Of a stretch of 38,907 bases of DNA, positions 1 through 38,907 are shown piece by piece. The notes under the pieces are model-generated. The model made no database searches, was not told the DNA's origin, and saw only the letters and a list, made by a program, of their open reading frames with translations. This stretch comes from a virus. The position numbers were made by a program, and so were the translations under genes. Numbering within the stretch: the stretch's first letter is position 1; each line of letters begins with the position of its first letter. The DNA is taken from IMG/VR virus record IMGVR_UViG_3300042465_004706, positions 1 to 38,907 of that record. The stretch is one strand, 5' to 3'.

Positions 1-154
1 CAGTGTTAAGATCCAAGATGTCGGCCCTAAACATGACACGGCTGCCAAAGCCGGTCTTCTGCCGCTTGTAGTCCACGCCTTCCGTGTACTTGGCCAAATC
101 ATACACAGCACCTAGCTGCGCCTTCATCTGCTTTTCATGCACTGTAAATTTCAT
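1..154 (-). CDS. 5' part of the 164-aa pre-terminase gene, left-end allele
   Basis: This is the first 51 codons of the gene seen complete at 38276-38770, cut by the window edge. The ATG is at 154. Compared with the right-end copy there are five base changes, three silent and two conservative (Ala to Val, Arg to Lys). The nine bases just upstream of the ATG are also rewritten. The pattern looks like a second allele of one locus in a circular or terminally redundant genome, not a broken gene. Confidence 0.75.
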   Translation of the reverse strand, partial: MKFTVHEKQMKAQLGAVYDLAKYTEGVDYKRQKTGFGSRVMFRADILDLNT

Positions 155-290
155 ACGAGTAGCGGTCCTACGATTTAAGTGTTCAATTTTTATACACACC
201 TGTAGAGGCAGAAAGGACGCCCAGTCTGCACAAGCAAACCGGCTGTACACGATGCTGTACTGGCACTCCCGCCAGGGATAGACAGCAGCT
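1..290. repeat. Left copy of an imperfect direct terminal repeat
   Basis: It matches 38617-38907. Bases 164-290 (127 bp) are identical to 38781-38907. Bases 1-163 differ from 38617-38780 by five substitutions plus a rewritten 9-10 base stretch with a one-base indel. An exact 127-bp overlap is a common maximum k-mer size in short-read assemblers, so the perfect part is best read as the closing overlap of a circular assembly. The diverged part is then strain variation. A true terminal repeat is the alternative. Confidence 0.9.
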
Positions 291-986
291 TCGCACACAG
301 GAGCAACACGCTCACGTCCTTTTCCGCTAACAGCCCACCATGGATGTAGCGTGGCTGTAGCAGGCCGTCAAGTGGCGTGTGGCTAACCGGCCAGGCACAG
401 AGAGCGCGGCCCTGTGTGGGCTGCGTAGCAAGCGGGGGCGCACAGAGAGGGGCGGCCATTTGCGGAGAAAATTTTCAGGTGGGGGGATGAGTTGTAGCGA
501 AAGTTCTCAGACAGAGGCCGACCCCCTCCCCCCCTATCGGTTCCGGCTTGGTTGCGCTGCTTTGCTGCCGAGCTTGGGCCGGTTTTCAACCTGCTTGTCA
601 CGTTTTTTGTCACGTTTCGGCGATTCACTGGCACAAAAGCCGGCTTTTACTCTGTAAACGTGCCAAGGGTGAATAGAACAAGCAGAGGGATTCACCGAAT
701 CCGCGGTGACGGGGTGCTGTAGGGGTGGGGGAAGGGGGCCGAGGGAGGGGCCGAGGGGTTGCGCGGGGTTGCCTTGGACGCGAGGGGGCCGAGACGCATT
801 GCCTTGCGCATACTTTGTGAAACGCACGCCACCTTTTCACAAGCGCACGCACGCTCTCCCGCACTTCACCCTTTCCCGCACCCGCTCTCCCGCTCTCCCG
901 CTTTCGCCCTCGCACCCTCTCGCTTGCCACCCTTCGCACTCGGTCCGCTGCCATGCTTAACTTTTCTTCACTTTTTCCTTTAAGTT
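155..986. other. Long gene-free divergent region
   Basis: It lies between a leftward gene starting at 154 and a rightward gene starting at 987. The short open frames here lack family resemblance and plausible leaders, so I call no gene. Contents: a GTGTTCAATT motif (179-188), a tandem GTCACGTTT pair near 597-617, a G-run cluster (711-768) and a pyrimidine-rich tract (about 838-956) with repeated CTCTCCCG. Both flanking transcripts start here, so it probably holds promoters and possibly replication or packaging signals. I could not fix a -35/-10 pair with confidence. Confidence 0.6.
711..768 (+). other. Potential G-quadruplex cluster
   Basis: At least seven runs of three to five G occur with spacers of one to seven bases (for example 722-725, 727-731, 734-738, 743-745, 747-750, 755-758). 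This satisfies the usual G3+N1-7 rule several times over. It lies in the gene-free divergent region. Whether it folds or has a role is not known. Confidence 0.6.
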
Positions 987-1220
987 ATGCCACAGCCTGC
1001 CGATAGTACATGCATGCTCACTGAATCCAGCTGCCAGCCCTACATCAACGCCCTCATAAACGACGGCGGAACCCCCATGTACGTATCACGTTACACACAC
1101 GCCTTCGACTATGAAGGTGAGATCGTCGCATGTCTTGAATGGTCGGCTGCACACGCTTTGCTTGCCACCCTGCGAGCCTCTGCCACTGGCACAGAGGTGT
1201 TCGACATCTGCGAAGCCTAA
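987..1220 (+). CDS. Small hypothetical protein, first gene of the rightward operon
   Basis: A 77-aa acidic protein with no family I recognise. It has scattered Cys residues and a middle stretch (about residues 32-60) that could form a small alpha/beta unit. The ATG follows an A/T-rich leader (TTTAAGTT) without a Shine-Dalgarno site, like many genes here. It is the first gene after the long divergent region and runs in the same direction as the next genes to 2669, which suggests an early small-protein operon. Function unknown. Confidence 0.6.
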   Translation: MPQPADSTCMLTESSCQPYINALINDGGTPMYVSRYTHAFDYEGEIVACLEWSAAHALLATLRASATGTEVFDICEA

Positions 1221-1303
1221 TCGCCACCCATTCCGCCTCTCCTACACAGGGGGGGCGGCAGGGTGCCGATACGGTACCGCTAACAAACTAACAAACTGAC
1301 CCC

Positions 1304-1546
1304 ATGCAATCCAACCTCGGCAAATTCACACAAGCCCTTGAACTGGCCTATATTGACCTATTCACAAACGATCCCGAGTACGCCTATAGCGCCGCCGTTG
1401 CGACCCCTAAGGCTCTGGCTTCCAAGATGGCAAGCTATCTTATGACGGGTGACGCAAACAAAGAGGGCGAGGGCATAAAGCGGGCCTGTAAAGCGTGCGG
1501 CATAAGGCAAACATACAAAGCAATTTCGGCCTTCCTGCAGTCTTAA
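1304..1546 (+). CDS. Conserved small phage protein
   Basis: An 80-aa, mostly helical protein. It begins with a helix rich in aromatic and acidic residues (FTQALELAYIDLF). It ends with a segment (GEGIKRACKACGIRQTYKAI, about residues 57-76) that resembles short uncharacterised proteins in many phage genomes. I know no function. The leader is a run of AACAAAC-like units (AACAAACTAACAAACTGACC) rather than a Shine-Dalgarno site, a leader type shared with the genes at 1749 and 12860. Confidence 0.65.
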   Translation: MQSNLGKFTQALELAYIDLFTNDPEYAYSAAVATPKALASKMASYLMTGDANKEGEGIKRACKACGIRQTYKAISAFLQS

Positions 1547-1713
1547 TTGCGTATAACTACGGCCTAAACAACGCCGCAGAGGGTGCCGCAGATTGGCTCC
1601 GTTCCAACGGCATTCCCCCGAAAGGCCGCGCATGCGTGTCCCGCGACACTGACGCTCTCACAATTGAAACATGTGATGTGACGGCCTTGTTTGCCTTGTT
1701 TGCTGGCCTGTAG
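1495..1713 (+). CDS. Doubtful small ORF
   Basis: An open frame of 72 codons starting with GTG inside the preceding gene. The part beyond 1550 has a protein-like composition (for example NNAAEGAADWLRSNG) and fills an otherwise empty 200-bp gap. There is no good start codon near 1550 and no recognisable family, and the predicted start overlaps the upstream gene by 52 bases. It could be a real gene with an unusual start, a decayed gene, or chance. Confidence 0.3.
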   Translation: MRHKANIQSNFGLPAVLIAYNYGLNNAAEGAADWLRSNGIPPKGRACVSRDTDALTIETCDVTALFALFAGL

Positions 1714-1748
1714 TCTCTCACCCCTAACAAATCAAACAAACTAAACAA

Positions 1749-2420
1749 ATGATTCATCTCACCCTTAAATCCGCCAACATTAAGACCGGACCCATTCCCG
1801 TCTCCACCTCCAGCGCCGATACCTGCCCCGATGCCTGCCCTTTGAAGCGTGGCGGGTGCTACGCTAAGTCAGGCCCGCTTGGCATGCATTGGCAAAAGGT
1901 GACCGCTGGCAAGCGTGGTGCAAACCTTACAGCCTTTGTGCAAGCGGTCCGATCCTTGGACGCTGGCCAAATATGGCGCCACAATCAAGCGGGGGACCTC
2001 TCTGGCAAGGGCGATCGCATCAACACACGGGACCTTGGCCGTATTGTACGGGCAAACAAGGGCCGCAGAGGGTACACGTACACACACAAGCCACCGGCCC
2101 TCGGCAATAATGGCAAGGCAATCGCCAGCGCCAACGCTAACGGCTTTACGGTCAACTTGTCAGGAAACAGCCTTTCCCACGCCGATGAACTAAAGGCTCT
2201 TTCCATCGGTCCTGTGGTTGCCATTGTGCCAGAGAATGCACCTGACAAGGGTGTCACCCCCGCTGGCAACCGTTGGATCGCATGTCCTGCACAAACTAGA
2301 GAGGGTGTCACCTGTGCGACATGTAAACTCTGCTCTGTGGCGACACGTTCGGTAATTGTGGCGTTCCGTGCGCACGGGACCAGCAAGCGCAAAGCAGCGG
2401 CCATTGCAAACACCCTCTAA
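1749..2420 (+). CDS. DUF7227-type cysteine-rich protein
   Basis: A 223-aa protein of a family I recognise from many phage genomes (DUF7227-like), without a known function. It has an N-terminal Cys cluster (CPDACPLKRGGCYAKSG, about residues 27-43) and a C-terminal one (CPAQTREGVTCATCKLC, about residues 177-193). Both are suitable for binding a metal or Fe-S cluster. The centre has a conserved RHNQAGDLSG segment. The leader is A/C-rich (AACAAATCAAACAAACTAAA) without a Shine-Dalgarno site. It is the largest gene of the rightward operon. Confidence 0.75.
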   Translation: MIHLTLKSANIKTGPIPVSTSSADTCPDACPLKRGGCYAKSGPLGMHWQKVTAGKRGANLTAFVQAVRSLDAGQIWRHNQAGDLSGKGDRINTRDLGRIVRANKGRRGYTYTHKPPALGNNGKAIASANANGFTVNLSGNSLSHADELKALSIGPVVAIVPENAPDKGVTPAGNRWIACPAQTREGVTCATCKLCSVATRSVIVAFRAHGTSKRKAAAIANTL

Positions 2421-2424
2421 CCCT

Positions 2425-2607
2425 ATGAACTCCCGTAAACACACCCTTGCCATCCGCCTAGCATGCCTTGCGCTTGTCGCCGGCGACGCTTACGTTCTCG
2501 CCTGCTACCCTTCGCTGGAGACTGCTCTTGCGCTGTGGCTCCCTATGGCGGTCGCGTTCGTGCTGGCCTACACTCCGTGCCCTTCCCGTTTCCGTTTCCG
2601 ACTATGA
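2425..2607 (+). CDS. Small two-helix membrane protein
   Basis: A 60-aa protein with a basic N-terminus and two hydrophobic segments (about residues 8-25 and 30-48), the usual pattern of a tiny inner-membrane protein. The ATG at 2425 follows the previous stop by four bases, so translation is probably coupled. Its last codons overlap the next ATG (ATGA). It may be a membrane-acting early protein or holin-like, but the main lysis genes are at 24199-25053. Confidence 0.55.
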   Translation: MNSRKHTLAIRLACLALVAGDAYVLACYPSLETALALWLPMAVAFVLAYTPCPSRFRFRL

Positions 2608-2669
2608 ATGACCGCCTTTTTGAGGCTCTGGCTCTCTATCTAGTTTTGTCGATCTTCTTCAAAGACTAG
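2604..2669 (+). CDS. 21-residue hydrophobic mini-protein
   Basis: Starts with an ATGA overlap on the preceding gene and encodes MNDRLFEALALYLVLSIFFK plus a final Asp, essentially one membrane helix. The coupled start, the hydrophobic pattern and the terminator 14 bases later support a genuine last gene of this operon. Its very small size keeps the confidence low. Confidence 0.4.
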   Translation: MNDRLFEALALYLVLSIFFKD

Positions 2670-2682
2670 CAACCCGCAACAC

Positions 2683-2718
2683 AAAGGGGCGCCTTCCTTC
2701 ACCGGGGGCGCCCTTTTT
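2683..2718 (+). terminator. Rho-independent terminator of the rightward operon
   Basis: A GC-rich inverted repeat (AAAGGGGCGCC near 2683-2693 pairing with GGCGCCCTTT near 2708-2717, one bulged G) ends in a T run. It follows the last small gene by 14 bases and precedes a gene-free stretch. Confidence 0.85.
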
Positions 2719-3037
2719 GCTGCCCTAATTCGGCCGGCTTTGCCCCTTGCCTTCGTGCCCGGTGCGCGCCTTTGCCCTTTACCTTGCCGCCCTTACCACC
2801 CTTTGCCACCCTTTGCCCTTCACTCTAGCCCTCTGACTCTGGCCTTCCCTAATCGCCCACCCACCCACACACCAGCCCAGGCACGGGAGGCCAGCCAGGC
2901 CCCTATTGGGAGGCGGGGCACCGTTTCACTATTAAGGGACTAATTTGAATTTGATTTAGCAATTTTGATTTTGATTTTCAGTTTTGAATTTCAATTTGAA
3001 GAACCAAATTTGATTTTGGATTTTAATTTCCAAATCA
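2719..3037. other. Convergent intergenic region with an AT-rich tract
   Basis: It lies where the rightward operon meets the end of the leftward early operon. Bases 2719-2937 are pyrimidine-rich with repeated CCTTTGCC-like units. Bases 2938-3037 are strongly AT-rich, built from GATTTT, AATTTGA and TTTGAATTT units. No gene is visible. The AT-rich part could be a DNA-unwinding element of an origin or simply a bidirectional termination zone. Confidence 0.6.
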
Positions 3038-3250
3038 CTAATCGTCATCCTCATCCAACTCCACATCATCAGGCTCCTCACTCCACCGCATCGCTTGATA
3101 CAGCCTAGCATACAGGCTGCCGCTGCCGGCCTCGAACGTCTGATAGGTGTCCGTGTCGCTGTCGTGCGCTAACACCTGGACGCAGTCAAAGTGCTCGCCT
3201 AGGTCAGCGGCCACTCGCTCAATGTAGTCCTGCTTTTCTTGAGCGGTCAT
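3038..3250 (-). CDS. Small acidic hypothetical protein, last gene of the early operon
   Basis: A 70-aa protein. The start is taken at the ATG at 3250, which overlaps the previous stop as ATGA. It begins MTAQEKQDYIERVAADLGEH and ends in a strongly acidic tail (DDVELDEDDD). The middle has a QTFEAGSGSLYARLYQAMRW segment. No family is recognised. The acidic tail might interact with a basic partner, but that is a guess. Confidence 0.55.
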   Translation of the reverse strand: MTAQEKQDYIERVAADLGEHFDCVQVLAHDSDTDTYQTFEAGSGSLYARLYQAMRWSEEPDDVELDEDDD

Positions 3251-3468
3251 AGTTTGCCGGTGTGATAGTGGTACGACACGATGACCTTCCCATCGTTCGT
3301 AGTCGTCCGAAACTTCCTTCGCTCCCACTGCTTGCGCTCTGCCAAGCTCTGAGCCGCACCTCGCTTGACTCCCAGCTTCTCAGACAACTCCACGAGCGTA
3401 TACCAACCTTCCGGGGGAAGTTCACCTAGCAGTTCGGCTTTGAGTAGCTCTAGCAGCGTCTTCTTCAT
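3247..3468 (-). CDS. Small winged-helix-like protein
   Basis: A 73-aa protein whose centre (EGWYTLVELSEKLGVKRGAA, about residues 20-39) looks like a helix-turn-helix. It is followed by a possible wing with two strands (KFRTTTNDGKVIVSYHYH, about residues 52-69). This is a common plan for small phage DNA-binding proteins. Start and stop overlap both neighbours. A role in transcription control is an inference. Confidence 0.55.
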   Translation of the reverse strand: MKKTLLELLKAELLGELPPEGWYTLVELSEKLGVKRGAAQSLAERKQWERRKFRTTTNDGKVIVSYHYHTGKL

Positions 3469-4211
3469 ACAGGTAATTTGAAATCGCCGGCCTTAGTTTC
3501 CTTTGCCAACCACACCATCGTCTCATCCGCACAGTACTCTCCCCAAGCGAAGCCTCTGCTCCAGGAGGTCGTCGCCCGCCGGTTGGCAGCGTACCCCATA
3601 GCGTCACGATCCCCTAGCCAGCCCACGCAGTAGCCTGTAGGGTGCGCTCTGTTGCGGCCCTCGGCCTGCTGCACCCTGTGTAGGTGAGCAATGATGACCT
3701 TGGTAGCAGTGCCGCCACAAACGGCCTCGGCGTGATCTCTCACGGAATTTTCGTTAACCATGTAGCCGTGTCCAAAGAGACAGTCGCCAAGTTGTCTCCA
3801 GCCGTTTTGAAAGTTGTAGTCCACAACTTGGCAGCGCATAGCTTTAGCCCGATCAGTGATCTGAGCCATTACTCTAGCTGCCAGCGCACTCACTATAGCA
3901 CGCGGTGACTCCATGAGTGTGTTAAGCCTAGCCTCGTGATTGCCAAGAAAGTAGACCTGAGGCTCAAGACGGCTCAAAAATGCCAGACCATCGTTAAGAT
4001 CTGACTCCGGGTTTACACTGTCGTCGCTACTGCCAGCAGCGCCAGCCCTGAGGCAAGCTAAGTCAATGGCATCACCAAGATGCAGCGTTGTCTGCGGCTT
4101 CCACCGCTTCTTAAACGCTAACACCTTGGCGAGCAATGCTTGGTCAGCGTGGTGGCCGTGAGAGCAGCCCACAGCCATGAATTTCTTCCACGATCTGACG
4201 ACATTAGCCAT
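3465..4211 (-). CDS. Calcineurin-like metallophosphoesterase
   Basis: A 248-aa protein with the metallophosphoesterase motif series: GCSHGHH (residues 15-21), LHLGDAID (43-50), FLGNHE (about 108-113), FGHG (about 161-164) and a late AHLHR (about 193-197) in place of GHTH. The first metal-binding Asp of the usual D-x-H motif appears to be Cys16, which I believe recurs in phage-borne members but is worth noting. Phage members of this superfamily act on nucleotides, nucleic acids or protein phosphates, and the substrate here is unknown. The ATG overlaps the upstream stop (TAATG) after AGAAAGGA, a fair Shine-Dalgarno site. Confidence 0.85.
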   Translation of the reverse strand: MANVVRSWKKFMAVGCSHGHHADQALLAKVLAFKKRWKPQTTLHLGDAIDLACLRAGAAGSSDDSVNPESDLNDGLAFLSRLEPQVYFLGNHEARLNTLMESPRAIVSALAARVMAQITDRAKAMRCQVVDYNFQNGWRQLGDCLFGHGYMVNENSVRDHAEAVCGGTATKVIIAHLHRVQQAEGRNRAHPTGYCVGWLGDRDAMGYAANRRATTSWSRGFAWGEYCADETMVWLAKETKAGDFKLPV

Positions 4212-4435
4212 TATCCTTTCTCTATCAGATCTTTGAAAGTTTGCACAATCTTTATTCTGATTTCATCAGGGCAGCCCAGCAGCTTGACCTCTCGCCAATC
4301 TTGTGAGGGATGCTTCTCTCCAATATGGCTGCTGAGCACCTGCTTGTTAGGCAACTCAGCCACCCTATGGACCACACATGTGCCATCCCGGCTGATCTGC
4401 GCATGGTAGCCATCCTCTTGGTAGATCGTCCTCAC
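4211..4435 (-). CDS. Small hypothetical protein
   Basis: A 74-aa protein starting with GTG at 4435, overlapping the previous stop as GTGA. It has a beta-rich first half (YHAQISRDGTCVVHRVAEL) and a C-terminal helix (IRIKIVQTFKDLIEKG). I do not recognise a family. It is translationally coupled to the metallophosphoesterase downstream. Confidence 0.55.
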   Translation of the reverse strand: MRTIYQEDGYHAQISRDGTCVVHRVAELPNKQVLSSHIGEKHPSQDWREVKLLGCPDEIRIKIVQTFKDLIEKG

Positions 4436-4698
4436 GCTAGGTGAACGTTAACGCAGTCAGCAGATCTTTCATGTACCCCGAGCCAGGCCTCACGAGCCTT
4501 TGCATTGAGCCAGCCAATCTTCGAGGTCTGCACGGCAATTGCCTTCTCAAGACGCTCCTTTTCCTTCTGCAATAGCCACTCCTGCTTGAGTGCATTGGTG
4601 ACCGCAGCTTTCAGTGCCACGATGTGCGGTGCACTTGGCTTGCGTGTGCGTGTTTTGCGGGTGGTTGGTTCCATTGTTGTTGTGTTGGTTTCTGTCAT
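4432..4698 (-). CDS. Small coiled-coil protein
   Basis: An 88-aa protein with a Thr- and Lys/Arg-rich N-terminal tail (residues 1-24) and a central alpha-helical coiled coil (about 28-65, with KEKERLEKAIAVQTSKI). The basic tail could bind nucleic acid. The ATG follows an AT-rich leader (AATAAATTT). Function unknown. Confidence 0.55.
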   Translation of the reverse strand: MTETNTTTMEPTTRKTRTRKPSAPHIVALKAAVTNALKQEWLLQKEKERLEKAIAVQTSKIGWLNAKAREAWLGVHERSADCVNVHLA

Positions 4699-4702
4699 AA
4701 AT

Positions 4703-4942
4703 TTATTCGTTTATTGCCCATAATTGGGCGTCCATATCTAGTTTCTCGTTGCGGATGTCCTCGTCAAGCAGAACCTCCGCAGCCCTATCATTAGCGTGAG
4801 CCTGACTGTATGCGATAATCCAGCCAACTTCGGTATCGTACACATGAGCGTTCCTCCAGTCAGCCCGGCAGCGGATACCAGAGGCTGCGTGCTGCCAGTT
4901 CGGCCTGGCCCAATCAATTTGTTGTGGTGGCTGTCTCTTCAC
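4703..4942 (-). CDS. ADWRN-motif protein, short paralogue
   Basis: A 79-aa protein starting with GTG at 4942 inside the end of the upstream gene (29-base overlap). Its middle, GIRCRADWRNAHVYDTEVGW (about residues 22-41), matches the FICRADWRNTKL segment of the gene at 9620-9982. In both a region rich in hydrophobic and charged residues follows. The two are paralogues or share a small domain. Function unknown. Confidence 0.5.
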   Translation of the reverse strand: MKRQPPQQIDWARPNWQHAASGIRCRADWRNAHVYDTEVGWIIAYSQAHANDRAAEVLLDEDIRNEKLDMDAQLWAINE

Positions 4943-5477
4943 AAGAGTATGTTTCAGTTTGCAGTTTTAGTTTTGGCAGCGTGCCCGTGACGTAGCTCCG
5001 GTCAATGAAGCGCACCCTGTTGGTAGGCTGGATCGTTAGCCGGCCATTGCTTAGCTGCACAAAGATAAACTCTTTGTCTTGATCTGGTGCGTCAGACCAG
5101 CCGTCATGCAGGTGGGTCGTCGAGAACAGATACTCACCTAGCAGCACAGCATCCCGCGCCTTCACGCTCACCTCCAACCCGCGAAGGATGGGGTTCTGTA
5201 GCACGGTGAACCCGTAGCTGTAGCAATCCCACATCTGTGCATCCTCAATGTGCCAAGGAGCAGCGTCCTCGCTAAACGCTACCGCATGAGGCGGGATATT
5301 GCGGTACAATGCACCACCATCACGCAGGATGACGTTGATGCCCCAGGCTCTGCCAGGGATAGCCGTCAGGCCAACCCACATGGCTTCCACTAGGCCCACA
5401 GGTTCCTCGTGGGTGTAGGCGCTGTCTATCCAGATGTACCTGTGTGTGGGTAGTGCGCCGATCTTTGTGTAGTTCAT
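4914..5477 (-). CDS. Conserved hypothetical phage protein
   Basis: A 187-aa protein rich in beta-strand-like stretches and aromatic residues (MWDCYSYGFTVLQ, about residues 82-94). I think similar proteins occur in other environmental phage genomes, but I cannot name a family. The ATG at 5477 overlaps the previous stop as ATGA. No catalytic motif is obvious. Confidence 0.6.
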   Translation of the reverse strand: MNYTKIGALPTHRYIWIDSAYTHEEPVGLVEAMWVGLTAIPGRAWGINVILRDGGALYRNIPPHAVAFSEDAAPWHIEDAQMWDCYSYGFTVLQNPILRGLEVSVKARDAVLLGEYLFSTTHLHDGWSDAPDQDKEFIFVQLSNGRLTIQPTNRVRFIDRSYVTGTLPKLKLQTETYSCEETATTTN

Positions 5478-6019
5478 TTCGGCTTCATTGCTTGCATGAA
5501 GGCGTCTCCCACTTCCGCAGTGGTGTGAACGTGTACATGCTGGTGTAGACTGTCTACGCTCTTGTTGCGGTCCATGGTGGCCAGCTTGTCTGTGGCAATC
5601 CCCAGAGCTAGCACGCTGTCCTTAGCACTCATCTCTGGCATCAACTCAATGACCCGGTCAGCCGCACCGTCAGCTACCTTCTGAAGCTTCTCCTTGAGGC
5701 TAGCTGCGTACATCTTCTCGCGAAACTGGCTATCGTGATCCAGGCCGGTTGTTTTGATCTCCTGCACAACAGATTTACTGATCCCGGTGCGTTCCTCAAT
5801 GGCCCGCACACTCATGCCTTGGCAGTACAGATCAATGACCTGCTTTCTCATGTCCTCTGACACGCTGGCCATGCGGCCCAGGCCGTTGACTTTTTGCACG
5901 TCAGTACCAACGACATAGTCCTCAATGCGGACATTTGCCAAGCCGGCAAGCTGCCGGGCGCGGCTCTCCGCAGACTTATACACTTTCTTCTTCGCCGGCG
6001 GTTTCTTCTCTGGTTTCAT
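5474..6019 (-). CDS. Helix-turn-helix protein, candidate small terminase subunit
   Basis: A 181-aa protein. It has a Lys-rich N-terminus (residues 1-15), a homeodomain-like helix-turn-helix (MSVRAIEERTGISKSVVQEI, about residues 69-88) and a helical region (about 95-150) with ELMPEMSAKDSVLALGIATD. A DNA-binding domain followed by a helical segment with this kind of motif is typical of phage small terminase subunits and related proteins. It is far from the large terminase gene, so a transcription regulator remains possible. The leader is CTTAAACTAACAT, without a Shine-Dalgarno site. Confidence 0.55.
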   Translation of the reverse strand: MKPEKKPPAKKKVYKSAESRARQLAGLANVRIEDYVVGTDVQKVNGLGRMASVSEDMRKQVIDLYCQGMSVRAIEERTGISKSVVQEIKTTGLDHDSQFREKMYAASLKEKLQKVADGAADRVIELMPEMSAKDSVLALGIATDKLATMDRNKSVDSLHQHVHVHTTAEVGDAFMQAMKPK

Positions 6020-6347
6020 ATGTTAGTTTAAGTACGTCAATTTTTAATTCACCGTGGTTCAGTGTGATTGGAGCATTGCTGCCGTTGCTGTCGCCAACGA
6101 GCAGCCCGGAGCCCACAAACTTAGTCTGTCGTCCCTTGTAGGTGAGCAGGAAGCCGGTCTTATACTGCTTGTAGAAGGCTTCATCATCCACAAATACAAT
6201 GTGCTTGCGGTCAAGCCGGATAGTGTCAACCAAATCAACGTCCAGCAGAGCACGAAGCGTATCAAGCTCGCCATCATACGGCACAAAACGTGCAACCTCA
6301 TTCTTGTGATCCAGCAGAAGGGCTGTGTCGCACGCTAGTGCTATCAT
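5976..6347 (-). CDS. DUF3846-like hypothetical protein
   Basis: A 123-aa protein. The segment DTIRLDRKHIVFVDDEAFYK, about residues 41-60, followed by a beta-rich KTKF/GSGLLVGD region (about 75-90), recalls DUF3846-type proteins, which are small phage or plasmid proteins of unknown role. It overlaps the next gene by 44 bases and the small upstream coiled-coil gene by 50 bases. The family call is tentative. Confidence 0.5.
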   Translation of the reverse strand: MIALACDTALLLDHKNEVARFVPYDGELDTLRALLDVDLVDTIRLDRKHIVFVDDEAFYKQYKTGFLLTYKGRQTKFVGSGLLVGDSNGSNAPITLNHGELKIDVLKLTYETREETAGEEESV

Positions 6348-6453
6348 TTTTTAGATCCTCGATTATTTGTTTGAGTTCTTTGATTTGTTTGTTCTGTCTA
6401 GAAACAACCTCCTCAAGCTCAGGCATCAGTACCTCACAGAGTAAGCAGTTCAT
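6298..6453 (-). CDS. Small CxxC coiled-coil protein
   Basis: A 51-aa frame starting at 6453, where ATGA overlaps the stop of the helix-turn-helix gene upstream. It begins MNCLLCEVLMPELEEVV and continues into a coiled coil (NKQIKELKQIIEDLK, about residues 21-35), ending inside the next gene. The coupled start and the heptad pattern make it a likely real gene. No function is known. Confidence 0.5.
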   Translation of the reverse strand: MNCLLCEVLMPELEEVVSRQNKQIKELKQIIEDLKNDSTSVRHSPSAGSQE

Positions 6454-6725
6454 ACGAACAAAGATTTAATGCGTTGCCACAAAGTGGGACGAGCCAGTGC
6501 AATTCTGTTCATCTGGGCCTGAGTCAGATTGCTCTCAGGCAAACAAGCTGTCTTTTTGAGCCGGGTCCAGTGTGGCTTGCTGACCACCGGGTTGCTACGG
6601 ATGAGCTTCTCTACTTCCTCAAGTGCGTAGTATTTGCGACCTCCGATCTTAAGGCCTGTCAGATCACCTTTCTTTTCCCGGTAGATTACTGTTTGCCAGT
6701 GACACCCCAGCCGTTCCGCCGCCAT
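6450..6725 (-). CDS. Excisionase/MerR-type helix-turn-helix protein
   Basis: The frame contains a MerR/excisionase-like DNA-binding domain: MAAERLGCHWQTVIYREKK, then KIGGRKYYALEEVEKLI (about residues 37-53 from the ATG at 6725). This is the helix-turn-helix plus wing used in small phage regulators and directionality factors. The C-terminal half is basic. The ATG at 6725 is chosen because codons further upstream overlap the real Lys-rich end of the neighbouring gene. An earlier start (up to 6881) is open but less likely. No integrase is present, so a regulatory role fits better than excision. Confidence 0.6.
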   Translation of the reverse strand: MAAERLGCHWQTVIYREKKGDLTGLKIGGRKYYALEEVEKLIRSNPVVSKPHWTRLKKTACLPESNLTQAQMNRIALARPTLWQRIKSLFV

Positions 6726-7191
6726 TTCCCGCGTTAGCAGCAGCTTTTTTGGCCCGCTTCCACTCTCTGGCTTTGCGTTGTATTTCTGCTTTTTGCTCTG
6801 GAGTGAGCTTTGCTCTCCATTCCCGAGATTTCTCAATGTGATGTTGCCGATTCTTTTCTCTTGCACGTTTGTTGCTTTCATTTTTGTTTTTTCTTCTTTG
6901 TTCCTTGGTTAGCGTTGGCTTGCGTCCGGGCCTCATTGGGTCCCGCGGCACAGTTATAGGTCGGTCGCTCGTTGGTTTAACTTTAGTTTTTTCTTTGTTT
7001 TCCTCTGTTTTTTTGGAGTTTGAACAAAGGAACTTGCCCTTGAAGGAGAAGCTCAGACCGCGTTTCTTCTCCCAGGCTTTCAATGCATCCATCATGGATG
7101 TCATCTTGTTGTCCATGTTGCACATGTAGATGCTCCCATTCGCTGGAAGATTGTCTTGCATGGCAATTGTTTTCTGTGCTGCGAATCTCAT
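6664..7191 (-). CDS. Lys/Arg-rich protein, possible nucleic-acid binder
   Basis: A 175-aa protein. The ATG at 7191 follows CTTAAAT three bases after the DnaB C-half stop. Residues about 85-155 are extremely basic and helical, with repeats such as REKNRQHHIEKSREWRAKL and KAREWKRAKK. This pattern is seen in the linker regions of phage DNA-binding and HNH-like proteins, but no HNH catalytic motif is visible. It overlaps the next helix-turn-helix gene by 62 bases. Confidence 0.55.
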   Translation of the reverse strand: MRFAAQKTIAMQDNLPANGSIYMCNMDNKMTSMMDALKAWEKKRGLSFSFKGKFLCSNSKKTEENKEKTKVKPTSDRPITVPRDPMRPGRKPTLTKEQRRKNKNESNKRAREKNRQHHIEKSREWRAKLTPEQKAEIQRKAREWKRAKKAAANAGNGGGTAGVSLANSNLPGKER

Positions 7192-7193
7192 AT

Positions 7194-7775
7194 TTAAGTA
7201 TTTAGGAATGATGCTGTTCTGCCGTTGAACCGGAGGTGGGTACTCACACCACAAGGTCCGTTGCGCTGGAAAGGTATAGACACTTTCCGATTCTCTTCGC
7301 CATCTATTTCGATGGCCATGATACAGGTGGCGTCCTGCTGGATGGCGCGGCTCTCACGAGCCTTGCCCTGCTCGTTAAGCTGGGTGATGCCGATCACTAG
7401 GCAGCCCAGTTCTAGGCCTAACAGGCGCAGCGAGCGGGACACTTCTGCCACCTCTCGCTCACGGGTGGCATCCTTGCCTAACTCACACCGCACTAGCTGT
7501 ATGTAATCCACAAACAACACACGCAGACCCATGGTCGTCTTGCTCATGGCCCGTGCCACAGAGCAGATGCTACCGATGTCGTACAGGTCGTCCCGGATGA
7601 TCAGGTCGCTCTTGTGCAACACGTTGAGCGCCTTCTGCATCCCGGTCAGTTCACCCTCAGTCTTGACACCTTCAGCCAAGGACCGGAGTGACACGTTGCC
7701 AATCCGTGCCACTAACCGGTCAATGATCTGGCTGGCCGGCATCTCAAGGGAGACAATCAAAACGCCTGTCTTCAT
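7194..7775 (-). CDS. dnaB: Replicative DnaB-type helicase, C-terminal half
   Basis: A 193-aa protein that starts exactly where the N-terminal half (10976-11638) stops in the DnaB fold. It carries the VLIVSLEM strand with the catalytic Glu11, Walker B VLFVDYIQL (residues 86-94), the TQLNEQ sensor region (131-136) and the arginine loop QRNGPCG (170-176). It lacks a Walker A. It has its own ATG overlapping the previous stop (ATGA) and an AGAGG Shine-Dalgarno site eight bases upstream, so it is translated as a separate protein. It should pair with the N-half to rebuild one RecA domain. Both the family and the split are clear in the sequence. Confidence 0.88.
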   Translation of the reverse strand: MKTGVLIVSLEMPASQIIDRLVARIGNVSLRSLAEGVKTEGELTGMQKALNVLHKSDLIIRDDLYDIGSICSVARAMSKTTMGLRVLFVDYIQLVRCELGKDATREREVAEVSRSLRLLGLELGCLVIGITQLNEQGKARESRAIQQDATCIMAIEIDGEENRKVSIPFQRNGPCGVSTHLRFNGRTASFLNT

Positions 7776-8032
7776 TTCTTGAACCTCTTTCCGTTGTCCT
7801 TGCGCAGTTCCTTACTGTTGTGGCTCTTATGGTCATTGTACTTCGTCACCAAGAAGTCCACGAAGACTTCCTCTGTGCTGAAGTGCATGGGTTGGGTCGC
7901 CAAGTGATCTATGAGATCCTGGCAGTTTTCCTTGCTGCCGATTAGCAGGACTTCCTGCACGATCTTTGGCCTGGGCAGGTGCTCGTAGCCTTCGTTAGTG
8001 ATGCTGCGCCGCAGTGCAACGTACTCTCTCAT
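7772..8032 (-). CDS. Small hypothetical protein between the helicase halves
   Basis: An 86-aa protein beginning MREYVALRRSITNEGYEHL, with a central LLIGSKENCQDLIDHLATQ segment (about residues 29-47) and a Lys-rich end. No family is recognised. Both ends overlap neighbours by four bases. It directly precedes, and is coupled to, the C-terminal helicase half. Confidence 0.55.
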   Translation of the reverse strand: MREYVALRRSITNEGYEHLPRPKIVQEVLLIGSKENCQDLIDHLATQPMHFSTEEVFVDFLVTKYNDHKSHNSKELRKDNGKRFKK

Positions 8033-8223
8033 TTGCTGCGCAGGTAATTCTTTGCGTTGTCTACGGCATCACAGATCCTGCTGCTGCGAATAGAGCGCAG
8101 GTCATCAAACAAAAGCTCTGAGCCCTCTATGAGTTGCCAGACCAGCCACTCAAGTTCCCTGACTCGTTTCTCAGCAGCTTCTGCTCTCCGATACTCTTTT
8201 GCGTAATCTACATCTGTAGCCAT
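8029..8223 (-). CDS. Small coiled-coil protein
   Basis: A 64-aa protein that is mostly one coiled coil (YAKEYRRAEAAEKRVRELEW) plus a short C-terminal helix. The start overlaps the previous stop (TAATG). It is one of a run of four very small coupled genes at 8029-8832. Function unknown. Confidence 0.5.
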   Translation of the reverse strand: MATDVDYAKEYRRAEAAEKRVRELEWLVWQLIEGSELLFDDLRSIRSSRICDAVDNAKNYLRSK

Positions 8224-8441
8224 TATCCCAGTGCCTCCCGTGCAATTTTTTCCATGCGATCAATTTGGCCCATCACAGTTTGGCTCATTAAAAGGCAGCA
8301 CTGTCCTTCATCTGTGATTCGTTCCAGCGCAAACTGAAGCATCTCAATACGCTTTTCTGCGTCTTTAAGATCCTGCCTTAGCGCAATGATAATCGACTCA
8401 GCCAAGTCAGGGTCACGCCGGTATTTCTCTTTCCAAGTCAT
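8223..8441 (-). CDS. Small coiled-coil protein, tandem paralogue A
   Basis: A 72-aa helical protein. Its segment RIEMLQFALERI and its end KIAREALG resemble those of the next gene upstream (KLEYALERI, AIAREALE). The two look like a diverged tandem duplication. ATGA overlaps the neighbour. No function is known. Confidence 0.5.
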   Translation of the reverse strand: MTWKEKYRRDPDLAESIIIALRQDLKDAEKRIEMLQFALERITDEGQCCLLMSQTVMGQIDRMEKIAREALG

Positions 8442-8632
8442 TCTAGTGCCTCCCGTGCTATTGCCCGCACCGCGTCCATGCGGTCAGGCAGGGTGATGAC
8501 GAAGTCGCAGTCGCGGATGCGTTCAAGTGCGTATTCGAGTTTCTCAATCCAATCCGCTGCATCTAACATCAAGCAGTCCTCATCAGATACGCCCATTTTG
8601 GCTGTGTCTCTCAGTTGTTGCACTAAGCTCAT
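8438..8632 (-). CDS. Small coiled-coil protein, tandem paralogue B
   Basis: A 64-aa protein. DAADWIEKLEYALERIRDCD (residues about 24-43) and RMDAVRAIAREALE (51-64) align with the gene at 8223-8441. Its start overlaps the previous stop. It is probably a tandem duplicate whose role is unknown. Confidence 0.5.
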   Translation of the reverse strand: MSLVQQLRDTAKMGVSDEDCLMLDAADWIEKLEYALERIRDCDFVITLPDRMDAVRAIAREALE

Positions 8633-8832
8633 TCGGTCATCTCCTTGTCGATGTCAGCCAGGTAAAACGTCTTACCGTTAACTGTTATGCGCGTTTCAAG
8701 CGGCCACACTGCTCCTGCTATTCCTAGCCCATTGCCTCCGCATGCAGAGGCTCCACCAGACCCACCAGAGGAAGTGCATTGAACTGCCGAGGATTTCTCG
8801 GTAGTTGCCGCGTTAATTTGTTCGTCAGTCAT
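8629..8832 (-). CDS. Small Gly/Ser-rich hypothetical protein
   Basis: A 67-aa protein starting at the ATG at 8832, two bases before the stop of the exonuclease gene is reached. It has a Gly/Ser-rich stretch (SSGGSGGASACGGNGLG, about residues 21-37) and a beta-like end (RITVNGKTFYLADIDKEM). No family is recognised. Confidence 0.5.
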   Translation of the reverse strand: MTDEQINAATTEKSSAVQCTSSGGSGGASACGGNGLGIAGAVWPLETRITVNGKTFYLADIDKEMTE

Positions 8833-8833
8833 A

Positions 8834-9601
8834 TTATTCAAACCTCGGAAGGATCAACTTAAACTCAGGCAACCCCGGCCACTCTTGGCCCTGCTCGCAC
8901 CGCTTAAAGTGCGCCAACTCCTCCTCGATGCGGGCGTTGGCGTTGTCTAGCACGCCGCTAGAGGGCCGCATGAACTGAGCCAAATGTGGTGCTTCCGTAT
9001 CGACAACGAGGAACCAAAAGCCTGGCACCTCGCTCAAGCCAGCAGCCTGCTGGAAGCCGTACTGATACCAAGCGGCCTGCACATCGTACCTGAAGCGGTT
9101 GAAGCTGCTGTCAAAGTTGCGGATGTCGTTCGTGGTCTTGAGATCGACCAAGCACGTCTCCCCATTGATAGTGGCGATCATGTCCGGCCGGCCCTTGCAC
9201 TTGATACCGTCACGCTCCCAGAAGATGCTAGCCTCAATGTTATCATCCTCCCAAGCACAGTGCTCCATGAGCGGAGCGCAGGAATTTAAACAGCCGTTGA
9301 TCATGGCCGCTTCATCACGGGTTACGATCACCCTGCCGATGTTGTTCTCACAGAATAGTTGCCACTCCTCCTTGCCGGCTTTTGTGCGCTTGTCCACATC
9401 TGGACCCACTGCGTAGTCCACGCGGCCTTCGAGCACTAGCGAGTGGATGAGCGTGCCCATCTCCATTGAGCGGGATGGCTTCCATTCCTGCTTCTTGCGG
9501 TGCTGGTAGTAGCTGGGCGCAACCGCGAAGTTGTCCAACTCGTGCTTGCTGAGCCCGGCCATCTGGCGGTACTCGGTCATGGGTATGTTCCTGTGTATCA
9601 T
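8834..9601 (-). CDS. RecE-like PD-(D/E)XK exonuclease
   Basis: A 255-aa protein of the RecE/lambda-exonuclease type. The N-terminal SKHELDNFAVAPSYYQHRKK is followed by GTLIHSLVLEG (His53). The catalytic core is GRPDMI (Asp140), LVDLKTT (Asp153, Lys155) and the QAAWYQYGF motif (175-183). Such 5'-3' exonucleases resect double-stranded DNA for single-strand annealing. No Red-beta/RecT annealase is visible, so the OB-fold protein at 13285-13962 or the host may supply that step. The ATG at 9601 follows CAACTAACATT, without a Shine-Dalgarno site. Confidence 0.85.
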   Translation of the reverse strand: MIHRNIPMTEYRQMAGLSKHELDNFAVAPSYYQHRKKQEWKPSRSMEMGTLIHSLVLEGRVDYAVGPDVDKRTKAGKEEWQLFCENNIGRVIVTRDEAAMINGCLNSCAPLMEHCAWEDDNIEASIFWERDGIKCKGRPDMIATINGETCLVDLKTTNDIRNFDSSFNRFRYDVQAAWYQYGFQQAAGLSEVPGFWFLVVDTEAPHLAQFMRPSSGVLDNANARIEEELAHFKRCEQGQEWPGLPEFKLILPRFE

Positions 9602-9619
9602 AATGTTAGTTGTTTAGTG

Positions 9620-9982
9620 TTAAGCCCAGACTTCCCAGTCGTTAGCGAGGATGTCTGCTAAAAGCAGATGCAAGATAGCTCCATGGCAATCTTTCAATGT
9701 CAGTTTAGTATTTCTCCAGTCAGCCCTGCAAATAAACGCAGCCCCAGTATTATTCAATTGCTTAAATGCCGTTTGGATATTCAGGTTACCATATTGAAGC
9801 TCTGGCTCATGGGGTACGCCTTCCCATTCGCGATCAATGAGGCAGCCAAAGTCCATGCCCCTAAGTTCAGTCACGGTCTTTAAGTGGTTCATGTTCCCTT
9901 TCCCACGGAACTTGTCTTTGATCCGCACCCTCCAGCCATCAGCCAACTTGTCCAGCAGTTCGTGTCTTGGTATGTCTATCAT
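9620..9982 (-). CDS. ADWRN-motif hypothetical protein, long paralogue
   Basis: A 120-aa protein overlapping the dNMP kinase stop by four bases. The first half contains basic and GMDFGCLIDREWEGV segments. The second half holds FICRADWRNTKLTLKDCHGA (about residues 83-102), shared with the gene at 4703-4942. Function unknown. Confidence 0.55.
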   Translation of the reverse strand: MIDIPRHELLDKLADGWRVRIKDKFRGKGNMNHLKTVTELRGMDFGCLIDREWEGVPHEPELQYGNLNIQTAFKQLNNTGAAFICRADWRNTKLTLKDCHGAILHLLLADILANDWEVWA

Positions 9983-10440
9983 TTTGTTAGTATTGCTTTG
10001 ATTTTGTTGTGTAGGTCTTCGATGGTGCCATCGTTGACTATCTCTATATCGGCAGGGATGTCGGCCTGCTTTAGCTCTGATTCGTGATTTCCTGAAATAA
10101 TTCCGGGCCGCACGATGCGGACGATGATGCCGCCAATGCTGCGCACATAGTCGGCCTCGTTCTGAAAGCGCACGTCTGTGAACACATGGTTGCCGAATCC
10201 CACGGTTTCCTCATGCACATAGTCCACCCAAATGGACTCCTTGTACGCCCTGCCGGCCATACCTAGGTTTTGCAGGAGCTTGCGCCCCCGTTCGTCCTTG
10301 AGTCCGTTCCAGCCAAAGTCGAAGGCGAGGTTTTTAACTTGGTCAGCAAACGCTACCCGCTGGAAGTATAACTTCTTTAGAGCGTCTGCCGCGGTGTCCT
10401 TGCCGCTGCCGGCTAGGCCGATGAGTCCGATGTGTTTCAT
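9979..10440 (-). CDS. Deoxynucleoside monophosphate kinase
   Basis: A 153-aa P-loop kinase. GLAGSGKDTAADAL (residues 8-21) is a textbook Walker A. It is followed by an RVAFADQVK segment (about 29-37), VFTDVRFQNEAD (about 98-109) and IVRIVRPG (about 117-124), as in T4 gene 1-like dNMP kinases. It supplies dNDPs for phage DNA synthesis. I take the ATG at 10440. A start at 10482 would add 14 residues encoded by the GTGTTCAATT repeats and would overlap the upstream gene. It sits inside the 3.2-kb block between the two helicase halves. Confidence 0.85.
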   Translation of the reverse strand: MKHIGLIGLAGSGKDTAADALKKLYFQRVAFADQVKNLAFDFGWNGLKDERGRKLLQNLGMAGRAYKESIWVDYVHEETVGFGNHVFTDVRFQNEADYVRSIGGIIVRIVRPGIISGNHESELKQADIPADIEIVNDGTIEDLHNKIKAILTK

Positions 10441-10441
10441 T

Positions 10442-10484
10442 GTGTTCAATTCGTGTTCAATTTGTGTTTTTATTGTGTTCAATT
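10442..10484. repeat. Three direct GTGTTCAATT repeats
   Basis: Copies lie at 10442-10451, 10453-10462 and 10475-10484, spaced 11 and 22 bases apart and so on one face of the helix. They cover the leader of the dNMP kinase gene and the end of the upstream gene. The same 10-mer appears at 179-188 and 38795-38804, in the leader of the pre-terminase gene. They may be protein-binding sites. Confidence 0.7.
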
Positions 10485-10681
10485 AGCCACTGCTCAAAGG
10501 CTTTCCAGACTTGCTTGTTGGGATTCTGGCAGCACCGCTCGCTTCCGTCTTTCTTGAGCCACAGCGGGCCAAGGTGCTTGTCGTAATCAAACCGCCAAAT
10601 CTTGCCGTTCACGATGACCTGTTGGTCGGCCAGGTCACAAACTGTGATGACAGTTGTGCTATCTAGCCAGATGTCTTTCAC
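10457..10681 (-). CDS. Conserved small phage protein
   Basis: A 74-aa protein starting with GTG at 10681, overlapping the previous stop as GTGA. It contains VNGKIWRFDYDKHLGPLWLK (about residues 24-43) and a CCQNPNKQVWKAFEQWL end (about 49-65). Short phage proteins with this pattern are, I believe, common, and I know no function. An upstream ATG would read back into the neighbouring gene. Confidence 0.6.
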   Translation of the reverse strand: MKDIWLDSTTVITVCDLADQQVIVNGKIWRFDYDKHLGPLWLKKDGSERCCQNPNKQVWKAFEQWLIEHNKNTN

Positions 10682-10989
10682 GGGTTCACCTCCAAGGCAC
10701 CACAGGCCACTACGGCACCGTGTTCGTTGCGGATCATCTTTGACGGTGAGCACAGGTCCTTCCGGTCTGGTAGCTGGATGCGCAGCAGGCCGGCAACGAT
10801 AAACATCGTGTCATCCAGTGGCTCCGGGACGTTCGAGAGGCCCAGCATTTTGCTGGTCATTAGCGGCACACCGTTGACGGTGCCCACCTGCTGGAGCTGT
10901 GTGTTGACTCGGGCAATGTAGCCGGACGGTTCCACGTCTGGATGCCCGCTGATTTTGATTGTATGAGGAGTAAGATTAACGAGTTTCAT
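10678..10989 (-). CDS. Conserved hypothetical protein (NLTPHTIKI type)
   Basis: A 103-aa protein beginning MKLVNLTPHTIKISGHPDVE, then PSGYIARVNTQLQQ. This start resembles a widespread small family in phages and bacteria that begins with 'NLTPH' and 'PSGxxARV' and has no assigned function. The ATG at 10989 lies within the last codons of the N-terminal helicase half (14-base overlap). It is therefore the first gene of the block that separates the two halves. Confidence 0.65.
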   Translation of the reverse strand: MKLVNLTPHTIKISGHPDVEPSGYIARVNTQLQQVGTVNGVPLMTSKMLGLSNVPEPLDDTMFIVAGLLRIQLPDRKDLCSPSKMIRNEHGAVVACGALEVNP

Positions 10990-11638
10990 TGAGTATGTTT
11001 GCGATGATGTTGATTGCCAGCATGGTTTTGCCGGACTTCTCGGGGCCGCCGATGACCAAGAAGTCACCGTAGCGGATGGGGGTTAGGTTATCGAGCTTGT
11101 CGTACCCGGTACGGATACGCTGAGTGTGGTCATCGCCTTCCTGGTAGCGAGTGATGGCGTCCATGATGAGCGCCTGGGTGTCCAGCCGAATGGGTGGCGT
11201 CATCTCACCGCGGATGCGCTCAATCCCGGTGGCCAGTCCGTTGACTAGCTCCGTGGTTGTGACATCAGCGGACTCAGCAAACTGCATGCCTTCGGAGAGC
11301 ACAGCCACTACGGCCCTCCGCTTGCTGGCATTCTTGACGATCTCCATGAGCCCTTTCAGGGCCCCGGCAATCGGCATGAGTGTGTACAACTCGGTCACCT
11401 CATGGAACTGCACACTGTCATTCCGTTCGCGCAGCTTTTCAAAGATGATTCTAACGTCACAAACTGCGCGGCGTGACACTTGATCTAACACCACTTCAAC
11501 TACATCACGGCTTAACGCATCATAAATGAATGCGGGATTAAAAGCAGCGTCACTTATTGAATTAAGAACAAGCTCGGGGTGGTTAAGTGTGATACTTGCA
11601 ATACCACGCTCCGCCTCCACGGGAGTTGGTATTTTCAT
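10976..11638 (-). CDS. dnaB: Replicative DnaB-type helicase, N-terminal half
   Basis: A 220-aa protein with a DnaB N-terminal helical domain (about residues 8-105, beginning AERGIASITLNHPELVL). It then has a linker and the start of the RecA-like domain (IRTGYDKLDNLTPIRYGDFL, about 174-193), and ends right after Walker A (GGPEKSGKT, 197-205) and its helix. Intact DnaB continues with the strand carrying the catalytic Glu. Here the stop comes first and that strand opens the gene at 7194-7775. The ATG at 11638 overlaps the helicase loader stop (TAATG) after AAAGG. It is neither an intein precursor nor a decayed end, since the fold boundary is precise. Confidence 0.88.
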   Translation of the reverse strand: MKIPTPVEAERGIASITLNHPELVLNSISDAAFNPAFIYDALSRDVVEVVLDQVSRRAVCDVRIIFEKLRERNDSVQFHEVTELYTLMPIAGALKGLMEIVKNASKRRAVVAVLSEGMQFAESADVTTTELVNGLATGIERIRGEMTPPIRLDTQALIMDAITRYQEGDDHTQRIRTGYDKLDNLTPIRYGDFLVIGGPEKSGKTMLAINIIANILNETR

Positions 11639-12285
11639 TACCAACCTTTCTGCGAAGTGTTGTTAGCTTCGAGCAGTGAACCTGACCGGCTTTTAAGCGA
11701 CTGCCGCTTCTCGCCCTGCGCCCTGCAAAGCCAAGCGTTGAGGTAGCGACTCATGCCCCGGCGGGTCTTGCGCTTGGTGGGGTTGCAGTCCATCCAGAGA
11801 CGAGCCTTCATCAGTTCAAGGTCCACCGTGGTCTGCCCAAAAGCTGAGCAGAAGTCTGAGTACAGATTTGGTGGCATGGAGTAGAGGCCGTCAGTGCACT
11901 TAAATTGCTCAAGGTTCTCCTCTCCCCCCTCACCTTCCCCACCCTCTTCCTTCCTTTCCCCCGTACCCCCTATCCTACCATCTCCCTCCCCATCCTCACC
12001 CACCCTCTTCTCTCCAGTGGTTTCACATGCGAGAGACTTGAGCCCAAGCTTCCGCAAAAACCTCTCGGCCTCAGCACCAGCAATGTAAGGCAAGTCTTCA
12101 AGCACCTCATCGCTTGACTTCGTTGATGGCGCGTCCGCAGCCGGAATGGCCGGTTCTGATGCCGCTTGTGGCTCGTCTGGTGTCACCGGAGCGGATGGCA
12201 TTGTGACAGCCGCAGAATCGAGCACAGGGATGTTGACCTCCATGACGGTGCCGGAAGGGTGAGTGATCTTGATGTTGATGTTCAT
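11638..12285 (-). CDS. Probable helicase loader / replisome organiser
   Basis: A 215-aa protein in three parts: a beta-rich start (residues 1-25), a Pro/Ala- and then Gly/Glu-rich linker (about 30-122, from a polypurine coding strand), and a C-terminal domain. The domain contains MKARLWMDCNPTKRKTRRGM (about 158-177), then SRYLNAWLCRAQ. Segments of this kind end phage replication proteins of the helicase-loader type. Direct coupling to the DnaB N-half supports the role. A perfect GAAGGAGGTG Shine-Dalgarno site precedes the ATG. Confidence 0.6.
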   Translation of the reverse strand: MNINIKITHPSGTVMEVNIPVLDSAAVTMPSAPVTPDEPQAASEPAIPAADAPSTKSSDEVLEDLPYIAGAEAERFLRKLGLKSLACETTGEKRVGEDGEGDGRIGGTGERKEEGGEGEGGEENLEQFKCTDGLYSMPPNLYSDFCSAFGQTTVDLELMKARLWMDCNPTKRKTRRGMSRYLNAWLCRAQGEKRQSLKSRSGSLLEANNTSQKGW

Positions 12286-12860
12286 TTCGCCACCTCCTTC
12301 GCTGCTGCGATGAGTGCGTCTGCTCCATCAAGTGCGTACTTGATCCAGTCGCCACTAACTTTTGTCACATACGTTGTGTTGGAAAACCTGCCGGCAACGA
12401 GCTGCGCAGCAATCTCTAGCCGGGTAGGCTCTGGGCGAACGAGCGCAACGGCAGCTGTGAGATTTGTCATAGCGGCCTTTTTCAAATCCTCAATGTGGTC
12501 TTCCAAGCGTGCCATTTCCTGATTTGAAGCGCCCCACCCCTTCTGCATCCTTTCCATTTCAGAAAAATATCCATCCCGTTCTGTGGTCAAAAGTTTAACT
12601 TTTGCTTCTAAGTCGAAAACCTCTTTACACGCTGCGCCTAATCTCTCTCGGTAGTCGTCGCGTTGATCTCGCAGAATCCCGTAGTCGTGCGGCGTGCGCT
12701 CGGAGATGGCCTGAGCCAGATCTGACTGCATCCGCTCGATCAAATCTGCCTGCTCTTGCAGCCTTGATGCGGCTTCCAATAGGTCGCGTTGCAAAATGGC
12801 GTCCATCTGGCCTGCCACCTTGCGTATGTTGTCAATGATTCTCTGTGTGCTTTGTGTCAT
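12282..12860 (-). CDS. Coiled-coil hypothetical protein
   Basis: A 192-aa protein, largely coiled coil (about residues 5-135, for example LLEAASRLQEQADLIERMQ). It ends in a small domain with DWIKYALDGADALIAAAKEV (about 171-190). The leader contains ACAAACAAACCAAACAT, the same AACAAAC-rich type as the rightward genes. It sits between the resolvase-like nuclease and the helicase loader, so a replication or recombination role is plausible but unproven. Confidence 0.55.
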   Translation of the reverse strand: MTQSTQRIIDNIRKVAGQMDAILQRDLLEAASRLQEQADLIERMQSDLAQAISERTPHDYGILRDQRDDYRERLGAACKEVFDLEAKVKLLTTERDGYFSEMERMQKGWGASNQEMARLEDHIEDLKKAAMTNLTAAVALVRPEPTRLEIAAQLVAGRFSNTTYVTKVSGDWIKYALDGADALIAAAKEVAK

Positions 12861-12961
12861 ATGTTTGGTTTGTTTGTTGGTCTGCGTGTTTTGACAGATG
12901 CGCAGCCCCTGGTGTTGCTATCCTTTTACGTGCGGCAGCACTCGCACACTCTGGCTGAGTT

Positions 12962-13291
12962 CTATTTGAGTCCCTCCATGCCTTCACGAAGTAACTGGAA
13001 GAACGTCCCCGCATCCATGGTAACCTTCCAGTGCTTACGGTCTTTCTTGTGAGCAACGATCCAGGCTTTCTTGCCTGCATCCCGCTCAGCTTGTTCGCAG
13101 GCTTTATCAAGGTTGAGCGCCTGCACACATTTGACTTCCATGTGCAGGTTCTTAAGCTCCTCGCAGATCACGTCCGGGCTGTCAGTGCCCCCGGCGAACT
13201 GCTGGCCCCGCCTTGCAGTGAAGCCAGCCTCGCGGAGTTCATCACGCCAGAGACGCTCGCCACGAGCCCCTTTAGCGCGGGAGTTTACCAT
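12962..13291 (-). CDS. Holliday-junction-resolvase-like PD-(D/E)XK nuclease
   Basis: A 109-aa protein with the compact archaeal-type resolvase plan: KGARGERLWRDEL (Glu12), RRGQQF, TDSPDVI (Asp40), MEVKCV (Glu52, Lys54), then a KKAWIVAHKKDRKHW segment. These enzymes cut branched DNA, here probably before packaging or in recombination with the RecE-like exonuclease. It overlaps the ssDNA-binding gene by seven bases. About 100 bp without a gene follow before 12860. Confidence 0.8.
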   Translation of the reverse strand: MVNSRAKGARGERLWRDELREAGFTARRGQQFAGGTDSPDVICEELKNLHMEVKCVQALNLDKACEQAERDAGKKAWIVAHKKDRKHWKVTMDAGTFFQLLREGMEGLK

Positions 13292-13962
13292 CCTGCTTCA
13301 GCCTCCAGTTCGTCGATGACCTTGCCCATGGGAATCTCATCGGGCACTTCCACCGCGGCCGGCTTTGCTGCTGTAGCAGGAAAACAGTTAAACAGGTTAG
13401 CCTTGTCTGCGCTGATGAAGATGGACGCCCGCACAGCTTGGATCTCTTCCGCTGCCGTGATGCCTGCCTGTTCAGCGGCCCACTTGGCAGCGGCAGCACA
13501 CTGCACATAAAGCTGAGCACGCTGGAACACGAGGCGCTTAGCGTCAGCCGGTGTGCCTGCTCCCTGACCGGAAGCCAGCGAGGCGTTGGTCTTCACAGCC
13601 TGCTCGTACTGCTTTTCTGCACCGCGGACTCCATCAATGATCGCAGCCTTCTCGGAAATGTTTAGCTCGTTGCTGTCAGAATGCTTCGAGTACTTCACGC
13701 TCAGGCCCTGCAAGCCCTTGTTGGTGGGCTGTGACTTGATGGTGATGGTCTGGCCGATCAAATCTTTGATCTCGTCGTTGGTCCAGAAGGAGGCGCGCAC
13801 TTCGCCAGTGCTGTCCTTTAGGATGGCAGCAACTACGCGCCAGGGTCCAAACTTGCCCTCGCCAGTCTTGGGCGGGAAGGCGGCCTTAACCTGGACGGAC
13901 ATCTCTCCGATGATGCTGCCGTCAGCGAGGTTTGTAAGGTCAGCGATTTTAGCAACTTTCAT
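13285..13962 (-). CDS. OB-fold single-stranded-DNA-binding protein
   Basis: A 225-aa protein. Residues about 1-100 form an RPA-like OB-fold: the KIADLTNLADGSIIGEMSVQ start, GPWRVVAAILKDSTGEVRAS (about 39-58), then IGQTITIKSQ. The second half is helical, with Cys and Ala runs, and has an acidic end (DELEAEAGW). The probable role is to coat ssDNA during replication or recombination. It is the first gene of the early operon, preceded by AT-rich CGAAAAT and a palindrome-bearing gap. Confidence 0.7.
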   Translation of the reverse strand: MKVAKIADLTNLADGSIIGEMSVQVKAAFPPKTGEGKFGPWRVVAAILKDSTGEVRASFWTNDEIKDLIGQTITIKSQPTNKGLQGLSVKYSKHSDSNELNISEKAAIIDGVRGAEKQYEQAVKTNASLASGQGAGTPADAKRLVFQRAQLYVQCAAAAKWAAEQAGITAAEEIQAVRASIFISADKANLFNCFPATAAKPAAVEVPDEIPMGKVIDELEAEAGW

Positions 13963-14066
13963 ATTTTCGTTTTGGTGTCTTCAGCCCTGGGCAAGGACGA
14001 CTGTCCCTGCAGCAACCAGCGCTGGTTGGCAGACAACTAGGTAATCGGCGCGACTACAAGGAGTCT
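13963..14066. promoter_or_regulatory. Early-operon upstream region with a 16-bp palindrome
   Basis: About 104 bp separate the last late gene (ending 14067) from the first early gene (starting 13962). They contain the perfect palindrome CAACCAGCGCTGGTTG (14013-14028) and a GGAC-N4-GTCC inverted repeat (13995-14006). Neither is followed by a T run in the right place, so operator or promoter elements fit better than a terminator. I cannot define a promoter consensus. Confidence 0.5.
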
Positions 14067-14219
14067 TTAGCGCTTTTTTGTAGAAGCCTGTTTTCTGGCG
14101 GCTTCCTTCTGTACGGAGTAGGCAATAGCAGCGGCCTGCTTGGGCGGCTTGCCGGATTTGATCTCGGCTTTGATGTTCTGGACGAACGCCTGTTCTGTTG
14201 CTGAGTGCTTGATTGGCAT
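14067..14219 (-). CDS. Small basic conserved phage protein
   Basis: A 50-aa protein starting MPIKHSATEQAFVQNIKAEI, then KSGKPPKQAAAIAYSVQKEA, with a basic Lys/Arg tail. Short proteins of this pattern recur in phage genomes next to virion genes. I recognise the pattern but no function. It is the last gene of the late operon. Confidence 0.65.
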   Translation of the reverse strand: MPIKHSATEQAFVQNIKAEIKSGKPPKQAAAIAYSVQKEAARKQASTKKR

Positions 14220-14223
14220 GGTG

Positions 14224-16518
14224 TTATTTGCGTTTTCTGAATTCTTTTTCTGCGCGCTTACGGGCGTCTTCCTGAGAGCTAAAGATCCCAATTCGCTTGT
14301 TGTCAGGACCATATAGCCCAAACCTTTTGCCGTCTTTGCTAAACATGCGGTAGCCGGTAGTGGAATCTGTGGCTGACATGCCTTGACCAAGTTGCTCCTG
14401 TTGAGTCGTTGCTGGCAAGAAGGTCATCTGCTGGTTGCGCGTCTGGTCAGCAACCTGGTTGACATAGTCAGAATGCAGTGACTCTGTAATGCGCTTTGTC
14501 ATTGCCATTTGCTCAGGGCTGTTGACCTTTAGGCTAGGCAGCTTCATCAAGAGCTTGCGCGTGGTTGGAGACTCATACGCACGAGCAGCCAGCCCGATTC
14601 CGCCAAGCGCGCCAGCAGCATTTGCGACCCCGCCAACAGCACTGCTAATCATCTGCACGAACAACGGCATTGCCAACTTTGCGCCAGTTTGCGGATTGTC
14701 GTTAAACGAGCCAGATCGCTGCGTCAGCTTAAGGTAATTTATCTTGCCGTTAAGCACATCTAGTTCTGCTGGCTCAAATACAACGCCAATTGGCTTTGCG
14801 AGTTTCTGTACGTTATTCAGAAACTTTGGGATAGAAATGTCTCCGCTGCTAACCAAAGAATCCTTGGCGGCTTTAGATAAAATTGCGGACTTTGCGTTGT
14901 CGAGCCCAGCTTGATCCAAGTTGTTGATTAAAATCCTTACATCGCTTGGCTTTGAGGAAAACAGCAACTGACCCACCTGCTCAGGATTTGCAGTGCCCCG
15001 GCGCAGCACGGAACGAAGTGCAGTGGACTCCGTCTCTTTAATCATTCCATAAATCTCAGAGTTTGCCCTAGACCATTCAGATGCAACCCCTGGACCTTCT
15101 GCTGCTTCAATAAAGCCCCTTACATCATTGCGCAGTGATCTGTAAACCTTGCGGCTGACCTTCTCAAAGTCACTTTTAATGTGAGCAAGCGTTGGGTCTT
15201 TTGCCAACGAAGTGCCAATCACTTTCAAGTTAGGCTCAATTTGAGCCAAAGGCTTGCCAGTGTACCCAATAATGGCATTGGTTACTGGATCAATAATTTC
15301 GTCACCAAGCAGCGCAGATCTAAGCTCAGATAGCTTTGCGATTGCAGGAGCATAAAACCTCTGATTGATGCCAGCCATCCGCCTTGCTTCAGCGTCTATT
15401 GTGTTAAGGGTAGATTGTAGCTCAGTAGCCTGCATGGCAGGCATTCCAGAAGAAACGCGACCAACAATAGCATTTTTCTGTCCAGTCCAAGTGGCTAAGT
15501 TACTTGCCCTAGTGGTGCCAAGCGACCTCATCACGTCATTGATGACATCTGAGTCCGCAGATGCGCCAAATTGCGATAGCAATTCACTGACCGTGTTTAC
15601 GCGATCCTGCTGCTCTCTTGCTCTTTGTGGAGCAGTGCCAAGCAGCGTTCCTTCAGTAAATTCCTGTCTCAGTTTCTGCCACTTTGTTTCAGGCGGAAAC
15701 ACATCAGAAGTCATTACTGATTTGCCCTCTGCTTCCGCAGCGGCAACAGTTGCGGAGACTTCTGCTGAAGTCATGCCAGGCACCCTTGGCTGAGCAGGAG
15801 CAAGACTACGCGAAGCTCCTATCCTTGCGCCAGTCATTCCGCCTGCAAGTCCACCAATAAGCCCAGCTACCGTTTGCCCTGTTTCTCCAAGGCCGGCTGA
15901 TTCAGCGCCAGATCTTGCTAGCTCTCCGCCTGCTCCAGCACCCATGCCAGCTACCACTTGCTGCCCAGGCCCTGATGCTAAAGCCGCGCCAACACGCTGG
16001 GCCAAAGGAGACGATAAGCCTTGAAGCATCTTGCCTGCGCCAACTCCGCTAAGCGCGCTTATGCCACCAGCGGAAATTGCCTCAATGAGCCTCTGCCCTT
16101 CAGTGCTAGACACAGGAATCCCAAGCTGATCCATCAAGTGTGACCAAGCCTCTGTAGGAGTCGTAAGTCGAGTCCCAAACAGCTTATTGACTCCAGCAAT
16201 CACTGGATCAGCAAGCATTGCCCCAGTGGCTAAAGCTCCCGCACCAGCTAGTGCCGGCGCTCCAACTACTGTTGCCGCTGCTGCTCCAGCACCCATCATG
16301 GCAAGGGTAGGCAATACTCCACGAATCACAGGAGCAGCAGTTTGCAGTGCTTCTTCACCCATGCTTGGAGCAGCCTTTGTCGCCGGCTTCTCTGCTGCCT
16401 GCAATCGGTCTAACTCGCCAAGCAATGCCTGAACATCAGCCACCGCTTGCTGGTCGCCTGCTTGGGCGGCAGCGTCAGCACTCCTTAAGAGGTCGTAAAG
16501 TTCGTTGATGTCAGCCAT
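14224..16518 (-). CDS. Large internal-virion-like protein
   Basis: A 764-aa protein. It has an N-terminal helical part and long Gly/Ala-rich hydrophobic stretches (about residues 60-115 and 150-240, with glycine-zipper patterns such as MGAGAAAATVVGAPALAGAG) that could insert in membranes. A long helical body follows, then a basic end with RFGLYGPDNKRIGIFSSQED. Size, composition and position after other late genes match DNA-ejection or core proteins of podoviruses. I see no lytic transglycosylase motif. Function is inferred from position and composition. Confidence 0.6.
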   Translation of the reverse strand: MADINELYDLLRSADAAAQAGDQQAVADVQALLGELDRLQAAEKPATKAAPSMGEEALQTAAPVIRGVLPTLAMMGAGAAAATVVGAPALAGAGALATGAMLADPVIAGVNKLFGTRLTTPTEAWSHLMDQLGIPVSSTEGQRLIEAISAGGISALSGVGAGKMLQGLSSPLAQRVGAALASGPGQQVVAGMGAGAGGELARSGAESAGLGETGQTVAGLIGGLAGGMTGARIGASRSLAPAQPRVPGMTSAEVSATVAAAEAEGKSVMTSDVFPPETKWQKLRQEFTEGTLLGTAPQRAREQQDRVNTVSELLSQFGASADSDVINDVMRSLGTTRASNLATWTGQKNAIVGRVSSGMPAMQATELQSTLNTIDAEARRMAGINQRFYAPAIAKLSELRSALLGDEIIDPVTNAIIGYTGKPLAQIEPNLKVIGTSLAKDPTLAHIKSDFEKVSRKVYRSLRNDVRGFIEAAEGPGVASEWSRANSEIYGMIKETESTALRSVLRRGTANPEQVGQLLFSSKPSDVRILINNLDQAGLDNAKSAILSKAAKDSLVSSGDISIPKFLNNVQKLAKPIGVVFEPAELDVLNGKINYLKLTQRSGSFNDNPQTGAKLAMPLFVQMISSAVGGVANAAGALGGIGLAARAYESPTTRKLLMKLPSLKVNSPEQMAMTKRITESLHSDYVNQVADQTRNQQMTFLPATTQQEQLGQGMSATDSTTGYRMFSKDGKRFGLYGPDNKRIGIFSSQEDARKRAEKEFRKRK

Positions 16519-16523
16519 TGTGG

Positions 16524-18059
16524 TTACCTTTTGTAGCGACTGCGCATTGCCTCAATATCAAGTGGCACAACAGACTTTTGCTGAACCGGCACAGAAACAC
16601 CGGCTTGAGGATATGTGGCTGGCAATTCGTTTGCAGGCTGCCTCTCTTTAAGAGGTTGAAACTGCACGGCTCCCAACCGTTTTGCTATTGTTGGGCTTGT
16701 TGGCGAAACAACCTGATCGTCAATGTCTTTGTTGTAACCATCAACATACGAATTAACGGTATAAATAGCAGTTTGAAGCGCCCTTTCTGGGTTAGCCTCA
16801 ACCATTGCTTTAATGAGTTTTTCCTTAAAAGTGCCTTGCTCTTTTTCGTCTAAAGATAAGTACTTGTTAAACAAAATAGCAGGGTTAGTTGGCTGCTTCC
16901 CTGTAAGCTGTGCAAACACAGGCGCACTTAACAAATCCTCATATTGAATTAGCATTTCGCTAACCTGAATGGCATCAGATGAAATGATTGATTGCAGCGG
17001 CTTTGCCATTGATGACCTCATAAATCGCAGAGCTAACTCTGGATTTGTATCCATCAATTTCTGTGATTCTTTAACCACATTGTAAGCAGAAACAAGTCGC
17101 TTCTGCCTGTCTCTAAGCCCGCCATCCCAGTTCTTTTCAGCAGCCTTGTACTGGGCACTTTCTTCAACCGGCTTAGGCATCGGCAACTTAATGTCGATGG
17201 TCTTTTCAAGAACTTCTCGGGCATTTTTGGCGTTAGGTGCTCCAATGTCACCGTAGGTATCTGCAATATACTTCATCCCCCTGTCGAACTCTGTATTCCT
17301 AGCCTGCTCGATGACCTTTCTAGTTGCCTCAAGCCTGTCTGCCTCATACGGAAGCGCAGCAATCTGCTCCTTGATGGTCATTGGGCGCTGCTGCCCCGGT
17401 TGCTGTGCTGCCATCTCTTGTGGCATTCCTGCCGGCGCAGGCATAGCACCTGGCTGTGTCTGCCTTGGCATGGCAGCAGCCATCTCGGCTACGGCTGGAG
17501 GCACTGCAACTGCTTTTGGGGGAGCCTGGCCTTCTACAAAGTATTTTTGATACTCTTCGCGAGTAGGAGCCGCATACTGGTCCTGTGGTAGGTATGGTCC
17601 CTGAAGTGCTGCTGCGTTTTCCTGCAAGTACTGAGCGTATGGATCAAGCCCTGGGATGCTAGGCTGCTGATAGTCTTGTGCTGGAGTTTGCGCAGTATCC
17701 TGTTGGGCTATGTAGCCTTCTTTTGCTGCCTGCATTCTAAGACGCTCTTGCTCTGCAAGGTAAGAAGTGTCAGGCCCAAGTGCCTGTAATCTTTTGCCAA
17801 TATCTTCACGAATTCGCTGAGACTCTCTTGCGTCTTTGAGCGAAAGCTGCCCGGCATTTTGTTGCGCCATATATTCCTCTTTGGCCTGTTGAGCCGCGAG
17901 GCGCATCGCTTCCTGTTGCCTTTCAGTAGTTTCGTAAGGAGTTGTCCAATTTTTGGCAACCTCAGAAAATCCATACGGGCCGCGAACGGTCCGTGCTAAA
18001 CGATCTCCGTACTGACCGATCTCGTTGTAAAGCCTGTCTAGGTAAGATTGATCGGCCAT
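16524..18059 (-). CDS. Internal-virion-like protein, Gln/Ala/Pro-rich
   Basis: A 511-aa protein. A helical N-terminal half has repeated segments (AKEEYMAQQNAGQ and AKEGYIAQQDTAQ). A Pro/Gln/Ala-rich linker (about residues 180-225) and a helical C-terminal half follow. No enzyme motif is visible. It sits between two other candidate core proteins with 2-5 base gaps, so it is probably an ejected or core protein. Not recognised by family. Confidence 0.55.
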   Translation of the reverse strand: MADQSYLDRLYNEIGQYGDRLARTVRGPYGFSEVAKNWTTPYETTERQQEAMRLAAQQAKEEYMAQQNAGQLSLKDARESQRIREDIGKRLQALGPDTSYLAEQERLRMQAAKEGYIAQQDTAQTPAQDYQQPSIPGLDPYAQYLQENAAALQGPYLPQDQYAAPTREEYQKYFVEGQAPPKAVAVPPAVAEMAAAMPRQTQPGAMPAPAGMPQEMAAQQPGQQRPMTIKEQIAALPYEADRLEATRKVIEQARNTEFDRGMKYIADTYGDIGAPNAKNAREVLEKTIDIKLPMPKPVEESAQYKAAEKNWDGGLRDRQKRLVSAYNVVKESQKLMDTNPELALRFMRSSMAKPLQSIISSDAIQVSEMLIQYEDLLSAPVFAQLTGKQPTNPAILFNKYLSLDEKEQGTFKEKLIKAMVEANPERALQTAIYTVNSYVDGYNKDIDDQVVSPTSPTIAKRLGAVQFQPLKERQPANELPATYPQAGVSVPVQQKSVVPLDIEAMRSRYKR

Positions 18060-18061
18060 AA

Positions 18062-18805
18062 TTATTGTTGGATAATCCTCCTTGTAACTGGGTCAAACAT
18101 TAAATTGTCAGGATCGTCGTAGTAATTATCTGGAACAATTTCTCCAGTCCTTGCGTTATTATCTAACCTCACCCATTTTCCTTTTCTTGGGTCATACACA
18201 GAGCTTCCATCAGCGGACATCATTGGAGATCCTTGCTGTTGAATTGATTGAAGCGGCGCTGGATTGCCCTGTGATGAATTTGTTGGCAGGTTCATGTAAT
18301 CGTCAACACCTCGCACCCCACCAAATGAACTGTCAGTTATTGGCGGCGGCCTGCGTGCGCCGGCAGCCTCAACGCGACTGCCAGCCATGATATTGGCAAC
18401 CGATTCCCTGCCGTACTGCTGTTGTGCGTTGCCAAGGAAGCTCATCACCATTGGAGTCATAGCAACCTTTTCTCTGGTCGAAACAGTAGTATCGTTAAGA
18501 AATCCTTTAAGTTCATCTGCCATTGGGCTAAACTCCTTGCCGGTAACAGGATCTTTTTGTTTTGGCAAGTAGCCCTCAAAAGCCTTAACCATCTTCTTGG
18601 TGGCGTCAAACTTGGCCTGATCGTCTTTGTATTCCTTGTATGCGCCAGCAATAGAAGAGATCCCACCGGCAAGCCCCTTGCCCATGGACTCGTAGCCACC
18701 CTGAATGGTGCGCCCAATGTTTGCGCCAGCTTCAAGAATGCCCTGGCCCATCATGCCCATGGCAGCCGGTGCTGGCCCTTGGTAAAGATTAATTGGTTTT
18801 GCCAT
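18062..18805 (-). CDS. Late structural protein, candidate internal virion protein
   Basis: A 247-aa protein. Its first part (AKPINLYQGPAPAAMGMMGQ, then GGYESMGKGLAGGISSIAGA) and a DQAKFDATKKMVKAFEGYL segment follow a plan I associate with late genes of uncultured environmental phages. The C-terminal half is Pro/Ser/Asn-rich and looks disordered. It is part of a block of four contiguous late proteins (14224-20308). The exact role is unknown. Confidence 0.6.
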   Translation of the reverse strand: MAKPINLYQGPAPAAMGMMGQGILEAGANIGRTIQGGYESMGKGLAGGISSIAGAYKEYKDDQAKFDATKKMVKAFEGYLPKQKDPVTGKEFSPMADELKGFLNDTTVSTREKVAMTPMVMSFLGNAQQQYGRESVANIMAGSRVEAAGARRPPPITDSSFGGVRGVDDYMNLPTNSSQGNPAPLQSIQQQGSPMMSADGSSVYDPRKGKWVRLDNNARTGEIVPDNYYDDPDNLMFDPVTRRIIQQ

Positions 18806-18808
18806 AAA

Positions 18809-20308
18809 CTAGGAAATTTTAGAGTCCATCCACGCTTTTACAAGTTGCTTTAGCTTTGGTTTGTCTGAGATGAATTTGGCCAATTCTTCTCCGTGCTCAA
18901 TATAAGCATCAAGCAGGTTGTCATCTGCATTGGCTATAAGCCACTTCCTAAACTCAAGCCACTTTGGATTTTCTGCTCCGTACACTTCACGGGCTACCCA
19001 GCAAAATATACCTCCAATGGCCCCAAGCGCACCGCCAATAATGCTTCCAGTCATACTGGATTTGCCAGCCTGCTTACTGGCATTAGCTTGAGCCTGCGCG
19101 CCTGCCAAGTTCATCTGCGCGTTGTAGGCGCCGTAGATGCTGCCCATGCCAGTCTGGCTCTCCGGGTTGAATAGCTGTGGTCCAGCAGCTTGACCCATGT
19201 TGTAGCCCATCTGCTGCGCGGACCCAACCTGCCCCTGAAGGATAGGCTGCTTGTAAAACGCCTGCAACACAGGAGCCTGAGCGGCCTGAAGCTGACCCAT
19301 AGCGCCAGCACCAAGCTGAGCCTGGCCTGCTTGAATGGCGGTGCCAGCCTGCATGCGCCCCTGCTCTGCTTGGCCGCGAGCCAGTGCTTGCTGGAAGGCA
19401 GTTTCCTGCGCGCCCATGCCAAGCTGTTCCCTTTGCAGGGCTTGACCAAACGCCTGCTGCTGCGCGCCCAAGCCGTATTCAAGACCTGCCCTTTGGCGAT
19501 CTAGCGACTGAGCCAAGGCGGGCTGATAAATGCTCTGAATCTGGCCGGCAGCAGATTGGGCATTGGCTAGACGCTGCTGGTAGCGTTGGTTCCCAACAGA
19601 CGCACGATTCAAGATTTCAGCGTTTACTGCTTGCCCGCCCAGAGCGGTTCCACGAGCAGCAAAAGCAGAACGAGCAGACTGGTCAGCAAGGCGCTGCTCT
19701 TCAGGGGTAAGACTTTTGCCGGCACTTAACTCTTGCCGTGAAGTCTCTGCCAAGAAGTTGGCGTAGTCTTCAGCACCAGGCATTGCGTTGACGTACTGAG
19801 AGACAGTGTTTTGGTTAATCTGCCCCAAGCCAGACTGCATTCGTGGTCCGCGAATTGCGCCAACCATGCCGCCTGCTTGAGGGCCACCAACACCCTGCTC
19901 AAAAGCAGTAAGCTGGGGAGCCTGCAAGGAGCGAGCCATCGACTGTTGCGCAAGCTGGCCGGTAGAGCCAAGGGCCTCTTGGTAGCCGGGAGTTAGTGAA
20001 GAAAACGCCTTCTGGTACTCAGGAAGCGTAGACTGAAGCTGCTGAAGCTCTGCTGCGCGATTGGCGGCGTTGTAGCCAGCCTCAATCTGAGCCACCTGCG
20101 GGTACATCTTCGCTGCTTGTTGCAGCGCCTGCTCCCCTAGGTAATTCTGTACGTTGGCCTGAAGAGCAGCGTACTTAGGCTGGTAAATCTCCTCCTGCGC
20201 GTAAACCTGAGGCGCCATCGCCACCTGAGCCTCGAGGATGCTCCGCATTGACTCCTGATAGTTTGGAGCCGCTGGAGCTTGAATGGTTGTTGATCCGCCT
20301 TTTCCCAT
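18809..20308 (-). CDS. Gln-rich late structural protein with CWVAREVYG domain
   Basis: A 499-aa protein. Residues about 10-420 are Gln/Ala-rich helical repeats (for example QALAQSLDRQ-like units). A hydrophobic Gly segment (SIIGGALGAIGGIF, about 422-435) precedes a compact C-terminal domain, CWVAREVYGAENPKWLEFRK, then LLDAYIEHGEELAKF. I recognise this short C-terminal domain from ends of phage virion proteins. Probably a core or ejection protein. The start overlaps the upstream gene by 134 bases. Confidence 0.6.
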   Translation of the reverse strand: MGKGGSTTIQAPAAPNYQESMRSILEAQVAMAPQVYAQEEIYQPKYAALQANVQNYLGEQALQQAAKMYPQVAQIEAGYNAANRAAELQQLQSTLPEYQKAFSSLTPGYQEALGSTGQLAQQSMARSLQAPQLTAFEQGVGGPQAGGMVGAIRGPRMQSGLGQINQNTVSQYVNAMPGAEDYANFLAETSRQELSAGKSLTPEEQRLADQSARSAFAARGTALGGQAVNAEILNRASVGNQRYQQRLANAQSAAGQIQSIYQPALAQSLDRQRAGLEYGLGAQQQAFGQALQREQLGMGAQETAFQQALARGQAEQGRMQAGTAIQAGQAQLGAGAMGQLQAAQAPVLQAFYKQPILQGQVGSAQQMGYNMGQAAGPQLFNPESQTGMGSIYGAYNAQMNLAGAQAQANASKQAGKSSMTGSIIGGALGAIGGIFCWVAREVYGAENPKWLEFRKWLIANADDNLLDAYIEHGEELAKFISDKPKLKQLVKAWMDSKIS

Positions 20309-20714
20309 ATAAAAATAGCCGTTTAATTTTAGCTGCCGTAAGCTCTACAAGACTGTTATTCCTCCAAGTCCAAAGCTCAGTGACTGGTTCTGGTTGCTCA
20401 GACAAAAACTGCTGAAGCACTTCAGCGTGCGCTTGGATATTATCGGCCCAAACAAGGTGGGCAGTCCAAACTCCATTCTCTGGTTCAGGCCAAGTCCAGC
20501 TAAAATCAGAGCGACCAGGGTGAGCAGTTGAAACGCCGCAAATCTTGCCGTTTTGCTCGCTCCAAAAAAGACCTTTGTGCAAAGCGTAGAAAGAGATGTA
20601 CTCAGCACAGTTGTTTCTTGTGCCGTCTCCAATCTCCATATCTGGGCTGTGCTTTGACTTTTCATATACTGCTTCAATTATACGCTCATAAAGATCAAGC
20701 GTAAGTGTTTTCAT
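20175..20714 (-). CDS. Conserved late protein with a long 3' overlap
   Basis: A 179-aa frame. Residues 1-138 look conserved (CAEYISFYALHKGLFW, FSWTWPEPENGVWTAHLVWA, TELWTWRNNSLVEL, IKRLFLYGKRR). The remaining 41 residues, Ser- and Gly-rich, come from reading through the first 134 bases of the next gene. Comparable proteins I recall end soon after the YGRR-like motif. The fold is unknown. It resembles a small alpha/beta enzyme-like protein, but I can assign no activity. Confidence 0.6.
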   Translation of the reverse strand: MKTLTLDLYERIIEAVYEKSKHSPDMEIGDGTRNNCAEYISFYALHKGLFWSEQNGKICGVSTAHPGRSDFSWTWPEPENGVWTAHLVWADNIQAHAEVLQQFLSEQPEPVTELWTWRNNSLVELTAAKIKRLFLYGKRRINNHSSSSGSKLSGVNAEHPRGSGGDGASGLRAGGDLPA

Positions 20715-21760
20715 TACGTTTTAATGCAGTACATCAACGCGATGTTTTTAGGGCGGGTTTCTGTGCCGCCTGCGCCAGATGTTGCATATGAATATCCAGC
20801 ACCAATTGTGCTATAACCAGGGCCTCCACCCCTGTCATTGAACGATCCATAAAGATGAGTATGCGATTCAAACATATCTTCCTGTGCAGTGCCAAGCGCA
20901 CGTCCTGGGTCAACTCCTCTGCTATTGTCCCAGCCACGGACAAAGAAGCCGCGCAGATCAGGCGTAGTAACAACGCCAATTGCAACAAGGTTAGGATACG
21001 CAGCAGCACTCTGCCCGTTGCACTCCAGCCAGCCTGTTGGCGGTGTGCTGCGATAGAACGCCATAACGGCGCCAGTAGGAACCAGCCCAGGGCCGGCAGC
21101 CACAACTTGAGCGTCCACATAGGCTTTGGTAGAAGCTTGCAGGGGAAGCGCAGGGTCTGCTGCTAGTGTCAGCGTGTTTCCTGTGCCGATAGTCAACGAT
21201 CCCACTCCAGTATCGCCGGCTTTGTTGATTGGAGTAAATCCTAGCGATGCCTGCTTGGTGGCAAGGCCATTGTCAACGTACTGCTTTGTGGCAGCCTGAA
21301 GGGCAGCGGCAGGATCAACGGCAAGTGTAAGCGTGCTTCCTGCAAGCAAGGCCAGTGAACCCACCCCCGTATCTCCTGCCTTGTTCACCGGCGTAAAGCC
21401 TAGAGTGGCCTGCTTGGTTGCCAGTCCCGTGTCCACATACTGCTTTGGAGTGGCAGACAACGAGCCGGCTGGCGTTGGGCTAGACAAGGTCAACTCGCCG
21501 GTCATGGCTACTGAGCCATTCTTGTTGACGTAAGGCGTTAGATCCGGGGCAATGGAAGTCTGGACCTGAGCAATCGTTGCCTTCTTAAGTGTTCCAGATT
21601 GGAGAACAAGCAAAGAATCAGCAGTAGTAACAGATGTTACGGCTGTTTTGTCGCTGATAGCACCAGGCACCAATGTGGCGTTATTAACGTGCGCATTCAA
21701 ATTAACGGCAGTTACTTGGCCGCCATCTGCGTATATTGTTCCTGCTTGAATATCTGCCAT
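20714..21760 (-). CDS. Tail fibre protein with phage collar domain
   Basis: A 348-aa protein. The N-terminal part resembles tail attachment regions. Two to three copies of a repeat then follow (KQYVDxGLATKQATLGFTPVN, with linking KAGDTGVGSLALLAG). The C-terminal region carries a phage tail collar domain: VPTGAVMAFYRSTPPTGWLE, then GFFVRGWDN and FESHTHLYG (about residues 230-320). It is likely the receptor-binding or fibre tip protein. Start and stop touch both neighbours. Confidence 0.85.
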   Translation of the reverse strand: MADIQAGTIYADGGQVTAVNLNAHVNNATLVPGAISDKTAVTSVTTADSLLVLQSGTLKKATIAQVQTSIAPDLTPYVNKNGSVAMTGELTLSSPTPAGSLSATPKQYVDTGLATKQATLGFTPVNKAGDTGVGSLALLAGSTLTLAVDPAAALQAATKQYVDNGLATKQASLGFTPINKAGDTGVGSLTIGTGNTLTLAADPALPLQASTKAYVDAQVVAAGPGLVPTGAVMAFYRSTPPTGWLECNGQSAAAYPNLVAIGVVTTPDLRGFFVRGWDNSRGVDPGRALGTAQEDMFESHTHLYGSFNDRGGGPGYSTIGAGYSYATSGAGGTETRPKNIALMYCIKT

Positions 21761-21761
21761 A

Positions 21762-23963
21762 TTATTCTTCGGTAATCATGCCCCTATTAGAGTTAATAGC
21801 ATAAACGCTAGTTCCCTTCAAGGCTGGTCTTCCTCTGTTAAACACAACCTCAACGTCAATGCCAACTCCCTTCATGGCAATGCGCGGTCTTATTGTCCCG
21901 TCAATTTGTGCTGATCCAGTAAAAACGTACCGCAGTATTTCTTCTGTCGCGTCTGGATCGTGCACAGTGGTGTAGATGGACACATCGTCGCCAGCCGTGT
22001 TGTTGAAATTAAACTCAGCGCGGCTAAAGCGTTTAGTTGACTGACTGTCAAACGTGTACTCTCTGGACCGTATGCTTGCTGGCACTGGAATGGTAACGTA
22101 CTCAAGCGTGCTAAGTGTAGCCGGCAGGGCAAACGAAAGCAAAGGAGTTCCAATAACGCCAAGAAACTCATCTCCACCTTCTAGCTCTTCTGCCAAAAAG
22201 ATGCCACCATATGCACCAGCAAGAAAAGTGGTTGGCTGGCCAGATGGGATCGGCCCAACAAGAGGAACCTGTTGGGGCCGGCCAATGTTTGAAATAATAA
22301 ACAATCTACGCTTTGCACCATAAAATGCTGGCACAAAATTATCAATAAACATTCCATCAGGGTAAGTGTCTATACTTTCCCATGCTTGGTTTAGCGTATT
22401 GTAAACTAAAATTGAATTATTTTTAATAGAGTTATTTGCTGAAAACGCAATAAAAAATCTATTATCAAAATACACTGCTGTAGTGTTTTGAGCGTAGTCA
22501 AAATTGACGCTATCAAAATAATCATCAATCGGCTCGCTCAGCGGCATTGTGTTGCCAAGCAGCTTAAGATCAAGCTGTGGCGTTAGCATGTGCACGCCCT
22601 TGCCGCTAAAGAAGAACACAAACTGACCAGCCGGGACAATGCTGTGTCTGGCTAGGCAGCCCACCTCCGTGGTGACTACGGTTATCTGGCTTTGATCTGC
22701 CGCAAGAGGATCGTGCCTTGGATCAATGTAAGCCACATAAATGGATTTAGACATGAATACCAAGAACTGGTTTTCAATCCATGGCAAAAATCCAACAATC
22801 CTGTCATTACCGCCTTGATTGACATCAAAGGTATTTAGCAGTTTGTCGTACCTGTCATCGAGGATGTCAGTAGCAATGATCTCTGTGTTGCCTGTCTTGA
22901 CGACTATTCTGTTTTGAAAATACAGGCCAAACTCACCAGGAGGCAGTGGGTAAGTGCCTTCATTATTTATGCCAGTCTGGTCAACAAACGTCAGCGCAGC
23001 AGACACTCCATCCCACACGAGCGGAGGATTAGCTTGCTGCACTTGAAAGCCAGTAATGTTTGTATGCAACTGAATCGTTGCCCCAGTCGTATTGGTAAAA
23101 GAAAACGTAAACCTTGTGTCTATTGACACAGATTGTACAATTACATTTTTGTGAAAGTATTTATGTTGGTTCGGAGGAGTATTAAGATCAATTATGTTTA
23201 CCTCTGCCCCAACAAATAATCCATGCGGAGTAGCTGTATTAACAGTTACTGTTGCTGTTGCGTTATTAGCAATTGCTGGATTGCTTATTGTTGCAGAAAT
23301 TAAAGGTCCAACAGTTCCCCTAAAAATATACAGATTATTAAGTGCCTGTACTATTTCTGAATCAAAAGAAAATGAAGAAATTAAAACAGAAACTTGCCTA
23401 GTTTCATTTCCAAGATACCCAGGCTCGCCAATTTCATAAAAAATTTGAGTGGCAGTAAGCAATACTATTTCATGCTCAGTGTATGTTATATTTGGACTAT
23501 CTAATGAATATCCAATTTTAACCTTATTACCAACTTTTAACCCAACAGTTGTTGCAACACTAAGCCACCTTGTGTGAGTGCCTCCAATAATATCGCTTAC
23601 AAGAAAGTCAGTCTGAGATGTAAGTGTTCCAATTGGTAAATAACGACCAGCAGGAAAGGTGTAAGGAACCGAGAAAATGCCAGTCTGCGTATTGTACAGA
23701 ATCATGCTGTCCGTAAACAACATGACTATGTTGTCTTGACCGGCAGCATTAACGTAGTAACCAGACCCAGATTGAAGTCTGCTATTAAGCGTGTCATCCG
23801 TCATGCGCTCACACCCCTTTCTAGGCTGCGCGGTGCCCCGCTGGAGCCGCATGTTGTTTGAGGACTGAGAGAACCCAGGCTTTAGATTTGACGGATCAAG
23901 ACGCGAAGAGAACCCGATAAAGTTGTTATCGCTCTCTACTCCAATCTGGCTGTCTTCAGGCAT
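21762..23963 (-). CDS. Tail nozzle / tubular-B-like protein
   Basis: A 733-aa protein starting MPEDSQIGVESDNNFIGFSS, then RLDPSNLKPGFSQSSNNMRL, the opening pattern of nozzle proteins in podovirus-like phages. The body is beta-rich with propeller-like units (LPWIENQFLVFMSKSIYVAY, VFFFSGKGVHML, VYFDNRFFIAFSANN, ILVYNTLNQAWESID). Its size and its place between the fibre and lysis genes fit a T7 gp12-like nozzle role. The coding region about 22380-23560 is noticeably more AT-rich than its surroundings. Confidence 0.65.
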   Translation of the reverse strand: MPEDSQIGVESDNNFIGFSSRLDPSNLKPGFSQSSNNMRLQRGTAQPRKGCERMTDDTLNSRLQSGSGYYVNAAGQDNIVMLFTDSMILYNTQTGIFSVPYTFPAGRYLPIGTLTSQTDFLVSDIIGGTHTRWLSVATTVGLKVGNKVKIGYSLDSPNITYTEHEIVLLTATQIFYEIGEPGYLGNETRQVSVLISSFSFDSEIVQALNNLYIFRGTVGPLISATISNPAIANNATATVTVNTATPHGLFVGAEVNIIDLNTPPNQHKYFHKNVIVQSVSIDTRFTFSFTNTTGATIQLHTNITGFQVQQANPPLVWDGVSAALTFVDQTGINNEGTYPLPPGEFGLYFQNRIVVKTGNTEIIATDILDDRYDKLLNTFDVNQGGNDRIVGFLPWIENQFLVFMSKSIYVAYIDPRHDPLAADQSQITVVTTEVGCLARHSIVPAGQFVFFFSGKGVHMLTPQLDLKLLGNTMPLSEPIDDYFDSVNFDYAQNTTAVYFDNRFFIAFSANNSIKNNSILVYNTLNQAWESIDTYPDGMFIDNFVPAFYGAKRRLFIISNIGRPQQVPLVGPIPSGQPTTFLAGAYGGIFLAEELEGGDEFLGVIGTPLLSFALPATLSTLEYVTIPVPASIRSREYTFDSQSTKRFSRAEFNFNNTAGDDVSIYTTVHDPDATEEILRYVFTGSAQIDGTIRPRIAMKGVGIDVEVVFNRGRPALKGTSVYAINSNRGMITEE

Positions 23964-24202
23964 TAGTCTTTGGCAATAAGGCGGCCAAGTTTCTCAACAA
24001 GCTTCTGAAGGTCGTCCCGGATGTCCATGATTACCTGCATGTCCATCTCGCCCTCCTCATCACCTTCTTCCTCCATGTCATCCTCTTCACCGTAGCCGCA
24101 CTCAGGGCAGGCGCCATTTGACTTCAAGTCACAGCCACAATCCGGGCAGTAGTCTTTGCTGCCTCCCATGAAAGAACCAAGTGCGATAGTTAGCTTGCTC
24201 AT
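23963..24202 (-). CDS. Small zinc-ribbon protein with acidic linker
   Basis: A 79-aa protein: CPDCGCDLKSNGACPECGYG (residues 19-38) has two CxxC pairs of a zinc ribbon. A very acidic stretch (EEDDMEEEGDEEGEMD, about 39-54) and a C-terminal helix (DLQKLVEKLGRLIAK) follow. It overlaps the ATG of the nozzle gene and the stop of the endolysin gene. The role is unknown and could be regulatory or a small virion part. Confidence 0.6.
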   Translation of the reverse strand: MSKLTIALGSFMGGSKDYCPDCGCDLKSNGACPECGYGEEDDMEEEGDEEGEMDMQVIMDIRDDLQKLVEKLGRLIAKD

Positions 24203-24741
24203 GCGATGTACTTTTTAAGTTTTTCCAACCGATTATCCCAGCCTTTACTAAAGGATTTTTGCGTTTCATCCAGCTTTGCCAGCAAATCATAAAAGCCGTC
24301 CCGCTGCACGATAATGTCAGCGCACAGGGCATCCACGCCGATGTCGTTGATCTTGGCTTCCATAGCCAGAATGGTCTTTGCCCCAACTGCACCATCATCC
24401 TTGGTGCCAACTGCCCGCTGGAGGAACTTGGCAGCCTGCCCAACGCCCGTGTTTACGCAGCCGTCAAAATGTACCACACAGAGCGGCCAAGGCATTTTAA
24501 AGCACTTTCCGCGCACCCAATAGTCGTTGTAATAGATGTCCTCGACCTCCTCGTCGGAGATCTCTTTCACGCAGCGACGATCTTCCTGCCGGTCATCTCG
24601 GTACTTGTCGTACTCGCGTTGCAGGATGCCGCGGTTCGTCTTGCCGCCGGTGTCGTGCCTGTGGTTGCTAAAGCCTCCTTCAGCGTCCAGCACAAACGTC
24701 AGCGACCGCTCAAAGTTTGGGTTGGCTGGAACGGTACTCAT
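24199..24741 (-). CDS. Endolysin, glycoside hydrolase 108-type muramidase
   Basis: A 180-aa protein starting at the ATG at 24741. LDAEGGFSNHRHDTGGKTNR (about residues 18-37) is the EGG(Y/F) catalytic motif with the acid Glu. It is followed by ISDEEVEDIYYNDYW and a C-terminal peptidoglycan-binding-like part (FDGCVNTGVGQAAKFLQRAV). It should cut cell-wall glycan at the end of infection. No signal peptide is seen, so export depends on the holin-like genes just upstream. Confidence 0.85.
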   Translation of the reverse strand: MSTVPANPNFERSLTFVLDAEGGFSNHRHDTGGKTNRGILQREYDKYRDDRQEDRRCVKEISDEEVEDIYYNDYWVRGKCFKMPWPLCVVHFDGCVNTGVGQAAKFLQRAVGTKDDGAVGAKTILAMEAKINDIGVDALCADIIVQRDGFYDLLAKLDETQKSFSKGWDNRLEKLKKYIA

Positions 24742-24892
24742 TTCGGATGACGTCGATAAACCCAAACAACGAGACAATAGCCGTCGAAGCAGCACCGCCA
24801 ATGTCCATGGAATAGATCCCCGCTGCCGCGCCAAGTTTAGCCAGTCCAAGCCAGGTGGAAGGTTGCCGTAGGTAGGTTTTGAATATGCTCAT
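24710..24892 (-). CDS. Small membrane protein, holin candidate
   Basis: A 60-aa protein from the ATG at 24892, preceded by GGAGAAAA (a good Shine-Dalgarno site). A central hydrophobic region (LGLAKLGAAAGIY to STAIVSLFGFIDVI, about residues 15-50) can form one or two membrane helices with charged ends. It lies directly before, and overlaps, the endolysin gene, so a holin function is the simplest reading. Confidence 0.6.
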   Translation of the reverse strand: MSIFKTYLRQPSTWLGLAKLGAAAGIYSMDIGGAASTAIVSLFGFIDVIRNEYRSSQPKL

Positions 24893-25053
24893 TTTTCTCC
24901 TGTGTGTTGAAATAACCGCTCCCAAAGAGCTTTGCGATCAGCTTCGCACTCCTTGATTTTGCCGTACAAATACCAGACGGCGACAATTGTAAATGCCATG
25001 GACAGGCCCTGGCCGGCTGCCTGCTCAAGAATGTGCTCGATGAACTTTTCCAT
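24889..25053 (-). CDS. Small holin-like or accessory lysis protein
   Basis: A 54-aa frame: MEKFIEHILEQAAGQGLSMA, then FTIVAVWYLYGK, then a charged helix (IKECEADRKALWERLF). One membrane segment plus a charged C-terminal helix is a common plan for phage holin-like proteins. It ends with TGA overlapping the next ATG. Together with the next gene it gives two small membrane proteins before the endolysin. Confidence 0.6.
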   Translation of the reverse strand: MEKFIEHILEQAAGQGLSMAFTIVAVWYLYGKIKECEADRKALWERLFQHTGEK

Positions 25054-25055
25054 AA

Positions 25056-25316
25056 TTAGCATTTCCACCGCTTCATGCTGGCCTTGGCTCGTTCGGCCGG
25101 CCCCTTGGCCTTAGCCACCACACCAGCCATGCGGGCACAAAAGGACTTCTTGCGGCCAACGTCAGCCTTGGTCTTGGGATTCGGAGCAGGAGCCTTCAGG
25201 TTGCTGCCAGTGGCCTTATTTAGCTTAGCGCGACCTTTGGCAGTTAGCCCAGCCCCTCTAGAGACAGGCAGCTTCTCGCCGCGGCCAACGGATAGGGATG
25301 GATTCTTCTTAGGCAT
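25056..25316 (-). CDS. DUF6321-type conserved phage protein
   Basis: An 86-aa basic protein. GLTAKGRAKLNKATGSNLKA, then PNPKTKADVGRKKSFCARM and a WKC end, match a small protein family recurrent in phages (DUF6321). The function is not known. The very basic composition and lysis/virion context suggest DNA contact or a virion role. The start is the ATG at 25316. Confidence 0.75.
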   Translation of the reverse strand: MPKKNPSLSVGRGEKLPVSRGAGLTAKGRAKLNKATGSNLKAPAPNPKTKADVGRKKSFCARMAGVVAKAKGPAERAKASMKRWKC

Positions 25317-25503
25317 TTGCGGGCGGCACAAACTGACCGTTAATGTAGCTCCAGCCTATGCCAGCGCCTGAGTCGCCAATCGGCTCAACGTAATAGGCCG
25401 GGTCTATGTAGTAGCCTTCAGGAGGTGTCCACGGAGGAGGCACATCGCAAGGAAGGCAGCTTGCGACGATATTGGTGGCAGAATCAATGATTGCGTAGTT
25501 CAT
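25309..25503 (-). CDS. Small tail-associated protein, paralogue 1
   Basis: A 64-aa protein: MNYAIIDSATNIVASCLPCD, a Pro-rich centre (PPPWTPPEGYYIDP), and GWSYINGQFVPPANA at the end. The gene at 25515-25697 has the same plan. Such short proteins lie beside phage tail-fibre genes and may be assembly helpers or tip proteins. The role is inferred from position. Confidence 0.6.
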   Translation of the reverse strand: MNYAIIDSATNIVASCLPCDVPPPWTPPEGYYIDPAYYVEPIGDSGAGIGWSYINGQFVPPANA

Positions 25504-25514
25504 GCGTAGAGTTT

Positions 25515-25697
25515 TTAGGCATCTTCAGGAGGGGGAATAAAGCTGCCATCAGGTTGCTCGATCCATCCAATGTTGCAAGGTACGTCTGTTACGTTCACTA
25601 AGCTGGTGCCGGCAGGAGGCGTAAATGGAGTAACTCCGTCCCAACGGATAAGGTTCAACACAACTTTTGTAAGGTCGTCTACAATAGCGTATCTCAT
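25515..25697 (-). CDS. Small tail-associated protein, paralogue 2
   Basis: A 60-aa protein: MRYAIVDDLTKVVLNLIRWD, then TPFTPPAGTSLVNV and GWIEQPDGSFIPP. It matches the gene at 25309-25503 in length, opening and Pro-rich end. It follows immediately after the glycine-rich adhesin gene. Confidence 0.6.
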   Translation of the reverse strand: MRYAIVDDLTKVVLNLIRWDGVTPFTPPAGTSLVNVTDVPCNIGWIEQPDGSFIPPPEDA

Positions 25698-25698
25698 A

Positions 25699-26895
25699 TT
25701 AGAAGTAAGTTGTCACAACTACGATGCCGTCTGCTCCATTGCCACCAGCGCCAGAGTTGCCAACGTTGTCGAGAGCCGCGCCCCCACCGCCCCCTGCGCC
25801 GCCGTAAAGCCCGCCATTTCCACCGTTGCCTGCGTTGCCAGTGACGCTTGACCCGCCGCCTGCGCCTGCGCTGCCCCCAGCAGCAAAGTTTGCGACAACA
25901 TTAGGAGCAGTTCCGCCGTTGCCTCCAATTACCCCTCCCGAAGCAGTTCCGCCACTTAGCCAAGTTCCAAGTTCAGTTCCGCCACTTGCGCCCACAAACC
26001 CAACTGTTGCAGCAACAGGAAGTCCTCCTCCACTACCACCACCTGCTCCAGAAATAGTTGCATTTGTGCCACCCAATCCAGCTCCTGCGGAGCCAGATCC
26101 ACCGTTTCCGCCTTGAAACATGGCGCGAGCACTTGACGAAGCACCGGCTGGGCCACTTGTGTTTGAAGCAGCTCCTGCCCCACCTCCACCAGCTACTTGA
26201 ATTAAAGTGCCAAACGAAGAGTTTCCTCCAGTAACCCCGATGTTTCCGTTTGTGCTATTAGCAGTTACAGAAGCACCGCCGGTCCCTCCAATGCCAACGG
26301 CTACGGCTTCTGTTGCGCCAAGCAGAGCGGCAGAAATGTTCCGCATGGAATACGATCCACCTCCACCTCCACCTCCACTAAATGCCGCAGTCGCAACACC
26401 GGCCTTGCGGCCAGACCCACCGCCACCGCCAGCAGAGATCACCACTACATCTACAGCAACTGCACCAGCCGGCTTTGTCCAAGTGCCGCTGCTGGTAAAG
26501 GTCTGCACGTTGGTGAAATTGCCAGCATGCTGGTGATCCGCTCGTGCGGCAAACGGACTCAAACCAATCACAGCAGTGGTTGCTAGCGCCGCTGGAGCAG
26601 TGGTGGATAACCCCGCGATCTGAGCCGTAGTAAGCGCACCAATCTCTTCAGCCGTGGGAAGAAGGTGCCTGTGGTCAGCCCTAGCAGCAAAGGTGCTGAG
26701 CCCGATGATAGCGGAAGTCGAGAGTGCAGCAGGAGCAGTGGTAGCCAGCCCGGCAATCTGGGCGGTCGTCAGCACGCCTACCAGAGCCTGAGAAAGCGTT
26801 GCCTTCCGCGTAGTGGCGCCTTGATTGACCACCAACACGTCCGTTGTTGCTACGGACGCTGCTGCTGGCAGTTCGGAGATCTTGATGTTTGGCAT
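25699..26895 (-). CDS. Glycine-rich tail adhesin, shorter paralogue
   Basis: A 398-aa protein. The N-terminal NIKISELPAAASVATTDVLV opening is common to tail fibre proteins. Two copies of a module follow (TTAQIAGLATTAPAALSTSA, then FAARADHRHLLPTAEEIGAL), then FTSSGTWTKPAGAVAVDVVV, the entry of a glycine-rich domain. The last 230 residues are Gly/Ala/Ser-rich with GGGGGG runs. Such polyglycine domains form receptor-binding tips in some phages. It shares the module with 27267-29444. Confidence 0.75.
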   Translation of the reverse strand: MPNIKISELPAAASVATTDVLVVNQGATTRKATLSQALVGVLTTAQIAGLATTAPAALSTSAIIGLSTFAARADHRHLLPTAEEIGALTTAQIAGLSTTAPAALATTAVIGLSPFAARADHQHAGNFTNVQTFTSSGTWTKPAGAVAVDVVVISAGGGGGSGRKAGVATAAFSGGGGGGGSYSMRNISAALLGATEAVAVGIGGTGGASVTANSTNGNIGVTGGNSSFGTLIQVAGGGGAGAASNTSGPAGASSSARAMFQGGNGGSGSAGAGLGGTNATISGAGGGSGGGLPVAATVGFVGASGGTELGTWLSGGTASGGVIGGNGGTAPNVVANFAAGGSAGAGGGSSVTGNAGNGGNGGLYGGAGGGGGAALDNVGNSGAGGNGADGIVVVTTYF

Positions 26896-26897
26896 AA

Positions 26898-27263
26898 TTA
26901 GTTCTGTTCAACCCAACTCAAAGTCGCCTCATTCCAATAGTAGTCTTTTCCATCCTGTGGCGCCGCTACAGGAGCCTGCCAAATCCAACTGGGCGCGGAG
27001 ATTGTCCACGATGGAAAAGGCTGCGGAGCGTAAAAGACATCATTCTCGTGGTCGTAAGTGTGCCCAACCCCAGCGTAGTTGGCCCTTAGCGCCACTCCGC
27101 CATCAGGTTGACCATCCTGCCCGTAGTGAATGCCTCCACGGGTGTTGTAGCTAGTCTTAAGATACATTCCCGGAGAATTGTCCACAAATGTGGCAAAGAA
27201 CTCTTCTTCAGCAACAATTACGTTGCTTACTTTTCCATCAACAACTTTTGCGTAATGAGCCAT
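26898..27263 (-). CDS. Conserved tail-region protein, marine-phage type
   Basis: A 121-aa protein: MAHYAKVVDGKVSNVIVAEE, DNSPGMYLKTSYNTRGGIHY, then QPFPSWTISAPSWIWQAP and DYYWNEATLSWVE. I recognise this plan from small tail-adjacent proteins of aquatic phages (cyanophage-like). The function is not known. It lies between the two glycine-rich adhesins. Confidence 0.65.
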   Translation of the reverse strand: MAHYAKVVDGKVSNVIVAEEEFFATFVDNSPGMYLKTSYNTRGGIHYGQDGQPDGGVALRANYAGVGHTYDHENDVFYAPQPFPSWTISAPSWIWQAPVAAPQDGKDYYWNEATLSWVEQN

Positions 27264-27266
27264 AAA

Positions 27267-29444
27267 TTAAGCAGTATAAGTTCCAGAAGATGTAAACTTA
27301 ATAATTGTATTCGCGCCTGAGGTAGTAACGGTTGGCGATCCAGTCACAATGCCTGTGTAGTTGACAGTTGGAAGGGACAGAATAACAACTCCAGATCCTC
27401 CGTTGCCGCCTGTGCCAGTTAAAGACGCTGCCCCTCCAGCCCCTCCGCCGGTATTAGCAACACCACTGCCTCCAGTGCCACCGCTGCCTCCAACGGCATT
27501 CCCTCCCCCACCAAATCCTCCAGATCCCTGTGATCCAGATCCAACTGATCCCCCTCCTCCTCCAGCGTAATACGTTGCTGTTCCAGTAATTGATGACTGT
27601 AAACCAGATCCTCCGTTGCCGCCGGAGGAGCTAAACCCGTATACTCCAGCCGATCCAGCCCCGCCTCCGCCGCCAGAAGGAGATCCACTTAATCCAGGTG
27701 TATATCCACCGCTATTGCCCTGTCCAACTGTTCCGCTTCCACCCAAAGCCACTGGACCACCAGCCGCACCATTTGTTCCGCCTCCGCCGCCAGACCCACC
27801 ATTTGCACCTGCTGTTCCACTAGGGGTTCCATAAACACCACATCTTCCACCACCAATTGATCCAACTACGGAACCGTAAGATATAAGCGAGTTAGATCCA
27901 GAAACTGCGGTTCCAGTAAAGATTGCGCCAGCACCTCCCGCTCCAACCGTTACCGTGCAAACTTGCCCTGGATAAAAGGAAACATTTACAGTCTGCATCC
28001 CGCCAGCGCCGCCGCCTGCCCCAGTTGCGCCACCACCACCAGCAACAATTAAAGCTGTGCCCTGAATTGCTGGGACTGCGCCAATTTCCTGTGGAGTTGG
28101 AAAGATGTGCTGGTGGTCTGCTCTGGCGGCAAAGGTGCTAAGCCCGATAACCGCGCTGGTAGCCAAAGCAGCGGGAGCAACAGTAGACATCCCTGCAAAC
28201 TGAGAAGTGCTTAGTGCGCCAATTTGCGCTGGAGTTGGATAAACATGTTGATGGTCAGCACGGGCGGCAAAGGTGCTAAGGCCAATAACGGCTGAAGTGG
28301 CTAGCGCCGCTGGAGCCACAGTGGACATCCCAGCAATTTGAGAAGTTGTAAGCGCACCAATCTGAATGGCAGTTGGAAAGATGTGCTGGTGATCTGCACG
28401 AGCCGCTTCCGTGGATAGGCCAACCACAGCCGCCGTTGCAAGTGCAGCAGGAGCAGTTGTTGCAAGAGGAGCGCCTCCTCCCGAAAAAGCTACGGAAGAA
28501 AGTGCAGTAACTTGTCCTTGCGCGTTGATGGACAACACAGGAATCTGGCTTGTGCTGCCAATATCAACCTGGGCAGTTGTAATGGCTGCCAACGAAATTG
28601 TGCCACTTTCAATAATTGTGCCGCCATCAAGTCCGGTGCCAGCCGTAATGCTGGTGACTGTGCCTCCAGCCTCGCTAGTGATTGGAACAGATCCAAGGCT
28701 AATCACGCGACCTTTAGCATCAATGCTCAGAACAGGAACAGCAGTGCCGCTGCCCACATTATTTTGTGCAGTGGTAATGGCGGCCAATGTAGCCGCGGCT
28801 GCTCCAGGCCCAACAGCAGTGACATCTCCAGTGAGCGAGCTAATTGCCGATGTTGAAGTGGCAATGGCAACAGAAGAAAGGCTGATCACCCTGCCCTTAG
28901 CATCAACAGAAATAACCGGAATGTTGGTGGAGTTGCCTACATTGCTTTGTGCGGTTGTAATCGCCGCAAGAGTCGGACCGGGATAGTTTCCAGCCAAGTC
29001 TCCGCTAGCCGCGGCTGTAGCTCCAAGTGCACCAACATTGGCCGCGGTGGGATAGGCGTGCTGATGATCAGCCCTAGATGCAAAGAGGGATGTCCCAGCG
29101 ACTCCAGATGAGGCCAGTGGTGAAGCTGCGGTTGTGGAAAGGCCAGCAATCTGAACAGTCGTCAACGCCGGGTTGGCAACCGTGGTCAGGCCAGTAACTC
29201 GGCCTTTGGCATCCACCGTAAGCACGGGAATGGACAACCCAGAGCCTACTCCGGTCTGTGCCGTTGTAACAGATGCCAGCGTTGGGTTAGGGTAGGTCCC
29301 AGTCAGATCTCCGCCAGCAACGCCGGCCGGATTGCGAAGAATGAGGCCAGTGACCTTCTTGGTGGTGCCACCCTGGACGATTGGAATAAGTTCCGTTCCG
29401 TCAACACTAGTTGCCGCTGGAAGTGCAGAGATTTTGTCGCCCAT
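27267..29444 (-). CDS. Large modular glycine-rich tail adhesin
   Basis: A 725-aa protein. The opening is KISALPAATSVDGTELIPIV. Four copies of a PVLTVDAKGRV-type unit (for example TGTYPNPTLASVTTAQTGVG, then IPVLTVDAKGRVTGL) follow. There are then three full copies, plus degenerate ones, of the TVAPAALATSAVIGLSTFAA and RADHQHxxPTxxQIGAL module. A glycine-rich C-terminal domain (about residues 480-690) with GGGGAGS runs ends the protein. The repeats and polyglycine tip suggest a receptor-binding adhesin that changes by module recombination. Confidence 0.8.
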   Translation of the reverse strand: MGDKISALPAATSVDGTELIPIVQGGTTKKVTGLILRNPAGVAGGDLTGTYPNPTLASVTTAQTGVGSGLSIPVLTVDAKGRVTGLTTVANPALTTVQIAGLSTTAASPLASSGVAGTSLFASRADHQHAYPTAANVGALGATAAASGDLAGNYPGPTLAAITTAQSNVGNSTNIPVISVDAKGRVISLSSVAIATSTSAISSLTGDVTAVGPGAAAATLAAITTAQNNVGSGTAVPVLSIDAKGRVISLGSVPITSEAGGTVTSITAGTGLDGGTIIESGTISLAAITTAQVDIGSTSQIPVLSINAQGQVTALSSVAFSGGGAPLATTAPAALATAAVVGLSTEAARADHQHIFPTAIQIGALTTSQIAGMSTVAPAALATSAVIGLSTFAARADHQHVYPTPAQIGALSTSQFAGMSTVAPAALATSAVIGLSTFAARADHQHIFPTPQEIGAVPAIQGTALIVAGGGGATGAGGGAGGMQTVNVSFYPGQVCTVTVGAGGAGAIFTGTAVSGSNSLISYGSVVGSIGGGRCGVYGTPSGTAGANGGSGGGGGTNGAAGGPVALGGSGTVGQGNSGGYTPGLSGSPSGGGGGAGSAGVYGFSSSGGNGGSGLQSSITGTATYYAGGGGGSVGSGSQGSGGFGGGGNAVGGSGGTGGSGVANTGGGAGGAASLTGTGGNGGSGVVILSLPTVNYTGIVTGSPTVTTSGANTIIKFTSSGTYTA

Positions 29445-29445
29445 A

Positions 29446-29649
29446 TTAGCCTGTAGTCAGAATGTCGCCGCTTTCGTTTGTGAGTGTAAATCCAGCTTCA
29501 GTAGTGATCAAGTCTCCGCCACCTTGTGTGATAGCAGTCTTTTTAAACTTGAAGGTTTGATTGCTACCAGAAACTTGAATTCTAGCAAAGTTTTTATTGA
29601 ACGCCTTTGCTTGGTCTTGATTACGTTTCCTTATGAATTTGGTAATCAT
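29446..29649 (-). CDS. Small tail-region protein
   Basis: A 67-aa protein: a basic start (MITKFIRKRNQDQAKAFNK), then beta-like FKFKKTAITQGGGDLITTEA and SGDILTTG. No family is recognised. It lies directly before the large adhesin with one base between them. It may be an attachment or assembly factor. Confidence 0.5.
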   Translation of the reverse strand: MITKFIRKRNQDQAKAFNKNFARIQVSGSNQTFKFKKTAITQGGGDLITTEAGFTLTNESGDILTTG

Positions 29650-29651
29650 GT

Positions 29652-30848
29652 CTAGTAAGTGTAAACCATGTTCATGCGTTGGATCTGACCCTGCTGGCGA
29701 ATCAACACATCAATCTGTTGCTGTACTGCAAACTCAGCCATGCCCTCAAGCGCGTCCGCTTCAGACGCACGGCCTTCTGAACGCAGGAAGTCAGCACTTA
29801 CAGAATTAACAAGGTAGCTCTTAAACCGAAAAGGCATTTCCATTAGTCTCCAAGAGAAACTTGGATTTGCCGGGAGCACACCAATAGCAGCAGCCGAATA
29901 GGCATTCCAGAAGTTGCCAGCTACAGGCAAGTTCTTGCTGGGAGGATTGTAAGCAGAGCTACCTTGGTTCGGGTCGTAGTAAACCTGCGAACCAGCAGAA
30001 TAGGCCAGCGTTGGGTCGTACCTAGTGCCAAACAAGAACGGTGCCGTTGATCTAAGCAGCACAAACTTGGAGTTGAAGTTTGCAAACCTAAGCACAAAGA
30101 GATCCTGGCTCAAGAACTGCGTGGACACAGTTGTGTCTGTGTCCAGATTGGGCATGTTCTCAACCGTGTAAGACTCTTCCCTGTTGCGCGTGCCCTTGCG
30201 TGGATCTCCATTCCAGCAGCCAATTGCCTGCCCGGCTACCACCACAAGCGGCTGTGGGTTGTTCACAAACTCCAGTGTTGAGCCGCTGATTGCAGTCCAC
30301 TGAGGCGTGCCCCATGGCGCCTGAACCGTAATTGAAGTGATGTACGGGTCCGTTGTTGGATCGCCTACCGTAAACTCAAACGTGTATTGCTGAGCCGCAG
30401 CAGAAACCAAAACATCCTCTTCATTAAGAATAAAGAAGGGATTGATTATGTTTGCGTATGTGTCACCAATCGTGCCCTTCTGCCAAGCCTGCTCAGAAAA
30501 GTCCCTGAGGTAAACTCTCGGGTAGTTTGTAGCCAGTGTGATGACTACAGGAATGGTATTTTCTGCATTCTGAAAATACAGAGGTTCTCCGTTTTCCTGA
30601 AGCAACTCATTGCCGTTTTCCAACAAAACAGGAATGGGAGCAGCAACAACATTGCTGATAAGTGTGCCAGGCCAGAGTTGCTGGATCTCCTGAATATCGG
30701 GCCAATCTTCCCGATCCCAGATCATGCTTAACCGGCGGTTCGTGAAATCGCGGATGGCTGCAAAGGACTTGTCATTTAGCGTGTTTCTATCCAAGCCAAT
30801 AAGTTGGCATGACTCTGCTAGAATTGCGCTAAATGGTACGGTCTTCAT
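29652..30848 (-). CDS. Connector/tail protein, adaptor-like
   Basis: A 398-aa protein starting MKTVPFSAILAESCQLIGLD, then NRRLSMIWDREDWPDIQEIQ. The middle has a YTFEFTVGDPT region and the C-terminal half GYxxRFGTRYDPTLAYSAG-like and EFAVQQQIDVLIRQQGQ segments. The place after the capsid gene and before the adhesins fits a head-tail adaptor or tail tubular A-type role. Sequence resemblance alone does not prove it. Confidence 0.5.
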   Translation of the reverse strand: MKTVPFSAILAESCQLIGLDRNTLNDKSFAAIRDFTNRRLSMIWDREDWPDIQEIQQLWPGTLISNVVAAPIPVLLENGNELLQENGEPLYFQNAENTIPVVITLATNYPRVYLRDFSEQAWQKGTIGDTYANIINPFFILNEEDVLVSAAAQQYTFEFTVGDPTTDPYITSITVQAPWGTPQWTAISGSTLEFVNNPQPLVVVAGQAIGCWNGDPRKGTRNREESYTVENMPNLDTDTTVSTQFLSQDLFVLRFANFNSKFVLLRSTAPFLFGTRYDPTLAYSAGSQVYYDPNQGSSAYNPPSKNLPVAGNFWNAYSAAAIGVLPANPSFSWRLMEMPFRFKSYLVNSVSADFLRSEGRASEADALEGMAEFAVQQQIDVLIRQQGQIQRMNMVYTY

Positions 30849-31168
30849 TTACTTGGAGGTGCCCACCCTACACTGATTTCCTTAACGCCGCCACTATTTA
30901 CCTTACACTCTGGATTGTCACGCAAGAACTCATCCATGAATGCTTTGTCATTCCAACATCCGTATCCAAGTTTCTGACCCCAAAAGTGATAAGCAGTGCC
31001 GGGAATGGTGGCTATTTTCTGCCCAAGTCCTTCCACAGATTTGTGCCGCTCTTTATTGAACTTGGCAATCTGCTTGGCCTCGACTCTTGCCTGCACCTTG
31101 TTTCGCTCCCAGCCGGTGCGAAGTTCTTTCTCCAATTCTCCAACAAGATTTTCAGGGATACTGATCAT
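30845..31168 (-). CDS. Conserved late protein (YHFWGQKLGY type)
   Basis: A 107-aa protein with basic helical RVEAKQIAKFNKERHKSVEG, then AYHFWGQKLGYGCWNDKAFM. I recall similar short proteins in uncultured aquatic phages at the head-tail junction. The function is unknown. Its stop overlaps the next start by four bases. Confidence 0.6.
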   Translation of the reverse strand: MISIPENLVGELEKELRTGWERNKVQARVEAKQIAKFNKERHKSVEGLGQKIATIPGTAYHFWGQKLGYGCWNDKAFMDEFLRDNPECKVNSGGVKEISVGWAPPSK

Positions 31169-31401
31169 ACGCGAGCCATGAAAGTTGTGCCAGGACCAGG
31201 AACCAAAGGAAGCCTTCCGTTTGCGTCATAAATGCCACTGTATGGGTTAATCTTGTCCTCTGGCATGGCAGACCCGTCTGTGCCTTCAGGACCGCTGCTA
31301 GCGGGCTTCCTGTAGGCTAGGGCCACCAAGTTAGCAGGGGCCTGTACCCCAGTGTAGCGTTGAATTAGTTCTGGAATTATTGGTATTGGAAGTACAGTCA
31401 T
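31165..31401 (-). CDS. Small hypothetical protein after the capsid gene
   Basis: A 78-aa protein. PIIPELIQRYTGVQAPANLV (about residues 7-26), a Pro/Gly-rich centre, then LPLVPGPGTTFMARV. No family is recognised. Its ATG at 31401 abuts the T run of a terminator-like hairpin, so its expression may be limited by read-through from the capsid gene. Confidence 0.5.
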   Translation of the reverse strand: MTVLPIPIIPELIQRYTGVQAPANLVALAYRKPASSGPEGTDGSAMPEDKINPYSGIYDANGRLPLVPGPGTTFMARV

Positions 31402-31426
31402 AAAAAGTGACTGCTTACGGCAGTCA
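31401..31426 (-). terminator. Terminator-like hairpin after the capsid gene
   Basis: Read leftward, TGACTGC-CGTAA-GCAGTCA gives a perfect 7-bp stem with a 5-base loop, followed by CTTTTTA just before the ATG at 31401. This is a standard rho-independent form. It probably limits transcription beyond the capsid gene, which gives more capsid than tail proteins. Confidence 0.75.
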
Positions 31427-31554
31427 GTCGGAATCTAGTTGGTTAAAGACTCAATGTTCTTCGTCTGGATGAAAGTGTGCCGTCTCTCCGGCTGTCACAC
31501 CACTTTTTCAGCACCACTTATTGTGCCACAGAACGCAGGTGTCGCGGAAGTCTA
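31427..31554. other. Gene-free spacer after the capsid gene
   Basis: 128 bp between the terminator and the capsid stop. It contains a second imperfect hairpin (31475-31500: GTGTG ... CACAC around CCG/CGG pairs) and two AGTGGTG units near 31499-31523. No convincing gene. It may be part of the 3' end of the capsid mRNA. Confidence 0.5.
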
Positions 31555-32631
31555 CTAAGCAGCGTTGTAGTCGAACTTGCCGAGACCCAGCGGGTTCCCA
31601 ACAACCAGACCAGCAACAGCTTCAACCAAACGGCCAGGTCCACCGCCGTTATCGGACAGCGCAGTGACCTGAGCCACGTTGCCGCCATAACGCACTTCAA
31701 TGAGGTTCATGTCAAGCACAAGACCCTTGAACGCCGTGGGCGTGTAGGTCGTGCCAGACACAGTCCCGATGAAGGTGGTCGGGTGCAAGCGCACCGTTCC
31801 AAAGTCACCCTGGAACACGTCCAGCGACTGGATGTAGGTGTCAGCAGCGGCATCACGCTGGAAGGTCTGCACCTTCGTTGCGCCGGCGCCGGTCACGCCC
31901 ACAGTGGAAGTGGTGGTCAGGGAAGTGGTTCCGAGAAGGCCGGTGAACGCCCTTTTCAAATCCGTCCCAACAATGCAGTCGAAGGAAGTGTAGTGACCAG
32001 TCTGATCAAAGACCGATTTGAGCAGGCCCTGCACAACGGCGTCCGTCAGCGAAGTCCCAAGCGCAGTGCCCGTGCCCACGATGGAATTCAAAGGAGTACG
32101 GAAGATCAAGGGAATGTCACCAGGAGTCGGAGTGCCCGTGCCAGCATTGCTGATCCAAGTCTGCGCGCCGGCGGTCCGGTAAGCCACAGTCTGGTTGCCA
32201 GTGTCAAGCTGGGACACCTGATTGGAGGTCATCGTGACTTCCATGTCGCGCTTGATCCCGGTGATTGCCTTTGCCACGTTGTCAGCCAGTTCATCACGCA
32301 CACCAGCAACATCGGCGATGTCCTGAGTGAGCTTGGAAACACGGATTGCGCGGCGATAGATCTGGGCGTAGTTGGCCAACTCAGCGCGGTAGCCAACAAC
32401 GTAGTTGGTAACGCCACTGGTCAGGTTTACGTCAAGACCGTCCGGCACGCCGCCCACTTCAGGAATGGGAAGGCTGTCAGACTGCCAACGGAAGAACATA
32501 TTGCCGGGCTTAGAGCCCTTCTTAGCCATCGACGTGAAGGGCGTGTCCTTGGCGTCAACCAAGGCGATCATGTCCATCAAGTCTTCGCGCTTACCGCGCC
32601 CCGAGAGATTAGGTTCAGTGAGAGAAGCCAT
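31555..32631 (-). CDS. Major capsid protein, SU10/DUF5309 type
   Basis: A 358-aa protein. NLSGRGKREDLMDMIALVDA and DTPFTSMAKKGSKPGNMFFR at the start, GYRAELANYAQIYRRAIRVS (about residues 80-99), and VRDELADNVAKAITGIKRDM mark the SU10 major head protein family (DUF5309), which has the HK97 fold. It ends in DYNAA. The leader is TTTTTAATTATATG, AT-rich without a Shine-Dalgarno site. It lies right after the scaffold-like gene and is followed by a terminator-like hairpin. Confidence 0.85.
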   Translation of the reverse strand: MASLTEPNLSGRGKREDLMDMIALVDAKDTPFTSMAKKGSKPGNMFFRWQSDSLPIPEVGGVPDGLDVNLTSGVTNYVVGYRAELANYAQIYRRAIRVSKLTQDIADVAGVRDELADNVAKAITGIKRDMEVTMTSNQVSQLDTGNQTVAYRTAGAQTWISNAGTGTPTPGDIPLIFRTPLNSIVGTGTALGTSLTDAVVQGLLKSVFDQTGHYTSFDCIVGTDLKRAFTGLLGTTSLTTTSTVGVTGAGATKVQTFQRDAAADTYIQSLDVFQGDFGTVRLHPTTFIGTVSGTTYTPTAFKGLVLDMNLIEVRYGGNVAQVTALSDNGGGPGRLVEAVAGLVVGNPLGLGKFDYNAA

Positions 32632-32664
32632 ATAATTAAAAATTACTGCGTTTTACTGCGTGAA

Positions 32665-33645
32665 CTAAACAAAGTTCATTGCTTTTACTAGGTCCGTCAA
32701 ACCATCACGACTGCCACCGGTTCTTGCGAACTGTTGCTTGGCCTTTGTCCGATCTCCATTAGGAGCCTGAGAAGGTGGAGCTTTTGCTGAACTTGGTTGA
32801 ACCGGTGCCCTACGAATTGGTTGACTTTGGGCTTTGCCCTTTGTCTTCAATTCTGAGTAGGTTTTAGCACCAAGAACCATCAAGCCCGTCAAATGTTTCC
32901 AATCTGCTCTGCGCTTTTTAAGCTCAGGGAAGTCACGAATAATCTGTTGAGCAACTTGGTACTCTTCAGTTTCTTGCTTTCCCCACCAAGGAAAATCAGA
33001 TGTGACCTGTGCGTCTGCCTGTGCCTGCTGTTGCAGGTAGTTCAGCCGTGCAGGAAGCTCGATCTCCTTGCGCTTCATTGCCGTGCGCCTCATTGCTCTG
33101 ACATCTCTGTCTGAAAGCTCTTGTTCCGTGCCATCAGGCAACGTAATTACGCCTCCATCCATGTTGTCTTCGCACCACAACAAGACTTCTACAGCTTTGT
33201 CGTACTCGCCTTTAACCTGGTCAAAGGTGTTAAGGGTTTCCGCAAACTCTGTTTGATCCTGTTGCTTTGCAGGAACAGAAGACTTTGCAGTCTCAAGTTC
33301 TTGCTGAAGCTCAGCCAAACGCGCCTTATGCGACTCTAATTCAGATTGGGCAGCCTTCTTCGCAGCAACTAATTTGTTAATGCGCTTCTGGACACCCTTG
33401 GTCAAAGAACTACTGTCGTGATGTTCGGAATCATCATCAGCCTGCTGATCGTCCTCTGAAGAGGAATCCACCGCTTCTGACTCATCCTGCCCCTGTGTGG
33501 CCGGAGCTGCCTCCTCCTCGTCAAGGAAGCTGGATTTAAGAAGATCACTAAGACCTCTTTCGTCCATTAAACCGAGTTTCTGAGCAACGGGAGTTTCTGC
33601 TGCCTCCTGATTCCCGGAATCAGGCTGTGCTTCGTTTTCGTTCAT
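32665..33645 (-). CDS. Scaffold-like protein
   Basis: A 326-aa protein. A very acidic N-terminal region (about residues 1-80), a coiled coil (85-125, ELESHKARLAELQQELETAK), a charged middle, and a basic Pro/Ala end. Composition and the position between portal and capsid genes are typical of capsid scaffolding proteins. There is no family motif that I can name. Confidence 0.65.
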   Translation of the reverse strand: MNENEAQPDSGNQEAAETPVAQKLGLMDERGLSDLLKSSFLDEEEAAPATQGQDESEAVDSSSEDDQQADDDSEHHDSSSLTKGVQKRINKLVAAKKAAQSELESHKARLAELQQELETAKSSVPAKQQDQTEFAETLNTFDQVKGEYDKAVEVLLWCEDNMDGGVITLPDGTEQELSDRDVRAMRRTAMKRKEIELPARLNYLQQQAQADAQVTSDFPWWGKQETEEYQVAQQIIRDFPELKKRRADWKHLTGLMVLGAKTYSELKTKGKAQSQPIRRAPVQPSSAKAPPSQAPNGDRTKAKQQFARTGGSRDGLTDLVKAMNFV

Positions 33646-33709
33646 GCGGTTAAGGTCGCAAGTTCCTTATTGATACAATCCAGTAACGCTGGAAGGCCCG
33701 TTATTAGCG

Positions 33710-33961
33710 TTATGCCAAATCTTTTTCTTCAGTCAAGCCATTTAGTTTTAATGCTTCTTGTCTTAGTGTTAAAAGTGTTGAGTAAACTAGATTAACTCCA
33801 TCTGCTTGACCGCAAGCGTGGATACGGTCTTCGCCTTTGACATTATTGCCAACCGCAGACATCCAGAGTTGCTCTTGCATCTGTTGGATCGTCTCCATAA
33901 TCTGATCCCACATGTGGTTCTTGCCGGCAAAGCCGTAAGCCGCTCGTTCGCTTTGTGTCAT
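33710..33961 (-). CDS. Small hypothetical protein between portal and scaffold
   Basis: An 83-aa protein from the ATG at 33961: MTQSERAAYGFAGKNHMWDQ, a helical middle (IMETIQQMQEQLWMSAVGNN) and a charged end. Its helical pattern fits a small head-module accessory. No family is recognised. A 7-bp inverted repeat (33684-33690 with 33706-33712) follows its stop, without a T run. Confidence 0.55.
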   Translation of the reverse strand: MTQSERAAYGFAGKNHMWDQIMETIQQMQEQLWMSAVGNNVKGEDRIHACGQADGVNLVYSTLLTLRQEALKLNGLTEEKDLA

Positions 33962-33962
33962 A

Positions 33963-36080
33963 TTACTGCCCAGGTTGCTGCTGCATTGGCGTAACTCCAA
34001 GCCTACCAATCTGTGCGTTCTGTTGCTGCATGACGCTCATTTGCAGGTTCTTAACATAGTTCTCAAACAGAGCTTGGAAGTTTTCATCTGCCTGAAGCGC
34101 GGCTTGAGCCTTGGGATTGTTTTGCATGACCTGCTGGGCAAACTGCATCTTGGTCTGCGCAGCGGGATCGTTCTCCTGATACAGGGCTTCGTTGCCCAGA
34201 AGCATCATGCCAATGTCGGTCTGAACATCCTTAAACATCTTTTGGGATGCCTGCTCCTGATTCATGATAAGTTCACCGGCCATTTCTGGGGCGATAGCTT
34301 GAATCAGCATCTCAGTAATCCGATTAGCATTAAGCACTCCACCCGTGTCCATCTGCTTAATCTTGGTAAGGAAGTCCACTTTCTGAGCAATGTATTCCTT
34401 GTCCAAGTTCATCACGTCAAAACGGACATTGATGTCAAACTCGTTGTGGATCTCAGACAGGTTCTGCGGCAACACGCCGCCAGTGATGCGCTGAATCTCC
34501 TGCGCTGGCATGTACTGACAGCACAGGGAGAACATCTGCCGGAACACTGAGCGCCAGGATAGTAGCCACGAGTTGACCAGTGCCTGCTGAAGCATCTGGG
34601 TGGTCATTGGCATTACGTTGGGATTTGCCGTTCCAAAGTAGGCTGCGTGCTGCTGTTCAACACGCTGGATCAAGTTAAACGCTACGGTAGGTTCACGAGC
34701 CGGCGGCTCCATGAAGGTGTAATCGTTCTGGTTGGTCACCGGCAGCGACACACCTGGGCCGATCTTGTTGATGGCGCCAACGCGCTTAACTACCTTGATG
34801 GGCGGCAGCGTCGAGAATGCTGTGTGATCGCGGATCGAGTCATGCTGGGCCTTGATTTCATCCTGATCGGTGGTTGCCAACTCTGGGATGCCACGGGTGT
34901 CCGTGATAGCGCGGCGAATTTGCTCCCGGCGGAACTCCACAAAGGGGTACTCGCCATGGGCGTAGTCAAGACGCTCGTGAATGGCCCACGAATCTCCATC
35001 GGACTGCCGGTTAGACGCAGCCTGAGGGCAGATAACAGTGTAAAAGATCGCAGGAGCATCACCATCAAGACTCTTGGTGTAGCAGTAAACGATCTCCACC
35101 ATGTTCATGTAGTTTACACCGTTGTAAACCATCATCGTCGTAGTCGGGAGCAGGTTGATGTTGTAGTAGCTGCTGGATTTGCCCAACTGCTGCAACGCAC
35201 GCTCTACCCAGTCTGGGTTCCAGCCTTCTGTCGTGATTTTTTCACGCAACTCCACCTCTGACATCCAAGTCCGGCGGAAAATTACCCGAGACCGTTGCAG
35301 GTCCGCGGTTTCAGGGGGAAATATGATCTCATCCCACGGCTTGAGAGCTACAATCTCAGGTAAGTTCTTACTGACGTACTCCTCATCCATGGAGGTCATG
35401 CCAGTCTTGGCAAGCTCACGGACCATGCGCTTAGCGTCAGAAGCCTTTAGTGTAGGCATGGCAGCCTGCATGATCTCTGCTGCCTGCTCTGGGGCGCTCA
35501 CAATCAACTGCGGCAACTCCATCAAGACCTGGCTGCCTGATTGCTGCGCCAATCCCATGATCTGCTCCATCGAGATCTCTTGGGTACGAACACTGATGTT
35601 CTGCTGCCACCCCACAAAGAAGGCGCTCCAGCCGTACTGAAGTGCGTACTGTGCGCCAAGGGTAGCCTCCTTGTAAAGCTGCTGGGGCATCTTGCAGTCA
35701 CGAATCCAACGAAGCAAGGTTGTCCCAATCTGGGAGACCGGCATGTCGGTAAGTTCCGTGCCATTGGCTCGAAGCTCCGCCTTTTGGAAGGCACCTACAA
35801 GCAGGGAGGTAAGCTCGTTACAGGTAGCGTCGATTAGGCGTGCTCGCACGTCAGAAGCACCTTCAAACGGCCAAGCAGGGTCACCTTGTGAACGGTTCTC
35901 AGAGTGTTTCTTGCCGTCATCGGTCTGACCGGGCCACCGGCAGAAGCGAATATTGTCAAACTTGGTGACCAGATTGCCCTGGCTAGAGTTAATCATCGCA
36001 CGATTATACTCACTCAAAAGCTCTCCAACATGTGGCTTGTCAGAGGCAATTGCCAGAACGTCTGTGTTTGTGTTCAACAT
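33963..36080 (-). CDS. Portal protein
   Basis: A 705-aa protein. WPFEGASDVRARLIDATCNE (about residues 72-91), WIRDCKMPQQLYKEATLGAQ, then WDEIIFPPETADLQRS and PFVEFRREQIRR, and Gln-rich helices at the end (QQQNAQIGRLGVTPMQQQPG). The length and segments fit podovirus-type portals, the ring at the capsid vertex through which DNA passes. It sits between the large terminase and the scaffold-like gene. The ATG follows TATTAAAGGT. Confidence 0.8.
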   Translation of the reverse strand: MLNTNTDVLAIASDKPHVGELLSEYNRAMINSSQGNLVTKFDNIRFCRWPGQTDDGKKHSENRSQGDPAWPFEGASDVRARLIDATCNELTSLLVGAFQKAELRANGTELTDMPVSQIGTTLLRWIRDCKMPQQLYKEATLGAQYALQYGWSAFFVGWQQNISVRTQEISMEQIMGLAQQSGSQVLMELPQLIVSAPEQAAEIMQAAMPTLKASDAKRMVRELAKTGMTSMDEEYVSKNLPEIVALKPWDEIIFPPETADLQRSRVIFRRTWMSEVELREKITTEGWNPDWVERALQQLGKSSSYYNINLLPTTTMMVYNGVNYMNMVEIVYCYTKSLDGDAPAIFYTVICPQAASNRQSDGDSWAIHERLDYAHGEYPFVEFRREQIRRAITDTRGIPELATTDQDEIKAQHDSIRDHTAFSTLPPIKVVKRVGAINKIGPGVSLPVTNQNDYTFMEPPAREPTVAFNLIQRVEQQHAAYFGTANPNVMPMTTQMLQQALVNSWLLSWRSVFRQMFSLCCQYMPAQEIQRITGGVLPQNLSEIHNEFDINVRFDVMNLDKEYIAQKVDFLTKIKQMDTGGVLNANRITEMLIQAIAPEMAGELIMNQEQASQKMFKDVQTDIGMMLLGNEALYQENDPAAQTKMQFAQQVMQNNPKAQAALQADENFQALFENYVKNLQMSVMQQQNAQIGRLGVTPMQQQPGQ

Positions 36081-36084
36081 ACCT

Positions 36085-37806
36085 TTAATAGCTCCCGCAC
36101 TTATTAAACTTTTGCCACGAATTGTTTAATGCTCCTGTGTGGCTAGGTTGCATTACCACAAGATAGCCGAGAGCGTCAATTGGATCTTTACAGGCACCCT
36201 TCTGGCCATCGTGCCCTGTCCACTCTCTGAGTGAGTAAATGAGGTTCTGACAGCTTTCATGCACCATTAACCGCGGATGGTTCTTTTCAGAGTCAATATC
36301 CGCGTCTCTGTCGTAGCAGAGTAAGTCATTGACGATTAAAACGCGCTCATCAACTGATACGCTAGCAGCAGGCTGGAAATAAAGAGGTTCACTAGCGTCC
36401 AAAAGAAGATCCAACAGGGTGACTCCTCCTTCTTTACTTGTTGTCTCCGTTCCTGCGCTTCTTGGGTCGATGTAGCGTTCTGCGATCTCCTCACGTTTGT
36501 CATCATGTGTTTCTAGTGACCAGACAAGTTCAGTGTACTCGTTAATTCCACGACCGCCGCCACTTCTCTGTGCGGGGCCGGGACGACCGTCAGCTTTATC
36601 ACTCGGCAGCGCCCATTCCCCGTAGCTTTGATCGGGCCACTCCCGGTAGACCCACACTGTACCATGCGCGTCCACCCTAGCCCAAAGCATGAACCAGTTT
36701 CGGGCGCCGGCAGGATCAGCCACCATGTAGTTTGTCCCTTCAGGACAGTGGTCCGTAACGCTATCTGTGAAGATATTCTTGTCCCCGAACATAGGGAACT
36801 GGCTGCCGGCAGTCTGTTCTGCCCAGCCGTAAGCACGGATCTTAATGTCATGCGTGCTGCGTCCCTTCAAGGTCTGCTGCATCCGCTCCCAGTTGTTGTA
36901 GGGGTTGAGTTTACTGTGGAACCAGATGCAGGCGTGCTTCCCGTAGACGCCTTCCGCGGTGTAGGGCATGTGCCCCTTGGGTACGCCAATGACGTTGCTG
37001 TGCGGCAAAAGCTCACTCTCCTTCCAGGTCTTAATGCGGCTGGTAGAGATGAACTCCTTCACGGTCTGCGTGTAGCCAAGGATGGGCGTGAAGGTGACGA
37101 GCAGTTTTCCGTTACGGGTAATCAAGCGGTACTTTAACGTTTCCAGCCAATCTGCCGGCACAAGCTCGTCGCACCAGACAAAGTCTACCTCGCCACCTTC
37201 AACGACCTTGATGTCCTGGCTGTAGTTCAGGAACCAGATCTGGTTGCCGTTGTAGACCGCGGTATTGTCTGAGAAACCGTTCTTCTGGGTCCAGCTAACC
37301 TGGGTGCTCTTGCTGCGCTTGGCTTCTTTGAGTTCCGGTGGCAGGTACTTCTGAAACACATTCTGCTGCATGGACACGCTCGTCATGTTAGTCGTGTGCA
37401 GGCACCAGATGTTGAGGCCGCGCTTCTTAAACTTGTCCTTGATCCAGTCCGGGGCAAAGCCGTTTAGGTCAGCGCCCACAAAAGCCTGGGCGATTCGCTT
37501 AGCAGCGTACTCAGTCTTGCCAGCCCGGTTGCCGCCAAGGATGAGCATTTCGGAGTGCGTGTTAAGCAGGTTGTCAGCATCCTTCCAAGACTCCAGTTCC
37601 GTGCCGTAGCGGTGAGGGTCAGACTGCTCAGCCCTGACACGCTGCTCGCGCATGAGAAAGAGGCGCATGACCTCCTCTGCGCCCACGTTCTCAATCATCC
37701 GCTGGCGCTGCGCTTCGTCAGGGGTTGGCATCAAGGGATGCTCAAGCAGCGGGTAGGTAAGAATCTTCTGGAAAAGTTTGGCTTTTTGATCGTCAAGGGT
37801 TGACAT
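36085..37806 (-). CDS. terL: Large terminase subunit
   Basis: A 573-aa packaging motor. MLILGGNRAGKTEYAAKRIA (about residues 87-106) is the Walker A region. GEVDFVWCDE (about 206-215) is Walker B with the catalytic Glu. ADPAGARNWFMLWARVDAHG (about 361-380) starts the nuclease domain with its first Asp, and KDPIDALGYLV near the end gives a late acidic residue. ATP-driven translocation and genome cutting are the family functions. The N-terminal extension of about 85 residues is typical. It is the first late gene. Confidence 0.88.
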   Translation of the reverse strand: MSTLDDQKAKLFQKILTYPLLEHPLMPTPDEAQRQRMIENVGAEEVMRLFLMREQRVRAEQSDPHRYGTELESWKDADNLLNTHSEMLILGGNRAGKTEYAAKRIAQAFVGADLNGFAPDWIKDKFKKRGLNIWCLHTTNMTSVSMQQNVFQKYLPPELKEAKRSKSTQVSWTQKNGFSDNTAVYNGNQIWFLNYSQDIKVVEGGEVDFVWCDELVPADWLETLKYRLITRNGKLLVTFTPILGYTQTVKEFISTSRIKTWKESELLPHSNVIGVPKGHMPYTAEGVYGKHACIWFHSKLNPYNNWERMQQTLKGRSTHDIKIRAYGWAEQTAGSQFPMFGDKNIFTDSVTDHCPEGTNYMVADPAGARNWFMLWARVDAHGTVWVYREWPDQSYGEWALPSDKADGRPGPAQRSGGGRGINEYTELVWSLETHDDKREEIAERYIDPRSAGTETTSKEGGVTLLDLLLDASEPLYFQPAASVSVDERVLIVNDLLCYDRDADIDSEKNHPRLMVHESCQNLIYSLREWTGHDGQKGACKDPIDALGYLVVMQPSHTGALNNSWQKFNKCGSY

Positions 37807-38275
37807 GCTGTTTGGTTTTTGAGAATTTTGTGTTGCGCTCCAACATAGGAAGCGCCGCGTAGCCGCAGGTCAACCTGAAACAGGGAACTACCGGTGAAGA
37901 CATGGTTCCGGGTATTCCTCTAGACCCGGATTAAAGATCGCTGATGTTCAAGAATCAGTGAGTGCTGCATAGTCACCTGCGATAAAGGTAATGCTTGGCT
38001 GAACGGGTAGCCATGGGCAAAGACTATGATATGCGACGCGACAACGACACTTATACGGAAGTGTAACGCTTCACTTTTGAGCACTACCCCCAATTCTAGG
38101 TGGCTAACACTCAGTCTTGGGGGTACTATGCTCAGTCGCCAAGCTTCTCCTTACCGGAAGTGTTTAAGCTTCGTTAGTGAGGGCTGCGCTTCGCAGCGCG
38201 AACAGCCTTAAGGTAGCTAATCTAGTGTGGCTACACACTGGATTGAAAGCCGGTTAAGACTGGTTAAGAACGTCC
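37807..38275. ncRNA. Candidate structured RNA or packaging region
   Basis: 469 bp without a gene between the terminase start and the stop of the pre-terminase gene. At least five inverted repeats occur: TCCGGGT/ACCCGGA (37907-37930), ACACTT/AAGTGT (38047-38064), a 14-bp stem GAGCA-TACCCCCAA with its partner (38079-38133), GGCTGCG.../...CAGCC (38182-38207) and AATC-TAGTGTG/CACACT-GATT (38219-38244). None has a T run on either strand. The density of stems suggests a folded leader or non-coding RNA, or a terminase recognition site. It matches no RNA class I know. Confidence 0.4.
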
Positions 38276-38629
38276 TTAGTGAATAGGTAGGGTTGCCACC
38301 TTGGCTAAGAATAAGACGCCATTCTTAACATTGATAATTTGATTCACTCTGATTTGGTTGCCCTTCTCGCCAACAAAGACTCTCCCTAGGGTATCCGTCT
38401 CCACAAAGCGTTGGTTAGCGTGTTTCTTAACGACCCTGGCTGCTCTAACGCTACCATCAAGAGACGCCGGCCTAATTATGATCGGCTCCATGTCCTGCTT
38501 GTGCTCCACAAGACTGGGATCAACCACGCTTAACGCGATCATATCGGTAGGTTCACCACTATGATTAGCACTTAAGTCGTTAAGATCGCTCTTAGCAAAG
38601 TTCTTAACGCTAAGATCAGTGTTAAGATC
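38252..38629. repeat. Cluster of GTTAAGA motifs
   Basis: GTTAAGA-type sequences occur at 38252-38260 and 38262-38270 (10 bases apart). As the reverse complement TTCTTAAC they occur at 38322-38329, 38424-38431 and 38601-38608. Further copies are at 38579-38587 and 38621-38629, with a variant GCTAAGATC at 38609-38617. Most lie inside the pre-terminase gene. They may be iterons of an origin or binding sites for a packaging or regulatory protein. Confidence 0.55.
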
Positions 38630-38770
38630 CAAGATGTCGGCCCTAAACATGACACGGCTGCCAAAGCCGGTCTTCTGCCGCCTGTAGTCCACGCCTTCCG
38701 TGTACTTGGCTAAATCATACGCAGCACCTAGCTGCGCCTTCATCTGCTTTTCATGTACTGTGAATTTCAT
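38276..38770 (-). CDS. Pre-terminase hypothetical protein, full copy
   Basis: A 164-aa protein. The N-terminal half is helical (MKFTVHEKQMKAQLGAAYDL, then YRRQKTGFGSRVMFRADIL). The second half looks like a small beta barrel (RVVKKHANQRFVETDTLGRV, then GNQIRVNQIINVKNGVLFL). No family is recognised. It precedes the large terminase, so a small terminase or DNA-binding role is possible. The ATG at 38770 follows two ACGATTTAAG units. A second allele of its 5' end forms the left end of the window. Several GTTAAGA motifs lie inside it. Confidence 0.65.
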   Translation of the reverse strand: MKFTVHEKQMKAQLGAAYDLAKYTEGVDYRRQKTGFGSRVMFRADILDLNTDLSVKNFAKSDLNDLSANHSGEPTDMIALSVVDPSLVEHKQDMEPIIIRPASLDGSVRAARVVKKHANQRFVETDTLGRVFVGEKGNQIRVNQIINVKNGVLFLAKVATLPIH

Positions 38771-38907
38771 AACGATTTAAGGTCCTACGATTTAAGTGTT
38801 CAATTTTTATACACACCTGTAGAGGCAGAAAGGACGCCCAGTCTGCACAAGCAAACCGGCTGTACACGATGCTGTACTGGCACTCCCGCCAGGGATAGAC
38901 AGCAGCT
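38617..38907. repeat. Right copy of the imperfect terminal repeat
   Basis: It matches 1-290. From 38781 to the end it is identical to 164-290 (127 bp). Upstream it differs at five coding positions and in the short leader, where this copy has an extra ACGATTTAAG unit (38772-38781 and 38787-38796) that the left copy lacks. Confidence 0.9.

What the first reader, a model, noticed from the sequence alone, without database searches (positions are those of the whole stretch)
7194..11638. DnaB replicative helicase split into two distant genes with Walker A and Walker B in different proteins
The gene at 10976-11638 holds the DnaB N-domain and the RecA domain only up to Walker A (GGPEKSGKT). The gene at 7194-7775 resumes at the next strand (VLIVSLEM, catalytic Glu11) and holds Walker B and the arginine loop. 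Nothing conserved is lost and no intein residues are seen at either edge. Each piece has its own start, with an overlap to its neighbour and a fair Shine-Dalgarno site. Ten genes (including a dNMP kinase and a RecE-like exonuclease) lie between them. A non-covalently reassembled ATPase core would be unusual for a hexameric helicase and I know of no described example.
Basis: partly seen in the sequence, partly recalled or inferred. Interest (0 to 1): 0.92.

Follow-up and report, generated by a model that had tools for sequence, protein, structure and literature searches.

The report
Phage replicative helicase encoded in halves
A whole lineage of environmental phages makes its DNA-unwinding motor (a DnaB-type helicase) as two separate proteins from genes 1.3-3.8 kb apart, with the ATP-binding loop on one and the catalytic residues on the other, so the two presumably have to come together to form a working engine.

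Summary
Window 10976-11638(-) encodes the DnaB N-domain, linker and RecA core up to the end of the Walker-A helix. Window 7194-7775(-) resumes before strand beta-2 and carries the catalytic Glu, Walker B and arginine finger. Profiles of the halves tile solved DnaB (2r6a residues 11-229 and 233-438). The break is not an accident of one contig: 68 distinct interval sequences (164 loci; IMG/VR plus one MAG) show the same order, strand and break point, 1.3-3.8 kb apart, never fused. 24 records of 37-44 kb hold these two pieces and no other DnaB_C match. Both halves are under strong purifying selection (median dN/dS 0.05 and 0.04) and their catalytic motifs are invariant. A single-ORF sister (432 aa) exists in other phages at the equivalent locus; the residue count across the break is unchanged. 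No intron, intein or homing endonuclease was found. Best explanation: the two polypeptides reassemble non-covalently into a DnaB ring. Other split phage replication enzymes are known, so this is a new variant of a known kind, but I found no described hexameric helicase with Walker A and B on different chains. Reassembly itself is inferred, not shown.

The parts
10976..11638 (-). N-half gene: DnaB N-domain, linker helix, beta-1, P-loop and its helix (220 aa)
11024..11047 (-). Walker A GPEKSGKT (N-half residues 198-205), with the family-specific P-loop Lys201
   Evidence: sequence; 74 of 74 distinct N-halves have G..KSGKT
7194..7775 (-). C-half gene: rest of the RecA ATPase core (193 aa)
7740..7751 (-). 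SLEM with the catalytic Glu11 of the C-half
   Evidence: invariant in 54 of 54
7503..7520 (-). Walker B VLFVDY (C-half residues 86-91, Asp90)
   Evidence: motif present in 54 of 54
7254..7268 (-). QRNGP hairpin with the arginine finger (Arg171); the preceding Lys of canonical DnaB is Phe169 here
   Evidence: 54 of 54 keep QRNGP, 0 of 54 keep the Lys
10678..10989 (-). MKLVNLTPHT protein; starts inside the end of the N-half gene
   Evidence: present in 68 of 68 intervals; overlap
8834..9601 (-). DUF3799 / exonuclease VIII-like (RecE-like) nuclease
   Evidence: PF12684 E=4.7e-22, phrog_412 E=1.4e-50; in 68 of 68 intervals
9979..10440 (-). dNMP kinase-like gene
   Evidence: PF21448 E=3e-12, phrog_139 E=4.8e-40; in 27 of 68 intervals
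7772..8032 (-). small ORF whose stop overlaps the C-half start (ATGA)
   Evidence: related ORF in 54 of 68 intervals
11638..12285 (-). gene immediately upstream of the N-half; its C-terminal part resembles the gene upstream of the intact sister dnaB

Best explanation
The phage's DnaB-family replicative helicase is made as two independently translated polypeptides. The N-half supplies the N-terminal collar domain, the linker helix, strand beta-1 and the P-loop with its helix. The C-half supplies the rest of the RecA ATPase core: catalytic Glu, Walker B, DNA-binding loops and arginine finger. The two associate non-covalently to rebuild one RecA fold per protomer, and six such pairs form the ring. 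Each ATP site would then be built from three chains: the P-loop of an N-half, the Glu and Walker B of its own C-half, and the Arg finger of the neighbouring C-half. The split probably arose once, in the loop between the P-loop helix and beta-2 of an ancestral single-gene helicase. Shown here: the split, its conservation, selection on both halves, absence of another DnaB_C match in near-complete genomes, and an intact sister. Inferred: physical association, ring formation and helicase activity.
For: Same break in 68 distinct intervals, never fused. Only these two DnaB_C pieces in 24 of 24 records of 37-44 kb. Median dN/dS 0.053 and 0.039. Catalytic motifs of both halves invariant: 74 of 74 and 54 of 54; a P-loop without Glu/Walker B, and the reverse, would not both be kept unless they form one site. 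Halves tile PDB 2r6a residues 11-229 and 233-438, and both models match DnaB folds. Intact sister with the same residue count across the break, in the same place relative to the upstream gene. In single-chain models confidence falls in the N-half RecA fragment and in the C-half after beta-4, where the missing beta-1 would pair. Gene pair distances for N and C are highly correlated, r=0.976, though other genes of the interval are close (0.956-0.961).
Against: No direct evidence of association, ring formation or activity; no two-chain model. All but one record are metagenome-derived virus contigs and the host is unknown. One hairpin lysine of canonical DnaB is lost. Low model confidence could partly reflect shallow alignments.
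Confidence: 0.85

Rival explanations
1. The halves act separately: for example the N-half enters or blocks the host DnaB ring and the C-half has an unrelated role.
For: The host presumably has its own DnaB (the MAG that carries one copy does), and the N-half contains the collar and linker regions that contact neighbouring subunits in DnaB (established knowledge).
Against: P-loop residues in one and Glu, Walker B and arginine finger in the other are invariant, which separate roles would not require; the two always occur together, with no other DnaB_C piece.
Confidence: 0.08
2. The halves are joined covalently, by split inteins (as in fractured gp41 helicase genes) or by trans-spliced introns.
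For: Fractured phage genes with split inteins are known, including gp41 helicase (Dassa 2009, cited in PMC10343443; paper itself not held).
Against: N-half ends 11-16 residues after GKT in 69 of 74, C-half starts at a Met 8-9 residues before SLEM in 54 of 54, leaving no room for intein pieces. No intron family in Rfam. C-half start overlaps the preceding ORF by 4 nt in 36 of 68.
Confidence: 0.03
3. The DNA between the halves is excised during infection, restoring one gene (as in nifD or sigK elements).
For: Both halves lie on one strand in the right order.
Against: No shared border repeat beyond chance-like length (mean 6.4, max 9 nt; random mean 5.6, 95% 8); no recombinase family among the recurrent interval genes; the interval holds conserved phage genes; the N-half has its own stop and the C-half its own start.
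Confidence: 0.01
4. Assembly error or a decaying pseudogene.
For: Metagenome contigs.
Against: Same break in many independent assemblies with different interval lengths; dN/dS about 0.05; no stops inside the halves as annotated here.
Confidence: 0.01

Closest known systems
DnaB / phage DnaB-like replicative helicase (SF4; PF00772 + PF03796; phrog_19), e.g. P1 Ban
   Same: Same domains in the same order across the two chains; Walker A, catalytic Glu, Walker B and arginine finger conserved; both models match DnaB folds
   Different: Two separate chains; hairpin lysine lost and P-loop lysine gained; C-half only about 34% identical to P1 Ban
Intact sister helicase, IMGVR_UViG_3300034012_001325 (432 aa) and four relatives
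   Same: Closest relative found (C-part 42-44%, N-part about 31% identical); same upstream gene
   Different: One ORF; GTTGSGKT and GKQRDG retained; different downstream genes
Split NrdA of phage Aeh1 and split gp43 polymerase of phage 25 (PMC2988022)
   Same: Phage replication-related enzymes in two polypeptides that form an active enzyme without splicing
   Different: Different enzymes; the NrdA split is tied to a homing endonuclease, none found here; not a hexameric ATPase
Split PolIII alpha of group 2.2 jumbo phages (PMC7824862)
   Same: A catalytic replication enzyme divided between distantly located genes, conserved in a lineage
   Different: A polymerase; function also inferred only
Fractured gp41 helicase genes with split inteins (Dassa 2009)
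   Same: A DnaB-family phage helicase encoded in two places
   Different: Those are rejoined by protein trans-splicing; no intein sequence here. From memory, that break is also at another site, near motif H3

Membership tests
DnaB-type (SF4) replicative helicase | DnaB N-domain plus RecA-type C-domain | tested here: met
   Pfam/PHROG, PDB profiles (49, 50), Foldseek (52, 53); spread over two chains; Pfam N-domain score is just under its cut-off
DnaB-type (SF4) replicative helicase | Walker A, catalytic Glu, Walker B, H3 and arginine finger | tested here: met
   Invariant in 74 N-halves and 54 C-halves
DnaB-type (SF4) replicative helicase | Lysine of the KxR hairpin (lysine finger) | tested here: not met
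   0 of 54 C-halves; sister has it. I treat this as a common, not a defining, feature
DnaB-type (SF4) replicative helicase | Hexamer formation, ATPase and 5'-3' unwinding | not testable with these tools
   Needs biochemistry
Fractured gene with split intein | Intein fragments at both edges of the break | tested here: not met
   No room for them
Fractured gene with split intein | Homing endonuclease at the break | tested here: not met
   No such family among recurrent interval ORFs; judged from recurrent clusters and Pfam/PHROG hits of window genes, not a full scan of every interval
Genes-in-pieces enzyme reassembled without splicing | Conserved separate ORFs each with own start and stop, no intact copy | tested here: met
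Genes-in-pieces enzyme reassembled without splicing | Chains associate and are active together | not testable with these tools
   Indirect support only

The most novel reading that the evidence does not exclude
An obligate two-chain replicative helicase (six N-halves plus six C-halves) in which each ATP site is built from three polypeptides, and in which the trans-acting lysine of the C-terminal hairpin has been replaced by a new lysine in the P-loop of the other chain: a rewiring of the ATPase that accompanied the gene split.
Probability: 0.35. Interest if true: 0.88.

Novelty: new variant of a known kind. Interest (0 to 1): 0.78.

Why it matters
Hexameric helicases couple ATP sites around a ring, and DnaB is normally a single chain. 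A natural, lineage-wide version cut through the middle of the RecA sheet, between Walker A and the catalytic Glu, would show that a core replication motor tolerates assembly from two chains. It would offer a ready-made two-component helicase whose assembly can be controlled, and a way to ask whether phages gain something (timing, escape from helicase-targeting inhibitors or defences) from splitting it. The intact sister is a direct control.

Tried and rejected
Annotated phage collection: the C-half's best hits are P1/P7 Ban-type DnaB at about 34% identity, and the N-half has no match at E<=1e-5; no nucleotide relative. Weak N-half hits in a faecal phage and Helicobacter prophages proved to be ordinary contiguous or frameshifted dnaB genes. 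phrog_23150 (217 aa) matches the N-half almost to its end and could be another N-half family; I could not reach its members. Rfam found no introns; border repeats gave no clear excision signal. Host: the only genome hit is a contig binned in a Pedosphaera sp. MAG; a search of 388 genomes of its phylum found no other copy, so the host stays unknown. Promoter/terminator scan found none on the coding strand between the halves, consistent with one transcript but not proof. Papers: no report of a split DnaB, or of Walker A and B on separate chains of a helicase; the library lacks most subscription journals and the Dassa 2009 paper. A Pfam call failed through a wrong reference and was repeated.

Full report
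OBSERVATION. The gene at 10976-11638(-) encodes 220 aa with a DnaB N-domain, linker and the start of the RecA domain, through GGPEKSGKTMLAINIIANILNETR-stop. The gene at 7194-7775(-) encodes 193 aa beginning MKTGVLIVSLEMP and covers the rest of the DnaB C-terminal domain. They are the only DnaB_C matches in the 38.9-kb virus record.

THE BREAK IS CONSERVED. Searches of IMG/VR with each half, then with alignments of each half, returned many relatives (lists capped at 80 loci) and one MAG contig. In all 173 sequences with matches to both halves (the window included; many are overlapping fetches of the same contigs), the N-half precedes the C-half on the same strand with a gap of 1.3-3.8 kb; none is fused. 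In 164 loci both halves are complete, with 68 distinct interval sequences. N-halves fall to 42% identity with the window's and C-halves to about 67%, yet the end of the N-half (11-16 residues after GKT in 69 of 74 distinct sequences) and the start of the C-half (Met 8-9 residues before SLEM in 54 of 54) stay fixed.

NO INTACT COPY IN THE SAME GENOMES. All 24 records of 37-44 kb that I tested contain exactly two DnaB_C matches: model positions 2 to about 45-60, and about 38-49 to 255. Completeness was not given for them, so a further copy outside the assembled part cannot be fully excluded.

SELECTION. Median dN/dS is 0.053 for the N-half (471 pairs) and 0.039 for the C-half (716 pairs), with maxima 0.12 and 0.09. 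Walker A (74 of 74) and SLEM, Walker B, ITQLN and QRNGP (54 of 54 each) are present in every distinct sequence. A protein carrying only a P-loop and another carrying only Glu, Walker B and the arginine finger would not both be kept perfect unless they form one active site (inference).

INTACT SISTER AND ORIGIN. A pattern search for contiguous SGKTM...SLEMP found a single-ORF relative in four contigs (a fifth contig). The best is 432 aa in IMGVR_UViG_3300034012_001325 at 14842-16140(-). Its upstream neighbour overlaps its start by 4 nt and resembles the gene just upstream of the N-half in the split phages, so the intact gene occupies the N-half's position. Its downstream genes differ: terminase- and portal-like by inspection. 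In the sister 22 residues lie between GKT and SLEM; the split members usually have 13-15 plus 8, so nothing was lost or added. Against solved DnaB 2r6a the N-profile ends at residue 229 and the C-profile starts at 233. A tree of the C-part puts split and sister sequences together (95/92), with the split label needing one change (support 72/78): one origin is likely but not firmly resolved.

STRUCTURE. AlphaFold2 models of the lone chains match DnaB in Foldseek. Confidence is high for the N-domain (residues 1 to about 140) and low for the RecA fragment of the N-half (150-220). In the C-half it is good to residue 132 and low after that. In this fold class beta-1 sits between beta-4 and beta-5 (established knowledge), so the C-half loses confidence where it should pair with the strand carried by the N-half. 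This fits chains that need each other, but shallow alignments could also contribute.

A SECOND CHANGE. All 74 distinct N-halves have a lysine inside the P-loop (G[EP][TE]KSGKT) that the sister (GTTGSGKT) lacks, and none of the 54 C-halves has the lysine of the KQRNGP-type hairpin, which the sister keeps (GKQRDG). Arginine and lysine fingers are recognised in SF4 helicases (PMC8421360). I suggest, as inference only, that the P-loop lysine on one chain compensates for the finger lost from the other.

THE INTERVAL AND EXPRESSION. Two gene families occur in all 68 intervals: a small MKLVNLTPHT protein, which starts inside the end of the N-half gene (4-14 nt overlap in 59 of 68), and a DUF3799/exonuclease-VIII-like nuclease. 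A dNMP kinase-like gene occurs in 27. The C-half start overlaps the preceding ORF by 4 nt in 36 of 68, so translation from its own start, possibly coupled, is likely. SD-like motifs before it are no commoner than background. No promoter or terminator pattern was found on the coding strand between the halves.

ALTERNATIVES. There is no room for intein pieces, no intron match and no clear excision repeat. Assembly error or decay is excluded by recurrence and selection. Separate functions for the halves cannot be fully excluded.

COMPARISON. Functional reassembly of split phage enzymes is known: NrdA of Aeh1 and gp43 of phage 25 (PMC2988022). A PolIII alpha split between distant genes is proposed for jumbo phages (PMC7824862). 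gp41 helicase genes broken with split inteins are known (Dassa 2009, not held). I found no paper describing a DnaB-family helicase permanently divided between Walker A and Walker B. I therefore class it as a new variant of a known kind, with high interest. [quoted passage not shown] it might be a member of this family not recognised as such, which I could not check.

Noticed in passing
N-half residue 201 and C-half residue 169 (window 11036-11038 and 7269-7271): A Lys gained in the P-loop and a Lys lost from the C-terminal hairpin, both fixed in the split family and opposite in the intact sister.
   Followed up: partly
window 10678-10989: MKLVNLTPHT protein of unknown function (phrog_21731/30542) is present in every interval and begins inside the N-half gene.
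   Followed up: partly
window 11638-12285 and L217 16137-17039: The genes upstream of the split and of the intact helicase share a C-terminal stretch without a confident family match; possibly replication initiators or loaders.
   Followed up: partly
phrog_23150 (217 aa, unknown function): Matches the N-half up to just past Walker A and is about the same length; may be another N-half-only family.
   Followed up: partly
L028, L030, L032, L112 N-half ends: A few N-halves carry variable tails of about 20-37 residues after the P-loop; function unknown.
   Followed up: no
L193 (Pedosphaera sp. MAG contig JAFMIZ010000069.1): The split helicase also occurs on a contig binned into a bacterial MAG that has its own single-ORF DnaB elsewhere; weak hint at the host.
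   Followed up: partly
window 1-38907: No DNA polymerase or primase was noticed among the larger ORFs by inspection and partial family scans, suggesting reliance on the host replisome.
   Followed up: partly
L067 2703-2774: A tRNA gene in a related phage; the window has none.
   Followed up: no
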